This document shows, in pieces, positions 1 through 63,067 of a stretch of DNA of 63,067 nucleotides. The notes under the pieces were generated by a model. The model was not told the origin of the DNA, did not search any database, and was given only the letters and a program-made list of their open reading frames with translations. Position 1 is the stretch's first letter; every line of letters begins with the position of its first letter. The DNA comes from Geminocystis sp. M7585_C2015_104 (GTDB lineage Bacteria > Cyanobacteriota > Cyanobacteriia > Cyanobacteriales > Cyanobacteriaceae), in contig DVEF01000061.1 in the NCBI GenBank assembly GCA_015295805.1, forward strand, positions 1-63,067, given 5' to 3'. Made by a program: the position numbers and the translations under genes.

Positions 1-108
1 GCAAGGGTATTGGTTGAATCAATAGTGCTTTACAAAACGTTAAACACGAGGGCTGTGGGAGACTGTATTTTAAGAATAGAGAAAGTAATTTAGAAAACAC
101 TTTGGCCT

Positions 109-951
109 ATGTTGGATAAAATTCTCTACGCCGATTCGGGCACTGGACACACCCAGGAAATGTTAAAAATGCTCTTAGAAATGCCAGCTTTTCAGCATAG
201 TCAAATTAATATTCTTCATGTGGTACCAAATGTAGTCTCGGCGGAGGCCTTTGCGGAAAAATGGGAGGAGGGGGGGAGAATCATTGCCAATGTGATTAAA
301 AATGTAGGCTTAGATCCCACAAAGGTAGTAACCATTCTGAAACAGGGAGATCCCAAAGACGTGGTATGTGAAACTGCAAAGGAAATCAACGCAGACTTGA
401 TTATAATGGGCTCCCGAGGCTTGAAACGTCTGGAGGCTATTCTGGAAAACTCTGTCAGCCAATATGTTTTCCAGTTGACCGACCGCCCTATGTTACTGGT
501 GAAGGATGATGTATATGTGAAAAGAATCAGAAGGGTGATGGTGGCTTTGGACAAGTCAGAGGCGGCACAAATGGCTTTAGAGGTAACATTGTACATGTTA
601 AAGGACTACCCCGAGGCAACCCTATATTTGGCCAGGGTAAATCCAGACATGGAGCCGGATGTACAATTGTCAGAGAAGGAAATGGAACAAAATCCAATCC
701 TCGAGCCGGCATTCCAGAAAGCCAAGCGTCTGGGCATTCCCACCAAATGTGTTGTAAGAGGCGGAAGGCCAGCCAGGCAAATCTGTCAGATGGTGGACGA
801 TTATAACATCGACCTGTTGGTCTTGGGCTCACCAGACCGTCGTCCTTCTATTGCTAAATCCCTGGTAGACTTGGATCGTCTCCTGGGTAATTCCCTCTCT
901 GACTATGTGCGTGTCCATGCCAACTGTCCAGTCATGTTAGTACGTAAATAG
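109..951 (+). CDS. Universal stress protein, tandem UspA domains
   Basis: Two UspA-like domains lie in tandem, at about residues 1-132 and 140-280. Each ends in a Usp-type nucleotide-binding stretch: ADLIIMGSRGLKRL near residue 95 and IDLLVLGSPDRR near residue 240, followed by RPMLLVKD and CPVMLVRK beta strands. No membrane segment or signal peptide is visible, so it should be cytoplasmic. Tandem Usp proteins of about 280 residues are common in cyanobacteria and usually bind ATP or AMP during stress; the ligand here is inferred. The gene stands alone and a strong hairpin follows its stop. Confidence 0.88.
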   Translation: MLDKILYADSGTGHTQEMLKMLLEMPAFQHSQINILHVVPNVVSAEAFAEKWEEGGRIIANVIKNVGLDPTKVVTILKQGDPKDVVCETAKEINADLIIMGSRGLKRLEAILENSVSQYVFQLTDRPMLLVKDDVYVKRIRRVMVALDKSEAAQMALEVTLYMLKDYPEATLYLARVNPDMEPDVQLSEKEMEQNPILEPAFQKAKRLGIPTKCVVRGGRPARQICQMVDDYNIDLLVLGSPDRRPSIAKSLVDLDRLLGNSLSDYVRVHANCPVMLVRK

Positions 952-977
952 GGGCCGCCAACCAGTAATCTCCACAA

Positions 978-1016
978 CCCAGTTTGTAGATGTTGAACCA
1001 TTGTCTATAAACTGGG
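978..1016 (+). repeat. Strong 13-bp stem hairpin between two genes
   Basis: The arms CCCAGTTTGTAGA (978-990) and TCTATAAACTGGG (1004-1016) pair over 13 positions with one G-U wobble and a 13-nt loop. No T-run follows, so this is not a standard intrinsic terminator. It may be an RNA processing or stability element between the stress protein gene and the DUF1517 gene. Confidence 0.6.
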
Positions 1017-1058
1017 AACTATAAGTCCATATCTTATTATCCTATAGGAACGAATTTT

Positions 1059-1658
1059 ATGGGTTTAGGCGAACGCATTAACAGACTCCTGGGCAAGACT
1101 AGATATGTAGTATCTCGTATCATGGTACATTTACAGGGACAAGAGGCGGCCCCCCTGTTGGGAGTGTTAAACCAAAATGCCCTCCGCGCCATTGAAGCAG
1201 AAGGGGATATGGAAGTGATGGGGGAATGTTTGGTGAATGTATGTGAGGCCCTGTTACAATATGAACCCTACTGGCATAGTGCCGCCAATGAGGGAGATGT
1301 CTTCTGGGAAGAAAGTCAAGCCGGGGATTACGTCACCGAATTATTTACTGACTCCGCCCAACGCTACCTGGCTAACCCCGAGTTAATCGAAGAGGTAGGG
1401 GAAAACACACCTCTGTCCCTCCCCGTTACCGAAAACATCGTGGTTATGATCACAGTAGGCTTTGAAGGCGAAGTGCCGGAAATTGAAACAGACTTGGCCC
1501 AAAGGGCCGCCCTTACCAATGGGCTCAAAGCCCTCATCAGTCTCCACTACAAACAACAATACCGGGCTATCGCCATTCACTATTCCCCTGCTAGACTAGG
1601 AGAGGTACTCACCTCTGAGCAAGTCTTACTCAATTTCCCTGAACTGATACCCTTATAA
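1059..1658 (+). CDS. DUF1517 family protein
   Basis: A 199-residue soluble protein. Its C-terminal half (about residues 125-199) fits the DUF1517 pattern: a hydrophobic strand ENIVVMITVGFEGEVPE, a helical stretch, then a strand followed by LTSEQVLLNFPELIPL. The N-terminal half is helical with acidic patches. No membrane segment is seen, unlike the larger membrane-bound DUF1517 proteins of plants and cyanobacteria. The function is unknown to me. The stop lies 4 bases before the next start, so it is probably co-transcribed with the lipoprotein gene. Confidence 0.75.
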   Translation: MGLGERINRLLGKTRYVVSRIMVHLQGQEAAPLLGVLNQNALRAIEAEGDMEVMGECLVNVCEALLQYEPYWHSAANEGDVFWEESQAGDYVTELFTDSAQRYLANPELIEEVGENTPLSLPVTENIVVMITVGFEGEVPEIETDLAQRAALTNGLKALISLHYKQQYRAIAIHYSPARLGEVLTSEQVLLNFPELIPL

Positions 1659-1662
1659 AACC

Positions 1663-2541
1663 ATGTCTAAGAGAATTCTGGCCATTCTTATCTCCCTGTG
1701 TCTCTGCCTTTCTACTACTGCCTGCACTACCACCAGTAGCACTTCCACCGAGGGAACTAATACCAGTCTCATGGACAATACCAATTTCCCCAGAAATAAC
1801 ATCCCTGACGGCAGGTACGAAGTATTACAAGCATCCTTCGACGACCTGGATGGACAATACACCCTGATGTTGTTAAATACCCCCTCCGGCAGCAATTCAG
1901 TATATCGCACCAACAACCTCCGGATGGCTAGGCTAACTGACGAACAAATCAAAGAGGGGCAAAAAACCTATGTGGAAATCAGGGGAAATGAGGCCACCAT
2001 GTATCTGACACCAGACTTCAAGATTGAATACATCCACAACGAGACCCAAACCACTACCAATCCAGAAACTGGCAAACAAGAAACCGTCATAGTCAGACAG
2101 CAATCCGGATTCTGGGCGCCCTTTGCCGGAGCCTTGGCCGGGGAAGTGCTGGGTAATCTATTATTTACCCCTCAGTACTACATACCGCCAGCCTATTCCC
2201 CCGGGGTGCCCCTCACAGGATTTGGGGGATATGGTAGCACCTATGACATGGCAGTGGAAAGATACCGCAGTCAGTACAATAGCATCCCCTTAGTGGAGAA
2301 AAACCGTCAAGTCTTCCGCACTGCCGGCACCATCAAAAACAGTCCGGGCTCTGGTATTACTCGCGTAAGACCAGATGGCACCAAGGCCACTGGTTCGGGA
2401 TTTGGAGCCAGCAATCTGAAAACCAGTGGCAGCTCCAGCCGCCTCAGACAGCCCAGTAGCAGTAGCTTCGGCAGTAGCAGAAGTGGCGCCTACAGGGCCA
2501 TCCCTCGTAGAAGTGGTGGTTTTGGTAGTCGTCGTCGTTAA
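1663..2541 (+). CDS. Putative lipoprotein with Ser/Gly/Arg-rich tail
   Basis: The N-terminus is a lipoprotein signal peptide: a basic start (MSKRI), a hydrophobic core and the lipobox LSTTAC with Cys21. A threonine/serine linker follows, then a region rich in strands (about 45-130), a Gly/Pro/Tyr-rich stretch (about 150-200), and a low-complexity tail dominated by Ser, Gly and Arg ending GSRRR. It is probably anchored on the outer face of the plasma or thylakoid membrane or in the outer membrane. I do not recognise the family. It directly follows the DUF1517 gene and is likely in the same transcript. Confidence 0.75.
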   Translation: MSKRILAILISLCLCLSTTACTTTSSTSTEGTNTSLMDNTNFPRNNIPDGRYEVLQASFDDLDGQYTLMLLNTPSGSNSVYRTNNLRMARLTDEQIKEGQKTYVEIRGNEATMYLTPDFKIEYIHNETQTTTNPETGKQETVIVRQQSGFWAPFAGALAGEVLGNLLFTPQYYIPPAYSPGVPLTGFGGYGSTYDMAVERYRSQYNSIPLVEKNRQVFRTAGTIKNSPGSGITRVRPDGTKATGSGFGASNLKTSGSSSRLRQPSSSSFGSSRSGAYRAIPRRSGGFGSRRR

Positions 2542-2695
2542 TTGCCGTTGTCAACTGCTGTGGGGAATACCCCCCGGGGGTTACTATGTCAACCTCCTAT
2601 AGGGCTTTCCCCCTCAAATTAAATTTATATCCGAAACCCGGGCCGTGGCCTTCGACTAATTCCGCCGGGTGTCGGTCAATTTTTGTTATAAATCT

Positions 2696-2731
2696 TTACA
2701 TGCTTGTTTAAAATTACATACTTGTTTAAAA
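2696..2731. repeat. Tandem 18-bp direct repeat
   Basis: Two adjacent 18-bp units, TTACATGCTTGTTTAAAA (2696-2713) and TTACATACTTGTTTAAAA (2714-2731), differ at one base. They end 32 bases before the start of the phosphorothioation-associated gene, in promoter position. This suggests paired binding sites for a regulator. Confidence 0.65.
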
Positions 2732-2763
2732 GTTTTAACACGACGTAATAGCTACTCCCCCCC

Positions 2764-3234
2764 ATGAGAATTCACATTGCCGAGGATAAGGCGGGTTTTT
2801 TGCAGTCTCTTGTACTAACTGGCGACAATCCCCAAGGGGTTTTTCTCACCTATGCGGATGCCGTTGTTTTTGCCGCCTCCCTGGGAATACTTTATCACCA
2901 TCGAGTTGCTTTGACTAGGATTGCAAAAGAACCCTCCCCTATTAGTATAGAAATTTTTGTCTCCAGAGGTTATGGTTATCTGTTTTCCCTGTTAAAATTT
3001 AGCGGCGATTGTCACGATGGCCAGTATGATAATTTTAACAACGGGGGGGCGATGGGAGAGGATAATATACGCTTGTTTGAGGAATATGCCAACGGGGGGT
3101 TAGAAATCCTACAACAGAAACTAAAGGGGGCTATAGACTATACTGAAAGAATACTACTGATGATTTCCCGGGAAGGGAAATTTGATGTCCCTGCCCCGCC
3201 AACGGACTTCGATTTGCGATACTTTCTCTCCTAG
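2764..3234 (+). CDS. DNA phosphorothioation-associated protein 4-like
   Basis: A 156-residue soluble protein. The stretch FLTYADAVVFAASLGILYHH (about 28-47) and the signature FEEYANGGLEILQQKL (about 105-120) match my recollection of the Dnd system-associated protein 4 family, found beside or apart from dnd genes that place sulfur in the DNA backbone. No dndA-E, dndF-H or pbe-like gene is in the window, so it is an orphan here. The biochemical role of the family is not established. The start follows a C-rich run and a tandem repeat. The 3' end overlaps the convergent glycosidase gene by 4 bases. Confidence 0.62.
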   Translation: MRIHIAEDKAGFLQSLVLTGDNPQGVFLTYADAVVFAASLGILYHHRVALTRIAKEPSPISIEIFVSRGYGYLFSLLKFSGDCHDGQYDNFNNGGAMGEDNIRLFEEYANGGLEILQQKLKGAIDYTERILLMISREGKFDVPAPPTDFDLRYFLS

Positions 3235-5075
3235 TTTTGTGGGAATATCCCTATGCCATTATGAATCCTAGCCGCCGTTTCCGGGGAGCGGTCTATTATA
3301 GCTCCTCCTAAATACAATTGTGTTGAACTGCCTCCATCCAGGTTTAACGCCGACACTGCCCCCATTCTCCTCATTATCTCAGTCAATTCTAACAAATTAG
3401 GTCCTACCCCGCCAATCCGATTATGTACTGCTACTAACATAATCCGCCCTTGTTTGTCAACAGCTACCACACTACGAGAGGCTTTTTGATTAGCAAAGGC
3501 GGCGTTAAATTTCTCCATTTCTGGATTTAAGACAGCCCGATTATTTAATAGCAAAAGTGGCCCCGCCCCAACGATATAGGGATAGTTAATCAAGTTTTCT
3601 GGGATGGTGTTGGTTGTGATTGTTATCCTATCACCTATGGATATTTTATCCGCCATATTTTTGGCTTTTCTAAATACTAGTAGGTAGCCGTTTTCGGGGA
3701 TATTAACTGTTATGTCTCCGGCATTATTGCTGATTATTTTGTCTTCCACCCTGTCGTTTCTTACCACCACCACTATTTCTCCGTTGCTGAGAGGAGTGTA
3801 GCTATTTCCCCAACGAGGAGTATAACGGGCCAATCCTGATTGGATATAACCGCTGTTGATGTAGTAATTAGTCAGTTTATCTCCCCTCCCTATGCTAATT
3901 GTTTCCACTAGTTGAAGCCTGGAAAATTTAACACCACCCCTTTTGTCCCAGGCAAATACACCTCTGTTTAAGATTGGGCTAGATAACCATTCATTCTCGT
4001 ATTTAATCGCCCCCAAGGGAAGTTGGTTATTGCGATTGAAAAAGCCCCCGTTTATTCCTGCTATTATGCCCCAACTTTCTGCAAATCTTTTTAGGCTTTC
4101 CGTGCCAATTACTGTATTCTGATTAGGTAAAATCGGTGTTATTTTTAACTGGCTACTACGGGGGTTGATGGTAATATATGACACCAAAAAATAATCTGTG
4201 TTATTGTTAATGCCAACATATCTGCGACTGTAGAAAATGTCCCTATGCCAACTTATGTCCCGGGGGAAAATAGCGTCTTTTCTGATGTCCACTTGGAGGA
4301 CATTGTTGCTGGAAGTGGTTACCCTTAAGTTATGAAATTCCGGTAGATTGACAGATATAATAGTATTGTTTTCTTGGACAGAAATGGTAAATAACCCTCC
4401 CTTTTGTTGACTGTTATTATTGGTTTCATTCCCCTCCTCTTCTTTTATGGTAGAAACAGAGTCATCGGGAGATGGCGGTGGAGATATTAATTTTGGACTG
4501 GGCTGACTATTGATGATAGTGATAATACCGACTCCCCTCCCTTGGGTTACCTGGAAAAGGGCAGGCTGACTCAATTGAATTACGATTCTTCTTCCCCAAT
4601 TGTCTGCCGACTCATAAGCATCTTCAACTGTTGCTATTCCTGATTTTATTAGTAAGGTATTGTTAGCCTCTTCTAGGAAAATGGGGGAGTTTTTAAAGAT
4701 GTTGGTGACGTCGATGTAGCGGAAAGGCGGAACAAATTTAACGGGGATATTACCACTGAAATTAAACCAACTAACTGACTGAGTTTGTGGATTAAAACTG
4801 CTGTTCAACTCTATCCCTAATAACGACTCTGCCGCCATGTCTGCTAAGCCAAAGTGTTTCCCACTTCCATCTTGCCAGACCATCCAAGGAAGATTAATTC
4901 TCCTGTCACCAATTATCACCTCTTTTCCTTGTATTACCGGCTGATAATTCTGGGCATAAACCGGAGGAGATAGAAATAGGTTAAATCCATTGAATCCAGT
5001 GAGGAAACCGGAGATACTCAAACCCGTAAGAAACCACAGCAAAAACCTAAATCTAAATAATTTTCTCGTCAGCAT
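3231..5075 (-). CDS. Phosphodiester glycosidase family (NAGPA/DUF2233) exported protein
   Basis: A long exported protein. The chosen ATG at 5075 gives a signal peptide (basic MLTRKLFRFR, hydrophobic core, cleavage near VYAQ); an upstream GTG at 5111 would add 12 residues. The N-terminal half resembles envelope proteins with an AMIN-like strand region, and a Pro/Ser/Glu/Asn-rich linker lies near residues 200-230. The C-terminal half carries phosphodiester glycosidase hallmarks: GIIAGINGGFFNRNNQLPLG, a long strand region, and ALNLDGGSSTQLYLGG. The family removes or modifies sugar phosphodiesters in the envelope; the substrate here is unknown. It is transcribed towards, and overlaps by 4 bases, the phosphorothioation-associated gene. 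Confidence 0.8.
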   Translation of the reverse strand: MLTRKLFRFRFLLWFLTGLSISGFLTGFNGFNLFLSPPVYAQNYQPVIQGKEVIIGDRRINLPWMVWQDGSGKHFGLADMAAESLLGIELNSSFNPQTQSVSWFNFSGNIPVKFVPPFRYIDVTNIFKNSPIFLEEANNTLLIKSGIATVEDAYESADNWGRRIVIQLSQPALFQVTQGRGVGIITIINSQPSPKLISPPPSPDDSVSTIKEEEGNETNNNSQQKGGLFTISVQENNTIISVNLPEFHNLRVTTSSNNVLQVDIRKDAIFPRDISWHRDIFYSRRYVGINNNTDYFLVSYITINPRSSQLKITPILPNQNTVIGTESLKRFAESWGIIAGINGGFFNRNNQLPLGAIKYENEWLSSPILNRGVFAWDKRGGVKFSRLQLVETISIGRGDKLTNYYINSGYIQSGLARYTPRWGNSYTPLSNGEIVVVVRNDRVEDKIISNNAGDITVNIPENGYLLVFRKAKNMADKISIGDRITITTNTIPENLINYPYIVGAGPLLLLNNRAVLNPEMEKFNAAFANQKASRSVVAVDKQGRIMLVAVHNRIGGVGPNLLELTEIMRRMGAVSALNLDGGSSTQLYLGGAIIDRSPETAARIHNGIGIFPQN

Positions 5076-5210
5076 AATAACACAGGATAAGTTGGGGAAT
5101 ATTAAAAACACTACAATTTAAAAACAACAGAAAAGGGGGGGATATTGAAAATACAAACAAACCCCCGTCCTTTTTCAAGTTCAATACTTGGAATGAACAA
5201 AAAACACCTG

Positions 5211-5981
5211 TTAGAAATTATCCTTCATACCTCTTAAACGAGCAAAAACCCTCTCAGGTTCCTGCAAGCCTATGGTAGATTTTATGTTAGGGTCGTCCCA
5301 ACGTAAGAAGGGATTGGTCAACTTTTCCAAACCAATAGTAGAGGGGATGGTGGGGAGATTTTTTTTCCTATCCTCTACCACCTGTTGGTATCTTTGTCGT
5401 AGAATCTCATTGTGCCGGTCTACAGTAAGGGCGAACTGAAGATTCTTGAGAGTGTACTCATGGGCACACCAAACCCTAGTAGAATCGGGGAGACTCCTCA
5501 GCTTGTTCAAAGATTGTACCATCTGTGCAGGAGTCCCCTCGAACAAACGGCCACAGCCTCCGGCAAAAAGAGTGTCACCACAGAATAATTCCCCCTCCTC
5601 CCCCTCGGTGGGAGGGAAGTAGTATGCAATATGCCCCTTCGTGTGACCCGGTAGATGGTAAACATAGGCTTTTCTACCCCCAAATTCCACCGTGTCTCCC
5701 TCTTGCAAGAACACATCCTGACGTGGTATTCTCCCCTTATCCTCCCTGCCACCATACACAGTAGCCTGGGGGAATCTGGCCAACAACTCCTGGTTTCCAC
5801 CTACGTGATCCCAATGATGGTGAGTATTGAAAATGGCTATCAATTCTGCTCCTAGTTTGTCTATCTCTCTTAATACAGGCCTAGCTACAGAAGGGTCTAC
5901 TACAGCTACCTGTTTACTATGACTGTCGTACAACAAGAAGACGTAATTGTCACTCAATACCGGGATGGTAAGAATTTCCAT
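5211..5981 (-). CDS. gloB: Hydroxyacylglutathione hydrolase (glyoxalase II)
   Basis: A metallo-beta-lactamase fold enzyme of 256 residues, the usual size for glyoxalase II. The dinuclear metal site THHHWDHVGG starts at residue 53. Further metal ligands are visible in LPGHTKGHIAYY and LFCGDTLFAGGCGRLFEGT, and the substrate-binding CAHEYTLKNLQFA lies after residue 170. It hydrolyses S-lactoylglutathione to lactate and glutathione in the cytoplasm, the last step of methylglyoxal detoxification. It appears monocistronic. Confidence 0.93.
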   Translation of the reverse strand: MEILTIPVLSDNYVFLLYDSHSKQVAVVDPSVARPVLREIDKLGAELIAIFNTHHHWDHVGGNQELLARFPQATVYGGREDKGRIPRQDVFLQEGDTVEFGGRKAYVYHLPGHTKGHIAYYFPPTEGEEGELFCGDTLFAGGCGRLFEGTPAQMVQSLNKLRSLPDSTRVWCAHEYTLKNLQFALTVDRHNEILRQRYQQVVEDRKKNLPTIPSTIGLEKLTNPFLRWDDPNIKSTIGLQEPERVFARLRGMKDNF

Positions 5982-6078
5982 ATAAAATATCCCAAAAATC
6001 GCTATGGCATTCTATGAGTCATTGTAGTGTGAGCTTAAAAAGAGATGGATTAATTAACTAATTCCGAGGGGTGAAAGA

Positions 6079-6495
6079 CTATGGCTTGATGCCAGAAGAC
6101 ACTTTATGGTAGTATCTTTCCACCAGGATAATAGCAACAATGTCATCAATGGGGCGAGGGGGTATTCTTAAGCCGGGAGGGATAAGTCTGACTAATCCCC
6201 CAGGAGGATACATCTGCCAGTAGCGACTTCTAGCCTCCAAAGTTGTGTTTGTTTCATCCACTAATTCTAGGGGAATAGATAAACCTAACTCCTCTTTCAG
6301 CCGCTTTTGCCACTGTTTGGAAGTGGTTAGATTACCCATGACAATCCTTTCCAGGGGAAAGTGACGAGATAAGGCGGCAATGGTGGGAATCACCTCGTCA
6401 CTGGAGACCACTTGGTGATACAATGGGACAGAATTGGCATCTAAGACAGCTAAGCCACACTTGTCTCTGCCAGGATCAAATCCTAAAACTGCCAT
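6079..6495 (-). CDS. YqgF/RuvX-like RNase H-fold nuclease
   Basis: A 138-residue protein starting MAVLGFDPGRDKCGLAVLD, the N-terminal strand and acidic residue (Asp7) of the YqgF/RuvX RNase H fold. The motif IVMGNLTTSKQWQKRL matches the family's VVGNP-type loop, LVDETNTTLEAR carries the second acidic site, and the end has PIDDIVAIILVERY with paired aspartates. YqgF proteins mature 16S rRNA ends; cyanobacteria often carry a canonical YqgF and this diverged type, so the exact RNA or DNA substrate is uncertain. Confidence 0.75.
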   Translation of the reverse strand: MAVLGFDPGRDKCGLAVLDANSVPLYHQVVSSDEVIPTIAALSRHFPLERIVMGNLTTSKQWQKRLKEELGLSIPLELVDETNTTLEARSRYWQMYPPGGLVRLIPPGLRIPPRPIDDIVAIILVERYYHKVSSGIKP

Positions 6496-6694
6496 GATAT
6501 GATACCAAGATTATTTGGGCCTGTGTTAGAATTCCTATTTCCACTTACAACCTTCCCCCAACCCCTACTTAACTGAAATATGGGATAATAGTTGTATTCA
6601 GACGAAATAGAATGACAACTCCCCCATTGGTTTTGTTTGTCCTAAAATCTTAAACTAAGAGTAGCAAGAATATAGTACTAGTATAACAAGCCGC

Positions 6695-7396
6695 ATGTTC
6701 CAGGAATTACTACACCCCTCCATTGAGTTTGGAATTGACACTTTCTTTCTAATCATCATCCTCGTTGCCTTGGAAGCCGTTTTGTCGGCGGATAATGCCA
6801 TAGCCTTAGCCTCCATTGCCAAGGGTTTGCCGGAAGCCAAGCAGCAACGTTATGCCTTGAATATAGGACTTTTGATGGCCTATGTGTTGAGGATAACCCT
6901 AATTATAACTGCCGCCTGGGTAATCCAGTTTTGGCAGTTTGAACTGTTGGGGGGATTATATCTATTATGGCTAACATTTAGATATTTTTTTGGTCACCCT
7001 GCCGGAGGGGCGGAGGGGGAAGAAACCTCCAGTCTTGATTTTAAACATTTATGGCAGGCAGTACCTATTATAGCCTTTACCGATTTAGCCTTTTCCCTAG
7101 ATAGCGTTACCACAGCCATTGCCGTTGCAGACGAGATATGGTTGATTATAGCAGGTGGGACTATTGGTGTGATTGCCCTTCGTTTCCTGGCAGGCTTGTT
7201 TATCCGTTGGATTCAAGAATTCACTCACCTGGAAGATGCCGGCTTTATTACCGTAGGGCTAGTGGGTTTTCGTCTTATACTAAAGGTAGCCTACCCCCTG
7301 TTGGTGCCGCCAGAATGGTTGATGATTACTATCATTACTATCATCTTCATTTGGGGTTTCTCCGAAAAAAGAGTGATAGAAACCCCCGACAAATAG
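6695..7396 (+). CDS. TerC family integral membrane protein
   Basis: A polytopic membrane protein of 233 residues with about seven hydrophobic segments. TerC signatures are present: LVALEAVLSADNAIALASIA near residue 24 and FTDLAFSLDSVTTAIAVADE near residue 127, both with membrane-embedded aspartates. A charged loop (GGAEGEETSSLDFKH) separates the halves. TerC proteins are linked to tellurite resistance and, in better studied cases, manganese or calcium movement; plant and cyanobacterial homologues aid thylakoid assembly. The ion moved here is not shown by the sequence. It converges with a CsoR-type metal repressor gene. Confidence 0.88.
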   Translation: MFQELLHPSIEFGIDTFFLIIILVALEAVLSADNAIALASIAKGLPEAKQQRYALNIGLLMAYVLRITLIITAAWVIQFWQFELLGGLYLLWLTFRYFFGHPAGGAEGEETSSLDFKHLWQAVPIIAFTDLAFSLDSVTTAIAVADEIWLIIAGGTIGVIALRFLAGLFIRWIQEFTHLEDAGFITVGLVGFRLILKVAYPLLVPPEWLMITIITIIFIWGFSEKRVIETPDK

Positions 7397-7416
7397 CATG
7401 GCATGGTGAGTATAAC

Positions 7417-7770
7417 CTAAGAAGGCAAAAAACGATCCAAGGCCCCCTTTAACTGTTTAATTCTTTCTTCTATATCCCCTTCTTTTGCTGCTTTGGTGAT
7501 GCACTCACTCAAATGCTCGTCTAAAATTATTCTAGCAACCTTGTCCAATGCCCCACGCACAGCTGCTATTTGAATTAGGACTTCTGGACAGTCTCTCCCT
7601 TCTACAATCATAGCTTTAATGCCCCTTATATGTCCCTCAATACGAGAAAGACGGTTGAGCAACATTTTTTCCAACTCTTCACTGTGGATGTGTCGGTGAT
7701 TATTTTTTCCCACCCCGACGGTGTCATGGTAAACATATTCCTCGTGTTGGTGGTTTATAGAATCTGTCAT
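7417..7770 (-). CDS. CsoR/InrS-type metal-sensing repressor
   Basis: With the ATG at 7770 the protein is 117 residues. It shows the all-helical CsoR/RcnR/FrmR fold with the metal-site Cys61 (GRDCPEV), His86 and Cys90 (DEHLSECI), plus a His-rich N-terminal region (residues 7-29). This pattern fits the copper sensor CsoR and the cyanobacterial nickel sensor InrS, which release DNA on metal binding. The N-terminal histidines make a nickel sensor plausible. No efflux ATPase or permease is adjacent. A longer frame to 7884 lacks a family-like start. The glycosyltransferase gene lies 61 bases upstream on the same strand. Confidence 0.85.
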   Translation of the reverse strand: MTDSINHQHEEYVYHDTVGVGKNNHRHIHSEELEKMLLNRLSRIEGHIRGIKAMIVEGRDCPEVLIQIAAVRGALDKVARIILDEHLSECITKAAKEGDIEERIKQLKGALDRFLPS

Positions 7771-7831
7771 AGTATTACTTGTAACTGAGAAGTATACCAA
7801 ACTCTTGAGTATTCTTAGGATTAGGGTAACA

Positions 7832-8911
7832 TTAAGACACAAATGACCGACTGGTGTGGTAAACCTGTAGTAACCACTCCTCAAAACGTTTACCCCAAGC
7901 CTCCAGGGAATACTTTTCTTCTACAAGCCGACGACAATCATAACGGTTAATTTCCTCAAGACGTTTGATAGCTTCCACTAGGCCCTCAATGCTGTCAGGA
8001 GTCACTAGAAACCCAGTCTTGCCGTCTATTATTATCTCTGCCGGGCCTCCTCTAGCATAGCTGATTACAGGAACACCACAAGCCAAAGCCTCAATAACCA
8101 CATTGCCAAAGGCTTCCACCCACCTGGGAGTCATCAACACCCCTAGACAATCTCGTAATTGGCTCTGTAGTTCTTTTGTACGCAAAAAACCCTTATATTC
8201 AAAGGGGGCGTTAGGAAATTGAGTTTGTACTTTTTGCCAGTATTCCCCATCTTGGATTTTACCAAAAATCAACAGGGGGATTTGAGCCTTTTCAGCGGCA
8301 GCTACTGCGTCTTCCAAGGCTTTTTCTGGGGCAATTCTGCCCAGCCATGCCAATTTTCTTTGGGGTGTGGGTTGAAACTGATACAAAGACAAGTCAATGC
8401 CACTTTCTAAACACTGGCACTTATCGCCGAAAGGGAAGGTATTTGCCTGGGATTTGGTGTAGGTGGCAAAATTTTTTGGGTATTTTGCCGCTATCTTCCC
8501 CATTATTTCATCTAGACCCTCAGAAAGGGAACACATGCTGATAAAATGGGCGATGGGTGTGGAGAAAAAAGGAGTTAGGTAGAAAGGCAACCAGTCGAAG
8601 GCAAAATTGACAATTACATCGTATTGTGACTCCAGCTGACGTGCCATCTCCCACATGTTGGCCAAAACAGAATTGGCGGGCATTATAATGGGGGTATCTC
8701 GACTTTGAGTTTGGGCTGGTGTATGTAGATTCCCATCCACTTCTATTATCTCCACATTGTCTAAATAAGAGTTTTTAGGCGCCACCACCTTTATCTTATA
8801 ACCCCTAGCTGCCAATTCCCCACATAGATTATATATCGTTAACTCCACACCTCCTCCCAGTCCTGTCCCCAATGGGCCTACTGGTGTTGACATAATTAAA
8901 ATTTTTTCCAT
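7832..8911 (-). CDS. Group 1/family 4 glycosyltransferase
   Basis: A GT-B fold glycosyltransferase of 359 residues. The N-terminus has a glycine-rich loop after MSTPVGPLGTGLGGGVELT, typical of GT4 acceptor domains. The donor domain shows LAWLGRIAPEKALEDA near residue 188, GVLMTPRWVEAFGNVVIEAL with the conserved glutamates, and GVPVISYARGGPAEII. Donor and acceptor sugars cannot be told. It would work in the cytoplasm on glycolipid, glycan or small-molecule glycosylation. It may be transcribed with the downstream metal repressor gene. Confidence 0.85.
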   Translation of the reverse strand: MEKILIMSTPVGPLGTGLGGGVELTIYNLCGELAARGYKIKVVAPKNSYLDNVEIIEVDGNLHTPAQTQSRDTPIIMPANSVLANMWEMARQLESQYDVIVNFAFDWLPFYLTPFFSTPIAHFISMCSLSEGLDEIMGKIAAKYPKNFATYTKSQANTFPFGDKCQCLESGIDLSLYQFQPTPQRKLAWLGRIAPEKALEDAVAAAEKAQIPLLIFGKIQDGEYWQKVQTQFPNAPFEYKGFLRTKELQSQLRDCLGVLMTPRWVEAFGNVVIEALACGVPVISYARGGPAEIIIDGKTGFLVTPDSIEGLVEAIKRLEEINRYDCRRLVEEKYSLEAWGKRFEEWLLQVYHTSRSFVS

Positions 8912-9004
8912 AAGGCTTCTTTCTGTTATTTTTCCCCACCTATTTTAACTTTGTGTACCCTTATTATAAACTAGTAAATGTAATCTCCTCCTCCGGGATA
9001 AAAA

Positions 9005-9709
9005 ATGATTAGGGCTATTTTAACCGACATTGAAGGCACTACCAGTTCCATCTCTTTTGTTCACGAGGTTTTATTCCCCTATGCCTATAATAAAATGGGA
9101 GATTTTCTAAGGGAAAATTGGAATGAGCCCCTTGTACAAAAGGCAGTTATACAAGTAGCGGAACTAGAAAATTTATCGGACTACAATCCCGAAGTTATAA
9201 CCTCCATCCTACGAGCATGGATTAAAGAAGACAGAAAAATTACCCCCTTAAAAGACTTACAAGGAATGATTTGGGAGGAGGGATACAATAATGGGGATTT
9301 CCAATCCCATGTCTACCAAGACGCCTATGAAAAACTAACCCAATGGCATCAAGAAAATATCCCCCTATATGTTTACTCCTCAGGCTCAGTGCAAGCACAA
9401 AAATTGTTCTTCTCCCACACTACCTTCGGAGACTTGTTATACCTATTCTCCGGCTTCTTCGATACTAATATAGGCTCAAAGAAAGAAACAAAATCCTATC
9501 AAAGAATAGCTGAATCCCTCCAGATACCCCCACAGCAAATTATCTTCCTTTCTGACGTTTTAGCCGAAGTGGATAGTGCCTCTGCCGCCGGCATGCAAAC
9601 TGTCTGGGTAATCCGCGATTCCTCCACCTTTTCCCAACATCAAAGTACTTCCTCACGCCACCAGGTTGTACCTGATTTCTATCACATTTCTCTTCCCCTT
9701 CCCTCCTGA
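9005..9709 (+). CDS. mtnC: Enolase-phosphatase E1 (acireductone synthase)
   Basis: A HAD-superfamily enzyme of 234 residues. Motif I is LTDIEGTTSSISFVHEVLFP with Asp8 and Glu10, characteristic of MtnC rather than general HAD phosphatases. Motif II is YVYSSGSVQAQKLLF-like near residue 121, and motif III/IV is QIIFLSDVLAEVDSASAAG. It converts 2,3-diketo-5-methylthiopentyl-1-phosphate to acireductone in the methionine salvage pathway, doing both the enolisation and the dephosphorylation. No other mtn gene is adjacent. It ends at the border of a gene-poor patch. Confidence 0.92.
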   Translation: MIRAILTDIEGTTSSISFVHEVLFPYAYNKMGDFLRENWNEPLVQKAVIQVAELENLSDYNPEVITSILRAWIKEDRKITPLKDLQGMIWEEGYNNGDFQSHVYQDAYEKLTQWHQENIPLYVYSSGSVQAQKLFFSHTTFGDLLYLFSGFFDTNIGSKKETKSYQRIAESLQIPPQQIIFLSDVLAEVDSASAAGMQTVWVIRDSSTFSQHQSTSSRHQVVPDFYHISLPLPS

Positions 9710-9780
9710 GGCGCGGGGTTGAACCATCACCAAAAATTACAAAAAAAAAGACACTTGGATGGCACCAATTACTTTTTTTG

Positions 9781-9978
9781 ATGAGCCAAAAATGTAAAAT
9801 ATTGCTCAACCAAGATGGCGGCAAAGTTTATTACTGTATCACCTCCGGAAATGAGAAGAAACTGTGGTTCAAAAACTCATCACCCATGAAAGATTTACAA
9901 GGTCAAATACTTAGGATTTTGGGTACTGATATTAAGCAGGCCGTCCATCAGAAGTATGGCAATCCCCCTTTCTCATAG
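9781..9978 (+). CDS. Small hypothetical protein
   Basis: A 65-residue frame starting MSQKCKILLNQDG, with ordinary amino acid composition and no membrane segment. It begins 71 bases after mtnC. A TTG codon directly before the ATG would add one residue. No family is recognised and no good ribosome binding site is seen (the upstream run is T-rich), so it may be a real small gene or a remnant in a decaying region. Confidence 0.35.
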   Translation: MSQKCKILLNQDGGKVYYCITSGNEKKLWFKNSSPMKDLQGQILRILGTDIKQAVHQKYGNPPFS

Positions 9979-10675
9979 TGGGTTTTTACAAAAAACAATA
10001 GGAAATCAGGATTAATTGAGAATTATTGAGGCCATTAATGGCTTTGATGAGATAAAACGGCTTGCCGGTGGGAGGGCAATTATTGACATAGCCTCTTTTA
10101 TTTTCCAATTGTCACATGTTCACGGAAAAAAGACCATCAATTGGGGATGAAAATGATAATGAAACCCCTCGATAAAACATTTTATAACAAGATATTGCTT
10201 TCAGAAAAAATCCGGAGTAAAAATCATTCTCTGTGGGCAGGAAGGGGAAGAATATAGGGAGCTTTCAGTAATTTGAAGAGATAATGGGTTAGAATGCACG
10301 GAATCCACAACAGACAACAAATGTGGTGTTAATAGTCTGTGCTAGGAATTTACTGATAGGAAAGATGACAAGAAAATACCTGTTGGACAATAGAGATTAA
10401 GATAAACTCCGTACTTTTCACATCAAACAGGGGATTAACTTTGAAACGGGAAAATCCTACAAAGGCGGGGCGGGCATTACAGTCCCAACTCTTATCCGAG
10501 GCCCAGCTTTTTTCCTTGACAATTTTTTCCTTTTCTGTTACCGTGGGTATAAGACTAGAATGGGGGTTTTTTGTCAAAATTCAAAATCAGTATTGTCAAA
10601 AAGGCAAAAAGAAGAAAAACTGTTAGGAGATAGTGTTAAAGTATAAAGGGAGAGGGGATAAGGGTTAAGACGGTT
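9979..10675. other. Gene-poor stretch with short open frames
   Basis: No confident gene. A 44-codon plus-strand frame (10016-10150, TTG start) has protein-like composition and stops in an ATGA overlap with a second 36-codon frame (10147-10257). The 12-bp palindrome GCCATTAATGGC sits at 10031-10042, inside the first frame. A frame on the other strand (10350-10577) overlaps a plus-strand one of similar length; neither looks convincing. The stretch may be decayed coding DNA or the leader of the LRAT-like gene. Confidence 0.4.
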
Positions 10676-11359
10676 ATGGCAATGGGGGACCAGATTTACG
10701 TATGGCGGGATTTTCAAAATTTAGGGGGGGTATATCAGCATCATGGGATAGATGTGGGGGATGGGACAGTTATTCACTATCGTAAGCCTTCAGAGGTAAT
10801 TGAAAGGACTTCCATAGAAACTTTTAGTAAGGGTAGACCTATTTATGTGAGGGAGTATCCGGAGGGGTTTTGTTTCTTGCCAGAAGTAGTGGTGAAAAGA
10901 GCATTTAGTCGTTTAGGGGAGAGAAAGTATAATCTACTGTTTAACAATTGTGAACACTTTGCCACCTGGTGTAAAACGGGAATTAGTGACAGTCGCCAGG
11001 TAAGAGAGTTTATACCTATTATCACTAAACTGGATACCTACAAACTTTTGGAGCCCATCAAACAAGCACTACAAGTGAGTGACCCATACACTGCCGATGA
11101 CTTGGTAAATAAGGCCTTGGCCGATATTAAAACAGTTTGGGAACAAATACAACCCCAATTCAGCCAGGCGAAAAATGAAATTGAAAACTGGGAGAAAGTA
11201 GCCATTTTGGCCCTACAAAAGAATAGGGAAGACTTAGCCAGGGAGGCATTAAAACGGAAAAAAAACTGGGAAAAAAAGGCACAAGACTTAGAAAGGCAAC
11301 TGAAACATTTGGCTATTATGACGGAGAATCTCTTGAAAAACCTAAAAACCAACCCCTGA
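10676..11359 (+). CDS. LRAT-domain (NlpC/P60-like) protein with coiled-coil tail
   Basis: The N-terminal domain (about residues 1-125) has the permuted papain-like LRAT/H-rev107 layout: a His box YQHHGIDVGDGTVIHY (about 22-37) and the catalytic NNCEHFATWC (about 89-98). Such domains act as thiol acyltransferases, esterases or peptidases on lipids or peptides. The C-terminal half (about 125-227) is charged and helical, with an Asn/Lys/Glu/Arg-rich coiled coil from about residue 165. There is no signal peptide. Substrate unknown. A second ATG two codons on (MGDQIYV) is an equally good start. It is isolated between two gene-poor stretches. Confidence 0.72.
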   Translation: MAMGDQIYVWRDFQNLGGVYQHHGIDVGDGTVIHYRKPSEVIERTSIETFSKGRPIYVREYPEGFCFLPEVVVKRAFSRLGERKYNLLFNNCEHFATWCKTGISDSRQVREFIPIITKLDTYKLLEPIKQALQVSDPYTADDLVNKALADIKTVWEQIQPQFSQAKNEIENWEKVAILALQKNREDLAREALKRKKNWEKKAQDLERQLKHLAIMTENLLKNLKTNP

Positions 11360-11490
11360 ATAAAGTAATCCCCGTGGTGTTTTTCTTTAACAATTGCCAT
11401 TATAGCGGCGAAGGCACCCGGCAGGCTACAGACGGCAATTCCACACCCCGACGTCAGAACAGGGACAATACACCCATTCTGTTGACCATC

Positions 11491-11799
11491 CTATATCCAT
11501 TTTCTCATTTTGTCAAGGGTTCTTTTCTTAAATTCAGACAAAAGTCCGGCTCCCTCATTAAAGCCAATTTTAGAAAACATACTAGGGGTTATAATTGCCT
11601 CCAAGTTACTTATCCTAACCCCTTTAAGCAACATAAACAACCCCGACAATTTACTATATAACCTACCCTTACTAAAATATCCCCCTTTTATACTCTTCCC
11701 ATATTCTATCAAAATTCACTCTATCATCTTCTCTAATTTGTCTATATTCCCGTTAATAATCTTATCTATATTCATCAAACTATTGAAATAGCTAGGACT
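11491..11799 (-). pseudogene. Possible gene remnant interrupted by a stop
   Basis: Read on the minus strand, a frame begins around the phrase SLMNIDKIINGNIDKLEKMI, meets a TGA, then continues in the same frame for 73 codons as MIEYGKSIKGGYFSKG and onward to RTLDKMRKWI before a TAG. A further open stretch in the same frame follows the second stop towards the LRAT gene. The composition looks like protein, but the family is not recognised. Calling it a pseudogene is inference. Confidence 0.3.
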
Positions 11800-12777
11800 A
11801 TGTTATATTCGCCCTCTTTTTTTATGTCTCCATAAAAGCTGCAAATCTACCATCCCGAGACTCCACCAGACTGCCTTTTACTACTATTTTGTAACAAACG
11901 CCCCTATATCCCCTGCTCACTGAGAAGTTTATATCCCCTACATTAACGTCCAAGATAGTAGGTTTATTTAATTTGGTTATAGATAGTCAAAAAATTGAAA
12001 GTAGCTCAACCTTGTATCCATGACTAAGATTTTATTGGCCATGAGACCTTTTCTTGTCCCTCTATAGATTTCATATGCTCTATTCCCAGAGCCGTTAAGT
12101 TTGTTGATATGGCTTTAAGAGTAGATATAAAAAGTAAAAGAAATAGCTTTAGATTCTTAGGCACAGGGGAGGGTTGGTCAATAAAACCCGTTAGTCTTCC
12201 CATCAGAAAGCTTGCCTACGTAAGACGTTTTTTTGGAGAAGGGTCTAAGTATTTCATTGGGTTCAACGACAATAAATTCAGAGGGTATATTTAAAATCTT
12301 TTTAGTTTAATATTGGTATTTTTTATTAATCATTAACTGGATTTTCTTTTGGGAAAAAGTTGGGCACCTCCTCGGCTATAAGCTTGATTTTTGATGGTAT
12401 TATGATTAGCATTAAGATTTGAGATATTGGAATTATTCCGGATGTAATCTTTCATATCCTAATTTTCGTTAAATATTTTAATATAAAATATGGGGTAAAC
12501 CCAGTTATTTTCTGAAATGAGAAAGGTTGGGAAAGGCCATTCCAAAATAATCCAAGGCTTATTTAAAATCTTTCCACTCATACTAACTCCATCTTAGTCA
12601 AAGGAAAAAACCTGAGTATATACTACAGTCATCTCTTTTCCCAGAAAAACTTCCGGCTTATACTTTCTACCATCATACTCTCTAAATTCCTCGGACTATT
12701 ATTCACTATTCTATCTATCTTCATTAAAGTTTTTAAATCTTTGAGACCATCCCTTTCTACCCTTTATATTTTCTATC

Positions 12778-12990
12778 CTAAATAGCTAGTACATCCTCTT
12801 CCCTTCTACCCCTGTGGTAAACACCTTCATATATAACTTTTTTCTCCTTGTAGGCAAACACTGCTATAATTTTGTTTTGAGAATCACCCGAGGTAAACTC
12901 ACTGCAATTTATGGTGGTTTTCCGGTCATAAATAAACCGGTGTGAGACTTTGGATAAAATTAAACCGCAAAAAACCTCTCTCTTATCCAC
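12778..12990 (-). CDS. Small hypothetical frame in decayed region
   Basis: A 70-codon frame starting MDKREVFCGLILSKVSH and ending GRREEDVLAI, with balanced charge and no membrane segment. It is the longest ATG-started minus-strand frame in the patch apart from the 11491 remnant. No family recognised and no clear ribosome binding site. It is as likely to be a remnant as a gene. Confidence 0.25.
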   Translation of the reverse strand: MDKREVFCGLILSKVSHRFIYDRKTTINCSEFTSGDSQNKIIAVFAYKEKKVIYEGVYHRGRREEDVLAI

Positions 12991-13408
12991 TAGATAAATT
13001 CAATAAACACAAAGTAACGCGTTTTTCGAGTCGGAGTTGAAGAAGAAGTACATGGGGAGGATTAGATTTTTTTTCTTACTATTCCTATTGGCCTACAAGC
13101 TGCATAAAAATGGGATTTATTTTGGAGGCTATGTGGGATAGTCTTGAAGAGGCATCCGGGGGGTAGTAGTTACCAATTCGGAGGTATTTTTGGAGATTTT
13201 AGAATATGAGTGGGTAATTACGATTTTGTGTTTGCCATTGATTTGCCTTCCCCTCCATTTCTAAATGACATGCCGTTTTTTATGTTTGTTACCTATCTTA
13301 CTTGTACTGTTTCCAAAGTGCAGGTTAGTTTCCCCTTGGTATTGTCAATTGGCCTCAAAGTAAAGACATCAAGGAAAATAAGAGGCTTTTCAGTTTTATA
13401 TCTTGTAG

Positions 13409-14635
13409 CTATAATTGGAGGGTTAAATCTATAATACGATGGGCCAAAGTGAGTTTAGAAGAGGGAGGAAGGGGGGTTTGAATACCGTTTTTAGCAATAA
13501 ACACCGCCTCATTGGTATCTGTGGCAAAGCCAGCATTGTCTTTGTCGATAGGATTGGCAACGATGGCATCCAGTTTCTTCTGACTTAGTTTTTCCAAGGC
13601 AGGGGTGACAATATCCCCCGTCTGGGCGGCAAAACCAATCAGTTTCTGATGGGTCTGTTTTATACTAGCTAAATGGGCGACAATGTCTGTGACGTATTCC
13701 AATTCCAGCTGAAGGGGCAAGGATTTTTTACTCAGTTTGCTACTATAACATTGTTTTGGCTTTAAGTCTGCCACCGCCGCCGCCATGAAGACTATGTCAG
13801 CCTGGGGGAAATGAGTTAACATGGCCTTTTCCATCTGTTGGGCGGTGGTTACGGGTATAATCTGGATGGGGGGAAGGGATTTTAATAATTCTGGGAAGAT
13901 ATTGCCTGCCACCAGTGTTACATTGCCTCCCCGGTAGTAACAGGCAGATGCCAAAGCAATAGCCATTTTACCAGTGGCGGGATTGCCCAAAAAACGAACA
14001 GTATCAATGTACTCCCTAGTACCACCACCGCTGATTAAAATATTTTTACCAGTTAAGTCTCTTTTACCCCTGGTGTAGATAATAGACTCAATGGCCGTCA
14101 TAATTTCGCTGGCTTCAGCCATTCTCCCCTGCCCATGACGGTCACAGGCCAACAATCCCGTGTTAACGTAGAGTGGATGATAACGGGGAATTGTTGCCAA
14201 TTTTTTCCAATTTTCCTGCACAGATTGTTGCAACCACATGTCAGTATTCATGGCAGGGGCCACCACAACAGGGCAGGTGGAGGCCAAAACGGCGTTAGTA
14301 AGGAGATTGTCGGCAAAACCGTTAACCAGCTTGGCTAGAGTATTGGCGGTGAGGGGCGCAATGAGAAACAAGTCCGCCCATTCCCCCAGGAGGATGTGAA
14401 GGGGGCGTGGGTGACCTGCTTGCCAAAAGTCTTTGTCAGTATAAGCCTGGTGACGGGAAAGGGTGGCGAAGGTAAGAGGAGAAATGAACTGCCGCGCACT
14501 CTTGGTGAGAATAACCCTCACCTGTGCTTCCCTTTGAAAGAGTCGGGAGACAACCTCAGCCACTTTATAGGCGGCAATGCCCCCCCCTACTCCTACCAGG
14601 ATGTGACGTTGGGAGAGGGTATCCCCTGCCGTCAT
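13409..14635 (-). CDS. coaBC: Phosphopantothenoylcysteine decarboxylase/synthetase
   Basis: A bifunctional coenzyme A enzyme of 408 residues, the usual length. The CoaC flavoprotein half has GVGGGIAAYKVAEVVSRLFQ at the N-terminus, the PLTANTLAKLVNGFADNLL motif and the PAMNTDMW decarboxylase motif. The CoaB half begins near residue 195 (GKNILISGGGTREYIDTVR) with PATGKMAIALA, MAAAVADLKPK and IGFAAQTGD. It makes 4'-phosphopantetheine from phosphopantothenate and cysteine. Its ATG overlaps the stop of the DUF2555 gene by 4 bases (ATGA), so translation is probably coupled in an operon with rnhA. Confidence 0.95.
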   Translation of the reverse strand: MTAGDTLSQRHILVGVGGGIAAYKVAEVVSRLFQREAQVRVILTKSARQFISPLTFATLSRHQAYTDKDFWQAGHPRPLHILLGEWADLFLIAPLTANTLAKLVNGFADNLLTNAVLASTCPVVVAPAMNTDMWLQQSVQENWKKLATIPRYHPLYVNTGLLACDRHGQGRMAEASEIMTAIESIIYTRGKRDLTGKNILISGGGTREYIDTVRFLGNPATGKMAIALASACYYRGGNVTLVAGNIFPELLKSLPPIQIIPVTTAQQMEKAMLTHFPQADIVFMAAAVADLKPKQCYSSKLSKKSLPLQLELEYVTDIVAHLASIKQTHQKLIGFAAQTGDIVTPALEKLSQKKLDAIVANPIDKDNAGFATDTNEAVFIAKNGIQTPLPPSSKLTLAHRIIDLTLQL

Positions 14636-14844
14636 GACTCGTCAGATACCTCTAAGTCGAGTAGATGCAAATAAGGCTCAACTAAATCCTGACGGTGGAA
14701 AGCTATTGCCCTCAATAAGTGCCAGTCTTTTAACCCCTCGAAGGGGCTATCATAGTCGTCATTTTCGAGTCTGGCGGCAATTTCTGCCACATCCTCCGGG
14801 GTAATTTTGGCAAAATCCTCCTCCCTCAATGAGACGACGCTCAT
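14632..14844 (-). CDS. DUF2555 family protein
   Basis: A 70-residue acidic cytoplasmic protein with the cyanobacterial DUF2555 pattern: TPEDVAEIAARLENDDYDSP, then GLKDWHLLRAIAFHRQDLVE and PYLHLLDLE. The ATG at 14844 has a purine-rich GGTGAGGAAG just upstream; a TTG at 14874 would add ten residues. The function is unknown. It sits between rnhA and coaBC in a tight operon and overlaps coaBC by 4 bases. Confidence 0.82.
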   Translation of the reverse strand: MSVVSLREEDFAKITPEDVAEIAARLENDDYDSPFEGLKDWHLLRAIAFHRQDLVEPYLHLLDLEVSDES

Positions 14845-14881
14845 AGCTTCCTCACCCTCCCGACTAGACTCCAATTCTATT

Positions 14882-15370
14882 CTAACCGAGAATGTCCTCC
14901 TCTAATCCCTCATCTTCTGCTAAATTTGACCCCATGGCAGCCTGGTGGGCCAGGTAATCACATCTTTCGTTTTCCGGATGACCAGCATGTCCCCTTACCC
15001 AGATATAATTGACGTGATGGGGTTTAGATACCCTTAATAACTCCTGCCACAGGTCCACATTTTTCGCCTTTTCGTGGGCACTACGCCGCCAGTTGTTTTT
15101 TTGCCATTTTTCCACCCACCCCTTCGTCATGGCATTGACTACATACTGGGAGTCGGTGTAAAGATTCACCCTGCAGGGGCGTTTTAATGCCTTTAACCCC
15201 TGGATAACCGCCATTATTTCCATCCTGTTGTTGGTGGTATAACGATACCCCCCATATATCTCCTTGCGATGACTTCCATATATGAGGATGGCAGCATAAC
15301 CCCCTTTTCCGGGGTTATTCAAACAAGAACCGTCTGTATATATTTCTACTTGTGGTAAGTTTTCATTCAT
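14882..15370 (-). CDS. rnhA: Ribonuclease HI
   Basis: A 162-residue type 1 RNase H. The catalytic carboxylates are visible: Asp13 in IYTDGSCLNNPG, the Glu in NNRMEIMAVIQ, the Asp in LYTDSQYVVNA, and a C-terminal Asp in ENERCDYLAHQAA. WVRGHAGHPENE carries the flexible-loop histidine. It cuts the RNA strand of RNA-DNA hybrids, including primers and R-loops. Its first bases overlap the end of an upstream 55-residue membrane protein frame, so it is the second gene of an operon reading into DUF2555 and coaBC. Confidence 0.94.
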   Translation of the reverse strand: MNENLPQVEIYTDGSCLNNPGKGGYAAILIYGSHRKEIYGGYRYTTNNRMEIMAVIQGLKALKRPCRVNLYTDSQYVVNAMTKGWVEKWQKNNWRRSAHEKAKNVDLWQELLRVSKPHHVNYIWVRGHAGHPENERCDYLAHQAAMGSNLAEDEGLEEDILG

Positions 15371-15530
15371 AATTTTGCTCCTCTCCCCTTAACAGATAGT
15401 AGTTAGAGGCTATGGCTAATGCCGCGCCCCCGAAAATATACAGAGGAAGTGGGGTAAAAAACTGTCTTAGCCACATCAGTAGTTGGCTTAGGGCAAACAA
15501 CAGCAAAACGGTTACCAACCAGAATCTCAT
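15363..15530 (-). CDS. Small two-helix membrane protein
   Basis: A 55-residue frame (MRFWLVTVLLLFALSQLLMW at the start, LRGEEQNYE at the end). Two hydrophobic segments are seen, about residues 3-20 and 28-45, separated by LRQFFTPLP. The stop overlaps the rnhA start by 8 bases, which implies translational coupling. Family not recognised, but the position and the clean hydrophobic pattern make a real gene likely. Confidence 0.6.
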   Translation of the reverse strand: MRFWLVTVLLLFALSQLLMWLRQFFTPLPLYIFGGAALAIASNYYLLRGEEQNYE

Positions 15531-15606
15531 AAATCACACCTCCATGAAGGGTGGCAAAACTGGTATGATTATAAAAAAATGTGAATAAATATTAAGGATT
15601 GTTTTA

Positions 15607-16593
15607 ATGTTGGGTCTATACCTGCTGGGAGCACTAGTATTAGTCCTACTGATAGGGATAATAATATACCTGGCCACCCCTCGTCGTTTTGAGTCTACGG
15701 AGACAGTGGCTAAGTCCTATGACCAGTGGACAGAAGATGGTATTTTAGAATTCTACTGGGGTGAGCATATTCATTTGGGGCACTATGGCAATCCTCCCCG
15801 CAGAAAGGACTTTATAAAGGCCAAGGAGGATTTTGTCCACGAGATGGTAAAATGGGGGGGGTTGGATAAGTTGCCCCCAGGGACTATGGTTTTGGATGTG
15901 GGTTGTGGCATCGGGGGCAGTTGTCGTATCCTTGCCAGAGACTATGGTTTTGATGTGACTGGGATTACCATTAGTCCAAAACAGGTGGAAAGGGCAAGAC
16001 AGCTGACTCCTGAGGGCCTAAACGTTAAGTTTATGGTGGATAACGCCCTCTGCCTCTCCTTCCCCGACAATACCTTTGATGTAGTATGGTCTATTGAAGC
16101 AGGCCCACATATGCCCGACAAAGCTAAATATGCCCAGGAGATGATGAGGGTGTTAAAACCCGGTGGCATACTGGTAGTAGCCGACTGGAATCAAAGGGAT
16201 GACCGTCAAAAGCCCCTCAACTTCTGGGAAAGGCTGATTATGCGTCAACTGTTAGACCAATGGTCTCATCCCTCTTTTTCTAGTATAGAGGGTTTTGCTG
16301 AAGCCATTGCCGCCACCGGCATGGTAGAGGGAGAAGTAGTCACCGCCGATTGGACGAAGGAAACTCTCCCCTCCTGGATGGAGTCTGTTTGGCAGGGAAT
16401 TTATCGCCCAGAAGGCATTATCCGTTTTGGCTTAGTGGGGTTAATAAAGGCACTAAGAGAGGTGCCTACCATGATTCTCATGCGTATTGCCTTTGGTAGT
16501 GGTTTATGTCGTTTTGGCATGTTTCGCGCCGTCAAGAAGAAATCTCCCACCCCCACCATGACAGCCTCCTCTGCCGAAACTGTTAGTGTGTGA
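15607..16593 (+). CDS. MPBQ/MSBQ methyltransferase (Sll0418-like)
   Basis: A 328-residue SAM-dependent methyltransferase with an N-terminal membrane anchor (about residues 1-24). SAM motif I is MVLDVGCGIGGSCRILARDY (about 99-118). Other signature stretches are DQWTEDGILEFYWGEHIHLG, WSIEAGPHMPDKAKYAQEM and VVADWNQRDDRQKPLNFWE. The whole protein follows the Synechocystis Sll0418 pattern from memory. That enzyme methylates 2-methyl-6-phytyl- and solanesyl-benzoquinols for tocopherol and plastoquinone. A gamma-tocopherol methyltransferase is a less likely alternative. It is divergent from the rnhA operon. Confidence 0.87.
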   Translation: MLGLYLLGALVLVLLIGIIIYLATPRRFESTETVAKSYDQWTEDGILEFYWGEHIHLGHYGNPPRRKDFIKAKEDFVHEMVKWGGLDKLPPGTMVLDVGCGIGGSCRILARDYGFDVTGITISPKQVERARQLTPEGLNVKFMVDNALCLSFPDNTFDVVWSIEAGPHMPDKAKYAQEMMRVLKPGGILVVADWNQRDDRQKPLNFWERLIMRQLLDQWSHPSFSSIEGFAEAIAATGMVEGEVVTADWTKETLPSWMESVWQGIYRPEGIIRFGLVGLIKALREVPTMILMRIAFGSGLCRFGMFRAVKKKSPTPTMTASSAETVSV

Positions 16594-16700
16594 TTACATC
16601 AAACCCATTCGCAGGGGCACACCGCCATAGGCCCCTTTCTACATCCCACTGCCCATGACGCCCTATTTCTCCACCCATAGCCCCTAAATTCCCTAAAAAC

Positions 16701-17879
16701 ATGTCTGAGATTACGATAATAGGCGCCGGTATCGCCGGGTTAACCTTGGCTCGTTGTTTAGAAATAAGGGGCATCGACTTTCAATTGTACGAACAAGCCG
16801 CCTCTTTTGAGGCCCTGGGTTATGGTTTGCAGATTAGCCCCAATGCTGTTAGGGTGTTGCAAGAGTTGAGCCTGGCTTCACAATTGGATACCATCTCCCA
16901 CCGCTGTTACGAGTTTGAATTAAGGGATTTCCACAAGGATGCCCCACTTGCCCGTTGGCAGATAGATAGTGACACCCCCTACTACCACTGTAGGAGGGCT
17001 GATTTACACCGGCTTCTGTTTGACTCTTTGGAAGACAAAGGCCGTATCCATTTCTCTCATCCTCTGCAATCCTATGAGGAGAAGGGGGACTATTTGTTAC
17101 TACGCTTCCCTGACAAAGAGATTACCACCAAGGCCCTCATAGGAGCAGATGGGGTGCACTCCTCTGTGAGAACTCGTCTATTTCCTAACTACAGGCCCGT
17201 GTACTCGGGTTACACGGCTTTTAGGGCGATTTTGCCGTTTCGGGATGAGTACGAACCTCTATGGGGCAAAGCCACGGTGTGGATGGGGGCTAATCATCAT
17301 CTGGTAGCCTACCCAGCCGACAGGAAAAAAAAATGGTTAAACTTGGTACTGGTAACAAGAGAAAGACAGTGGCAGGAGGAAGGATGGAAGATTGTCGCCG
17401 ATAGGGAGGAAATAAGGGTCATTTTTGCCAATAAACCCCCCTTCCTTCAACATATGTGCCAACAGTTGGACAAAAGCCCTGAAATATGTTATAAGTGGGG
17501 ACTGTTTATTCACCCAGTATTGCCCTATTGGTCAAAGGGGAGAATAACTCTGGTGGGAGACGCTGCCCATCCCATGGTTCCCTTTCAGGCACAGGGGGCG
17601 GCTATGGCCATAGAATCCGCCTATATCCTCGCCCGTTGTCTAGCAGAAAGCCGGGATATTGAGTCAGCCTTCCTCCAATACCAGAAGCTACGAAAACCTA
17701 GGGCCACCAGGGTGCAAAAAACCTCTCGCCAAAATGCCTATATATTCCACGCTTCGGGATTGGGGGCGGTTGCTAGGAATCTGATTTTGACTGCCATCTG
17801 TGCTATCAACCCTCAATGGCTTAACTGGAAAACCGCCTGGATATATGATTACGATGTTACGGCCAGGGGGGCGTGTTGA
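16701..17879 (+). CDS. FAD-dependent aromatic-ring monooxygenase family
   Basis: A 392-residue group A flavoprotein monooxygenase. Motifs in order: the Rossmann FAD site [20 protein letters not shown] at residue 4, the DG motif [13 protein letters not shown] near residue 152, and the GD motif [20 protein letters not shown] near residue 281. It belongs with UbiH/salicylate hydroxylase/zeaxanthin epoxidase-type enzymes; the substrate cannot be told. Its 3' end overlaps the convergent fcl gene by about 31 bases. Confidence 0.85.
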
Positions 17880-18802
17880 CGATACCATTCGATTGTCCTC
17901 TTTAAGCCTTCTCTTAAGTCTACCTGGGCGGTGAAACCAAAGGCCTGTTTTGCCCTAGTGGTGTCTAAACAACGACGGGGTTGCCCATTGGGTTTATCAG
18001 TCTCCCACACTATATCCCCCCTAAACCCCATCAACTCACAGATTAACGCCACTAAGTCTCTGATGCTAATCTCCTCCCCTGTGCCCAGGTTCACCGGTTC
18101 ACTATTGTTGTAGTTTATAGTAGCTAAAACAATTCCCCGAGCAGCATCGGCGGCATACAAAAATTCCCGGGTAGGGGTGCCATCCCCCCATACGGAAATG
18201 CTATTTTCCCCCTTTTGCTGGGCAGTGTGGACTTTGCGAATAAGAGCCGGTATTACATGGGAAGTACGGAGATCAAAATTGTCCCCAGGGCCGTATAAAT
18301 TAACAGGAAGAAGGTAAATGCCATTGAAGCCATACTGGGCACGATAGGCCTGTAGTTGCACCAGTAGGGCCTTTTTAGCTATACCATAGGGGGCATTGGT
18401 TTCTTCAGGATAGCCATTCCATAAGTCCTCCTCTTTAAAGGGGACAGGGGTATACTTAGGATAGGCACAAATGGTACCCACGCAGACAAATTTTTCCACC
18501 CCAGCCAGGTAGGAGGCATGGATTAACTGAGCCCCCATCATGAAGTTGTCATAGAATAATTCCGCTGGCTTCTCCCGATTCAAACCAATACCCCCCACAT
18601 GGGCAGCCAGGTGGATTACAATGTCTTGGGAGGCTACTGCCTTCTGACAGTTTTCCCAATAACGCAAATCACAGTCGCGGCTACGGGGTACGGTAATATT
18701 ATCGGGATTTGCCCCTGCTTTGACTAACTCCGCTATCACGTATTTTCCTAAAAAGCCCGCCCCACCGGTGACTAGTATTTTCTTGTTACTCAAATCCAAC
18801 AT
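17849..18802 (-). CDS. fcl: GDP-L-fucose synthase
   Basis: A 317-residue short-chain dehydrogenase. It has the NAD(P) loop [20 protein letters not shown], the [18 protein letters not shown] stretch typical of GDP-fucose synthase, and the catalytic [11 protein letters not shown] with its Ser partner in VGTICAYPK. It turns GDP-4-keto-6-deoxymannose into GDP-L-fucose by epimerisation and reduction. It lies 51 bases downstream of gmd on the same strand, so the two form a GDP-fucose operon feeding surface glycans. Confidence 0.93.
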
Positions 18803-18853
18803 ATATATTTTCCCTTTTATAACACTAGTTGATAGTGTAGGATACCATCACCC

Positions 18854-19918
18854 CTAGGGCATGCCATGGAGGATGTTAGTACGATTCTGTACATGATCTT
18901 TCACCTTGTCACTGACTTTAATACCGACAGCCTCTAAATCTGCATCCACCATAAGACGCACCAATTCGGGGAAGGTAACGGTGGGTTGCCATCCCAATTT
19001 CTGTCTAGCTTTACTAGCATCCCCCACCAATATATCTACCTCAGTGGGGCGCAGATAACGAGGGTCGAATTCCACGTAATCCTCCCAGTTTAACCCCACA
19101 TAGGAGAAGGCCAACTCTAGAAATTCCCTTACTGAATGGGTTTCCCCAGTGGCAATTACGTAATCATCTGGCTCATCTTGTTGTAACATCAACCACATAG
19201 CCTTCACATAGTCCTTGGCATATCCCCAGTCTCGTTTTGCATCCAAGTTTCCCAAGTACAACTTCTTCTGTTGCCCGGCCACTATTCTTGCCACTGCCCT
19301 TGTAATTTTCCTAGTTACAAACGTTTCCCCCCGACGAGGACTTTCATGGTTGAACAGAATACCATTGCAAGCAAAGAGGTTATAAGCTTCCCGATAGTTG
19401 ACAGTCTGCCAGTGGGCATATACTTTGGCACAGGCGTAGGGGCTACGGGGATAGAAGGGGGTAGTTTCCTTCTGGGGGATTTCTTGTACTTTCCCAAACA
19501 TTTCCGATGAACCGGCCTGATAGTATCGTACCTCAATGCCAGTACGCTGGCGATAGTCTCTAATAGCCTCTAGGAGTCGTAAAGTGCCCATAGCCACCGT
19601 GTCTACTGTGAATTCCGGGGCTTCAAAGCTTACCTTTACATGGGATTGCGCCCCAAGATTGTACACCTCGTCAGGCTTTACCTCTTCTAGTATCCTTCTG
19701 AGGGTAGTGCCGTCGGTTAAATCGCCGTAGTGTAGAAAAAAACGGGCATTTTCCTCGTGGGGATCCTGATATATATGGTCTATTCTGTCAGTATTAAAAG
19801 TGGAACATCTTCTGATAATACCATGCACTTCGTATCCCTTCTCCAACAATAGCTCACTTAGGTAAGAGCCATCTTGTCCAGTTACACCAGTAATCAGTGC
19901 TACCTTTCTCTTCGCCAT
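18854..19918 (-). CDS. gmd: GDP-mannose 4,6-dehydratase
   Basis: A 354-residue SDR enzyme with [20 protein letters not shown] at the N-terminus, [20 protein letters not shown], the catalytic [14 protein letters not shown] and [12 protein letters not shown], and [20 protein letters not shown]. These are diagnostic for Gmd. It converts GDP-D-mannose to GDP-4-keto-6-deoxy-D-mannose, the first committed step to GDP-L-fucose, rhamnose or other deoxy sugars. It is followed by fcl, so the product is probably GDP-fucose. Confidence 0.95.
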
Positions 19919-19997
19919 AATACCAACCTACTCGGATACTATACTTGATTTGTGTTGTGGTTTAAACCAATAGAAGCTGATCTAATTATCCTATGCC

Positions 19998-20573
19998 ATG
20001 GGGGAAGAAAAGAAACAGTTGAGGAAACAATTCCTGCAACAAAGAAGGAGTCTGTCAAAGTTACAGTGGCGGGAAAAAAGCCACCTGATTTGTGCCCATC
20101 TTAAAGAAACTCCCTTTTTTGCCCAAAGTAAGGTAATATTGGCCTATAGTAGTATAGCAGGAGAGCCGGACTTAAGCTCTCTTTGGCAGGAAGACGAGGG
20201 GAAACGTGTCTGGGGATTGCCTCGTTGTCAGGGGAAGGATTTAGTATGGCATCAGTGGCGGCCCAACACCCCCCTGTTACCAGGAAAGTATAACATTCCC
20301 GAGCCCCCGGCTGACTCTCCTGTTATTTTTCCCTTCCAGGTGGATTTGATTCTGGTGCCTGCGGTGGCTTGCGATCATCGTGGTTATCGTTTAGGATATG
20401 GTGGGGGTTATTATGACCGTCTGTTGAGCAACCAACAGTGGCAAAAACCGGTAAAAATAGGAATAGTGTTTGATTTTGCCTATGTAGAACAGTTAGTTAC
20501 ACACCAGTGGGACAAACCCCTAGACTATGTTTGTACAGAATCGGGACTAAAGCCAGGGAACAAACCCTTATAG
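19998..20573 (+). CDS. 5-formyltetrahydrofolate cyclo-ligase
   Basis: A 191-residue protein of the 5-FCL/MTHFS family. It shows a basic N-terminus (KKQLRKQFLQQRRSLS), ILAYSSIAGEPDLSSLW, and the ATP/folate signature VACDHRGYRLGYGGGYYDRLL near residue 125. It converts 5-formyl-THF to 5,10-methenyl-THF using ATP, rescuing folate from a dead-end form. It is divergent from gmd. Confidence 0.9.
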   Translation: MGEEKKQLRKQFLQQRRSLSKLQWREKSHLICAHLKETPFFAQSKVILAYSSIAGEPDLSSLWQEDEGKRVWGLPRCQGKDLVWHQWRPNTPLLPGKYNIPEPPADSPVIFPFQVDLILVPAVACDHRGYRLGYGGGYYDRLLSNQQWQKPVKIGIVFDFAYVEQLVTHQWDKPLDYVCTESGLKPGNKPL

Positions 20574-20648
20574 TCAAATAGTCGTGAATAATGACAGAAA
20601 ATGTATATCCTGGTAGCATGATAACCCCATGAAGCGCAATTATGGCCT

Positions 20649-21182
20649 ATGACTAGATTGTGGACAAACAGATACAACCTCTTGGCGACAATAGCCCTTA
20701 CAGCGACACTAATGGGTGGTATAACCCCTGGGGTGGAAGCACAAAGCAATCCGGGATTGACTATCTTCAGTGGTGTTGAGCAAAGGGATATACTAAACTA
20801 TCACCTAGACTTTGGTGGTAGGGCGGGGGGTTGGGATCGTTATCGTTTACGCATTCCCGGTAAGAAACTAACCCAAGGGGTATCCAAATTCTTCGTTGTA
20901 TACCCCGACTACTACAAGGGCGAGTTTGACCCCAAAGCCATTGAAGTAAGAGTCCAAAATGAACCCCTGCCATTAGAGGAGGTAATCTGGGATAAGGAAA
21001 GTCGCATTGTGGAAATAGTGCTAAAACAACCCCTGTTGGAAAGCCGTCAGGTGGAAATAGTCTTCTCCAATGTCAAAAACCCGGACGACGGTGGCACCTA
21101 CTATTTCCAAGGCCAAATCCTCACCGCTGGACAAATCCCCCTGCGTTTGAGTGTGGGCACTTGGATTCTCAGCATTAACTGA
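20649..21182 (+). CDS. DUF2808 family exported protein
   Basis: A 177-residue protein with a signal peptide (basic start, hydrophobic core TIALTATLMGGITPG, cleavage after VEA-Q). The mature part has the DUF2808 pattern: GGWDRYRLRIPGKKLTQGVS, YPDYYKGEFDPKAIEVRV and VEIVFSNVKNPDDGGTYYF. It should be periplasmic or lumenal. The family is cyanobacterial and of unknown function. It follows the cyclo-ligase gene by 75 bases and may share its transcript. Confidence 0.8.
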   Translation: MTRLWTNRYNLLATIALTATLMGGITPGVEAQSNPGLTIFSGVEQRDILNYHLDFGGRAGGWDRYRLRIPGKKLTQGVSKFFVVYPDYYKGEFDPKAIEVRVQNEPLPLEEVIWDKESRIVEIVLKQPLLESRQVEIVFSNVKNPDDGGTYYFQGQILTAGQIPLRLSVGTWILSIN

Positions 21183-21252
21183 CCAGACAAATACACCCCC
21201 AAGGGTGAATTATAATCCCCCGGGGGCTATTGTTGATTACGGGGCCTTTTCT

Positions 21253-22887
21253 CTACTCCCACTCAATAGTTCCTGGTGGTTTTGACGTAATATCATAAAC
21301 TACTCTATTAACCCCATGGACTTCATTGACAATGCGATTGGAGATGGCTTCCAGAAGTTCATAGGGAGGTTTTGCCCAGTCGGCGGTCATGCCATCCTCA
21401 CTGGTAACCAAACGTACCACAACTGGGTAGGCATAGGTACGTCTATCCCCCATCACCCCGACAGTCTTGACGGGAAGCAACACGGCAAAGGCTTGCCAGA
21501 AGTCGTGGTACATGTTGCGTTTTCTAATCTCTTCTCGGACAATGTGGTCAGCTTCCCTGAGAATCTCTAGTTTTTCTTCGGTGACTTCCCCTAGAATCCT
21601 AATAGCTAGACCTGGGCCTGGGAAGGGGTGACGCCATACTATTTCCTCGGGCAGTCCGATACTTTTACCTACCTTACGCACTTCGTCCTTAAATAGCTTC
21701 CGTAGGGGCTCAACCAACTTAAAACGCAGATTTTCCGGCAATCCCCCTACATTGTGATGGCTTTTGATTTTCACTGCTATTCTTTCCCCAGTTTTAGGAT
21801 CCACATTGGTGTTGGCCGACTCGATCACGTCCGGATAGAGGGTGCCCTGGGCCAGATAATCAAAGGGGCCTAGACGCGTAGACTCTTCCTCAAACACCTT
21901 AATAAACTCATGGCCGATGATGCGACGTTTTTCCTCTGGATCTGTAACACCTTTGAGTCTTGCCAGAAAACGGTCCCGGGCATTAACATATTCCACCTTG
22001 ATGTGGAACTGTTTGTCGAATATTTCCATCAGCCTTTCCGGTTCCCCTTTCCGCATGAAGCCTTGGTCGATGAAAACACAGGTCAGCTGGTCACCAATGG
22101 CCTCATGGAGGAGAAAGGCAAGGGTTGAAGAGTCTACACCCCCCGACAAGGCCAATAATACCCTTTTGTTCCCCACCTGGGCTCTAATTTCCCTAATGGC
22201 CTCTTCCACAAAGGCCTTAGTGGTCCAAGTGGGCTGACAACCACATATGTGGTACACAAAATTACGGATTAAGGCTGTCCCATACTGGGTATGTACTACT
22301 TCTGGGTGAAACTGTACTCCAAATAATTTCCGGTCGTGGTCAGCAATGGCGGCGCAGGGGGTATTATCCGTGTGGGCGAGGATAGTAAAGCCGGGAGGCA
22401 ATTGGGTACAAGAGTCTCCATGACTCATCCAGACGATAGATCCTTCTTCTACATTGGTGAGCAGGTCGGTAGGGTCGTCAATGTGGATAGCCGCCCTGCC
22501 ATATTCTGCCCTTTCTGCCTTTTCCACCCTGCCCCCCAGCTGTTTTACCATTAGTTGCATGCCGTAGCATACCCCTAGTACAGGGATGCCGAGGTGCCAG
22601 ATTCCCGGGTCACACAAGGGTGCGCCCTCGTCATACACCGAGTTAGGGCCTCCTGACAGGATGATGCCCTTCGGTTCCATCTCTTTCAATTCCTCGGCGC
22701 TGGTGCGGTAGGATATTATTTCCGAGTAAACTTCCGTTTCTCTAATGCGCCGGGCAATTAATTCTGAATACTGGGAACCGAAGTCCAGGATTACTATTTT
22801 CTGTCTTTTCAAATCGGTGTTACAATCAGGATGATTAACCGATTTTATCTCGGGTTTAGGGATGGTTTTCTCTACTGCTATAGTCAC
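21253..22887 (-). CDS. guaA: GMP synthase (glutamine-hydrolysing)
   Basis: A 544-residue enzyme with a class I glutamine amidotransferase domain ([14 protein letters not shown]; nucleophile Cys107 in GVCYGMQLM; His/Glu in [11 protein letters not shown]) followed by the ATP pyrophosphatase loop [17 protein letters not shown] and the C-terminal dimer domain ending KPPGTIEWE. It aminates XMP to GMP. The best start is a GTG at 22887, giving a short variable N-terminal extension before the catalytic domain, as is usual in cyanobacterial GuaA. Confidence 0.95.
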
Positions 22888-23087
22888 TGGCTTCCTCTCA
22901 CTTACAGATGGGGTTTACTGACTAGTAGTTACAATTCGCTTAGGAAGAAAAGGGGGAGATTCTGTTATGATATGTCTCCTCATTGTACCACAATCCTCCC
23001 ATTTTTGGGGGGAAAAAAGACAAAAATATCCGGCTAATAAAGACACCAAGAAAACCACTGTTAAACCTAATAGCAATTAGTTTCTCT

Positions 23088-24881
23088 ATGGTCAATAGGA
23101 TGAAAGATAACGACTGGGGATTGCTCCTAAAACTAGTCCCTTATGCTAAACAGAATTATGGGATTTTGCTCACTGCTTTATTGCTTTTAGTCCCCCTTTC
23201 CCTTGCTGGTGCCATCCAACCGCTACTAGTAGGACAGGCAATTTCCCTGTTGCGAGAGGAACCGACTTGGTGGTTTTTAAACCCTAATAACTTGTCCCAA
23301 AGCATTAATTTGCTAGCTTTTATTCTGTTGGCCACCATTATTATTCGCACAATTTTACTATCCTGGCAGGGATTTTTAGTTCAGAAACTAGGACAAGAAA
23401 TCACCGCTTCTCTTCGTCAGGACTTGTTCAATCATGTCACCTCCCTGTCTTCTAGTTTCTTTCAGCAAACGCCCGTGGGAAAACTAGTAACCAGAATCAC
23501 AAATGATGTAGAAGCCTTGGGGGATGTATTTGCCACTGGCGCCATTGGTATTTTGAGTGATATTTTCTCAATTATTGCCATTATTATCACTATCTTCGCC
23601 CTCCAGTGGCAATTGGCCTGTTTGCTGGTATTTCTACTAATCCCTGTCACCGGTTTAATTCTCTACTTTCAGAGAGAATACCGCAAGGCCAACTATGCCG
23701 CCAGGGAAGAATTGTCCCTCCTCAACTCCCTGTTGCAGGAGAATGTTGTAGGTATCAGCGTAGTACAAATGTTCAGGAGGGAGAAGTACAACAGTGAGCT
23801 CTTTCGACAGGTAAACCAGCGTTATCGCGAAGCTATTGACAAAACCATCTTCCACGATTCTGCTGTTTCTGCTACCCTGGAGTGGGTTTCCCTGGTGGCT
23901 ATTGCCATAGTGTTGTGGTTGGGAGGCTACTTAATTCTAAAGGGTCAACTCAATTTCGGTGTCCTTTCCGCATTTATTCTCTACGCCCAACGCCTATTCG
24001 AGCCCCTTCGCCAGTTCGCTGAGAAATTTACTATGTTTCAATCAGGCTTCACTGCTATTGAAAGAGTTTCTGAACTAATGAGTGTTCCAATTGAGATACA
24101 GGATCGCCCGGCAAACAAAACTGTTGCGCCGAGGGTAGAGGGAAAAATTGGCGAAATACGGTTTGAAGATGTGTGGTTTGCCTACAAGCCCGGGGAATAT
24201 GTCTTAAAGGGGCTCAATTTTACCATCAATCCCGGCGAGAAAGTGGCACTGGTAGGGCCTACTGGCGCCGGCAAGAGTTCTATTATTCGTCTATTATGTC
24301 GTTTGTATGAGCCCCAAAGGGGTAGAATTTTGGTAGATGGCATTGACATCAAAGACATCCCCCAAGCCGAACTGAGGCGTCACATAGGCGTGATTTTGCA
24401 GGAGAGTTTTATTTTTGCTGGTGATGTCAAACGCAATATCACCCTTGGGGAAGACTACACGGATGAGGAGGTGGTAGCCGCTGCCAAAGCCACTAATATC
24501 CATGACTTTATCATGCAACTGCCCCAGGGTTATGACACCCTGTTGAGGGAAAGAGGCGCCAACTTATCCGCCGGCCAAAAACAGCTGTTAGCCTTTGCCC
24601 GGGTGGCCATTCGCAATCCTAATATCCTAGTCTTGGATGAGGCCACTGCCAATTTAGACGTAGCTACGGAAGCTGTAACACAGGCCGCCTTAGAGCGTAT
24701 TTTAGTCAACAAGACTGCCATTATTATTGCCCACCGTCTTGCCACTATTCGCAATGTAGACCGTATTTTCGTCCTCAAACAAGGTCAATTGGTAGAATCC
24801 GGGGGCCATGAAGAATTGTTGGCTCAAAATGGAGTATATGCCAGTCTTTATAAACTGCAAATGTTGACAATTCCTGCCTAA
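23088..24881 (+). CDS. ABC exporter, fused permease-ATPase
   Basis: A type IV ABC half-transporter of about 597 residues from the ATG at 23088; a frame extending to 22983 has no supporting features. Six transmembrane helices fill the first 300 residues. The ATPase half has Walker A GPTGAGKSS, signature LSAGQKQLLAFAR, Walker B ILVLDEATANLD and the H-loop IIAHRLATI. It resembles lipid/drug exporters of the MsbA/MdlB class and probably works as a homodimer or with a second half elsewhere. Substrate unknown. Confidence 0.88.
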   Translation: MVNRMKDNDWGLLLKLVPYAKQNYGILLTALLLLVPLSLAGAIQPLLVGQAISLLREEPTWWFLNPNNLSQSINLLAFILLATIIIRTILLSWQGFLVQKLGQEITASLRQDLFNHVTSLSSSFFQQTPVGKLVTRITNDVEALGDVFATGAIGILSDIFSIIAIIITIFALQWQLACLLVFLLIPVTGLILYFQREYRKANYAAREELSLLNSLLQENVVGISVVQMFRREKYNSELFRQVNQRYREAIDKTIFHDSAVSATLEWVSLVAIAIVLWLGGYLILKGQLNFGVLSAFILYAQRLFEPLRQFAEKFTMFQSGFTAIERVSELMSVPIEIQDRPANKTVAPRVEGKIGEIRFEDVWFAYKPGEYVLKGLNFTINPGEKVALVGPTGAGKSSIIRLLCRLYEPQRGRILVDGIDIKDIPQAELRRHIGVILQESFIFAGDVKRNITLGEDYTDEEVVAAAKATNIHDFIMQLPQGYDTLLRERGANLSAGQKQLLAFARVAIRNPNILVLDEATANLDVATEAVTQAALERILVNKTAIIIAHRLATIRNVDRIFVLKQGQLVESGGHEELLAQNGVYASLYKLQMLTIPA

Positions 24882-24922
24882 TTTCTTTACGCTGCCCCTT
24901 AACAATTCTTAACAAAGCTCTC

Positions 24923-26104
24923 ATGAAAATGCCCTCAGAAAAATGCAAATTCCGTGCTGGCGAGTACATTTTCCGGGAGGGGGATAAAGGCGATGTAGCC
25001 TACATCCTGGAGGAGGGGGTGGTGGAAATCATTGCTACCATCGACGGCACTCCTACCTTTTTAAATGTCCTCACCCCAGGTGACATTTTTGGAGAATTAG
25101 CACTAATAGATGATAGTCCTCGATCTGCCTCCGCTCTAGCCAAAACCGATGTTTTACTAACCGTTATTAGCAAAGCCCAAGTCAAGGCCAGAATTGAGCA
25201 GGCTCATCCCATTCTCCAACTGCTTTTGACAGTAATCATGAAACATTTCCGCTCAGAAACTGCCAAAATTAGAGGCAAAAAAGCGGAGGATTTTCCTTGC
25301 CAATTTTACCAAGAGAAACTACACAATTCCATCGAACTAATCCGCCTCGAGAGCGAATTGTATCAGGGTTTTAAAAACAATGAACTTTTGCTCTTTTATC
25401 AGCCCATTATCGAGCTAAAAACGCAGTTTCTCGCCGGCTTTGAAGTCTTACTACGTTGGCTATCCCCAAAAAGAGGTTATGTATCTCCAGAAGTTTTTGC
25501 ACCCCTTGCCGAAGCGTCTCCACTAATTATCTCCATAGGGGAATGGGTTTTAGACGAATCGATTAAAACCTTGCAACACTTCCAAAAATATGTCAACAGA
25601 GATTTATTCCTGAGCATCAACGTGGCAGAAAAACAGATAAAATGCCGAGATTTTCTAGAGATAATAAGAGACAAAATTCTCTCGAATTTCAAAGATAAAA
25701 TCCCCCTAAAACTAGAAATACTGGAAAGGAGTTTGTTTGAAGGGAGTGAGGCGATGTCTTTTATAGAATTCTGCAGAGAACACGCGATCCCTCTGGTGCT
25801 CGACGATTTTGGCACAGGATATGCTAATCTTTCCTACCTAAAAAAATTTCAATTTGACACAGTAAAAATAGACAAATGCTTCATTGAGAACCTAGAAAAC
25901 AACAGGAAAGACCAAATTATATGTAAGACCTTAATAGAATTATCCCACGGCCTAGGAATGACCACAGTGGCCGAAGGGATTGAAAACCAAAAACAACTAG
26001 AAATCCTAAAGGGGCTGGGGTGCGACTACGGACAAGGATATTTCCTCTCCCCCCCTCTCCCCAGGGAAAAGGCTACAAAAATGTTACAAAAATATCATGT
26101 TTAA
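24923..26104 (+). CDS. Cyclic nucleotide-binding + EAL phosphodiesterase-like protein
   Basis: Residues about 5-110 form a cNMP-binding domain with the phosphate-binding cassette FGELALIDDSPRSASA, including its arginine. After a linker, residues about 150-390 form an EAL domain: FEVLLRWLSPKRG (EVL in place of EAL, still with the metal-binding Glu), SINVAEKQI, LEILERS, LDDFGTGYANLSYLKKF, TVKIDKCFIEN, TVAEGIEN and GQGYFLSPPL. Metal ligands look intact, so c-di-GMP hydrolysis is plausible. This would link cAMP/cGMP sensing to c-di-GMP breakdown. It ends just before the psbA terminator. Confidence 0.85.
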   Translation: MKMPSEKCKFRAGEYIFREGDKGDVAYILEEGVVEIIATIDGTPTFLNVLTPGDIFGELALIDDSPRSASALAKTDVLLTVISKAQVKARIEQAHPILQLLLTVIMKHFRSETAKIRGKKAEDFPCQFYQEKLHNSIELIRLESELYQGFKNNELLLFYQPIIELKTQFLAGFEVLLRWLSPKRGYVSPEVFAPLAEASPLIISIGEWVLDESIKTLQHFQKYVNRDLFLSINVAEKQIKCRDFLEIIRDKILSNFKDKIPLKLEILERSLFEGSEAMSFIEFCREHAIPLVLDDFGTGYANLSYLKKFQFDTVKIDKCFIENLENNRKDQIICKTLIELSHGLGMTTVAEGIENQKQLEILKGLGCDYGQGYFLSPPLPREKATKMLQKYHV

Positions 26105-26107
26105 CTC

Positions 26108-26138
26108 AAAAAAAAAACGCCCCCCTTGCGGAGAGCGT
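26108..26138 (-). terminator. psbA intrinsic terminator
   Basis: On the minus strand, ACGCTCTCC pairs with GGGGGGCGT around a short GCAA loop, and a run of ten T follows. It lies 15 bases after the psbA stop. In the other direction the hairpin is followed by CTTTT, so it may also stop transcripts of the EAL gene. Confidence 0.8.
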
Positions 26139-26152
26139 CTTTTCCCTCTATC

Positions 26153-27223
26153 TTAGCCGTTGATTACGGGAGCAGAAACAGGCTCTGCACTAGCCAAGTC
26201 CAAGGGGAAGTTGTGGGCGTTGCGCTCGTGCATTACCTCAATGCCGATGTTAGCACGGTTCAGCACATCAGCCCAAGTCCCGATGACACGGCCTTGGCTA
26301 TCTAAGATAGACTGGTTGAAGTTGAACCCGTTGAGGTTGAATGCCATGGTGGAGACCCCCATAGCAGTGAACCAGATCCCCACTACTGGCCATGCACCCA
26401 GGAAGAAGTGCAGAGAGCGGCTGTTGTTGAAGGAGGCATATTGGAAGATCAGACGACCAAAATAGCCGTGAGCCGCTACTATATTGTAGGTTTCTTCTTC
26501 TTGGCCGAACTTGTAACCGTAGTTTTGAGACTCGGTTTCAGTGGTTTCCCTTACCAAGGAAGAAGTTACCAAGCTTCCGTGCATGGCGCAAAAGAGAGCA
26601 CCGCCAAACACCCCGGCTACTCCCAGCATGTGGAAGGGGTGCATGAGGATGTTGTGCTCAGCCTGGAACACCAACATGAAGTTGAAGGTTCCAGAAATCC
26701 CCAGAGGCATCCCATCAGAGAAGGAGCCTTGCCCTATGGGGTAAATGAGGAATACGGCGGTAGCGGCAGATACGGGAGCAGAGTAGGCCACACAGATCCA
26801 GGGGCGCATCCCCAGACGGTAGGACAACTCCCATTGACGGCCCATGTAGCAGAACACGCCAATGAGGAAGTGGAATACGATCAACTGATAAGGCCCACCG
26901 TTGTACAGCCACTCATCCAGAGAAGCCGCTTCCCAGATGGGGTAGAAGTGCAGCCCTATAGCGTTGGAAGAGGGCACTACAGCTCCTGTGATGATGTTGT
27001 TCCCATATAACAGAGAACCAGATACGGGCTCACGAATCCCATCAATGTCCACTGGCGGAGCGGCGATGAAGGCAATGATGAAGCAGATGGTGGCAGTCAA
27101 CAAGCAGGGGATCATTAGCACACCAAACCAACCGATGTATAGACGGTTGTTGGTGGAGGTGATCCACTGGCAGAACTGCTCCCACGCGGAGATCTGTTTC
27201 TGCTGCTGGACGGTTGTAGTCAT
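26153..27223 (-). CDS. psbA: Photosystem II D1 protein
   Basis: A 356-residue D1 reaction-centre protein with five membrane helices. Key residues are visible: Tyr161 region, His198 region ([14 protein letters not shown]), His215 ([10 protein letters not shown]), Ser264 region ([15 protein letters not shown]), and the Mn-cluster end [20 protein letters not shown]. Processing after Ala344 would remove a 12-residue tail, shorter than the 16 of Synechocystis. Residue 130 is Gln (MGRQWEL). The protein binds P680 chlorophylls, pheophytin, QB and the Mn4Ca cluster. Only one copy is in the window; other psbA copies probably exist. Confidence 0.98.
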
Positions 27224-27289
27224 GTTCTTATGATTGCTAACTATTCTCTTGTCTAGGTACCTTTCGGTAATTGCTTACCTTGTCTTATC

Positions 27290-27318
27290 ATGTTAAGTTT
27301 TATTTCTATTTTTGTCAA
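27290..27318 (-). promoter_or_regulatory. psbA promoter (sigma-70 type)
   Basis: On the minus strand a perfect -35 TTGACA (27318-27313) and -10 TAACAT (27295-27290) are separated by 17 bases. The -10 lies about 67 bases before the psbA ATG, leaving a leader of about 60 nt, typical for psbA. The flanks are A/T-rich. Confidence 0.75.
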
Positions 27319-27361
27319 TGTTTTTAATTTTTGCAAATCTTATACAAGAAATAAGCGAAAC

Positions 27362-28030
27362 TTATCTTTTAGAGGAGGGAGGGCCATAAATCCGAGCCAA
27401 CTCCTGACGAATATCTAAGAATACATCACGACGGAGGTAGGGGTAGTCTCCCAACCAGATTTGCCTGCGGGGTATATATATTTCTGTAATCAAATCAATC
27501 TTCCAAAAGTCCGGGTCGTTGGTGAGGAGGATTGCTTCTACAGTGTCTCCTGGTTGTATAGCTTTGTATATCCTCTTGATGGGGGCTGCCACAGTGGTGC
27601 GCCAGCCATCTCTGTCACCCACTTCCACATTAAAGAGACGACGTCGGCTTTCCACGAGGACTAGTCTCCCCAGGCGATCGATAGCCGACTCTTCTTTGAC
27701 TAATTCTTCGGTGATGTAGGTGTCTAAAACCTTGCCTCGCCAGAAGGCCAGATAACGGTAGCGACGGCTGCCACTGTTACGGACACTGGCCCAGTACACC
27801 GGACTCCAAAGCCAATACAGTCCGGCGACTATACGGAAGATGAGGGTGACATTATCCCCCGCCGCCCCAAAAGGCAATCCCAACAGCCAGAATAATATGA
27901 CACCGATGAGGGAGATGAAGAGATTTTTGAGGAAAGTAGAGAAATCCCCCCAGTAGTAGGCATATTGGCTGCCCGTAGCCACGGCCGGTATCAGGTCATT
28001 AATTACTGCCTTTTTGAGGGGTATAAGCAT
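27362..28030 (-). CDS. Conserved cyanobacterial membrane protein
   Basis: A 222-residue protein from the ATG at 28030. Two or three hydrophobic segments occupy about residues 30-85 (FISLIGVILFWLLGLPFG; IFRIVAGLYWLWSPVYWASV). The cytosolic or lumenal C-terminal half is soluble, with RLVLVESRRRLFNVEV and EIYIPRRQIWLGDYPYLRRD. I do not recognise a characterised family. It lies downstream of rpoC1 on the same strand, where many cyanobacteria carry rpoC2. Confidence 0.7.
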   Translation of the reverse strand: MLIPLKKAVINDLIPAVATGSQYAYYWGDFSTFLKNLFISLIGVILFWLLGLPFGAAGDNVTLIFRIVAGLYWLWSPVYWASVRNSGSRRYRYLAFWRGKVLDTYITEELVKEESAIDRLGRLVLVESRRRLFNVEVGDRDGWRTTVAAPIKRIYKAIQPGDTVEAILLTNDPDFWKIDLITEIYIPRRQIWLGDYPYLRRDVFLDIRQELARIYGPPSSKR

Positions 28031-28092
28031 AGACACCAACCAAAAGAGGGGATGGGCCTTTAGGCCCAGGGGGAAAAGTGAACTTTCAGAAA

Positions 28093-29991
28093 CTAGAAAT
28101 AAGAAGGAGCGGGCTCCGACTCCAAAGCGTCCATTATGGTTTTATTGTATATAATTCTGCCGGCCGTGGTGTACAGGTATTGAGAAATTACCTCTCCCTC
28201 GGGGGATACTCTGATTTTGCGTCCCGGATAGTACTTCCACACAGTCCCATCGGGGAGAGGTTCTTCTTTTTGCAGTTGGTCAGAATTCTCCCCGCAGTCT
28301 ACCTCCCCGTCATAACGCACCCAGATATAGGCATGGAGGTCAATTATCCCCTGTTCATATGCTCGGAGGGCATCCTCCAGGCTGGCGAAATAGCGATCTT
28401 TCCCCTTAGTAGCCTTGGGGTTGTCGGCGGTGAGGTAGTAACACCCTAATACCATATCTTGGGAAGGGGTGATAATAGGCTTGCCGGTGGCGGGAGAGAG
28501 GATATTATGACAAGCCATCATCAACAGTCGCGCCTCCGCCTGAGCCTCGATGGAAAGGGGTACGTGGACAGCCATTTGGTCTCCATCGAAGTCGGCGTTA
28601 AAGGGTGGACATACTAGGGGGTGTAGCTGAATTGCCCTTCCCTCCACCAGCACCGGCTCAAAAGCCTGAATTCCCAGACGGTGAAGTGTTGGCGCCCGGT
28701 TGAGCAAGACTGGGTGGCCGGCGATAACTTCCTCCAATACCTTCCACACCACGGGATCGGATTTTTGTATTAGCTTTTTGGCCGCCTTGATGTTGCTGAC
28801 AATACCAGAACGAATCAGACGGTGGATGACAAAGGGCTGGAACAATTCTATGGCCATCTCCCTTGGTAGTCCACACTGGTAGATTTTCAGTGTGGGTCCC
28901 ACTACAATTACTGAACGGCCAGAGTAGTCCACCCGTTTACCCAACAGGTTTTGTCGGAAACGCCCTTGTTTACCCTCAATAATGTCAGACAGAGACTTGA
29001 GAGGACGGCTATTGCCACCCACTACAATTCTGCCCCGTCTCCCGTTGTCGATGAGAGCATCTACCGCCTCCTGTAGCATCCTTTTCTCGTTGCGGATAAT
29101 GATTTCCGGGGCCATTATTTCCTGGAGACGGTACAAACGATTGTTACGGTTTATTACGCGACGGTATAGGTCATTCAAGTCCGAGGTAGCGAAACGGCCA
29201 CCGTCCAACTGCACCATAGGGCGCAAGTCGGGAGGGATTACGGGGATTACCGTCAACACCATCCATTCCGGTTTAGCCCCCGTGGCAATAAAATTGTCAA
29301 TGATGCGCAGGCGTTTGATTAGTTTAGCCCTTTTTTGCCCCCTAGCAGTGATAATCTCCTCCCGCAGTTTCTCTGCTTCCTCTTGTAAATTAATGTCCTG
29401 GAGAAGACGGAGAATGGCCTCCGCCCCTATACCAACCTCGACACCTTCTAATTGGGAGTCTTCCGCATAGATTTGCTCCTCTATTTCCATCCACTGGTCT
29501 TCTGTCAACAGTTGCCGGTATTCTAGATTGCTCGCATTCCCTGGATTTAGCACCACATGGGCGTTAAAATATACAATCTGTTCCACATCTCTCAGGGGCA
29601 TGTCTAATAGAATACTGATGTAACTCGGTATCCCTTTCAGATACCACACATGGGTTACAGGGGCTGCCAATTTGATATAACCCATGCGGTGACGTCGTAC
29701 TCTGGACTCAGTTACTTCCACCCCACATCTTTCGCAGACAATCCCCCTATGGCGTACTCTTTTGTATTTTCCACACCAACACTCCCAGTCTTTGGAGGGG
29801 CCAAAAATCCTTTCACAAAACAACCCATCCATCTCCGGTTTCAAGGTGCGGTAGTTGATGGTTTCCGGAGTGGTTACTTCCCCTACCACCATTCCGTTGG
29901 GGAGAGTCCTTTCCGCCCACTGTCGAATTCTCTCGGGGGAGGCAATGCCTATTTTTACGTAGTCAAACGGTCTCTCTTGTATATTGGTCAT
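28093..29991 (-). CDS. rpoC1: RNA polymerase gamma subunit (split beta')
   Basis: A 632-residue protein matching the N-terminal half of bacterial beta', as expected for cyanobacterial RpoC1. The zinc-binding cysteines are at [39 protein letters not shown] follows; and the catalytic magnesium motif [12 protein letters not shown] carries the three aspartates of the active centre. It works with RpoB, RpoC2 and RpoA. In most cyanobacteria rpoB, rpoC1 and rpoC2 are adjacent; here neither partner flanks it, which is the arrangement I recall for Synechocystis PCC 6803. Confidence 0.97.
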
Positions 29992-30171
29992 GGTGTCTTG
30001 TGTTGGTTGACTCCAAAGTGTAGCAAATCTGAACTTTTATGGTTATAATTTATCCAGATGGGTGGCTCCTTGTGCCCCAGTCCAGCAGAAGGAAAAAGAG
30101 GACCTATAAAGCCAGCCGTGGTGCACAGGGGCAATATAAATAGGGAATTGTCAGATCCCCCATTGTACCAT

Positions 30172-30196
30172 AAAAAGGCCCCATTGTGGTATGGGG
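30172..30196 (-). terminator. Intrinsic terminator after SbmA-like ABC gene
   Basis: On the minus strand CCCCAT and ATGGGG form a stem around ACCACA, followed by CCTTTTTA. It lies about 18 bases after the stop of the ABC transporter gene and upstream of rpoC1. Confidence 0.65.
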
Positions 30197-30213
30197 GTGT
30201 CGGCGCCCCTGCC

Positions 30214-31905
30214 TCACAGGCTTTCCAGCACCCATGAATTGTCCTCCTTCATGGTCAACAGGTAGTGGTGGTATTTTTTGAGACTTTCTCGGTGTCCAAC
30301 ACTCACAAAAGTGGTATTTAGGTGGTACAGATGTTGGTAAAGTAGACTCTCGTTACGGGGGTCCAGGGCACTGGTGGCTTCGTCCAGGATAACATATTCT
30401 GGGCGGTTGATGAGAATACGGGCAAAGGCAATCCTTTGTTGTTCCCCCAATGATAGCACCTCACTCCAATCCTTTTCCACGTCAAACCCCTCAAACCTCT
30501 CAGGCAAATCTCCTAGGTTAACCATTTTTAAAATTTCCTCTAATTCCCCCTCAGTGATATTCATTTCTACCCTCGGATAAATCAGTTGTTGTCTCAAGGT
30601 GCCAATAATCATATAGGGTTTTTGTGGCAAAAACAGTATTTTTTCCAAACTTGGCCTAATAATTCTTCCCTTTCCTGAATTCCACAAACCTGCTATTGCC
30701 CTCAGCAATGAGCTTTTACCACATCCACTGGCACCCATTATCAATAATCCCCTACCAGGTGGCAATTCGAAACTTAAATCTTCCACTAGGGTGTTGTGGT
30801 AATTAGGGGTTTGTAGAGTTAGATTTTGTAATGCTAATTTCCCATTTTCAACTATTTCAATAACTGGCCGGTGTGTCGTTAATTTCTGTTCTTTCCCCTC
30901 GTTTATAAACTGGTTTAAACCCCACAAACGCTCTATCCCAGCTACGAAATATGTCAAGGATTGGAAACGGCTCACTATAATATTCAAGGAGAAAAATACC
31001 CTAGCAAAGGCCCCTGTGGCTTCGCTGACTTTACCTACCTCTAGTTCCCCCGACAACACACTGGGGGCAACTACCATTGCTGGGATTATGTAAGGCAAAA
31101 ATTCATAGGTGTTCACGAAAATACCTAGATATAATTCCTGCCACAAGATTAGCATATTAAAGTTTCTAAACAACTCTTTAAAAAGATTGGATAGATTACT
31201 TTTCTCCTGAGCTTCTCCCCTGTAAAAGGCAATAGACTCCGCATTTTCCCTCACCCTGACTAGGCCAAAACGGAAATTTGCCTCTTTTTGAAGTTGAGCA
31301 TAATTTAGTTGTACTAGCTTTTTCCCAAATATGACTGTAGTAATTATTGTCCCGATTATGGCATAGCAGAATAGAAAAATTACCAGCTTAGGGGAAATAG
31401 ACCACAAAACAGCACTAAAAGCAAACACCTGTAAAAGGGATTGAATTATCACTAGCAAAAACAGGAGAGAATCCTGAGTAAAACTGCGAACATCCTCGGC
31501 AATTCTCTGATCCGGATTGTCTATCTCTTTGTTATTTACCGTCAGTTTATAAAAGTTTCTCTTGCGAAAATAACCCTCCAAAAAGTAATGGGTCAACCAT
31601 CTGCGCCAGTACAAACCCAATTTATTTTGAGTATAGGAAAAGCCAGCAAATAGGGGGACATAAATAACTAGAATTATCAAAAATCTTAACACCGTTCGCC
31701 AAAAGGCAGACTCGTTTTTTGCCGCCAAATTGGAAATCAATGCCCCTTGAGATTCATTTAATAATACACTTAGTTGGGTGTAAGCTATGAGAAGCAAGCC
31801 CAAAATGGCCAGAAGAGTAAAAGCGCCTCTTTTCTCATTGCCAGTCCAGTATAGTTTAGCGATAGACCAAAACTTGTTAAAAATGTTACGGTTAAAATAA
31901 CCCAT
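30214..31905 (-). CDS. SbmA/BacA-like ABC transporter, permease-ATPase fusion
   Basis: About 563 residues from the ATG at 31905; an upstream ATG at 31935 adds ten residues that do not look family-like. The N-terminal 300 residues hold about six membrane helices of the SbmA/BacA type, with EGYFRKRNFYKLTVNNKEID and NPDQRIAEDVRSFTQDSL. The ATPase domain has Walker A GASGCGKSSLLRAI, LSLGEQQRIAFARIL and YVILDEATSALD, ending in VSVGHRESLKKYH. This subfamily (ABCD-like) moves peptides, vitamins or fatty acyl compounds; substrate unknown. It is divergent from the FtsL-like gene. Confidence 0.85.
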   Translation of the reverse strand: MGYFNRNIFNKFWSIAKLYWTGNEKRGAFTLLAILGLLLIAYTQLSVLLNESQGALISNLAAKNESAFWRTVLRFLIILVIYVPLFAGFSYTQNKLGLYWRRWLTHYFLEGYFRKRNFYKLTVNNKEIDNPDQRIAEDVRSFTQDSLLFLLVIIQSLLQVFAFSAVLWSISPKLVIFLFCYAIIGTIITTVIFGKKLVQLNYAQLQKEANFRFGLVRVRENAESIAFYRGEAQEKSNLSNLFKELFRNFNMLILWQELYLGIFVNTYEFLPYIIPAMVVAPSVLSGELEVGKVSEATGAFARVFFSLNIIVSRFQSLTYFVAGIERLWGLNQFINEGKEQKLTTHRPVIEIVENGKLALQNLTLQTPNYHNTLVEDLSFELPPGRGLLIMGASGCGKSSLLRAIAGLWNSGKGRIIRPSLEKILFLPQKPYMIIGTLRQQLIYPRVEMNITEGELEEILKMVNLGDLPERFEGFDVEKDWSEVLSLGEQQRIAFARILINRPEYVILDEATSALDPRNESLLYQHLYHLNTTFVSVGHRESLKKYHHYLLTMKEDNSWVLESL

Positions 31906-32000
31906 ACAACGGCAAAGGACAAACAAAACATTCAATCAGAGTCAATAATAGCAAATGGGGGAAAGTAAAAAGAAAAAATGAAAATCGTCATGAAAAAAAA

Positions 32001-32030
32001 TTGACCATGTTTGCTAATATGAATTGGTCA
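32001..32030. repeat. Inverted repeat in divergent promoter region
   Basis: TGACCA (32002-32007) and TGGTCA (32025-32030) form a 6-bp inverted repeat spaced by 17 bases, between the divergent ABC transporter and FtsL-like genes. The spacing suits a dimeric regulator, but short arms like this can arise by chance. Confidence 0.3.
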
Positions 32031-32054
32031 TGAACTGCAGTAAAGGCAAGAGAT

Positions 32055-32618
32055 ATGTTCCTAAAAGACGTTGCAAAACACACCAGCAACACCGCCGAAG
32101 AAAGCAGGGTTGCAACTGTCGGCTATGTAACAATTCCCGAGCCAACAACCGTTTCCACCCCTGAGAGAAATGACAATAGAAGTAACAAGAGAAAAAACCG
32201 GATTCGCCACCAAACCCTAGGGCAAAAGCAAAAAAAATCCCAACGCTTTAGTGACTACCCCCTTTGGCTACAGGCTCTTATCATACTGGAACATGCTTCC
32301 TCTATTCTCTGTTATCCCACGGTAGCCATAGCCCTAGTCATCTATGGTATGACAGCATATGCCCCAAGACAGTGGACGAGTAAATATCAGGAATTACAAG
32401 AACTACAACGCCGGGAAAGACAAATTACAATGACGGAAGAATTACTAAAGGAAACAGTAGTAGAATCCGCGAAGGAGAAAGGCTCTGGCTTTATCAATCC
32501 CCAACTCACTCAGCCACCTCTTTTTCTCCCCAATTCTAATCCTACTGTAATTCAAAGTAAAAGGAAATCAACCCCCGCCGTCAAGGAGATTAAACCCATC
32601 TTTCCAGTGGCCTATTAG
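32055..32618 (+). CDS. FtsL-like bitopic protein upstream of ftsI
   Basis: A 187-residue protein with a basic, Asn/Arg/Lys-rich N-terminal tail (about 1-75), one membrane helix (about 85-105, ASSILCYPTVAIALVIYGM), then a coiled-coil-prone stretch (KYQELQELQRRERQITMTEE) and a Pro/Lys-rich end. This matches the FtsL layout of short cytoplasmic part, single helix and periplasmic coiled coil. It sits directly before ftsI, where ftsL lies in many bacteria. FtsL acts with FtsB/FtsQ to activate septal peptidoglycan synthesis. The identity is inferred from architecture and position, not from sequence match. Confidence 0.55.
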   Translation: MFLKDVAKHTSNTAEESRVATVGYVTIPEPTTVSTPERNDNRSNKRKNRIRHQTLGQKQKKSQRFSDYPLWLQALIILEHASSILCYPTVAIALVIYGMTAYAPRQWTSKYQELQELQRRERQITMTEELLKETVVESAKEKGSGFINPQLTQPPLFLPNSNPTVIQSKRKSTPAVKEIKPIFPVAY

Positions 32619-32727
32619 GGGGTAAGGATTGTGGGGGTTCATGATTACAGGCCCACACCTTACAATAATCAACTGTTACGGGGTAGATATGGCACTTGAC
32701 ACCAAGGGATTAGGTCTAGGGGTTAAG

Positions 32728-34572
32728 ATGAATGTTTTTAAAGTGAAACCGGATTTGTGGTCTTTACAGAAACTTTCACCAAACAGTAAATCAGGGAGTA
32801 CAACTAAATACCAATTTGCCCACATAAACTCTGACACTGGCTTTAGACTATTGCTAGTCTGGCTAATTTTGGTGGCGGGGGGATTAGGACTGGCATGGAG
32901 ACTATGTCAACTTCAGATAATAAGGGGGGAAGAGTTGACAAGACAGGCAAGACAACAACAAAGTTATACCTTTCGCCCTTATGTCCCCCGTAGGAAAGTG
33001 GTAGACAATCGTGGCAATGTACTGGCCCTAGACAAACTGGTATACAAAGTATATGTCCACCCCATCATGTTAAAAGAAGATAAGGCATTGGTGGCGGAAA
33101 AACTGGCTGGTGTCCTCAACAGGGACAAAAATGAGCTCCTAAAACTGCTCCACAGTAGGAGTACTGGGGTAGTGTTGGCTCAAAGCGTCAGCGAGGAAGA
33201 GGGTTTAGCCATAAGACAGTTGGTTAGAGAGGGAATTGACCTGGAGAGACGCTATAGTCGTTTTTATCCCCAAGGAGAATTATTTGCCGATGTTATAGGT
33301 TATACCGACACCGAACACAAAGGGCAAGCGGGAATAGAACATAGTCTGGAAAGACATTTGGAAAGGGATTTGTCCAGGTTAGAACTAAAGGCAATGCTAA
33401 CAGTGAAAAAAGACGGAACTGGAGCCATTATCCCCGCCACCCTGCCAGAAGGGATTGTAAAATTAGATGACCTACAACTGCAATTAACCCTGGACTCCCG
33501 CATCCAAAGAGCCGCCAGAGACGCCCTCAAGCAGCAGGTGAAAAAATTTAATGCCAAAAGAGGAGCCGTTATAGTAATGGATGTCCACACAGGGGAGATT
33601 ATTAGTCTTGTCTGTGAGCCTACCTATGATCCCAACCGCTATTCCCTTTATGATTTTGCTCTTTATAAAAACTGGACGGTTACAGACAGTTATGAACCAG
33701 GTTCAACTTTTAAGCCTATTAATCTAGCCCTGGCCCTAGATGAAGGAGTTATAACCCCCACCTCCATGGTGCTAGACGCCCCCAGCATAATAGTGGACGG
33801 TTGGCCTATTTCCAATGCCTCAAAATCCGGCAAAGGCTGGGTCACTGTTACCAAAGCCTTGGAAGACTCCAGCAACACCGCCATGATTTACATCATGAGG
33901 AAAATCCCCAGACAAAGGTACTATCAGAGACTACAGGAGCTAGGCATCGACCGTCTCATGGGGACGGATTTGCCCTTTGAAGCTACAGGCTACCTCAAAC
34001 CCAGGGAAATCTTCACCGCCAGAGAAATCGAACCCGCCGTTTCTGCCTTTGGACAGGGTTTCTCCCTAACACCTTTGAAACTAGTACAACTACACGCAGC
34101 GTTGGCCAACGGCGGCAAAATGGTGACACCCCATGTGGTAAAGGGTTTGGTTGACTCCCAGGGGGAAATCAAGTGGGCTAAAAAGTGGCCCACCAGACGG
34201 CTATTCAAGCCAGAATCGGCCCGGGCAGTAGTCAATATGATGCAGTCTGTAGTAGAAAACGGGACAGGTAAGACGGCGAAAATAGAAGGGTACTATATAG
34301 GCGGCAAAACGGGCACTGCTCAAAAACACGATGGCAAGGGGAGATACAAGGCAGATGGTAAGATAACTAGTTTCGTTGCCATTCTCCCCTCCACTAAGCC
34401 CCGGTTTGTGGTCTTGGCAGTAGTGGACGAACCCAAGGGGGGTAACACTTTTGGCTCTACCGTAGCAGCTCCTGTGGTAAAAGAGGTGATGACCGCCCTG
34501 ATTCGCACCTATGGGATACCGCCAGATTACATCCCCAAAAAGGAGGATAAGGAAAAAAAGGGAAAAGGATAA
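32728..34572 (+). CDS. ftsI: Septal peptidoglycan transpeptidase (PBP2/FtsI)
   Basis: A class B penicillin-binding protein of about 614 residues from the ATG at 32728, which is preceded by AGGGG at good spacing; an earlier in-frame codon at 32629 lacks this. One N-terminal membrane helix (LLLVWLILVAGGLGLAWRL) is followed by the dimerisation domain and a transpeptidase domain with EPGSTFKPINLAL (SxxK serine), EDSSNTAMIY (SxN) and GGKTGTAQKH (KTG). It cross-links septal peptidoglycan at the division site. It follows the FtsL-like gene and ends 24 bases before pgm. Confidence 0.92.
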   Translation: MNVFKVKPDLWSLQKLSPNSKSGSTTKYQFAHINSDTGFRLLLVWLILVAGGLGLAWRLCQLQIIRGEELTRQARQQQSYTFRPYVPRRKVVDNRGNVLALDKLVYKVYVHPIMLKEDKALVAEKLAGVLNRDKNELLKLLHSRSTGVVLAQSVSEEEGLAIRQLVREGIDLERRYSRFYPQGELFADVIGYTDTEHKGQAGIEHSLERHLERDLSRLELKAMLTVKKDGTGAIIPATLPEGIVKLDDLQLQLTLDSRIQRAARDALKQQVKKFNAKRGAVIVMDVHTGEIISLVCEPTYDPNRYSLYDFALYKNWTVTDSYEPGSTFKPINLALALDEGVITPTSMVLDAPSIIVDGWPISNASKSGKGWVTVTKALEDSSNTAMIYIMRKIPRQRYYQRLQELGIDRLMGTDLPFEATGYLKPREIFTAREIEPAVSAFGQGFSLTPLKLVQLHAALANGGKMVTPHVVKGLVDSQGEIKWAKKWPTRRLFKPESARAVVNMMQSVVENGTGKTAKIEGYYIGGKTGTAQKHDGKGRYKADGKITSFVAILPSTKPRFVVLAVVDEPKGGNTFGSTVAAPVVKEVMTALIRTYGIPPDYIPKKEDKEKKGKG

Positions 34573-34595
34573 ATTTTTTTGTAACTTGTATGCAT

Positions 34596-36365
<1,770 letters not shown>

Positions 36366-36367
36366 TT

Positions 36368-37543
36368 ATGGTTAATATTAGACGATGGTTGAAACTTATC
36401 CCTGCTACCATCTCCCCCATGGAGGATGAAGAGGCGGAGGATGACTCGCTATCCTCGGCTGATGGTGTTGCTGTAAAAGACAAGGATTTAGAGTTTTTGT
36501 TTTATCAGTTACTGGAAGGGGTAGCCAAGGGATGGGGAGAGGCAAAGGTGGAACAATTTTTCCAGCGACTACAGCCCAAAATCTCCGTGGAAAACTGGTT
36601 AGACTGGTTACAGCGTTATAGGTGGCAACTACTCGCCTCTCCCAACAGTCACATCCAAACCGCTGCCAGGATGATTGTCTTAGGGGAAATCACCGCCACT
36701 TTACCCTTTTTTAGGGCAGTAGGCGACTTGGCTTATGAGATTGGCAAGGAGTTACTCAATCGCAGTCAGAATTCTGCCACTGTGAATGCAACCAAACTAC
36801 AAAACTACAACTCACCTCCCCAAAACCAGCAAAATACTCATTCTCCCCAGCAAAACAGCAAACAAAATCCCCCCCCTGCGGAAAAGCCAGTGCCCCTTGG
36901 CCAGTTTCTCTCCCTACTCCAGCAAGATGAGGAATTTGCCAGGGAGGTGGCCAAACAGTTAAAAATAGATTCCGCCGATCCCGGTATAATTCTTGATAGA
37001 TTCTTAGAAAAACAAAACCAACAAGGCAAGTTTGACTCTCTACCGCCACAAGTGTCTCAAGAGTTAGTAGAATATCTCTTCAATCTCGGCTTGACAAGGG
37101 CACAGGAGGGAAATTTCGAAGAAGCCTTGGCCTATTGGGATCAGGCTTTAAGTCTTAATCCTAAACATGCACCATCATGGCACAATCGTGGTAGTGCCCT
37201 TGCCTATTTAAACCGTTTGCCGGAAGCCGTTGAAAGTTTTGACAAAGCCATCGCCCTCGACGTCAATGACCACATTTCCTGGTATGATCGTGGTAATGCT
37301 CTATTTAGGATAGGAAATTATCAAGAGGCCATCAACAGTTGGGAAAGGGTAATCGGCATTCAACCCAATCACTATGAGGCTTGGTATCATCGTGGCATCG
37401 CCCTAGAAAAGTTACACAGATATGACGAAGCATTGGACAGTTATCAAAAATGCCTAAAAATCCACCCCGATTTTTCCCCCGCCATCCGTCGCCTAGAAAA
37501 ACTAGAAAGTAAGAAAAAGGAACACCTCACAGACTTGCCATAA
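36368..37543 (+). CDS. TPR repeat protein
   Basis: A 391-residue soluble protein. The first 120 residues are helical and acidic (MEDEEAEDDSLSS), followed by a Gln/Asn/Pro-rich linker (about 140-175). Four tetratricopeptide repeats fill about residues 235-375, with typical phrases: EEALAYWDQALSLNPKHAPS, EAVESFDKAIALDVNDHIS, EAINSWERVIGIQPNHYEA and EALDSYQKCLKIHPDFS. TPR arrays bind partner proteins; the partner is unknown. A hairpin terminator follows. Confidence 0.85.
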   Translation: MVNIRRWLKLIPATISPMEDEEAEDDSLSSADGVAVKDKDLEFLFYQLLEGVAKGWGEAKVEQFFQRLQPKISVENWLDWLQRYRWQLLASPNSHIQTAARMIVLGEITATLPFFRAVGDLAYEIGKELLNRSQNSATVNATKLQNYNSPPQNQQNTHSPQQNSKQNPPPAEKPVPLGQFLSLLQQDEEFAREVAKQLKIDSADPGIILDRFLEKQNQQGKFDSLPPQVSQELVEYLFNLGLTRAQEGNFEEALAYWDQALSLNPKHAPSWHNRGSALAYLNRLPEAVESFDKAIALDVNDHISWYDRGNALFRIGNYQEAINSWERVIGIQPNHYEAWYHRGIALEKLHRYDEALDSYQKCLKIHPDFSPAIRRLEKLESKKKEHLTDLP

Positions 37544-37569
37544 TACTCTCGTTTTGTCCGGCGGCTGAT

Positions 37570-37593
37570 AGGGTTTTACCCTTCGTTTTTTTT
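37570..37593 (+). terminator. Intrinsic terminator after TPR gene
   Basis: A perfect AGGGT-TTT-ACCCT hairpin is followed by TCG and a run of eight T. It lies about 27 bases after the TPR gene stop. The stem is short. Confidence 0.55.
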
Positions 37594-37744
37594 CAATTTG
37601 GATGGGGGCCAACAGGGCATATCTTCCTAATTTTTGAACAAATCCTCAAGAATTTTGTCGAATTTACATGAGTGTTAGTCCTCCAATAGGCTTCCCCATT
37701 TGTTAGGATCGTTAAGGAAAAATAAAGTTAAAAAAAGGGGAAAC

Positions 37745-37996
37745 ATGGACGAGGAGGAAATTAGAAGACAAAAAGATAAATTCTTCTTCCCCAGAAGCCC
37801 ATACCGGGGTGAGTTTACTCCAGAAGACTTAGTATTCAACGCCAACCTGCAGGAATTTGCCCAGAAGGTGAGCTATATTTGTAGCCTAGAGACCAATGGC
37901 AAAATCACAGCTCAAGAGGCATACCAACAAATAAAAACTCTCTGGCACACCCTAAAAACAAGTGTAAAAAATTTGGGTCTGGACCAGCCAAAATAG
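37745..37996 (+). CDS. DUF7219 family small protein
   Basis: An 83-residue protein from the ATG at 37745, which has AAAAAGGGGAAAC just before it; an earlier codon at 37700 is less likely. It carries the cyanobacterial pattern FFFPRSPYRGEFTPEDLVFN, then ANLQEFAQKVSYICSLETNG and AQEAYQQIKTLWHTLK. Soluble and helical. No function is known to me. It stands before the DppB-type permease gene, 57 bases away, and could share its transcript. Confidence 0.75.
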   Translation: MDEEEIRRQKDKFFFPRSPYRGEFTPEDLVFNANLQEFAQKVSYICSLETNGKITAQEAYQQIKTLWHTLKTSVKNLGLDQPK

Positions 37997-38053
37997 AATA
38001 TAATTCCCCCTGATTTAGTAAGGTATGCCAGCTGACTTGGTTGGGAAATACTT

Positions 38054-39079
38054 ATGTCTCGAGCCTCTTCCCTGCAGTATTATATCTTAGCCCGTCTTCT
38101 CCTTGCCCCCCTGATGTTGTGGACCATAGTCACTGTAGTTTTCATACTACTGAGAGTTACACCAGGGGATCCCACAGATGCAATACTGGGGGCGAGAGCG
38201 CCAGAAGCCGTAAAACAGGCCCTGCGGGAAAAATTGGGGTTAAATCAGCCCCTATGGCTACAGTATGTCAGCTACTTGCGCCAGATTCTTTCCTTTGATT
38301 TGGGCACTTCTCTTACTAGTCAAGGGGAAAGTGTTTGGCAAGTAATACAAAAACACTTCCCAGCAACGGTAGAATTGGCGGTGTTTGCCATGGTGGTAGC
38401 CGTTTCCATTGGAATGATAGTGGGTATTCTAGCGGCAGTTAATGCCAATACCATCTGGGATTTGGGGGGAAGGCTATTTGGTATTATCACTTATTCTCTG
38501 CCCCTATTCTGGGTGGGAATGTTACTGCAACTAGTATTCGCCGTGCAGTTAAAATGGTTGCCACTGGGTAGCCGTTATCCTGTGGGGATGGAAACACCTC
38601 CTAGTATTACAGGTTTGTATACCCTGGATAGTCTTTTAACTCTGAATTTAAACCAATTGGCCGTTTCCCTACATCATCTGATTTTACCCAGCTTCACCCT
38701 AGGACTTTTGTTGAGTGGTATTTTTGAAAGGATTATCCGGGTTAATCTTAAAAAAACCCTGCAGGCGGAATATGTAGAGGCGGCGAAGGCAAGGGGTATC
38801 CCAGAAAGAAAAATACTCTTTTCCCATGCCCTCAAAAATGCCCTAATACCTCTTATCACCGTGATGGGTTTAACCTTTGCTTCCCTGTTGGGTGGGGCGG
38901 TTTTAACGGAAGTCACCTTTTCTTGGCCAGGATTGGGTAATTGTCTTTATGAGGCCATTGCCTTAAGGGATTATCCTACAGTTCAGGGAATTTTAGTCTT
39001 TTTCGGCATCATTGTGGTTTGTGCCAGTATTTTGATTGATATTATCAACGCCCTGATCGACCCTCGTATTCGTTATTGA
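38054..39079 (+). CDS. ABC transporter permease, DppB/OppB family
   Basis: A 341-residue membrane permease with about six helices. The N-terminus LLLAPLMLWTIVTVVFILLR and the following RVTPGDPTDAILG are typical of DppB. The EAA loop that contacts the ATPase reads YVEAAKARGIPERKILFSHA, then LKNALIPLITVMG. It would form half of a peptide- or nickel-type importer membrane unit. No DppC, ATPase or binding-protein gene is adjacent, as is often the case in cyanobacteria, so partners must be elsewhere. Confidence 0.88.
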   Translation: MSRASSLQYYILARLLLAPLMLWTIVTVVFILLRVTPGDPTDAILGARAPEAVKQALREKLGLNQPLWLQYVSYLRQILSFDLGTSLTSQGESVWQVIQKHFPATVELAVFAMVVAVSIGMIVGILAAVNANTIWDLGGRLFGIITYSLPLFWVGMLLQLVFAVQLKWLPLGSRYPVGMETPPSITGLYTLDSLLTLNLNQLAVSLHHLILPSFTLGLLLSGIFERIIRVNLKKTLQAEYVEAAKARGIPERKILFSHALKNALIPLITVMGLTFASLLGGAVLTEVTFSWPGLGNCLYEAIALRDYPTVQGILVFFGIIVVCASILIDIINALIDPRIRY

Positions 39080-39083
39080 ACCT

Positions 39084-40094
39084 CTAGATGTGGTCTACCA
39101 CTATCATATTCGGCTTTTTGGACTTAACAGCCTCCTGTAGGGCCCTTTTTGCTGCCTCTAACAACACAGTGGCGGGTAATGCCTGGGATGGTATTCCCGT
39201 GCCAATGCCGCAACTAAGACTCAGATATTCACTTATTTCCGAGTAGTGGTGGGGTATTTGTAATTCTGCCATGGTATTATTAATTCTTTCTGCTACTGTA
39301 GTAGCGCCGTAGCTGTCCGTATTGGGGAGAAGTATGGCAAATTCACCTTCTTCAAGAGTACATACTAGATCCCCGGCTCTTTTTACTGTGGTTTTTATAG
39401 TTTTACCTACCAATTCTATACAATTAGAGACCATCTGTTCTTCATGATTTTCCCTATAAGCTGGGAAGTCATTTATTTGTGCCAAAATCAAAGAAATACT
39501 GGTATCCACAGAGTCTCCTAATGATGCCCTTTGTCTTGCACCTCTCAACCATTCCTGTTCCAGTATTCTTAGCAGACAATCTTTTTCCCCCAGCAGCTTA
39601 TCCTCCCGTTTTTTGTTGAGACTTTCTAACTCCATTTTCGTCTTCTCTAATACCGTTTTCAGCCTTTGATAATGAGGTATTATTTTGGCTAGCTGATTGC
39701 TTTTTTCTTCGACTTCCTTACGCAATCTCTGTATCTCTAAGTGATGATTTATTTTACACAAAACTTCGCTGGGACTAAAGGGGGCGTTTATGTAGTCTGA
39801 ACCTCCGGAGTTGAAAACATTTTCTATGTCTAATTCTCCTCCGGTGTTGATGATAATAACCGGCAAATTCTCACCGTTCTTTAGTATTTTTATTTTCTTG
39901 CATATCAGATAGGCATCCTTGTGGGGGATATGATTGCTTATAAGTACTAAATCCGGGCATTTTATGTTAATCAGGTCAAATAGTTCTAACTCGCTGTGGG
40001 CGACTGTTACTTTGTAATTTGCATTTTTCAGTAAGTTAGAAATAAAATTCCTCTCCTCCTCCCTACTGTCGAGTATAACCACCCTTGGCTTCAT
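39084..40094 (-). CDS. Degenerate receiver + GGDEF-like protein
   Basis: Residues 1-125 look like a receiver domain, but the phosphoacceptor Asp is replaced (PDLVLISNHIP, Ser53 at the site) and the conserved Lys is Ala104 (DYINAPF). A coiled coil spans about 125-170. Residues 175-336 resemble a GGDEF domain in which the signature reads EEGEF (248-252), so the catalytic Asp and glycines are lost. Phosphotransfer and c-di-GMP synthesis are both unlikely. It may act as a binding or scaffold protein. It converges with the DppB-type gene, with 4 bases between stops. Confidence 0.78.
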   Translation of the reverse strand: MKPRVVILDSREEERNFISNLLKNANYKVTVAHSELELFDLINIKCPDLVLISNHIPHKDAYLICKKIKILKNGENLPVIIINTGGELDIENVFNSGGSDYINAPFSPSEVLCKINHHLEIQRLRKEVEEKSNQLAKIIPHYQRLKTVLEKTKMELESLNKKREDKLLGEKDCLLRILEQEWLRGARQRASLGDSVDTSISLILAQINDFPAYRENHEEQMVSNCIELVGKTIKTTVKRAGDLVCTLEEGEFAILLPNTDSYGATTVAERINNTMAELQIPHHYSEISEYLSLSCGIGTGIPSQALPATVLLEAAKRALQEAVKSKKPNMIVVDHI

Positions 40095-40454
40095 ATGGAC
40101 GCCCCCAGTTTTTTTTCTAATTGGTGTTTAAACGAATTGGTGTTTAAATGGTTTAGTTGGTGTTTGATTAGCACGGCTGTCATGTTTAAAGAGTTCCTGT
40201 TATAAAAAAACAGTTACAAAACTAAACAATCGTTAATGGAATTCCTGCCGGACAACCCGGGAAGCAATATGGGAAATAAGAGCAATCTTTACAGATATAC
40301 TCCATTATAACAGTAATAGAAAATTAATCCTGTTGTTGTTATGAATGCCTAAAAAAAAGTAGCAGAAATTTTACAAAAGGGTGAACGGAGATTGCCTAAG
40401 GGAATGAACTTCAAGGATAATAGGGGAATATTGAGACGACTGGACTAGACAGAA
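40095..40454. other. Intergenic region with short direct repeats
   Basis: 360 bases between the divergent REC-GGDEF and leuC genes without a coding frame. Three copies of TTGGTGTTT-plus-ATA-rich tail start at 40121, 40137 and 40157 (TTGGTGTTTAAA twice, TTGGTGTTTGAT once), close to the REC-GGDEF start. The rest is A/T-rich and holds no clear terminator or structured RNA that I can support. Confidence 0.5.
40121..40168. repeat. Three short direct repeats TTGGTGTTTAAA
   Basis: TTGGTGTTTAAA at 40121 and 40137, and TTGGTGTTTGAT at 40157, spaced 16 and 20 bases apart. They lie 27-74 bases upstream of the REC-GGDEF start codon and could be regulator sites. Confidence 0.45.
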
Positions 40455-41858
40455 ATGAGTAAGGGCACACTGTTTGACAAGGTTTGGGACTTACATACAG
40501 TAGCTACACTGCCGTCTGGACAAACTCAACTGTTTATAGGATTGCATTTGATCCACGAAGTGACTAGTCCTCAGGCCTTTGCCATGCTGAGGGAACGTAA
40601 CCTGAGAGTATTATACCCTGAGAGGACAGTAGCGACCGTGGATCACATAGTACCTACAGACAATCAAACGAGGCCCTTTGCTGACTATTTGGCAGAGGAA
40701 ATGATAAGGGCCCTTGAAAGAAATACGGCAGAATATGGCATCAGATTCTATAATATAAACTCCAGCAATCAGGGGATTGTCCATGTAATTGCTCCCGAAT
40801 TGGGGTTGACTCAGCCAGGCATGACCATTGCTTGTGGTGACTCCCACACCTCCACCCATGGGGCTTTCGGAACTATTGCCTTCGGCATTGGCACCTCTCA
40901 GGTGAGGGACGTTTTGGCCACACAAACCCTGTCGTTATCCAAACTTAAGGTGAGGAAAATTGAGGTAAATGGCGATTTATTGCCCGGTGTCTATGCCAAG
41001 GACGTAATTTTGCACATTATCCGCAAATTGGGTGTGAAGGGGGGTGTGGGTTATGCGTATGAGTACGCCGGCACCACCATAGAAAGAATGAATATGGAAG
41101 AAAGGATGACCATATGCAACATGTCCATTGAAGGAGGCGCCCGCTGTGGCTATGTGAATCCCGATCAGGTGACTTATGATTACCTCAAGGGTAGAGAATT
41201 TGCCCCAAAAGGTAACGACTGGGAGAAGGCAGTCCAGTGGTGGGATAGTATTCGCAGTGATGCAGATGCCCAGTACGACGATGTGGTTACATTCTCTGCC
41301 GACGACATAGAACCCACTGTAACATGGGGAATTACACCAGGACAGGCAATAGGCATCAGTGAGTGTGTGCCCCGTCTTGAGGATTTGACTGAAGACGAGC
41401 GGGCAATAGCAGAAGAAGCATTCAAATACATGAAATTGGAGCCAGGACAACCCATTAAAGGCCTACCAGTAGATGTTTGCTTTATTGGCAGTTGTACTAA
41501 TGCCCGTATTACTGACCTACGGGAAGCGGCTAAGGTTGTTAAGGGGAGAAAAGTGGCCAGTGGTGTAAAGGCTTTTGTAGTGCCAGGATCCGAAAGGGTT
41601 AAAAAACAGGCAGAGGAGGAGGGCCTGGACAAGATTTTCCTAGAGGCTGGGTTTGAATGGCGGAATCCCGGCTGTTCCATGTGTTTGGCAATGAATCCCG
41701 ATAAACTGGAAGGGAGCCAAATTAGCGCCTCCTCCTCCAACCGCAATTTCAAGGGGCGTCAGGGCTCAGCCACAGGACGTACCCTGTTAATGAGTCCTGC
41801 CATGGTAGCTGCCGCCGCCGTCACTGGCAGGGTGTCTGACGTGAGGGAATTACTCTAG
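40455..41858 (+). CDS. leuC: 3-isopropylmalate dehydratase large subunit
   Basis: A 467-residue aconitase-family enzyme. Iron-sulfur cluster cysteines are in [13 protein letters not shown] and [15 protein letters not shown]. Other family motifs are [20 protein letters not shown] and the C-terminal [20 protein letters not shown]. With LeuD (not in the window) it isomerises 2- to 3-isopropylmalate in leucine synthesis. The stop overlaps the convergent panC/cmk stop by 4 bases. Confidence 0.95.
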
Positions 41859-43384
41859 TGGGGTATATTGTTGAGGAGGGATTTGATTTTGTCTACCACC
41901 TCCTCCACCGTCAGGTTGTCAGTGTTGATTTCAATGGCGTCTGCTGCTTTTTGGAGGGGGGCGATTTCCCTGGTACTATCTAAGTAGTCTCTTTGTTTTA
42001 TTTCTGTAATTAATTGCTCTAAGTTTATATTTGTCTCCCCCTGGTTGTGTAATTCTAGCAGCCTTCTTTTTGCCCTGGCTTGGGGACTGGCCGTTAGGAA
42101 TATCTTTAATTGTGCCTGGGGAAAAACATGGGTGCCAATGTCTCGCCCCTCGGCAACGATTCCCCCTTTTTTGCCATATTCCTGTTGCAGTTGTACCATT
42201 CTTTCCCTTACGGCTTTGAGGGCGGCTATTTTGGACACCAACCGGGTAACCTCTGGACTCCTAATGGCCTTGGTAACATCTCTCTGATTGACTTTTACAG
42301 TTATTGGGGTGTTTAAGTCATCACTGGGTATTAGTTCTATCTTTGCATTTTTGACCATTTCCGCAATGGCCTTTTCGTCTTCTGGAGAGATATTGTTTTC
42401 TATCACCAGCCAGGTGACAGCACGATACATTGCCCCGGTGTCCAAATACAGATAACCCAGTTGATGGGCTAGACGACGACTGACAGTGGACTTGCCGGCA
42501 CCAGCGGGGCCATCCAGGGCGATAATGGGCTTAGTCACGGTTAGGATGACATTGTCTATCAATCTTGTTGTACCACAAAAAGCCGCCACTGCCACCAGGG
42601 CCGAGTCAGTAATGTAGGTGAGGGGTTGTAGAGTGTCGGGGTGGACTATCTCTGCATACTGCAATGTCAAACCACAGTCGGGGTTGGCAAAAGAAGAGTG
42701 GATAATCGCCAACAGGGGTTGACAGTTTCTCTCTCCCCGGTAAAAGGCCTCCTTCACCCTAGACAAACTACGATATATCAGAGTAGCTTTTTCCTTCTGA
42801 GCCGCCGTCAAATACTGATTACGGGAACTCAACGCTAGGCCTCCCTCCTCCCTCACGGTGGGACAGGTTTTAATCTGTATGGGGAAGTTTAAGTCCCGCA
42901 CTAGTCGTTTTATTATGGCCACCTGTTGGGCGTCCTTTTGTCCAAAATAGGCTACATGGGGTTGTACTAGATGAAATAGTTTTGTTACAATAGTGGCCAC
43001 CCCCTCGAAATGACCCGGCCTGTACTTACCACACAAAACAGAGGTCATGCTCTTTGGGGGCACTACTAAAGTCAAGTCCTCCCCTACGGTGTTCATCTCC
43101 TCCACCGAGGGGGCGAATAAAAGATGTACACCCAATTGCTCACATAACTCACAGTCCTTATCTAACTGGCGTGGATAACGAGCTAAGTCCTCATTAGGGC
43201 CAAACTGTAGCGGATTGACAAAGATACTGACTACCACAAAGTCCGTTTCCGCTAGTGCCCTTTTTATAAGGCTTGCGTGCCCCAAATGTAAAGCTCCCAT
43301 GGTGGGCACAAAGCCCACAGTGGCCCTGTGAGGAATTTTCCCTCTTTCGCCTTTCAGCTCCTCGATAGTAGTTACAATTAACAT
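41855..43384 (-). CDS. panC/cmk: Bifunctional pantoate-beta-alanine ligase/cytidylate kinase
   Basis: A 509-residue fusion. Residues 1-275 are pantothenate synthetase, with [38 protein letters not shown] and [15 protein letters not shown]. Residues 285-509 are cytidylate kinase, with the P-loop [33 protein letters not shown] and [14 protein letters not shown]. This fusion is characteristic of cyanobacteria. One half makes pantothenate for coenzyme A; the other phosphorylates CMP/dCMP. coaBC lies elsewhere in the window. Confidence 0.95.
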
Positions 43385-43482
43385 CTAGCCCCACTATAGT
43401 CCTTTTCCTTATGCCCAATAAAAAACTTGTAAATGGAGAAGTTGTTACAATTACAAGAATTCCCTTTCCTATTGTCAAACTA

Positions 43483-43995
43483 ATGCCCCCTCTTGTCAAA
43501 CCAATCTCCCTTGTTTGTCACTGGTTGTTGATTTTGCTTTTAGCAACCCTACTGGTTTTACTCACCCCCCTGCCGGCAAATGCCCAAACCATAGTCAATT
43601 TTACCCATGCCGACCTGGAGGGAAAAGACTTCTCCCACCAAGACTTGACTGGGGCGGTTTTTGCCGCTGCCAACCTCCGTCATGCCTCTTTTGAGGGAAG
43701 TAACCTCACCAATTCTATTATGACCGAGGCAATCCTGTTGGGGGCAAATCTGAGGGGGGCCAATCTAACCGGTGCTTTGATTGACAGGGCTACCCTTGAT
43801 TTTGCCGATTTGCGGAATGCTATCTTCACTGACGCCATCGCCACTCGCACCCGTTTTTATGATACCAACATCGAAGGCGCCGATTTCACTGGCGCCCTCG
43901 TGGATCGTTACCAGGTGGCCCTGATGTGCCAACGGGCTACGGGAGTCAACCCCATCACTGGCGTTGCCACTAGAGATAGCCTTGGCTGTCCCTGA
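43483..43995 (+). CDS. Lumenal/periplasmic pentapeptide repeat protein
   Basis: From the ATG at 43483 the protein is 170 residues with a clear signal peptide ending PLPANAQ; an ATG at 43411 would add 24 residues in front of it. The mature protein is a run of A(D/N)LXX pentapeptides (for example ADLEGKDFSHQDLTG, ANLRGANLTGALIDRA), forming a right-handed quadrilateral beta helix. A C-terminal segment holds two Cys (MCQRATG and LGCP) that could form a disulfide. It is probably thylakoid-lumenal or periplasmic. Role unknown. Confidence 0.8.
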   Translation: MPPLVKPISLVCHWLLILLLATLLVLLTPLPANAQTIVNFTHADLEGKDFSHQDLTGAVFAAANLRHASFEGSNLTNSIMTEAILLGANLRGANLTGALIDRATLDFADLRNAIFTDAIATRTRFYDTNIEGADFTGALVDRYQVALMCQRATGVNPITGVATRDSLGCP

Positions 43996-44128
43996 TATGT
44001 AAAACTGTGTAAAGAAATGTTAAAAAAGGTTAGAAGCCAGGCAAAATGGGACAACCAGCACAACAAAATGAGATAATTATTAGAACAGTGTGACAATTTG
44101 TTAAAGGATTTGCTAAAAATAAAGAAGG

Positions 44129-44170
44129 CGGGTTTAGGAAAATACAAGGAAAAGTATTGGCTTAAACCCG
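44129..44170. repeat. Inverted repeat around the psbD -35
   Basis: CGGGTTTA (44129-44136) and TAAACCCG (44163-44170) are perfect 8-bp inverted arms separated by 26 bases. They bracket the -35 of the psbD promoter and could be an operator or a looping site. Confidence 0.45.
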
Positions 44171-44184
44171 AGTTGTGTTATATT
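44157..44184 (+). promoter_or_regulatory. Probable psbD-psbC promoter
   Basis: TTGGCT (44157-44162) and TATATT (44179-44184) are spaced by 16 bases, about 75 bases before the psbD ATG. It is a plausible sigma-70-type promoter; the transcription start is not proven by sequence. Confidence 0.5.
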
Positions 44185-44258
44185 AAGAAAAGTTAATGGG
44201 CTATCAGGATTGCAACTGAAGCCCAGAAAACAAGAGTTGATAAACAAGGCAAAACACT

Positions 44259-45317
44259 ATGACCATTGCCGTAGGTCGTGTAGCAGAAGAAAGAGGATGG
44301 TTTGACGTCCTCGACGACTGGCTAAAAAGAGACCGATTCATCTTCGTGGGGTGGTCTGGTCTTCTCTTCTTCCCCTGTGCCTATCTGGCAGTGGGAGGTT
44401 GGTTGACGGGGACTACATTTGTGACCTCATGGTATACACATGGTCTAGCAAGCTCCTACCTGGAAGGCTGTAACTTCTTGACGGCGGCTGTTTCCACTCC
44501 CGCTAACGCCTTTGGTCATTCTCTGCTGCTGTTGTGGGGTCCTGAAGCACAAGGGGACTTCACCCGTTGGTGCCAAATCGGCGGCCTGTGGACCTTCATC
44601 GCCTTCCACGGGGCCTTCGCGCTGATTGGCTTCATGCTGCGTCAGTTTGAGATTGCTCGCCTGGTGGGGGTTCGTCCCTACAACGCTATCGCTTTCTCTG
44701 CTCCCATCGCAGTATTCGTCAGCGTTTTCCTCATTTATCCCCTGGGTCAGTCTGGTTGGTTTTTCGCCCCTAGCTTTGGAGTAGCTGGAATTTTCCGCTT
44801 TATCCTCTTCTTCCAAGGCTTCCACAACTGGACTCTAAACCCCTTCCACATGATGGGGGTAGCTGGGGTGTTGGGTGGTGCGCTCCTGTGCGCTATCCAC
44901 GGCGCTACAGTAGAAAATACCCTCTTCAAGGATGGGGATGAGGCAACCACCTTCCGCGCCTTCCAACCCACCCAGGCGGAAGAAACCTACTCCATGGTAA
45001 CTGCTAACCGCTTCTGGTCTCAGATTTTTGGGATTGCCTTTTCTAACAAACGCTGGTTGCACTTCTTCATGCTGTTTGTGCCGGTAACCGGCCTGTGGAT
45101 GAGTGCTATCGGCGTGGTAGGATTGGCCTTTAACCTGCGCGCCTATGACTTCGTATCCCAGGAGTTAAGGGCGGCAGAGGATCCCGAGTTTGAAACCTTC
45201 TACACCAAGAACATACTACTGAACGAAGGGTTGCGCGCCTGGATGGCAGCCCAAGATCAACCTCACGAAAAATTTGTATTCCCAGAGGAGGTATTGCCCC
45301 GTGGTAACGCTCTCTAA
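44259..45317 (+). CDS. psbD: Photosystem II D2 protein
   Basis: A 352-residue D2 protein, the standard length. It starts [20 protein letters not shown] and shows [19 protein letters not shown] with the P680 and iron-binding histidines, and a C-terminal [14 protein letters not shown]. With D1 it forms the PSII reaction centre and binds QA. Its last 17 bases overlap psbC, and the psbC ribosome binding site lies within its coding sequence. Confidence 0.98.
45286..45291 (+). promoter_or_regulatory. psbC ribosome binding site inside psbD
   Basis: AGGAGG ends nine bases before the GTG at 45301. It overlaps psbD codons for its Glu-Glu-Val stretch. This fixes the psbC start and explains translation from within psbD. 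Confidence 0.8.
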
Positions 45318-46683
45318 TCCTACTATTGGTAGTGGACGTGACGTCGAGTCTACCGGGTTTGCCTGGTGGGCCGGTAATGCTCGCCTGATTGACTTGTCTG
45401 GCAAACTGTTGGGGGCCCACGTAGCCCACGCCGGACTGATAGTCTTCTGGGCCGGCGCCATGACTCTGTTCGAGGTGGCCCACTTCGTCCCAGAAAAACC
45501 CATGTACGAACAGGGACTGATTCTACTGCCCCACCTGGCTACCCTCGGTTGGGGTGTTGGCCCGGGTGGTGAAGTGGTAGACACCTACCCATACTTTGTA
45601 GTAGGCGTGCTACACCTTATTTCCTCCGCAGTGCTGGGCTTTGGCGGTTTGTACCACGCTCTCAGAGGACCCGAAAGACTAGAAGAATACTCCGGCTTCT
45701 TCGGCTATGACTGGAAGGACAAAAACCAAATGACCAATATCCTGGGTTACCACCTGATTGTCCTGGGTATTGGAGCCTTCTTGCTGGTGTTCAAGGCTGT
45801 ATTCTTCGGCGGTGTGTATGACACCTGGGCCCCCGGCGGTGGCGATGTCCGTGTCATCACTAACCCCACCCTCAACCCAGCCGTGATCTTTGGCTATCTA
45901 GTCAAAGCCCCCTTCGGTGGTGAGGGTTGGATTATCAGTGTAAACAACATGGAAGACGTCATCGGCGGGCACATCTGGGTAGGTCTCCTCTGCATTGCCG
46001 GTGGGATCTGGCACATTTTAACTAAACCCTTCGGCTGGGCTCGTCGCGCCTTCATCTGGTCTGGGGAAGCCTATCTGTCCTACAGCTTAGGCGCCCTGTC
46101 TCTGATGGGGTTCGTGGCCGCCGTCATGGTTTGGTACAACAACACCGTATATCCCAGCGAGTTTTACGGTCCTACCGGCGCCGAGGCTTCTCAAGCTCAG
46201 GCTCTCACCTATCTAGTCCGTGACCAACGTTTGGGTGCCAACGTAGGCTCTGCCCAAGGCCCCACCGGGTTGGGTAAATACCTCATGCGTTCCCCCACCG
46301 GGGAGATCATCTTCGGCGGCGAGACCATGCGCTTCTGGGACTTCCGTGGCCCTTGGTTGGAGCCCCTGCGTGGTCCTAATGGTTTGGACTTGGATAAAAT
46401 CAGAAATGACATTCAGCCCTGGCAAATCCGCCGCGCCGCTGAATACATGACTCACGCTCCCTTGGGTTCCATCAACTCTGTGGGTGGCGTTATTACAGAC
46501 GTAAACTCCTTTAACTATGTATCTCCCCGTGCCTGGTTGGCCACTTCCCACTTCACCTTGGCCTTCTTCTTCCTGGTAGGGCACCTGTGGCATGCGGGCA
46601 GAGCCCGTGCTGCAGCCGCTGGGTTTGAAAAGGGCATTGACAGGGAAAACGAACCCGTATTGTCCATGCCTGACATAGACTAA
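45301..46683 (+). CDS. psbC: Photosystem II CP43 chlorophyll protein
   Basis: A 460-residue CP43 antenna protein, starting at the GTG (VTLSNPTIG) rather than the upstream TTG. It has six membrane helices with chlorophyll-binding histidines and the large lumenal loop containing [20 protein letters not shown], including the Arg that contacts the Mn4Ca cluster. It collects light for and stabilises the D1/D2 core. It overlaps psbD by 17 bases, the conserved psbDC arrangement, and ends in a strong terminator. Confidence 0.97.
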
Positions 46684-46703
46684 TTCCCTTTTTTCCCCCC
46701 TTG

Positions 46704-46729
46704 CCCCCCTCGAGGGGGTTTTTTTTTGC
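46704..46729 (+). terminator. Intrinsic terminator of psbDC
   Basis: CCCCCTCGAGGGGG is a self-complementary hairpin followed by nine T, about 20 bases after the psbC stop. Confidence 0.85.
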
Positions 46730-46738
46730 CCTTATAAA

Positions 46739-46816
46739 TGGTTACAATTCCCGGTAAATAACAGAGTCAATCCCCCCATAATTTGGTTATAATTCCTGTT
46801 AGATAATAAAGCTAAT
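46739..46816 (+). repeat. Imperfect 33-bp direct repeat, 45-bp period
   Basis: Copy 1 (46739-46771) starts TGGTTACAATTCCCGGTAAA and copy 2 (46784-46816) starts TGGTTATAATTCCTGTTAGA. The two agree at roughly three quarters of positions. Copy 2 contains TTATAAT, a good -10 candidate for the following gene, and the first copy has the matching TTACAAT. Confidence 0.55.
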
Positions 46817-46843
46817 TTTAGTAAACAAAGGGGGTTAATAAAT

Positions 46844-47212
46844 ATGGCTGGTCTGTTTGGTTTATTTGGGGGGGGGAAAAAAGAATCCAAACCTCAAGAG
46901 GCCTATTTTTTAAGTCCAGACGAAGCAAAAACACTGGGTAATATTGACTATATGCGCACCCCCAGAACTATCAAAAAAACCTTTCCTAAAACTGCCACCA
47001 GTCCGGGGGGTGAGGTAGTTTATAGGGTGTCTTCTCTGGATATGAAGCCTCTTAACGTAAATGAAAGCAATACTGCCAGGGAAACCTCCACCTCCACTAC
47101 AAGCAGCTTTTCCTCCTCCTTCTCCTTCCCTGCCAGGGAGAGTAAAAATACCGATACTAATATGGATATGTTCAGGGAAATGGCCAAGAAAATTAAAAAA
47201 CCCAAGGCCTAA
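46844..47212 (+). CDS. Conserved small cyanobacterial protein
   Basis: A 122-residue soluble protein starting MAGLFGLFGGGKKESKPQEA. The core GNIDYMRTPRTIKKTFPKTA (about 33-52) looks conserved and basic. It is followed by a Ser/Thr-rich linker (about 82-100) and a basic end, MAKKIKKPKA. I recall similar short proteins in cyanobacteria but no function. The position after psbDC could be chance: a terminator and repeat-bearing promoter region separate them. It has its own terminator. Confidence 0.7.
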   Translation: MAGLFGLFGGGKKESKPQEAYFLSPDEAKTLGNIDYMRTPRTIKKTFPKTATSPGGEVVYRVSSLDMKPLNVNESNTARETSTSTTSSFSSSFSFPARESKNTDTNMDMFREMAKKIKKPKA

Positions 47213-47251
47213 ATTTTACCCATGAAAATGTCTATTAACAACAAGAATGAA

Positions 47252-47275
47252 TGCCCCCTTCTCGGGGGTATTTTC
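47252..47275 (+). terminator. Intrinsic terminator
   Basis: CCCCC and GGGGG pair around TTCTC, followed by TATTTT. It is placed 40 bases after the stop of the preceding small gene. Confidence 0.7.
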
Positions 47276-47375
47276 TAGGCAGTGTATCCCAGAACACAAC
47301 TATCCTTAACCAAACTTATTCTTTCCGGCCCCCGGAAAAATCTAGAATTGGGGGTAGTGCCGAAATAGTGGGGTT

Positions 47376-48416
47376 ATGTTTTCCATCAAGAAAGCCCTGG
47401 GGGGGACGACTGTCCTCCTAATGTTACTGGGTTTGGGCCTGGGCTGGCTATCCGCTTGTGCTAGTAGTATAGACAAATTCATATATATAGACGGTTCCAG
47501 CACAGTATACCCTATCACAGATGCCCTGGCAAAGCAATTCAAAAAACAGGAGTCGTCTGCCCGAATAAATGTGGCTTTCTCTGGCTCTTTGGCCGGTTTC
47601 AGAAAGTTTTGTAACAAGGAGACGGATATTAATAATTCTTCCGTCCCCATCCCCAAAGTGTATATGGAAGAATGTAAAAAAAATGGGGTGAAGTACATTG
47701 AGTTGCCAGTGGCTTTTGATGCCTTGACAGTGGTGATAAACAGGGAAAACAATTGGGCAGAAGCCATGAAGGTGGAGGAGTTGAAGAAAATATGGCAACC
47801 AGAGGCCCAGGGCAACATCATAAAATGGAATCAAGTGCGCCCCTTTTGGCCAGACAGAAGGCTTACTTTATTTGGGCCAGGGAGGGATTCAGGTACCTTT
47901 GAATTCTTTACTACTGCAATCGTAGGTCGCACCAATTCCAGTCGCAATGACTATGTCTACAGTGAAGATGACGAAGCTATAGCCAATGGCGTAATGCAAG
48001 ATCCCAATGCCCTTGGTTATTTCGGCTATGCCTATTACAAGGAACACCAGGACAGATTAAAGGCAGTGGCCATTGACAGCGGCAACGGACCAGTATACCC
48101 CTCCGAGGAAACAGTAAAAAATAATACCTATCGCCCCCTCACCCGCCCTCTTTTCATCTATGTCAACGCCAAAACTATGGATGAGAACAACACCCTAAAA
48201 CAGTTTGTAGAATTTTATCTTACAAAAGCGGCAACAGTAGCCCCCAAGATTGGTTATATACCTCTTCCCCTCCCAGCCTACCAATATGCCCTGATCAATG
48301 TGCGGCAAAGAAAAATTGGCACCGTCTTCAATGGCGAACCAGTTTTAAACGCCAGCATTGAAGGGTTACTCTCCAAAAGCTATGCTTCCCAGGGGAAAGA
48401 CGGTTACGTTTACTAA
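47376..48416 (+). CDS. PstS-like phosphate-binding lipoprotein
   Basis: A 346-residue periplasmic binding protein with a lipoprotein signal (hydrophobic LLMLLGLGLGWLSAC). Phosphate-site phrases are DGSSTVYPITDALAKQF, VAFSGSLAGFRKFCNKETD and LFGPGRDSGTFEFFTTAI. It should capture phosphate, or a similar oxyanion, for a Pst-type importer, or act as a SphX/PstS accessory sensor. No pstC, pstA or pstB is adjacent. The gene converges with tatA. Confidence 0.85.
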   Translation: MFSIKKALGGTTVLLMLLGLGLGWLSACASSIDKFIYIDGSSTVYPITDALAKQFKKQESSARINVAFSGSLAGFRKFCNKETDINNSSVPIPKVYMEECKKNGVKYIELPVAFDALTVVINRENNWAEAMKVEELKKIWQPEAQGNIIKWNQVRPFWPDRRLTLFGPGRDSGTFEFFTTAIVGRTNSSRNDYVYSEDDEAIANGVMQDPNALGYFGYAYYKEHQDRLKAVAIDSGNGPVYPSEETVKNNTYRPLTRPLFIYVNAKTMDENNTLKQFVEFYLTKAATVAPKIGYIPLPLPAYQYALINVRQRKIGTVFNGEPVLNASIEGLLSKSYASQGKDGYVY

Positions 48417-48428
48417 AAATGACCCCTT

Positions 48429-48713
48429 CTAGCCCTGTTTTTCCTTGGCGGCATCGTCAGAAGAGTCCAGAGTGGTTTTACTAGTTGAAACCTCTTTACT
48501 CTCCTCCAACTGTGCCTTCATGGGGACAGTTTCTTCTGCCCTCTCCATCTCCTTTTGCAACTCCTCTTGGAATTGCCTGGAGGCTTCCTGCAGACTCTTT
48601 AGGGTTTTGCCTAAAGCTCTACCTATTTCCGGCAGTTTCTTCGGCCCAAATATAAGAAGTGCTACCACGAAAATTACAATCATTTCGGGTAGACCAATAC
48701 CAAATATGTTCAT
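48429..48713 (-). CDS. tatA: Twin-arginine translocase subunit TatA/E family
   Basis: A 94-residue protein with one N-terminal membrane helix (MNIFGIGLPEMIVIFVVALL), the hinge FGPKKLPEIGRALGKTLKSL and an amphipathic helix QEASRQFQEELQKEME. The acidic, Ser/Thr-rich C-terminal tail is disordered. It forms the protein-conducting Tat complex that moves folded proteins across the plasma and thylakoid membranes. TatB-type function cannot be excluded. Confidence 0.92.
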   Translation of the reverse strand: MNIFGIGLPEMIVIFVVALLIFGPKKLPEIGRALGKTLKSLQEASRQFQEELQKEMERAEETVPMKAQLEESKEVSTSKTTLDSSDDAAKEKQG

Positions 48714-48819
48714 AACTGTACAGTGTGTTAGGAGAAAACAAACTAGAGGAGGATGGGAAAACCCCGGCCGCTAGTTGGTGTCAACTATCAACCATTAACC
48801 ATTTTCTCTTGTCCAGTTA

Positions 48820-49023
48820 TTATTGCCCCAGGCTTCTCCAATCCACCTCAATGCCTTCCAAAAGAATAGAGGCGTTATAGATTTGCAAGATAATGAGCAG
48901 GAATATGAAAAACAGAAGCATAAATACTCCCATCAAGGGGGTTGTGCCCCACCCCGGCACAACCTTTCCATATTCAGAATTAAGGGGCTTTAGCAAGTCG
49001 CTTAACCAAGTACGTTGTCCCAT
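48820..49023 (-). CDS. psbH: Photosystem II protein H
   Basis: A 67-residue single-helix PSII subunit. It has the conserved [20 protein letters not shown], a membrane helix ([20 protein letters not shown]), and the C-terminal [14 protein letters not shown]. It stabilises the D1/CP47 side and helps QA-QB electron transfer and CP47 assembly. It is divergent from psbN, as in other cyanobacteria. Confidence 0.96.
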
Positions 49024-49053
49024 ATCCTAACCTTTATCTACAGTCGTTGTAAT

Positions 49054-49059
49054 ATTATA
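49054..49059 (-). promoter_or_regulatory. Candidate psbH -10 element
   Basis: Minus-strand TATAAT lies 31 bases upstream of the psbH ATG. A matching -35 is weak, so the promoter is tentative. Confidence 0.3.
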
Positions 49060-49087
49060 AAGGGTCTCTTGTTCTAGTTTCTCCCCT

Positions 49088-49127
49088 ATTTAACCAGAAA
49101 GGCTTTTTATAAGACCGTTGGTTAAAT
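49088..49127. repeat. 9-bp inverted repeat between psbH and psbN
   Basis: ATTTAACCA (49088-49096) and TGGTTAAAT (49119-49127) are perfect inverted arms with 22 bases between. They sit in the 216-base gap between the divergent psbH and psbN genes and may be a shared operator or RNA stem. Confidence 0.5.
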
Positions 49128-49202
49128 ACCGTTAGGTGATAGTATAACATATCCTAAGTCACATAATTACCCCTAAACCCCCTACTTTTATGCCCCCCTT
49201 GC

Positions 49203-49208
49203 TATAAT
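49203..49208 (+). promoter_or_regulatory. Candidate psbN -10 element
   Basis: TATAAT ends 31 bases before the psbN ATG. No good -35 is seen. Confidence 0.35.
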
Positions 49209-49239
49209 GTAGTTGTCCCTAAGGCTAGCCAACAAAGAA

Positions 49240-49371
49240 ATGGAACCCGCAACCATAATGGGCATAGTTATTGCCGCTATTTTGATCCTCCTTACCGCCC
49301 TCTCTATCTATACTGCCTTTGGCCCTCCGTCCGCCCAACTTAGTGATCCCTTTGAAGATCATGAAGACTAG
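49240..49371 (+). CDS. psbN: PSII assembly factor PsbN
   Basis: A 43-residue frame starting MEPATIMGIVIAAILILLTA with one membrane helix, then YTAFGPPSAQLSDPFEDHED, the typical PsbN tail. PsbN is not a stable PSII subunit; it helps assembly and repair of the reaction centre. It is transcribed opposite to psbH, the arrangement seen in chloroplasts and cyanobacteria. Confidence 0.94.
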   Translation: MEPATIMGIVIAAILILLTALSIYTAFGPPSAQLSDPFEDHED

Positions 49372-49389
49372 TTTCCGCTCCTAGATGAA

Positions 49390-49433
49390 GGGCTGAGTTA
49401 TTTTTGTACTTTTTTGTACCATAGTCTCAGCCC
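49390..49433. terminator. Convergent psbN/ndhD terminator hairpin
   Basis: GGGCTGAG (49390-49397) and CTCAGCCC (49426-49433) are perfect arms, with an inner GTAC-TTTTTT-GTAC hairpin. It lies between the convergent stops of psbN and ndhD and probably works in both directions. Confidence 0.6.
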
Positions 49434-49442
49434 CCTTTCCAC

Positions 49443-51095
49443 CTATTGGGATTCGGCCACCAAGGAGAGGGGATTGTAGGAGGGGGGACGATTCTCCGCT
49501 ACCTCCAGATATGACTGACTTATCCTTTCATTCACCGCCACTGTGGTTGCATCGTAAAGACTAGTAACCACCTTGGGACACAGGCCAATCCCCACCACCA
49601 ACACCAAGAAACATAGGGCAATGAAAATCTCCCGTGGTTTAGCATCTTCATAAACTGCTTGTTCGGGAAGTACACAACTATTACCGAAGCATACTGCCGG
49701 CTCGTTGTCCTGATGTGGCAGGTGTCTGTCCTCTCCAATGTGACACATGGGCACTTGATTGTTGCCGTAAAATAATTGTCTGAGCATGGATAGCAGGTAA
49801 ATGGGTGTGATAATCAAACCAACTGCACTGAGAAGGGTGGCCACAGTGCGAAAATGAGAATCATATACATAACTGTTGCTAAAGCCCAAAAACACACTCA
49901 ATTCACTCACAAAGCCACTCATCCCGGGCAAGGCGAGAGAAGCCATGGCACCAGCCGTGAAAAGCGCAAATACCCTCGGCATCACCTTGCCAATGTTGCC
50001 CATCTCATCCAAATACATGGTATGGGTGCGATCGTAGGTTACCCCGGCCAAGAAGAATAATAAGGCGGCAATTAAACCATGGGATAGCATTTGCAACATA
50101 GCCCCACTGATGCCCAATTCGGAAAAAGAGGCAATCCCAATCAATACAAAACCCATGTGGGAAACGGAAGAATAAGCTAGACGACGCTTCATGTTAGTCT
50201 GGCCAAAGGAAGCAAAGCCGCCATAGACAATGTTCACCACCCCCAAAACCACCAGCAGCGGGGCAAAATAAACATGGGCCTCTGGAAATAACCCCATGTT
50301 GAGGCGAATCAAACCATAACCCCCCATTTTCAACAACACCCCCGCCAAAATCATCGACACCGGCGAGGAAGCCTCTCCATGGGCATCTGGCAGCCAGGTG
50401 TGTAGGGGAAAAACCGCTAACTTGACACCAAAGGCAACCAATAAACCTCCATACAGCAGAATCTCCAAGGCAACAGGATAATCCTTCAAACCCAATTCTG
50501 TTATGTTAAAGGTTATCTTTTCCCCGGACAATGCCAAAGTTAAACCCGCAATCAGAATAAACACAGAAGCGGCAGCAGTGTAAAGGATAAACTTGGTGGC
50601 AGCGTAACGTCTTTTCTGTCCTCCCCATATAGACACCAACAAGTATACCGGCACCAACTCCAATTCCCACATTACAAACAACAATAGAATATCCTGGGCT
50701 ACAAACACCCCAATCTGTGCCCCGTACAACACCAACATCAGGAAATAAAATAAGCGGGGCTTCCTGTCCACCTGCCACGCCGCCAAAATAGCAAGATTCG
50801 TCACAAAACCCGCTAACAATACTAGGGGCATGGAAATCCCATCTACCCCCACTGCCCAGCTCAATCCTATCTCCTCAATCCAACTATAACTCTCCTGCAA
50901 CTGCCATCCCGAATTGGTCGGCTCGTAATACCTCCAAAACACATAAGACATCAACACAAAGTCCAGCAGCCCCACTCCTAAGGCATACCATCTCACACTC
51001 TTTCCCCCTTTATCAGGTATCAGGGGAATCAACAAACCTGCCAATATCGGCTCCACCACTATCGCCGTAAGCCATGGAAACTTTTCCGCCATCAT
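49443..51095 (-). CDS. ndhD: NDH-1 subunit 4 (NdhD)
   Basis: A 550-residue proton-pumping antiporter-like subunit with about 14 membrane helices. Conserved parts are [20 protein letters not shown] (with the key Glu), [40 protein letters not shown] and [19 protein letters not shown]. It belongs to the NDH-1 complex in respiration, cyclic electron flow or CO2 uptake. Which NdhD paralogue it is (D1/D2 versus D3/D4) I cannot settle; no ndhF or cup gene is adjacent, favouring the D1/D2 type. The start may be one ATG later. Confidence 0.94.
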
Positions 51096-51256
51096 ATTCT
51101 ACTTTTCCCCTATTTTTCACTTTCCTCCCCCCCATCCTACTATACTTTGTTAACTTTTGTTAAGAGGTAAATAGTAATTTATACTTATCGGCTCGGAAAG
51201 AAAAATAAATAAGCCATATAATGGGGCACAGGCAATGGTGGAAGATAAAGGGAACA

Positions 51257-52027
51257 ATGAGGAATGTAGTGTATTTTTTGGGAGCAGGTCCCGGCGATCC
51301 AGAACTTATAACCCTAAAAGCCTATAAAATACTAAAAATGGCCGATGTAGTCCTCCTTGCCGACTCTTTAGTCCCTAACGAAATCCTACAATATTGCTCA
51401 GAAAGGGCGGAAATTATCCCCACCAGCCCTCTCACCCTTGAAGAGATTGTATCCTTGATAAAACAGAAACATCATCAGGGACTAAAAATAGCAAGGCTAC
51501 ACTCTGGCGACTTGTCCTTGTATAGCGCTGTTTATGAACAAATCACATTACTGACCAAAGAGGGAATCTTCTGTGAGTTAGTGCCTGGTATTAGTGCCTA
51601 TCAAGCCGCTGCTGCCAAACTAGGGGTGGAATTGACTGTGCCCTACCTGGTGCAAACAGTTATCCTCACCCGAGTAGCTGGTACCTCCTCCCCCATGCCC
51701 CCCGGAGAAGAATTAGCCACCTTAGCCTCCCATAGAGCCAGTTTATGTCTACACCTAGCTGCCAAGCATGTCACCCAGTGTCAGCAGGAATTACTCCAAC
51801 ACTACCCCCCAGACACCCCAGTAGCCATTTGTCACCGTGTAGGCTGGCCAGATGAGAGGATAGTCATTGTACCCCTGACGGCTATGGCCCAAACCACAAA
51901 AGAATATGGGCTTACCCGCCATACCCTTTATATTGTCAGTCCCGCTTTACAACAACACGATAACATAAATGGCCATCGCTCCCATCTGTATCATCCCCAA
52001 TACGGGCACAGGTTTAGAAGCAGTTAG
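51257..52027 (+). CDS. cobM: Precorrin-4 C11-methyltransferase
   Basis: A 256-residue SAM-dependent tetrapyrrole methyltransferase from the ATG at 51257, preceded by AAAGGGAAC; an earlier ATG at 51221 is less likely. It has VYFLGAGPGDPELITLKAYK, the VLLADSLVPNE stretch, LHSGDLSLYSAVYEQ and ELVPGISAYQAAAAKLG. It methylates precorrin-4 at C-11 in cobalamin synthesis. In anaerobic-type routes the same step is done by CbiF, a close homologue. Confidence 0.9.
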   Translation: MRNVVYFLGAGPGDPELITLKAYKILKMADVVLLADSLVPNEILQYCSERAEIIPTSPLTLEEIVSLIKQKHHQGLKIARLHSGDLSLYSAVYEQITLLTKEGIFCELVPGISAYQAAAAKLGVELTVPYLVQTVILTRVAGTSSPMPPGEELATLASHRASLCLHLAAKHVTQCQQELLQHYPPDTPVAICHRVGWPDERIVIVPLTAMAQTTKEYGLTRHTLYIVSPALQQHDNINGHRSHLYHPQYGHRFRSS

Positions 52028-52065
52028 GCAGGTGGGCCATTAGATAAACCCACCTTAGGCCCTGT

Positions 52066-54246
52066 CTACAACAACTCTTTTGCCCTTTTGGCCAAAGCCT
52101 CCCCTGTTAGACCATTATAGGCCATTAACTGAGCCGCAGTAGCAGTGGTTTCCCCCCGCTTCCACGCAAACACATCCCTCGGGAGCTTACTACGTAATAA
52201 TACAGGCTCCAACATAGCACTGCCACCACCGGTAACCCCAATCAGCACATCCCCCCCAAATAACTCCTCAAACCCCTCATGGTCTAGGAAAAGGCCATCC
52301 GCCGCCATACTGCTTTCCCAAGCCACATCTGTAGGCCGATACAAACGACGAGGGCTAATCACCGACACTACCTTCACGCCAATTCCCTCACCTTCTAGAA
52401 TTCTTGCCGCCGCCAACACTGGTTGCAAAATCATATCCCCCACCACTGCAAAAACCACCTTCCCCTTGCCTTCAGACTGGTGTATGATTACCCCGCCCCT
52501 ATCCAAGGCTTCTCTGGTTTGCTGGAAGGTAGTCAATACCGGTAAGGCAGTCTTGCTAGCAGTGATAATAATCCCCTTATTCTTGGTGTTTAGAGCCCAC
52601 TCATAACACACCTGAATACTATTAGCATCGCAGGGGAAAAGAGGAAACACATTCCCATTACGCATCATAGCTGCTAAGTAGTTTTCAATTTCAGGGCGTT
52701 GGTGGGTCCAACCGTTACGCCCCTGTTCCAAGGCCCCTGCAGTAAAAAGTGTTATGGTAGAAGGGGTTTCCCGCCTCAACTCCGCCATTGCCTGGGTTAC
52801 AGTTTGCCAGATGGGCAGCCCGTTTACTGCAAAAGACTCGTAGGAACACCAGAGACTCCGACCCCCCAAAAGTGCTAAACTGGCTGCTAGACCCGCACAA
52901 GCATCTTCACTCAAGGGCTCATATACCTGTCCCTCTGGTTGTTGATAATAAGTCTCATCCACAGTGGGGTGGATGATTTTTAAACCCATGTTGACGTTGT
53001 TTATCCCCGAGGCGGCATTGCCGTCAGCATTAGTAATTACAAACTTAGGATCTTTTTTGCCTACATGGACTATAATCTCCCCCATGGCCGTGGTGGCCAC
53101 CTTCTTTTCCCCAATGGCATATTCAGTGAGGGGTAATTCCCCTAATTCGGGCAAAGGATATACAAATTCTGTCACAGCCTTTTCCGCATTTGGCCCACCC
53201 CCCGCACGGACAAAATTAGTACGCACCAACTCCCATGCCTCTTCTGTTAAAGCCCTTTCCTTTAGGGCATTGGCTATATAGTCCTTATCTAGACTATCAC
53301 CTGGGTAGAGATTATGAGATTTAGATCCCGTTTTGTGCACCCCTGCCCCCTTCAGTTGTTTAATGATTAATACGGTAAGATTACCACTCAAAGCACTCTT
53401 GGCCGCTTTATCAGTAGCAGTCAACACCGCCTGGGTGAATTCCAAACGCTTTTCCCAAGAAAACTTAGTGCTGTCTACATAGTCTCCCTCCTGAGAGGCA
53501 TCATCAAACTCCTTCGCATCCACCAGGATGACCTCCTTAAACCCATGGGCGCGCCAGTAGGCCACCATTTCCTCATTAGTTTTGGTGGATACCATGCTAT
53601 GGTGTTCCTGGGAGTAACCATTCCACACTAAAATGGGTAGGAAATTAGTAATGTGGGGATAAGCCGTGTTGAAGTGGGCAAAACTACTCATAACATACGG
53701 CTCACCCAACCCTCCATCCCCGATGGTAACCGGGAAGAGGACGTTAGGATGTAAGAAAGCGGCTGCCATAGCAAAATGTTGTCCCTGCCCCAGTGGCCCT
53801 GCCGGATTTAGCAAACCTGGTATTTGCCCCGATAAATGACCCAAAAGGCCATGCATTTCCCGAAAACGCTCGCTCAGCTCCTCTACTGTGTATATCCCCA
53901 TTTTCTCCAGGGAGCGATCCAAGAACACCATACTATAAAAGCCAGGGGCATGGTGTCCTACCTCTGTGATAATATTCTTGTATCCCAACATAACTAGAGC
54001 CGCTATCCCCTCCGCAATACTAGCAAAGCCCCCCGGGTGCCCTGACTCCTTACTGGCAGTTATGTGCAAAGTAAGATAGCGGAGGGCGTCTGCCGCCAAT
54101 AGGGTTTGATATACCGCTTTTTTGTCCGTTGGTGATTCAATAGCAGTCCGATTAAAACCTATAGCACTCTCTTTACCATATACATCAAAATAGGGCAGTT
54201 CTTCCTTAAAATACTGAATCCCCTTATAGAACTTCTCTTTACTCAT
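52066..54246 (-). CDS. Phosphoketolase/transketolase-like ThDP enzyme (Sll0529 type)
   Basis: A 726-residue thiamine-diphosphate enzyme. The N-terminal half shows TASKESGHPGGFASIAEGIA, GHHAPGFYSMVFLDRSLEKM, GLLNPAGPLGQGQHFAMAAA and the ThDP loop TIGDGGLGEPYVMSSFAHFN ending in LVWNGYS. The C-terminal half has the Pyr-type GRSLWCSYESFAVNGLPIWQ. It resembles phosphoketolases more than standard transketolase and recalls Synechocystis Sll0529, named a second phosphoketolase in some work. Whether it makes acetyl phosphate from xylulose-5-P is not established. It is shorter than classical phosphoketolase (about 800 residues). Confidence 0.75.
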   Translation of the reverse strand: MSKEKFYKGIQYFKEELPYFDVYGKESAIGFNRTAIESPTDKKAVYQTLLAADALRYLTLHITASKESGHPGGFASIAEGIAALVMLGYKNIITEVGHHAPGFYSMVFLDRSLEKMGIYTVEELSERFREMHGLLGHLSGQIPGLLNPAGPLGQGQHFAMAAAFLHPNVLFPVTIGDGGLGEPYVMSSFAHFNTAYPHITNFLPILVWNGYSQEHHSMVSTKTNEEMVAYWRAHGFKEVILVDAKEFDDASQEGDYVDSTKFSWEKRLEFTQAVLTATDKAAKSALSGNLTVLIIKQLKGAGVHKTGSKSHNLYPGDSLDKDYIANALKERALTEEAWELVRTNFVRAGGGPNAEKAVTEFVYPLPELGELPLTEYAIGEKKVATTAMGEIIVHVGKKDPKFVITNADGNAASGINNVNMGLKIIHPTVDETYYQQPEGQVYEPLSEDACAGLAASLALLGGRSLWCSYESFAVNGLPIWQTVTQAMAELRRETPSTITLFTAGALEQGRNGWTHQRPEIENYLAAMMRNGNVFPLFPCDANSIQVCYEWALNTKNKGIIITASKTALPVLTTFQQTREALDRGGVIIHQSEGKGKVVFAVVGDMILQPVLAAARILEGEGIGVKVVSVISPRRLYRPTDVAWESSMAADGLFLDHEGFEELFGGDVLIGVTGGGSAMLEPVLLRSKLPRDVFAWKRGETTATAAQLMAYNGLTGEALAKRAKELL

Positions 54247-54473
54247 TTCCTATTGCCTTTGCCTTCTCACCAGTGTATGTCTTCCCATTGTTACATTTTT
54301 CTGCCATATAGTCCAATAAATCCTCAACAGTGTTTCAATATGTATTTTTGTATAATTTATATCCCAGGGACCCAGCAATACCCACGTATTTTTAGTATAC
54401 CCTCACTCGCCAACCTCCTACAACAGGTAAAAGGAGTGGCGCTGTAAACCAAACATTACTTAACCAAAGGAGA

Positions 54474-55379
54474 TTAGGAGGAAGGAGAAAGAGGAGAAAC
54501 AAGGAGAATAACCAAGGGAATAGTGATAAAACTGAGAAGAGTAGAAAGAATAATAGTGCGGGAAACAAGAATAGTATCGCCACCAAACTCCTCTACCATG
54601 ACGGCAGTATTAACTGCAGTGGGCATGGCAGTTTGTATTACAAATACCTGTAGGTCTAGGCCTTTAAACCCTAGCCAAAGACCCACAAAATAGGCCAAGA
54701 AAGGGGCAAACAACAGTTTGACCACACTGGCCAAAAACTGGGTTAAATTGAATACAATAGCAGTACGACTCAGCTGAATACCGAGAATAATCAAAGCGAT
54801 GGGAATAGAAGATATGCCCAACCACTCAATACTCTTGCCCAAATTAAAGGGAAGGGCAACATGAGTTATTTGAAGTCCAATGCCTATCAGCATAGCCCAA
54901 ATCAGGGGAAGTCGGAAAATGGTGTTGAGACTCTTGAGAAAAGACTCCCCCTTTAACAGGGCCGGTAGAATCCCAAAAAGCAGAATACTCGAGCCAATCA
55001 TGTAAATAATAGCCCTTTGTAGACCGTCCTGTCCAAAGGCAAAGGCAACAATAGAAAGTCCCATATTCCCATTGTTAGGACAAAGAAGAATAGCAAACAA
55101 ATTCCGCCGGAATTCCCTCGGTAACCTAAAAATCCTACAAAAAAACACTATTGCCCCGTACAGAATTAAAGATATAATCCCATAACCCAACAGAAAACCT
55201 ATACCCACACTCCCATATACCGAACTGCGATAAAAACTGTCAGTTACTAACGCCGGTGCCAAAATATAAACACTCAATTGAGACAGTGTGGAGGAATCTA
55301 AATCTAGTCTTTTACCCGCAATATAACCTAATACAATAATAAATCCCACTGGCACAACTGCCTGAAGAATAATGTCCAT
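54474..55379 (-). CDS. AEC-family (auxin efflux carrier-like) transporter
   Basis: A 301-residue membrane protein with about ten hydrophobic helices in two inverted halves. Phrases typical of the family: GFIIVLGYIAGKRLDLDSST, LLCPNNGNMGLSIVAFAFGQ (the NxGN crossover) and QTAMPTAVNTAVMVEEFGGD (the second crossover). Bacterial members move organic acids or auxin-like compounds; the substrate here is unknown. It is divergent from trpB. Confidence 0.85.
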   Translation of the reverse strand: MDIILQAVVPVGFIIVLGYIAGKRLDLDSSTLSQLSVYILAPALVTDSFYRSSVYGSVGIGFLLGYGIISLILYGAIVFFCRIFRLPREFRRNLFAILLCPNNGNMGLSIVAFAFGQDGLQRAIIYMIGSSILLFGILPALLKGESFLKSLNTIFRLPLIWAMLIGIGLQITHVALPFNLGKSIEWLGISSIPIALIILGIQLSRTAIVFNLTQFLASVVKLLFAPFLAYFVGLWLGFKGLDLQVFVIQTAMPTAVNTAVMVEEFGGDTILVSRTIILSTLLSFITIPLVILLVSPLSPSS

Positions 55380-55467
55380 AAAAACACAAAAAAGTTACAA
55401 AGCTCATCAGGCTGGCAGACCTGTACCCTCTGGATGTAAAATAATCCTATAGTGAAAAGGGAGAAAA

Positions 55468-56724
55468 GTGGTAACAAGAGTGACCGTCTCACCCACAAAA
55501 ACCGGCATTTATAGTCAAGTACCAGATAGTTTCGGCAGATTCGGCAACTACGGCGGTAAATATGTCCCAGAAACCCTAATGCCCGCCCTGGCAGAGTTGG
55601 AAACTGCATACAACAAGTATAAAAACGACCCCGACTTCCAATCAGAATTAAACCAACTACTAAAAGACTACGTGGGTAGAGAAACCCCCCTTTATTTCGC
55701 CGAAAGACTTAGCCAACACTACGCCCGCCCCCAAGACGGCTTCTACCCAGAAATTTACCTCAAAAGGGAGGACCTAAACCACACAGGGGCTCATAAAATC
55801 AACAACGCCCTCGGACAAGTACTTCTGGCCAGAAGAATGGGCAAAAGGAGAATTATAGCTGAAACCGGTGCCGGACAACATGGTGTCGCTACAGCCACAG
55901 TCTGCGCCCGTTTTGGCCTGGAGTGCGTCATTTACATGGGCGTGGAAGACATGGAAAGACAAAAACTCAACGTTTTCCGCATGGGTTTGTTGGGTGCTAC
56001 AGTAAAACCAGTGGCTGCAGGCACCGGCACCCTCAAAGATGCTACCTCCGAAGCCATCCGCGACTGGGTCACTAATGTGGAGAACACCCATTATGTCCTA
56101 GGCTCCGTCGCTGGCCCTCACCCCTACCCCATGATGGTAAGAGACTTTCATCGTGTTATCGGCAGGGAAACCCGAAAACAGTGCCTAGAAAAATGGGGCG
56201 GCCTCCCCGATATCCTCATGGCCTGTGTCGGTGGCGGCTCCAATGCTATGGGACTATTCTATGAATTTGTAGATGAGCCTACCGTCCGTCTCATCGGCGT
56301 AGAAGCGGCCGGCAGTGGCATCGAAACCGGAAAACATGCTGCCACCCTGACTCATGGCACCCCGGGCATACTACATGGCGCCCTCAGTTATCTGTTACAG
56401 GATGAGGAAGGACAAGTATTAGAGGCCCATTCCATCAGTGCTGGCCTGGACTACCCCGGCGTCGGCCCCGAACACAGCTATCTGAAAGATGTTGGTAGAG
56501 CTGAGTACTACTGCGTTACTGACCAGGAGGCCCTCGCCGCATTCCAACTAGTATCTAGGCTGGAAGGCATTATCCCGGCCCTGGAAACAGCCCACGCCTT
56601 TGCCTATCTAGAAACCCTTTGTCCCCAGCTGCAGGGCAAGCCCAGGATTGTTATAAACTGTTCCGGCCGGGGAGACAAGGATGTCCAAACCGCCGCCAAA
56701 TATATCGAAGGCCTTGAACTATGA
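55468..56724 (+). CDS. trpB: Tryptophan synthase beta chain
   Basis: A 418-residue PLP enzyme starting at a GTG with GGGAGAAAA upstream. It has [20 protein letters not shown], the PLP lysine Lys110 in [35 protein letters not shown], and the PLP phosphate loop [14 protein letters not shown]. It joins indole and serine to make tryptophan, normally with TrpA (not in the window). Confidence 0.96.
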
Positions 56725-56837
56725 TTCTAAACTAGAATTCATGCCCCCTACCCCTGGGCCCCGACTTGTTTTCCCAATTTTAGCTACAATGAGAGAAGAC
56801 AGTAAGTATAACTACCCGGGGCTGAATCTCTAAGAGT

Positions 56838-57098
56838 ATGGAAAAGAAGTGGGAAAACCCTGTCCTATCAGACAGAGAGTTGGAAATCATTGAACTGGTT
56901 GCTACTGGCCTAACCAATCAAGACATTGCCAAAAAACTAGACATCAGCAAACGGACAGTGGACAACCATATCAGCAATATCCTAACCAAAACTAAAACCG
57001 AAAACCGCGTAGAATTAGTCCGTTGGGCACTACAATGGGGCAAAATCTGCATCGACCAGGTCAACTGTTGTAGTCTCCCACGCCGTGAGGAATCCTAA
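56838..57098 (+). CDS. pedR: PedR-like LuxR-family redox regulator
   Basis: An 86-residue stand-alone LuxR-type DNA-binding domain: LSDRELEIIELVATGLTNQD, then IAKKLDISKRTVDNHISNIL. The tail GKICIDQVNCCSLPRREES has three cysteines. This layout matches Synechocystis PedR (Ssl0564), a small regulator that responds to photosynthetic electron flow, with thioredoxin acting on its cysteines. Targets here are inferred to include photosynthesis and stress genes. It follows trpB by 113 bases. Confidence 0.75.
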   Translation: MEKKWENPVLSDRELEIIELVATGLTNQDIAKKLDISKRTVDNHISNILTKTKTENRVELVRWALQWGKICIDQVNCCSLPRREES

Positions 57099-57127
57099 TA
57101 CTACCCCCCTTGAGCTACACTACTATG

Positions 57128-57628
57128 CTACCACCCCTCCGTCCCCTCCTCCCCCTTGAAAGGCCCGATGATATTGCTAGTAATCCAACCTCCATAAAAA
57201 CCACCCGGCTGGGGTTTTACCCTCTCCCCATTCACATAACACCCATCCATCATCCCCGCATAAAAGGCTACATAACCCGCTATGTCTCTAAATGCCTTCG
57301 TGGGATTCGGGTAGCACCACGCAGCACGTCTGGCCTGTCTTTCCCCTACCACCACATCATAATAGTGGGCAACTCCCTTCCACTCGCAAAAAGAATACCC
57401 CCCACACTGCTTTAGACACTCCATCCGAAGGTCCACAGGCGGTATATAGTACACTGGCGGGTGAGACGTCTCTAACACCCTGTAACTGTCTGTTGTATCC
57501 GCTATCTTCTCCCCCGCAAAAATCACCTCTATCCTCCCCGTAAACCTCTCCACCCGCGGTGGCCGAGGATAATCCCAAACCCACTCCTCTCCCGGCTTTA
57601 ATACCGGCCGTTGTCCTCTTCCTGCCAT
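57128..57628 (-). CDS. DUF427 family protein
   Basis: A 166-residue protein from the ATG at 57628; a GTG at 57655 would make it overlap its neighbour. It has the DUF427 pattern: RIEVIFAGEKIADTTDSYRV, ETSHPPVYYIPPVDLRMECL, CEWKGVAHYYDVVV, and RDIAGYVAFYAGMMDGCYVN. The fold is a small beta-tent; no enzyme activity is established. It follows the DUF760 gene by a few bases on the same strand, so they are likely co-transcribed. Confidence 0.85.
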   Translation of the reverse strand: MAGRGQRPVLKPGEEWVWDYPRPPRVERFTGRIEVIFAGEKIADTTDSYRVLETSHPPVYYIPPVDLRMECLKQCGGYSFCEWKGVAHYYDVVVGERQARRAAWCYPNPTKAFRDIAGYVAFYAGMMDGCYVNGERVKPQPGGFYGGWITSNIIGPFKGEEGTEGW

Positions 57629-57635
57629 AGTCCAA

Positions 57636-58022
57636 TTATTTTGCCCCTTCCTCACGGTTGTCGTTGCCGGCAGAAAAGTCCTCTTCCCCCGCTCTATCCA
57701 TCGCCCTCAAAGCCCTTTCAAATTGCATTCTCTGTTCCGCATTACGCAAGAAGTACCCGCTCATCATTGCTGACGCCAACAGTCTCCCCAGGTTTTCTCT
57801 ACTTGTGCTTACCACTACCCCGAAATGCTCGGAGGGCAGAGTACCTAACATTCCAATTATATTACGCTCCATGATTTGAAAAACCTCGGGGGTTTGTGGC
57901 TTCGACAACTGGCTTATAACCTCGGGGCTGAGGGATTGGATGTACTCCAACAGACTATTATGTTGTGTTTCTCCTTGGTAGAAGAATTTATTGGGATTAT
58001 TGCCAGTGTAGTTCATGTTCAT
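57636..58022 (-). CDS. DUF760 family protein
   Basis: A 128-residue protein from the ATG at 58022, which has AGGGGGAGTAGCT before it. It shows YIQSLSPEVISQLSKPQTPE, MERNIIGMLGTLPSEHFGVV and SRENLGRLLASAMMSGYFLR, the DUF760 pattern found in cyanobacteria and plastids. Soluble and helical with an acidic C-terminus. The plastid relatives are linked to protein turnover, but no role is proven here. Confidence 0.8.
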   Translation of the reverse strand: MNMNYTGNNPNKFFYQGETQHNSLLEYIQSLSPEVISQLSKPQTPEVFQIMERNIIGMLGTLPSEHFGVVVSTSRENLGRLLASAMMSGYFLRNAEQRMQFERALRAMDRAGEEDFSAGNDNREEGAK

Positions 58023-58163
58023 AGCTACTCCCCCTCTGTCTTTCCCAAATCCGCTCCTAGTTACAAGGTTAGCAATGAAAACGAGAACCTGACTTGGGTA
58101 AAACCGAACTGAAATTATCGTTTTTTCCTCCTTCCTCCCCCCCGCCAGTGGAGAAAACAAATC

Positions 58164-58478
58164 TCATTCTATTTCTGCTTTCATTCTCTCCAAAGTGCAG
58201 TGCAGTTGTTCAAAAACTTTTTCCAGCGTCATGCCAAACTGACCCAAATTTGTCTTTAATTGTTCGATAGCCATCCTGGCCATAAAGTCATCTGACAATT
58301 CAAAACGCTTCATAAAAATCCTATAACGCTCCATTACTTCTTCCATTTTCTCTATGAAAATCTTCTTGCCTTCCCGATCAAATTTGCCATAGTTGGCCCC
58401 CAATTTTATGAGGGCTTGATAATCCTCAAACAACTTTTTGGCCTCTTGTTGTACTACCTCTGAATCGAAAAATCCCAT
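58164..58478 (-). CDS. DUF1825 family protein
   Basis: A 104-residue, all-helical, charged cytoplasmic protein: MGFFDSEVVQQEAKKLFEDY, QALIKLGANYGKFDREGKKI and EQLKTNLGQFGMTLEKVFEQ. The pattern matches cyanobacterial DUF1825, of unknown function. It leads a same-strand series with the DUF760 and DUF427 genes. Confidence 0.82.
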   Translation of the reverse strand: MGFFDSEVVQQEAKKLFEDYQALIKLGANYGKFDREGKKIFIEKMEEVMERYRIFMKRFELSDDFMARMAIEQLKTNLGQFGMTLEKVFEQLHCTLERMKAEIE

Positions 58479-58587
58479 AACTACCCCTTATTCACCAGTA
58501 CTAATAAGTCGCAGTCCGGCCTACATTTCTATTATAAAATTGTCAATATCATTTTCCCACATACGGATTCCCGAAAACTACAAAAAC

Positions 58588-58950
58588 ATGTCACCCCTTC
58601 ATGGCAAAAAAAAATTAATTGCCATCATCCTAGCCCTTTTGGGCACTGCCACACCCCTTAGCGGTTTACACAAATTTTATCTCGGCCAGCCCCTCTGGGG
58701 TGTCATTTATCTACTCTTAGCTTGGCAAACCCCCATGGTTCGTATTGCCTGTGCCATTGACATTGTAATCTATCTTTTGTATCCCCTGAGTCTTTTTCCC
58801 GCCAACAAAAATTATTCTTCCTCCCGGATAACAGAAGCCTCTCAGATAACAGAAGTAGCCAACGCCATTAGGGAATTGGAAAGACTACGTCAAGAGGGTT
58901 TGATTTCCGAATACGAGTTTGAGCAAAAACGTCGTCAGCTACTCCAGTAG
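58588..58950 (+). CDS. TM2-like membrane protein with SHOCT end
   Basis: From the ATG at 58588 the protein is 120 residues. Two hydrophobic helices (about 9-30 and 40-70) include the TM2-type phrase GLHKFYLGQPLWGVIYLL. The C-terminus LERLRQEGLISEYEFEQKRR is a SHOCT-like short helical module, often found at protein ends for oligomerisation. The earlier part of the frame (from 58438) is not protein-like. Function unknown. It converges with the ExbB/ExbD-like operon. Confidence 0.7.
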   Translation: MSPLHGKKKLIAIILALLGTATPLSGLHKFYLGQPLWGVIYLLLAWQTPMVRIACAIDIVIYLLYPLSLFPANKNYSSSRITEASQITEVANAIRELERLRQEGLISEYEFEQKRRQLLQ

Positions 58951-58977
58951 TCTTTTCATGTCAATTAGCCTTTGGTT

Positions 58978-59676
58978 TTATTGTACCCCTACCTCCCGTC
59001 CACCACTGCCAAACACCAGTACACTATCATACTCTAGTGGCTCCCATCCTACATCAAAACCTAAATTCCACGCCGTTTGTCTTGCCTTTCTAAACACCCG
59101 AAAACTGTCAGGTCTAACTATGAATGCAATGTAATTCTCCCTAGGATTCAATTGCTTTAAAAAATTGACAAACTCCTCTATTGTTTCTCCACTCACATCC
59201 TTCCTCGGTTGAAAAACTATGCCCCCATTCTCCCCAATAGTTACAATATATTTTCCGTTGTCCACATAGAAGTTTTTTATCCTCTCTAGCCTGCTGTTCA
59301 TACATAGTTGATATTCCTGGGCCTTTCTGAGATAATATTCGTACATATACTCAGGGGTATCCCGACCAATTTCTGGCATTTCACAGGAGGGGAGACTGGC
59401 TATAAGTTCGTCTATTTTTTCCTCAATTTCCGGGGCACTTATTAAAAACACTTGGTTATTCCTCAGCTCAAAAAATTTTGGGGTTTTACTGGTTTCTTTT
59501 CGCAGAGGCGTGCGAATTGTCCTCCCCGATTCCACTGCTAACAGACTTACAAAAAGCCCGATAAACATCAGAACTCCTACTGTGTTTGTTAAAATGTCCA
59601 GAAAGGAATCTAAATTCTGACTCGGTTTTTCTATTTTCCTACTCTTTCTATCTCTCATAAATCTCCAGGTTGCCAC
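58978..59676 (-). CDS. ExbD/TolR-like protein B, keeps membrane Asp
   Basis: A 232-residue bitopic protein. A basic N-terminus leads into one membrane helix (about 24-48) with NLDSFLDILTNTVGVLMFIG; Asp27 sits where ExbD/TolR/MotB carry their proton-pathway Asp. A periplasmic region follows, and the C-terminal domain (about 140-225) has ENYIAFIVRPDSFRVFRKAR and LGFDVGWEPLEYDSVLVFG. The same pattern occurs in the neighbouring protein. It lies 4 bases after that gene in the operon. It probably forms an ion-driven complex with the ExbB-like protein. Confidence 0.75.
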   Translation of the reverse strand: MATWRFMRDRKSRKIEKPSQNLDSFLDILTNTVGVLMFIGLFVSLLAVESGRTIRTPLRKETSKTPKFFELRNNQVFLISAPEIEEKIDELIASLPSCEMPEIGRDTPEYMYEYYLRKAQEYQLCMNSRLERIKNFYVDNGKYIVTIGENGGIVFQPRKDVSGETIEEFVNFLKQLNPRENYIAFIVRPDSFRVFRKARQTAWNLGFDVGWEPLEYDSVLVFGSGGREVGVQ

Positions 59677-59680
59677 TATT

Positions 59681-60133
59681 TTATCTTATGTTTAGTTTCC
59701 AATCTTCATCAATTGGCTCGTAGCCTATATCCACTTTTTCCCTTTCAATTATATCCCTCACTTTTTGAAAAACTCCTATCCCCTTTGGCCTTACTGCCAC
59801 TATAATGTACTCCTTCTCCCTGTTCAATTTCACCTCGTTGATGAGTCTTAACAAGGCAGAATCAGGAGTATTTAAGCTACTAACGGGAACGAATTTTCCA
59901 CTAGGGTAAACCACAACTCCATTTTCCCGACACTCAATATATCGAGGGTTTTTTCTCTGGTTATTTCCCACCTCGGCTTTGGCAATAATGGTTACCTGTG
60001 GGCCACTGCTAAGGGTTTGACTGCTGATAACTATAATAAGCAGAATTAAACTGCCAATAGTGCAGGCCAAAACTGACAAAAAGGGGAATAACTCCAATTC
60101 GGCTTTTTGGTAGTTTCTTTTCCTCCTAGCCAT
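59681..60133 (-). CDS. ExbD/TolR-like protein A, lacks membrane Asp
   Basis: A 150-residue bitopic protein: basic N-terminus MARRKRNYQKAELELFPFLS, then one membrane helix (about 16-38, VLACTIGSLILLIIVIS). In ExbD-type alignment the aspartate is replaced by Ser20. The periplasmic part has ECRENGVVVYPSGKFVPVSS and the C-terminal EYIIVAVRPKGIGVFQKVRD followed by VDIGYEPIDEDWKLNI. It is the middle gene of the three-gene operon, 7 bases after the ExbB-like gene. Confidence 0.72.
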   Translation of the reverse strand: MARRKRNYQKAELELFPFLSVLACTIGSLILLIIVISSQTLSSGPQVTIIAKAEVGNNQRKNPRYIECRENGVVVYPSGKFVPVSSLNTPDSALLRLINEVKLNREKEYIIVAVRPKGIGVFQKVRDIIEREKVDIGYEPIDEDWKLNIR

Positions 60134-60140
60134 GGCAATA

Positions 60141-61580
60141 TTACTTCTCGATTTGTTCCACCAAACGGATAACCCTGGGTTTACTTAACTCCTGTAATGT
60201 AGGTTTTAATCCCTCGATTTTTTCCTCTAGGCTTGCCATAGTCTTATGGATGTCATCCAAGTATTTTAGCAGGTCGACTATTTGTTCTAAACTAGTCTTC
60301 AGAGACTGTAACTTGGCAATCTTATTACTAGCCTCTTGTAGGGATGCTATCCTTTCCCCAAGGTTTTCTGAAATCTGATTTAGCTGGTTGACAATGTTTT
60401 GAGAGGCATGAATTAACTCCTGACTGTTCGTCCGATGACTTTCTCTCATTAAATCCACTAGTTTTTCAATCTTGTTGGCTACTGAATCGCTGATATAATT
60501 CTGGTGGTTAATAGTTTCTAAAAATTTGGCTCTATCGGCTATAATAGTGCCGTTTATATCCCTTATAGACTCCAGCAACAATTGCTCTTGATGGTGAATA
60601 CTTTGAAATTGTTCTACAAGTTTATCCACTAGATTTTTAGCTGCTTCTTGAGCATACTTCTCCGCTGGGGATACCAACTCCTCAACTGTAGGCAATGCTT
60701 GTTTGACACTGGCAATTAACTCCTCTTTTTTGGGCAGGTTTTTATCTAGAGTATCTGTGATGGTGTTGACAATCAACTGAGTATTAAAAGGGGCATTTTC
60801 TGCCCCAGAGTTTTCCTGTAAAAGGGGCAAAACACAGTCATTGATAAAAATATCCACGGCTAGGAGTAAGTTCGACTCCATTTTCTCCACTAATACCAAG
60901 GGAATCATCACAGCCACACTTAATAGTAGAGCTAACAGCGTAGTATCAAAAGCGACAGCAAGGCCACTGGTGACGGCACTAATCCCCTCTTTGATTTGTT
61001 CAACATCGGCGGTATTGTCAAGAAAACCGGTGAAGCCACTAACAGCGCTACTAATGCCTAATACTGTACCAATAAAACCCAATAGGGGAATAGCCCATAC
61101 TAGAATTCTAGGAACTGCATAAGAGGCCTCGGAGGCGCTAAGATAAAAGGAGGAATCGTCTAGGGCGAAGTCCGTGACGGCTTTACGACTACCAGACTCG
61201 ACATAGGCTGCAACGATTCTCCCCAGACGATTCGTCACCATGGTGTTGATGTCATATAAATCCTCCCGCAGCCGTAGTAATTGTACTGATTTGTGATTGC
61301 GAAAGGAGAATTGTTCTATTTCAGTTTCTAGATTTTTTAATATTCTTTTTTCCCGGCTAACTTTGAGGTATTTATCTATAGTAATTGCCACCACCAAAAA
61401 GGCACAAAAAACAGTGAGAGGTTGGGTAAATCCTCGCTCCAATAACAGGGAACCAATATAGCTATCTTTTGAAAAACCATATATGAGGATGTAGAGGAGA
61501 AAACTAGCTGCTAGCGCCCCAGATATTGTAGCAAAAAAGTTGGTGTCTAACTCCTGACGTTTATTCTTTTTTTGAATCAT
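60141..61580 (-). CDS. MotA/TolQ/ExbB-type channel with coiled-coil tail
   Basis: A 479-residue membrane protein. Four helices are seen at about residues 15-36, 52-70, 157-182 and 203-231. Helices 3 and 4 carry the family signature (PLLGFIGTVLGISSAVSGF; GLAVAFDTTLLALLLSVAVM). A long soluble tail (about 240-479) is helical and coiled-coil rich, with EKIEKLVDLMRES-like heptads and ending VIRLVEQIEK. Typical ExbB/TolQ proteins are about 230 residues and lack such a tail; the tail recalls ZorA. It probably drives two ExbD-like partners with ion flow. First gene of a three-gene operon. Confidence 0.78.
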   Translation of the reverse strand: MIQKKNKRQELDTNFFATISGALAASFLLYILIYGFSKDSYIGSLLLERGFTQPLTVFCAFLVVAITIDKYLKVSREKRILKNLETEIEQFSFRNHKSVQLLRLREDLYDINTMVTNRLGRIVAAYVESGSRKAVTDFALDDSSFYLSASEASYAVPRILVWAIPLLGFIGTVLGISSAVSGFTGFLDNTADVEQIKEGISAVTSGLAVAFDTTLLALLLSVAVMIPLVLVEKMESNLLLAVDIFINDCVLPLLQENSGAENAPFNTQLIVNTITDTLDKNLPKKEELIASVKQALPTVEELVSPAEKYAQEAAKNLVDKLVEQFQSIHHQEQLLLESIRDINGTIIADRAKFLETINHQNYISDSVANKIEKLVDLMRESHRTNSQELIHASQNIVNQLNQISENLGERIASLQEASNKIAKLQSLKTSLEQIVDLLKYLDDIHKTMASLEEKIEGLKPTLQELSKPRVIRLVEQIEK

Positions 61581-61763
61581 AATCTACCACTGAAAATAGC
61601 TGAAATACTATTTTATAACAAGCTCTTCATATTCTGGACAAAAGTAGCATAGATGAGGGATAATAATAAAGGTGACAATCCTCAATGGTAAAAAAAAAGG
61701 GTATAGGGGAGACAAGGGGATTGCACCGGCAATAAACAGCCAGTAAATTTAAGATTTTGACGA

Positions 61764-62909
61764 ATGAAAAGAATAGGAATAATTGGTGGCGGACAGTTAG
61801 CCTGGATGATAGGATTGGCGGCGCCTCAGGAGGGGGTAACTATTTGGGTGCAAACTCCCAATGAGGACGATCCGGCTGTAAGTGTGGCAGAAGGGGTCAT
61901 TTTGGCACCAATAGCCTGTGTGGAAGCCACAGCCAGATTGGCACAACACTGTGATGTTATCACCTTTGAAAATGAATTTGTGGAGCTAGAGGGATTAAAA
62001 TCATTGGCCAGCCAGGGGATTTGTTTCTACCCCCGTCTGGAAAGTCTCGCCCCCCTGTTGGACAAGTACCAACAACGTACTTTTTTTGCCTCCCTGGGTT
62101 TGCCTCTGCCTCACTTCAAAGCCTATGAAAAACCCGAGGATTTCCAGGACTTCTCCTTCCCCCTAGTGTTGAAGGCTCGTCGTCACGGCTATGATGGACA
62201 GGGGACAGTTATCGTAGAATCTTTCTCTCAACTCAGGAAGGCTCTAACTACATTTAAGGATACCCCCCTACTGATAGAAGAGTATATTCCCTTTGAACGG
62301 GAATTGGCAGTAATTGCCGCCCGTGGCCTTACCGGTGAGATTAAGATATACCCAGTAGTACAAACCTATCAAAGTCAGCAAATCTGTCGTTGGGTTTTGG
62401 CACCCGCCCTCCTGGAGGAGAGCAAAGTAATACAAATAAACCACATAGCTGAGAAGATACTATTGGAATTGGACTATGTGGGGGTTTTAGGGATTGAGTT
62501 TTTCCTGACAAGAGAAGGGGAAGTTATAGTAAACGAAGTCGCGCCACGCACTCACAATTCCGGTCACTATACGATTGTAGGCTGTAGAACTTCTCAATTT
62601 GCCATGCAGTTGCAGGCAATTACAGGGAAGAGTCTGGGGGAGACAAAACTAAAGAGTGACGGGGTGTTGATGATTAATCTTCTGGGTTACAAGTGGGGAA
62701 GGGAAGAATATTCGTCCCAGAGGAGGGAAATTGAAGAGCTGGGAGGTGTGATTCACTGGTATGGCAAGAGTAAATCTCGTCCCGGGAGAAAACTAGGACA
62801 TGTAACTTTTTTACTCACGGCAGATAGTAGGGAAAGTTTAGACGCACAGGCACAATCCTTGATACAAAAGGTGGAGGCCATCTGGTATGGGGGCAGTCAG
62901 CAAGCATGA
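61764..62909 (+). CDS. purK: N5-carboxyaminoimidazole ribonucleotide synthase
   Basis: A 381-residue ATP-grasp enzyme: nucleotide-binding start RIGIIGGGQLAWMIGLAAPQ, PLVLKARRHGYDGQGTVIVE, LIEEYIPFERELAVIAARG, and EFFLTREGEVIVNEVAPRTH followed by NSGHYTIVGCRTSQF. It makes N5-CAIR from AIR, bicarbonate and ATP in purine synthesis; PurE then rearranges the product. It is divergent from the ExbB-like operon. Confidence 0.93.
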   Translation: MKRIGIIGGGQLAWMIGLAAPQEGVTIWVQTPNEDDPAVSVAEGVILAPIACVEATARLAQHCDVITFENEFVELEGLKSLASQGICFYPRLESLAPLLDKYQQRTFFASLGLPLPHFKAYEKPEDFQDFSFPLVLKARRHGYDGQGTVIVESFSQLRKALTTFKDTPLLIEEYIPFERELAVIAARGLTGEIKIYPVVQTYQSQQICRWVLAPALLEESKVIQINHIAEKILLELDYVGVLGIEFFLTREGEVIVNEVAPRTHNSGHYTIVGCRTSQFAMQLQAITGKSLGETKLKSDGVLMINLLGYKWGREEYSSQRREIEELGGVIHWYGKSKSRPGRKLGHVTFLLTADSRESLDAQAQSLIQKVEAIWYGGSQQA

Positions 62910-62926
62910 ACTAGATAGGAAAATTG

Positions 62927-63067
62927 ATGTCCTTTGACAATATATGTAAACTGTTAGCCCAAACCTATCCCCTCTCCTTTGCCGCCTGGTTGTTAGAGGC
63001 ACCGGTGGAAGAGGCAGTGGTGTTGAAAACAGAATTGAGTGTACAACCAATTGTGGCGGATTCTTTA
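62927..63067 (+). CDS. Rpn-family/DUF4351-type protein, 5' part only
   Basis: The first 47 codons before the window ends: MSFDNICKLLAQTYPLSFAA, WLLEAPVEEAVVLKTELSVQ, PIVADSL. This is the usual start of the cyanobacterial Rpn/PD-(D/E)XK family, annotated as recombination-promoting nuclease or putative transposase, often with a C-terminal DUF4351. The catalytic region lies outside the window. It follows purK by 17 bases. Confidence 0.65.
   Translation, partial: MSFDNICKLLAQTYPLSFAAWLLEAPVEEAVVLKTELSVQPIVADSL

Follow-up and report, generated by a model that had tools for sequence, protein, structure and literature searches.

In ExbBD and TolQR, a three-TM ring protein without a tail is accompanied by the product of a single rod gene, and in Zorya, the peptidoglycan-binding domain of ZorB is of the OmpA type. 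For MotAB and ExbBD, current models assume an axle that advances by 36 degrees with each ion, while the channel switches back and forth between two essential Asp residues (PMC12215075). ZorAB has been described as a MotA-type ring with a long cytoplasmic tail and single-pass rods (PMC11890865). For the AglRQS gliding motor of Myxococcus xanthus, a length of 245 aa was reported for AglR (PMC3169522), and a conserved mid-membrane Asp was reported for both AglQ and AglS (PMC9389320). Here, a three-gene locus was compared with these systems. It lies in a 63,067-nucleotide stretch of Geminocystis DNA, the whole of which was analyzed and is referred to below as the window.

The three genes and their products

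According to the ORF list of the window, the minus strand carries three adjacent ORFs of 479, 150 and 232 aa, here called the exbB-like (ring) gene, D1 and D2 and together the trio. Their coordinates bear out the original prediction of three neighboring genes on the same strand with gaps of 7 and 4 bases.

60141..61580, minus strand: exbB-like (ring) gene, 479 aa; four hydrophobic segments and a tail of ~240 residues with the terminal peptide KPRVIRLVEQIEK
60945..60947, minus strand: Asp212 codon of the exbB-like gene, within the AFDTT motif of hydrophobic segment four; unchanged in all 73 homologs
59681..60133, minus strand: D1 rod gene, 150 aa; single membrane helix LFPFLSVLACTIG and a predicted TolR/ExbD-like periplasmic domain
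60074..60076, minus strand: Ser20 codon of D1, facing the ion-carrying Asp position of D2 and, by a weak alignment, that of ExbD
58978..59676, minus strand: D2 rod gene, 232 aa as called (GTG); single membrane helix LDSFLDILTNTVG and a predicted TolR/ExbD-like domain
59596..59598, minus strand: Asp27 codon of D2, the retained, presumed ion-binding carboxylate

The GTG start called for D2 probably lies 18 bases too early because its homologs start at the site that corresponds to the ATG at 59658, the probable true start; with this start, the gap between D1 and D2 becomes about 22 bases. A promoter scan yielded 11 sites against 6.3 (sd 2.9) in shuffled sequences and was left out of the argument.

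The ring protein matched the Pfam family MotA_ExbB (PF01618) with 28.1 bits (cut-off 22.9), and its hydropathy windows fell into four groups (about 15-33, 50-72, 152-187 and 213-242), which agrees with the predicted four-helix MotA/TolQ/ExbB-type protein with a tail of ~240 residues. Residues P165, G168, T172, G175, D212, T213, T214 and S221 were invariant in all 73 homologs. If the ring protein is pentameric, Asp212 would supply a ring of five carboxylates. Close to the C-terminus, a PRx[ILVM]-type motif was present in 67 of the 73 homologs. The ring profile gave 38 matches in the PDB, all of which are proteins of helical or coiled-coil type that align with the tail, and the tail is, judging from its sequence, probably a coiled coil. 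In some loci, the tail is reduced to about 106 residues, and in L109 it terminates in a hydrophobic segment; a long tail is hence not required at every locus. A membrane helix was considered as the usual end of short tails but rejected, since only 1 of the 73 proteins has one.

Hydropathy revealed one N-terminal hydrophobic helix in each of D1 and D2, as expected for the two bitopic rod proteins that had been proposed. The N-terminal flank of the D1 helix was positive (5 K/R vs 0), whereas the flanks of the D2 helix were non-discriminating (3 vs 4), and the orientation of D2 was therefore assigned by homology. Among homologs, the sequence of the D1 membrane helix was nearly invariant. The D2 domain differs from that of D1 in an insert holding two conserved Cys residues (98 and 125).

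The periplasmic domain of D1 was modeled with AF2 from 4 alignment rows. The top VIA rows for this model were TolR (Z 8.5) and then ExbD (7.4, 7.0 and 6.8); for the D2 model, the top four rows were TolR (6.3) and ExbD (6.2, 5.5 and 5.2), with the next row only slightly lower at 4.9. These Z values are moderate, D1-TolR alone exceeding 8, and unrelated chains tied with the lower ExbD rows (YqgF at 6.7 for D1 and a retron chain at 4.9 for D2). Foldseek by itself ranked ribosomal chains first and ExbD fourth. The D1 periplasmic domain is thus predicted to have the TolR/ExbD fold, and TolR and ExbD are the top matches, at moderate scores, of the modeled domains of both rods. Pfam ExbD (PF02472) matched neither D1 nor D2 of the window, and in a search of the same genome it matched on contig C79 only; an atypical D1 (L193) matched it weakly (E 0.06). 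In a profile comparison with 20 cyanobacterial ExbDs, D1 was insignificant (prob 5.9) and D2 had no match, and PDB sequence searches with D1 and D2 gave no meaningful relative.

The D1 and D2 profiles aligned with each other with an hhalign E of 7.3e-14 over 140 columns, with Ser20 opposite Asp27, and the two proteins are paralogs. An ExbD-D1 profile alignment, which was not significant, also placed Ser20 at the Asp of ExbD. Among homologs, 73 of the 74 distinct D2 proteins had Asp at the key membrane position, whereas among 76 distinct D1 proteins, Ser was found in 69, Asp in 4, Asn in 1 and Ala in 1, one protein being truncated (three loci with repeated contigs, L223, L225 and L226, were retained in these counts). 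D1 with Ser occurred in 13 cyanobacterial family groups by our own count. The one-Asp pattern is not an absolute rule, since 4 of the 76 D1 proteins carry Asp and the D2 of one genome (G104) is without it. In four D1 proteins, the membrane helix had turned D2-like and carried Asp. In L183, the helix-coding DNA of D1 and D2 was 75% identical compared with a mean of 62% (sd 4) for 65 pairs, which looks as if one had been copied from the other. Together, these D2-like helices and the identity in L183 may be taken as a sign that both helices can occupy equivalent places.

Distribution, descent and neighboring genes

In 291 genomes of the phylum, the ring (E 1e-30), D1 and D2 (E 1e-5) profiles matched the same 22 genomes; the sole extra match was a 53-residue D2 scrap with a stop (G078). 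This co-occurrence extended to genomes in which the genes are unlinked. D2 was apart from the ring and D1 genes in G004, G005, G007, G008 and G104, in all of which the three genes were present, and it was on a different contig in G391 and G466; in four genomes of family f36 and in G006, the three genes were mutually unlinked. The order B-D1-D2, with B the ring gene, was found in 62 of 85 stretches, including the window, with median gaps of 17 and 17. The 85 stretches include some second stretches of one genome; L214, a duplicate of L176, was dropped, and ring matches had to reach 80 bits for the order count and 150 bits for the tree and the residue counts. L223, L225 and L226, which repeat the contigs of L025, L024 and L023, were also excluded from the order count and from the 73 ring rows, although all three show B-D1-D2. 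Considering the order in 62 of 85 stretches and the identical genome list for three profiles, the trio is not a chance arrangement; it is a conserved cyanobacterial unit.

The tree largely tracked families, and vertical descent may therefore be concluded. Closely similar copies of the trio were also present in different families. A phage origin was rejected, as no relative was confirmed when viral contigs were scanned with the ring, D1 and D2 profiles; one scan of genome contigs gave three loci.

Neighboring genes were surveyed with 1099 ORFs of the 85 stretches, most of them unannotated, and 50 clusters represented at no fewer than three (at least 3) loci were listed. A LapA-domain gene stood out among the listed clusters (17 loci, median distance 77 bp), and it was confined to family f19 (27 tree rows). 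A Uma2-family gene also recurred (6 loci, median 190 bp). Several near clusters of 3 loci belonged mostly to a single genus or family, for example, TM2-SHOCT and purK-like genes (f1) and GatC- and HisF-like genes (f36); a Cmr/CARF cassette at 3 loci was likewise mostly confined to one genus or family. The larger clusters were discarded as a clue because they lie kilobases away and were judged to be chance when their sequences were inspected.

A proposed motor with an unequal axle and its alternatives

It is moderately probable that the trio is a self-contained, ion-driven motor of the ExbB5 type, in which both rods belong to one complex as a D1-D2 heterodimeric axle with one carboxylate, at an inferred ratio of 5:2. 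A ring of five exbB-like proteins would sit in the inner membrane, and one D1 and one D2 would be its axle, with their periplasmic domains reaching toward the cell wall. D2 alone would provide the membrane Asp, and ion passage and stepping would rely on this single carboxylate, perhaps assisted by the ring of Asp212. D1, as the passive half, would make the axle complete and provide another periplasmic contact unlike that of D2. Much as has been proposed for ZorA, the tails, bundled and bearing the conserved C-terminal peptide, would pass movement or a signal on to a partner in the cytoplasm. Co-occurrence, conserved order and the predicted TolR/ExbD-like folds uphold the earlier view of one channel serving two rods as a dedicated unit; that view missed the non-equivalence of the rods, D1 having mostly lost its Asp. 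The role is most likely an envelope function with mainly vertical descent, a mobile branch being used in, or travelling with, defense islands.

More tentatively, the trio may be a rotary motor with a single carboxylate, in which an ExbB-type pentamer encloses a heterodimeric D1-D2 axle, and its mobile branch may have been recruited to type III CRISPR and CD-NTase loci as a membrane module. Because this axle would have one Asp and one Ser, the ring could not alternate between two carboxylates, and fewer, larger steps (e.g., five of 72 degrees) or use of the Asp212 ring instead would be expected.

It is rather doubtful that the trio is a Zorya-like anti-phage device, with a ring and rods that detect envelope damage and a long tail, like that of ZorA, that signals to a nuclease or to the neighboring CRISPR/CBASS machinery. 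The original prediction saw no defense role implied by the neighbors. This holds for the window, which lacks type III CRISPR adjacency, but is weakened by other cyanobacteria, in which the trio occurs on plasmids or mobile DNA immediately next to type III-B CRISPR and CARF-HEPN genes or, in one stretch, next to CD-NTase and restriction genes. In 3 of the 85 stretches (L115, L118 and L176), Cmr and CARF-HEPN genes of type III-B CRISPR precede the trio by about 80-130 bp; in L175, the trio lies 150 bp after a cluster of a type IIG enzyme, a CD-NTase, a SLATT effector and an SNF2 helicase; and in L119, a CARF-RelE gene is located about 5 kb upstream. This reading is also favored by the plasmid nature of L175 and L176, by the relaxase and TraL-like genes of L115 and by the similar copies across families. 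However, only four adjacent contexts were known among 85 partly annotated stretches, and a single cassette accounts for three of them. The adjacency is further weakened by the abundance of defense genes on many cyanobacterial plasmids. Moreover, the tree runs largely by family, the three genes persist unlinked, and no CARF, SAVED or other nucleotide-binding domain was detected in the three window proteins with Pfam, PADLOC and NCBIfam. Some known type III membrane effectors use other sensor domains, according to a survey whose main text names neither ExbB nor MotA (PMC11229360). A Zorya-type effector was not recognized among the recurrent neighbors or by PADLOC on the three proteins and one neighbor.

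The mixed axle of the preferred motor has a direct competitor, since D1 and D2 could instead form separate homodimers. Two homodimeric axles, an active D2-D2 and an inactive or regulatory D1-D1, would then share one ring. Both rods are complete bitopic proteins with predicted domains resembling TolR and ExbD, families that homodimerize, and for AglQ and AglS, too, the choice between hetero- and homodimer is described as not settled (PMC9389320). This arrangement appears unlikely, as all 22 ring-bearing genomes among the 291 have both rods, even unlinked, and the helix replacement in four D1 proteins suggests equivalence rather than alternatives. The loss of Asp in most D1 proteins (69 Ser of 76) would also fit an assembly factor or plug of an ExbB5-D2 motor, located outside the axle, which is improbable given that the D1 membrane helix is nearly invariant and the TolR/ExbD-like domain is kept.

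An orphan ExbBD set energizing TonB-dependent uptake is very improbable: the genome does encode a TonB_C protein, but this sole match lies on another contig (C93), in line with the earlier statement that no tonB is nearby, a canonical ExbB-ExbD pair is already present on C79, the rods are strongly unlike ExbD, and neither TonB nor TolA was recognized among the recurrent, mostly unannotated neighbors (1099 ORFs of 85 stretches).

Comparison with known systems

A search of open papers by title and the start of the abstract found nothing on the cyanobacterial trio or on a one-Asp rod pair. With the trio, cyanobacteria gain an uncharacterized envelope machine, and ion-driven motors may be linked to CRISPR/CBASS loci. 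The unequal rod pair in the 13 family groups makes it possible to test directly whether a motor needs two carboxylates; nature may have a one-handed form of a motor presumed to be two-handed.

ExbBD and TolQR resemble the trio in the ring family, in Ser/Thr ring positions compared by eye and, at moderate scores, in the predicted periplasmic fold of the rods. They differ from it in the tail-less three-TM ring protein and the one rod gene, and Pfam ExbD fails on D1 and D2. Canonical ExbBD identity was ruled out by the genome's own pair on C79 and by the failure of the rods to match PF02472.

ZorAB shares with the trio a MotA-type ring, a long tail and single-pass rods. In contrast to the two rod genes and TolR-like predicted domains of the trio, ZorAB has one rod gene, both copies carrying Asp and a peptidoglycan-binding domain. 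The ring protein scored 32.5 bits against the NCBIfam ZorA model NF033915 (cut-off 100), and its best PADLOC ZorA score was 34.3 bits, with a best stretch of 59 residues. Neither OmpA nor ZorB matched D1 or D2 in Pfam and PADLOC, and an OmpA-type ZorB-like gene exists elsewhere in the genome (contig C10). Zorya identity was thus ruled out on ZorA score, rod domain and rod number. The trio is neither Zorya nor canonical ExbBD.

On a Sagittula stellata plasmid (L228), an AFDTT ring protein (tblastn 4e-5; 49 bits to profile A1) is followed by proteins of 136 and 223 aa, each with one N-terminal hydrophobic stretch. Unlike in the trio, this ring protein has no tail and both small proteins have Asp at the helix start; they are not significantly similar to D1 and D2.

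AglRQS, like the trio, has one TolQ/MotA-type gene beside two different TolR/ExbD-type genes. AglR, with only 245 aa, is without a long tail; AglRQS is tied to Glt proteins; and AglQ and AglS both match Pfam ExbD, whereas D1 and D2 of the window do not. Both AglQ and AglS carry Asp where D1 of the window has Ser, Asp being found in 4 of 76 D1 proteins elsewhere. Therefore, a set of one channel and two rods is not new as such, given the AglRQS precedent; the new point is the asymmetry of the rods, in which Asp is kept by D2 and mostly lost by D1.

Genes and distribution of the trio

The original prediction of three adjacent genes, spaced 7 and 4 bases apart, was borne out by ORF reading in position, strand and spacing:

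58978-61580, minus strand: ring gene (ExbB-like, 479 aa), then two genes for bitopic ExbD/TolR-like rods, D1 (150 aa) and D2 (232 aa)

The ring protein exceeded the Pfam MotA_ExbB cut-off, and its hydropathy windows formed four groups, with roughly 240 residues remaining behind them, as had been described. Neither D1 nor D2 gave a noteworthy match in the Pfam or NCBIfam scans. The GTG called as the start of D2 is probably too early: homologues begin at the place of an ATG that lies 18 bases further downstream. The following genes were also observed in the window:

58438-58950, convergent and immediately behind D2: gene for a protein that has TM2 and SHOCT domains; in two compared stretches, L105 and L108, such a gene is near the trio as well
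57636-58478: two small genes, DUF760 and DUF1825, of unknown function

A search of 40 relatives with the ring protein returned 19 matches. In the window's own family, it was found in 14 of 15 genomes (the window's counted), the one lacking it being only 67% complete, and across Cyanobacteriales it was present in 78/387 genomes and 36/145 genera. When a phylum set of 291 genomes was searched, matches to the ring profile numbered 22 (E 1e-30) and those to the D1 and D2 profiles 22 and 23, respectively (E 1e-5), and the three genome lists were identical except for G078, which has only a 53-residue D2 scrap containing a stop. The order ring-D1-D2 was found in 62 of 85 counted stretches, with a split ring gene in one further stretch; the others held ring and D1 (7), ring alone (4), D1 alone (3) or D2 alone (8), and many incomplete stretches were contig ends or came from genomes with unlinked genes. 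D2 lies apart in G004, G005, G007, G008 and G104 and on a different contig in G391 and G466, and all three genes are separate in four genomes of family f36 and in G006. A follow-up search of genomes whose stretch lacked a rod, or which were chosen for checking, recovered D2 in 7/7 and D1 in 3/3. The cluster, whose conservation the original prediction had proposed to check across cyanobacteria, is thus a conserved unit.

A second trio was present in G319 (L184/L198), G332 (L185/L220) and G458 (L186/L188), one of the two ring proteins in each being shorter, about 371-375 aa with a short tail. Decaying copies were also observed: L124 (G191), where the ring gene is truncated and D1 contains a stop, a split ring gene (L221, G342) and the D2 scrap (L096, G078). 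Record L024, which bears the title Candidatus Gracilibacteria SU_1_2, seems to be cyanobacterial, as its trio resembles that of Hydrococcus.

Unequal rods and a putative motor

Profile comparison aligned D1 and D2 over 140 columns (E 7.3e-14), which marks them as paralogues, with Ser20 of D1 facing Asp27 of D2. Comparison of D1 with canonical cyanobacterial ExbD, though not significant, gave the same register and placed the invariant ExbD Asp on Ser20; the corresponding comparison for D2 gave no alignment. At this key position, Asp is found in 73 of 74 distinct D2 proteins (Ala in G104), while the 76 distinct D1 proteins have Ser (69), Asp (4), Asn (1) or Ala (1), and one is truncated. In G104 (L129 9233-9961; L130 7851-9837), neither rod has the carboxylate or the conserved motif of the helix and the ring gene is open, so that this trio is possibly inactive or repurposed.

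The four Asp-bearing D1 proteins, which all come from family f19 and belong to two branches in the tree of ring proteins, show that Ser in D1 is not indispensable. Their membrane helix resembles that of D2, and in L183 the helix-coding DNA of D1 and D2 is 75% identical, compared with a mean of 62% (sd 4) over 65 pairs. These proteins are read as carrying a D2 helix copied into D1, which suggests that both helices occupy like positions.

The rods were modelled with AlphaFold2 from four alignment rows. The periplasmic domain of D1 (residues 61-140) had pLDDT of about 90, and that of D2 mostly 70 to 90. In structural comparison, where Z under 8 may reflect merely a common arrangement, the D1 model matched TolR (Z 8.5) and then ExbD (7.4, 7.0, 6.8), the unrelated YqgF coming next (6.7); the D2 model matched TolR first (6.3), then ExbD (6.2, 5.5, 5.2), an unrelated chain coming next at 4.9. 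When Foldseek was used by itself on the D1 model, no E value was better than 0.01, ribosomal chains led the ranking and ExbD came fourth. Because the two separate models, each moderate by itself, agree on TolR and ExbD, a TolR/ExbD-like fold is predicted for the periplasmic domains of the rods.

Residues P165, G168, T172, G175, D212, T213, T214 and S221 were invariant in 73/73 ring proteins. T172 and T214, compared by eye, presumably match the Ser/Thr ring positions of ExbB, and D212 is an additional carboxylate immediately before T213-T214. Tail length spans about 106 to 320 residues in ring frames that are not split. Close to the C-terminus, 67/73 ring proteins have a PRx[ILVM]-type motif, which suggests that the tail binds a partner.

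If the complex works as the solved 5:2 motors do, the ring and an axle of two helices would rotate relative to one another. In rotary models, as given in an excerpt of PMC12215075, the channel alternates between two Asp residues; with a single Asp in a mixed D1-D2 axle, this scheme would have to change, either to one ion per 72 degrees or to a cycle assisted by the ring. According to an excerpt of PMC4030992, proton flow through a motor whose MotB has lost its Asp is restored by placing an Asp in MotA, so one may speculate that the ring carboxylate might share work with the rod Asp; a distant Sagittula relative, however, combines the same ring motif with Asp in both of its small proteins. The alternative to the mixed axle is two separate homodimer axles; the same question arises for AglQ and AglS of the Myxococcus system AglRQS (excerpt of PMC9389320).

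Descent and genomic neighbourhoods

The tree of 76 ring proteins, with SH-aLRT as its only support and several long-branched rows, required 15 label changes for 15 groups (minimum possible 14). Among the eight families with at least two rows, four each made up one side of a branch; the other four needed two changes. Because the tree largely follows families, the history of the trio fits vertical descent with loss. At 17 loci of f19, the next gene type after the trio, on its strand, encodes a LapA domain (distance -9 to 874 bases); in the window's genome, LapA-domain genes occur on contigs other than that of the trio.

The branch of family f27 and Microcystis stands out as the one that clearly departs from vertical descent: here the plasmid copy of Microcystis aeruginosa NIES-2481 is sister to G080 of f27 (SH-aLRT 100, short branches). 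The Microcystis trio stands directly behind a type IIG enzyme, CD-NTase, SLATT effector and SNF2 helicase, and G080 has a CARF-RelE gene about 5 kb upstream; no such defence neighbour was recognised by reading alone in the stretches of the other f27 copies, G096 and G173. In Anabaena cylindrica PCC 7122 (plasmid pANACY.03), G102 and G168, the trio lies directly behind type III-B cmr genes and CARF-HEPN effectors, the cmr genes of G168 being identified by homology to those of the other two; G102 also has relaxase and TraL-like genes nearby. Since the defence-adjacent trios represent two independent contexts, of which the first (cmr/CARF) spread as one cassette, a functional tie to the adjoining defence genes is possible.

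Comparison with known systems

On another contig of the window's genome (C10, stretch L171), the following genes were observed between psaB and a coproporphyrinogen-oxidase-like gene (neighbours named by reading):

3987-5564: ZorA-like gene (525 aa)
5578-6225: ZorB-like gene, whose product has an OmpA domain and weakly matches MotB-plug

No ZorC, ZorD or ZorE was recognised at this locus, and judged by its genes, this is an orphan ZorAB-type pair.

A distant alphaproteobacterial ring gene with AFDTT is found on a Sagittula stellata plasmid (L228 4512-6490), followed by two small genes and surrounded by hypothetical ones. The two small proteins have one hydrophobic stretch each and Asp in both, beside the same ring motif as in the trio.

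AglRQS is the closest gene set and ZorAB the closest shape. The trio does not have Asp on both rods, as AglRQS does, and differs from ZorAB in having no OmpA-type rod and in not reaching the ZorA score. It thus departs from a tested defining feature of each system. The trio, a member of the broad MotA/TolQ/ExbB kind, is best called a variant new to that kind.
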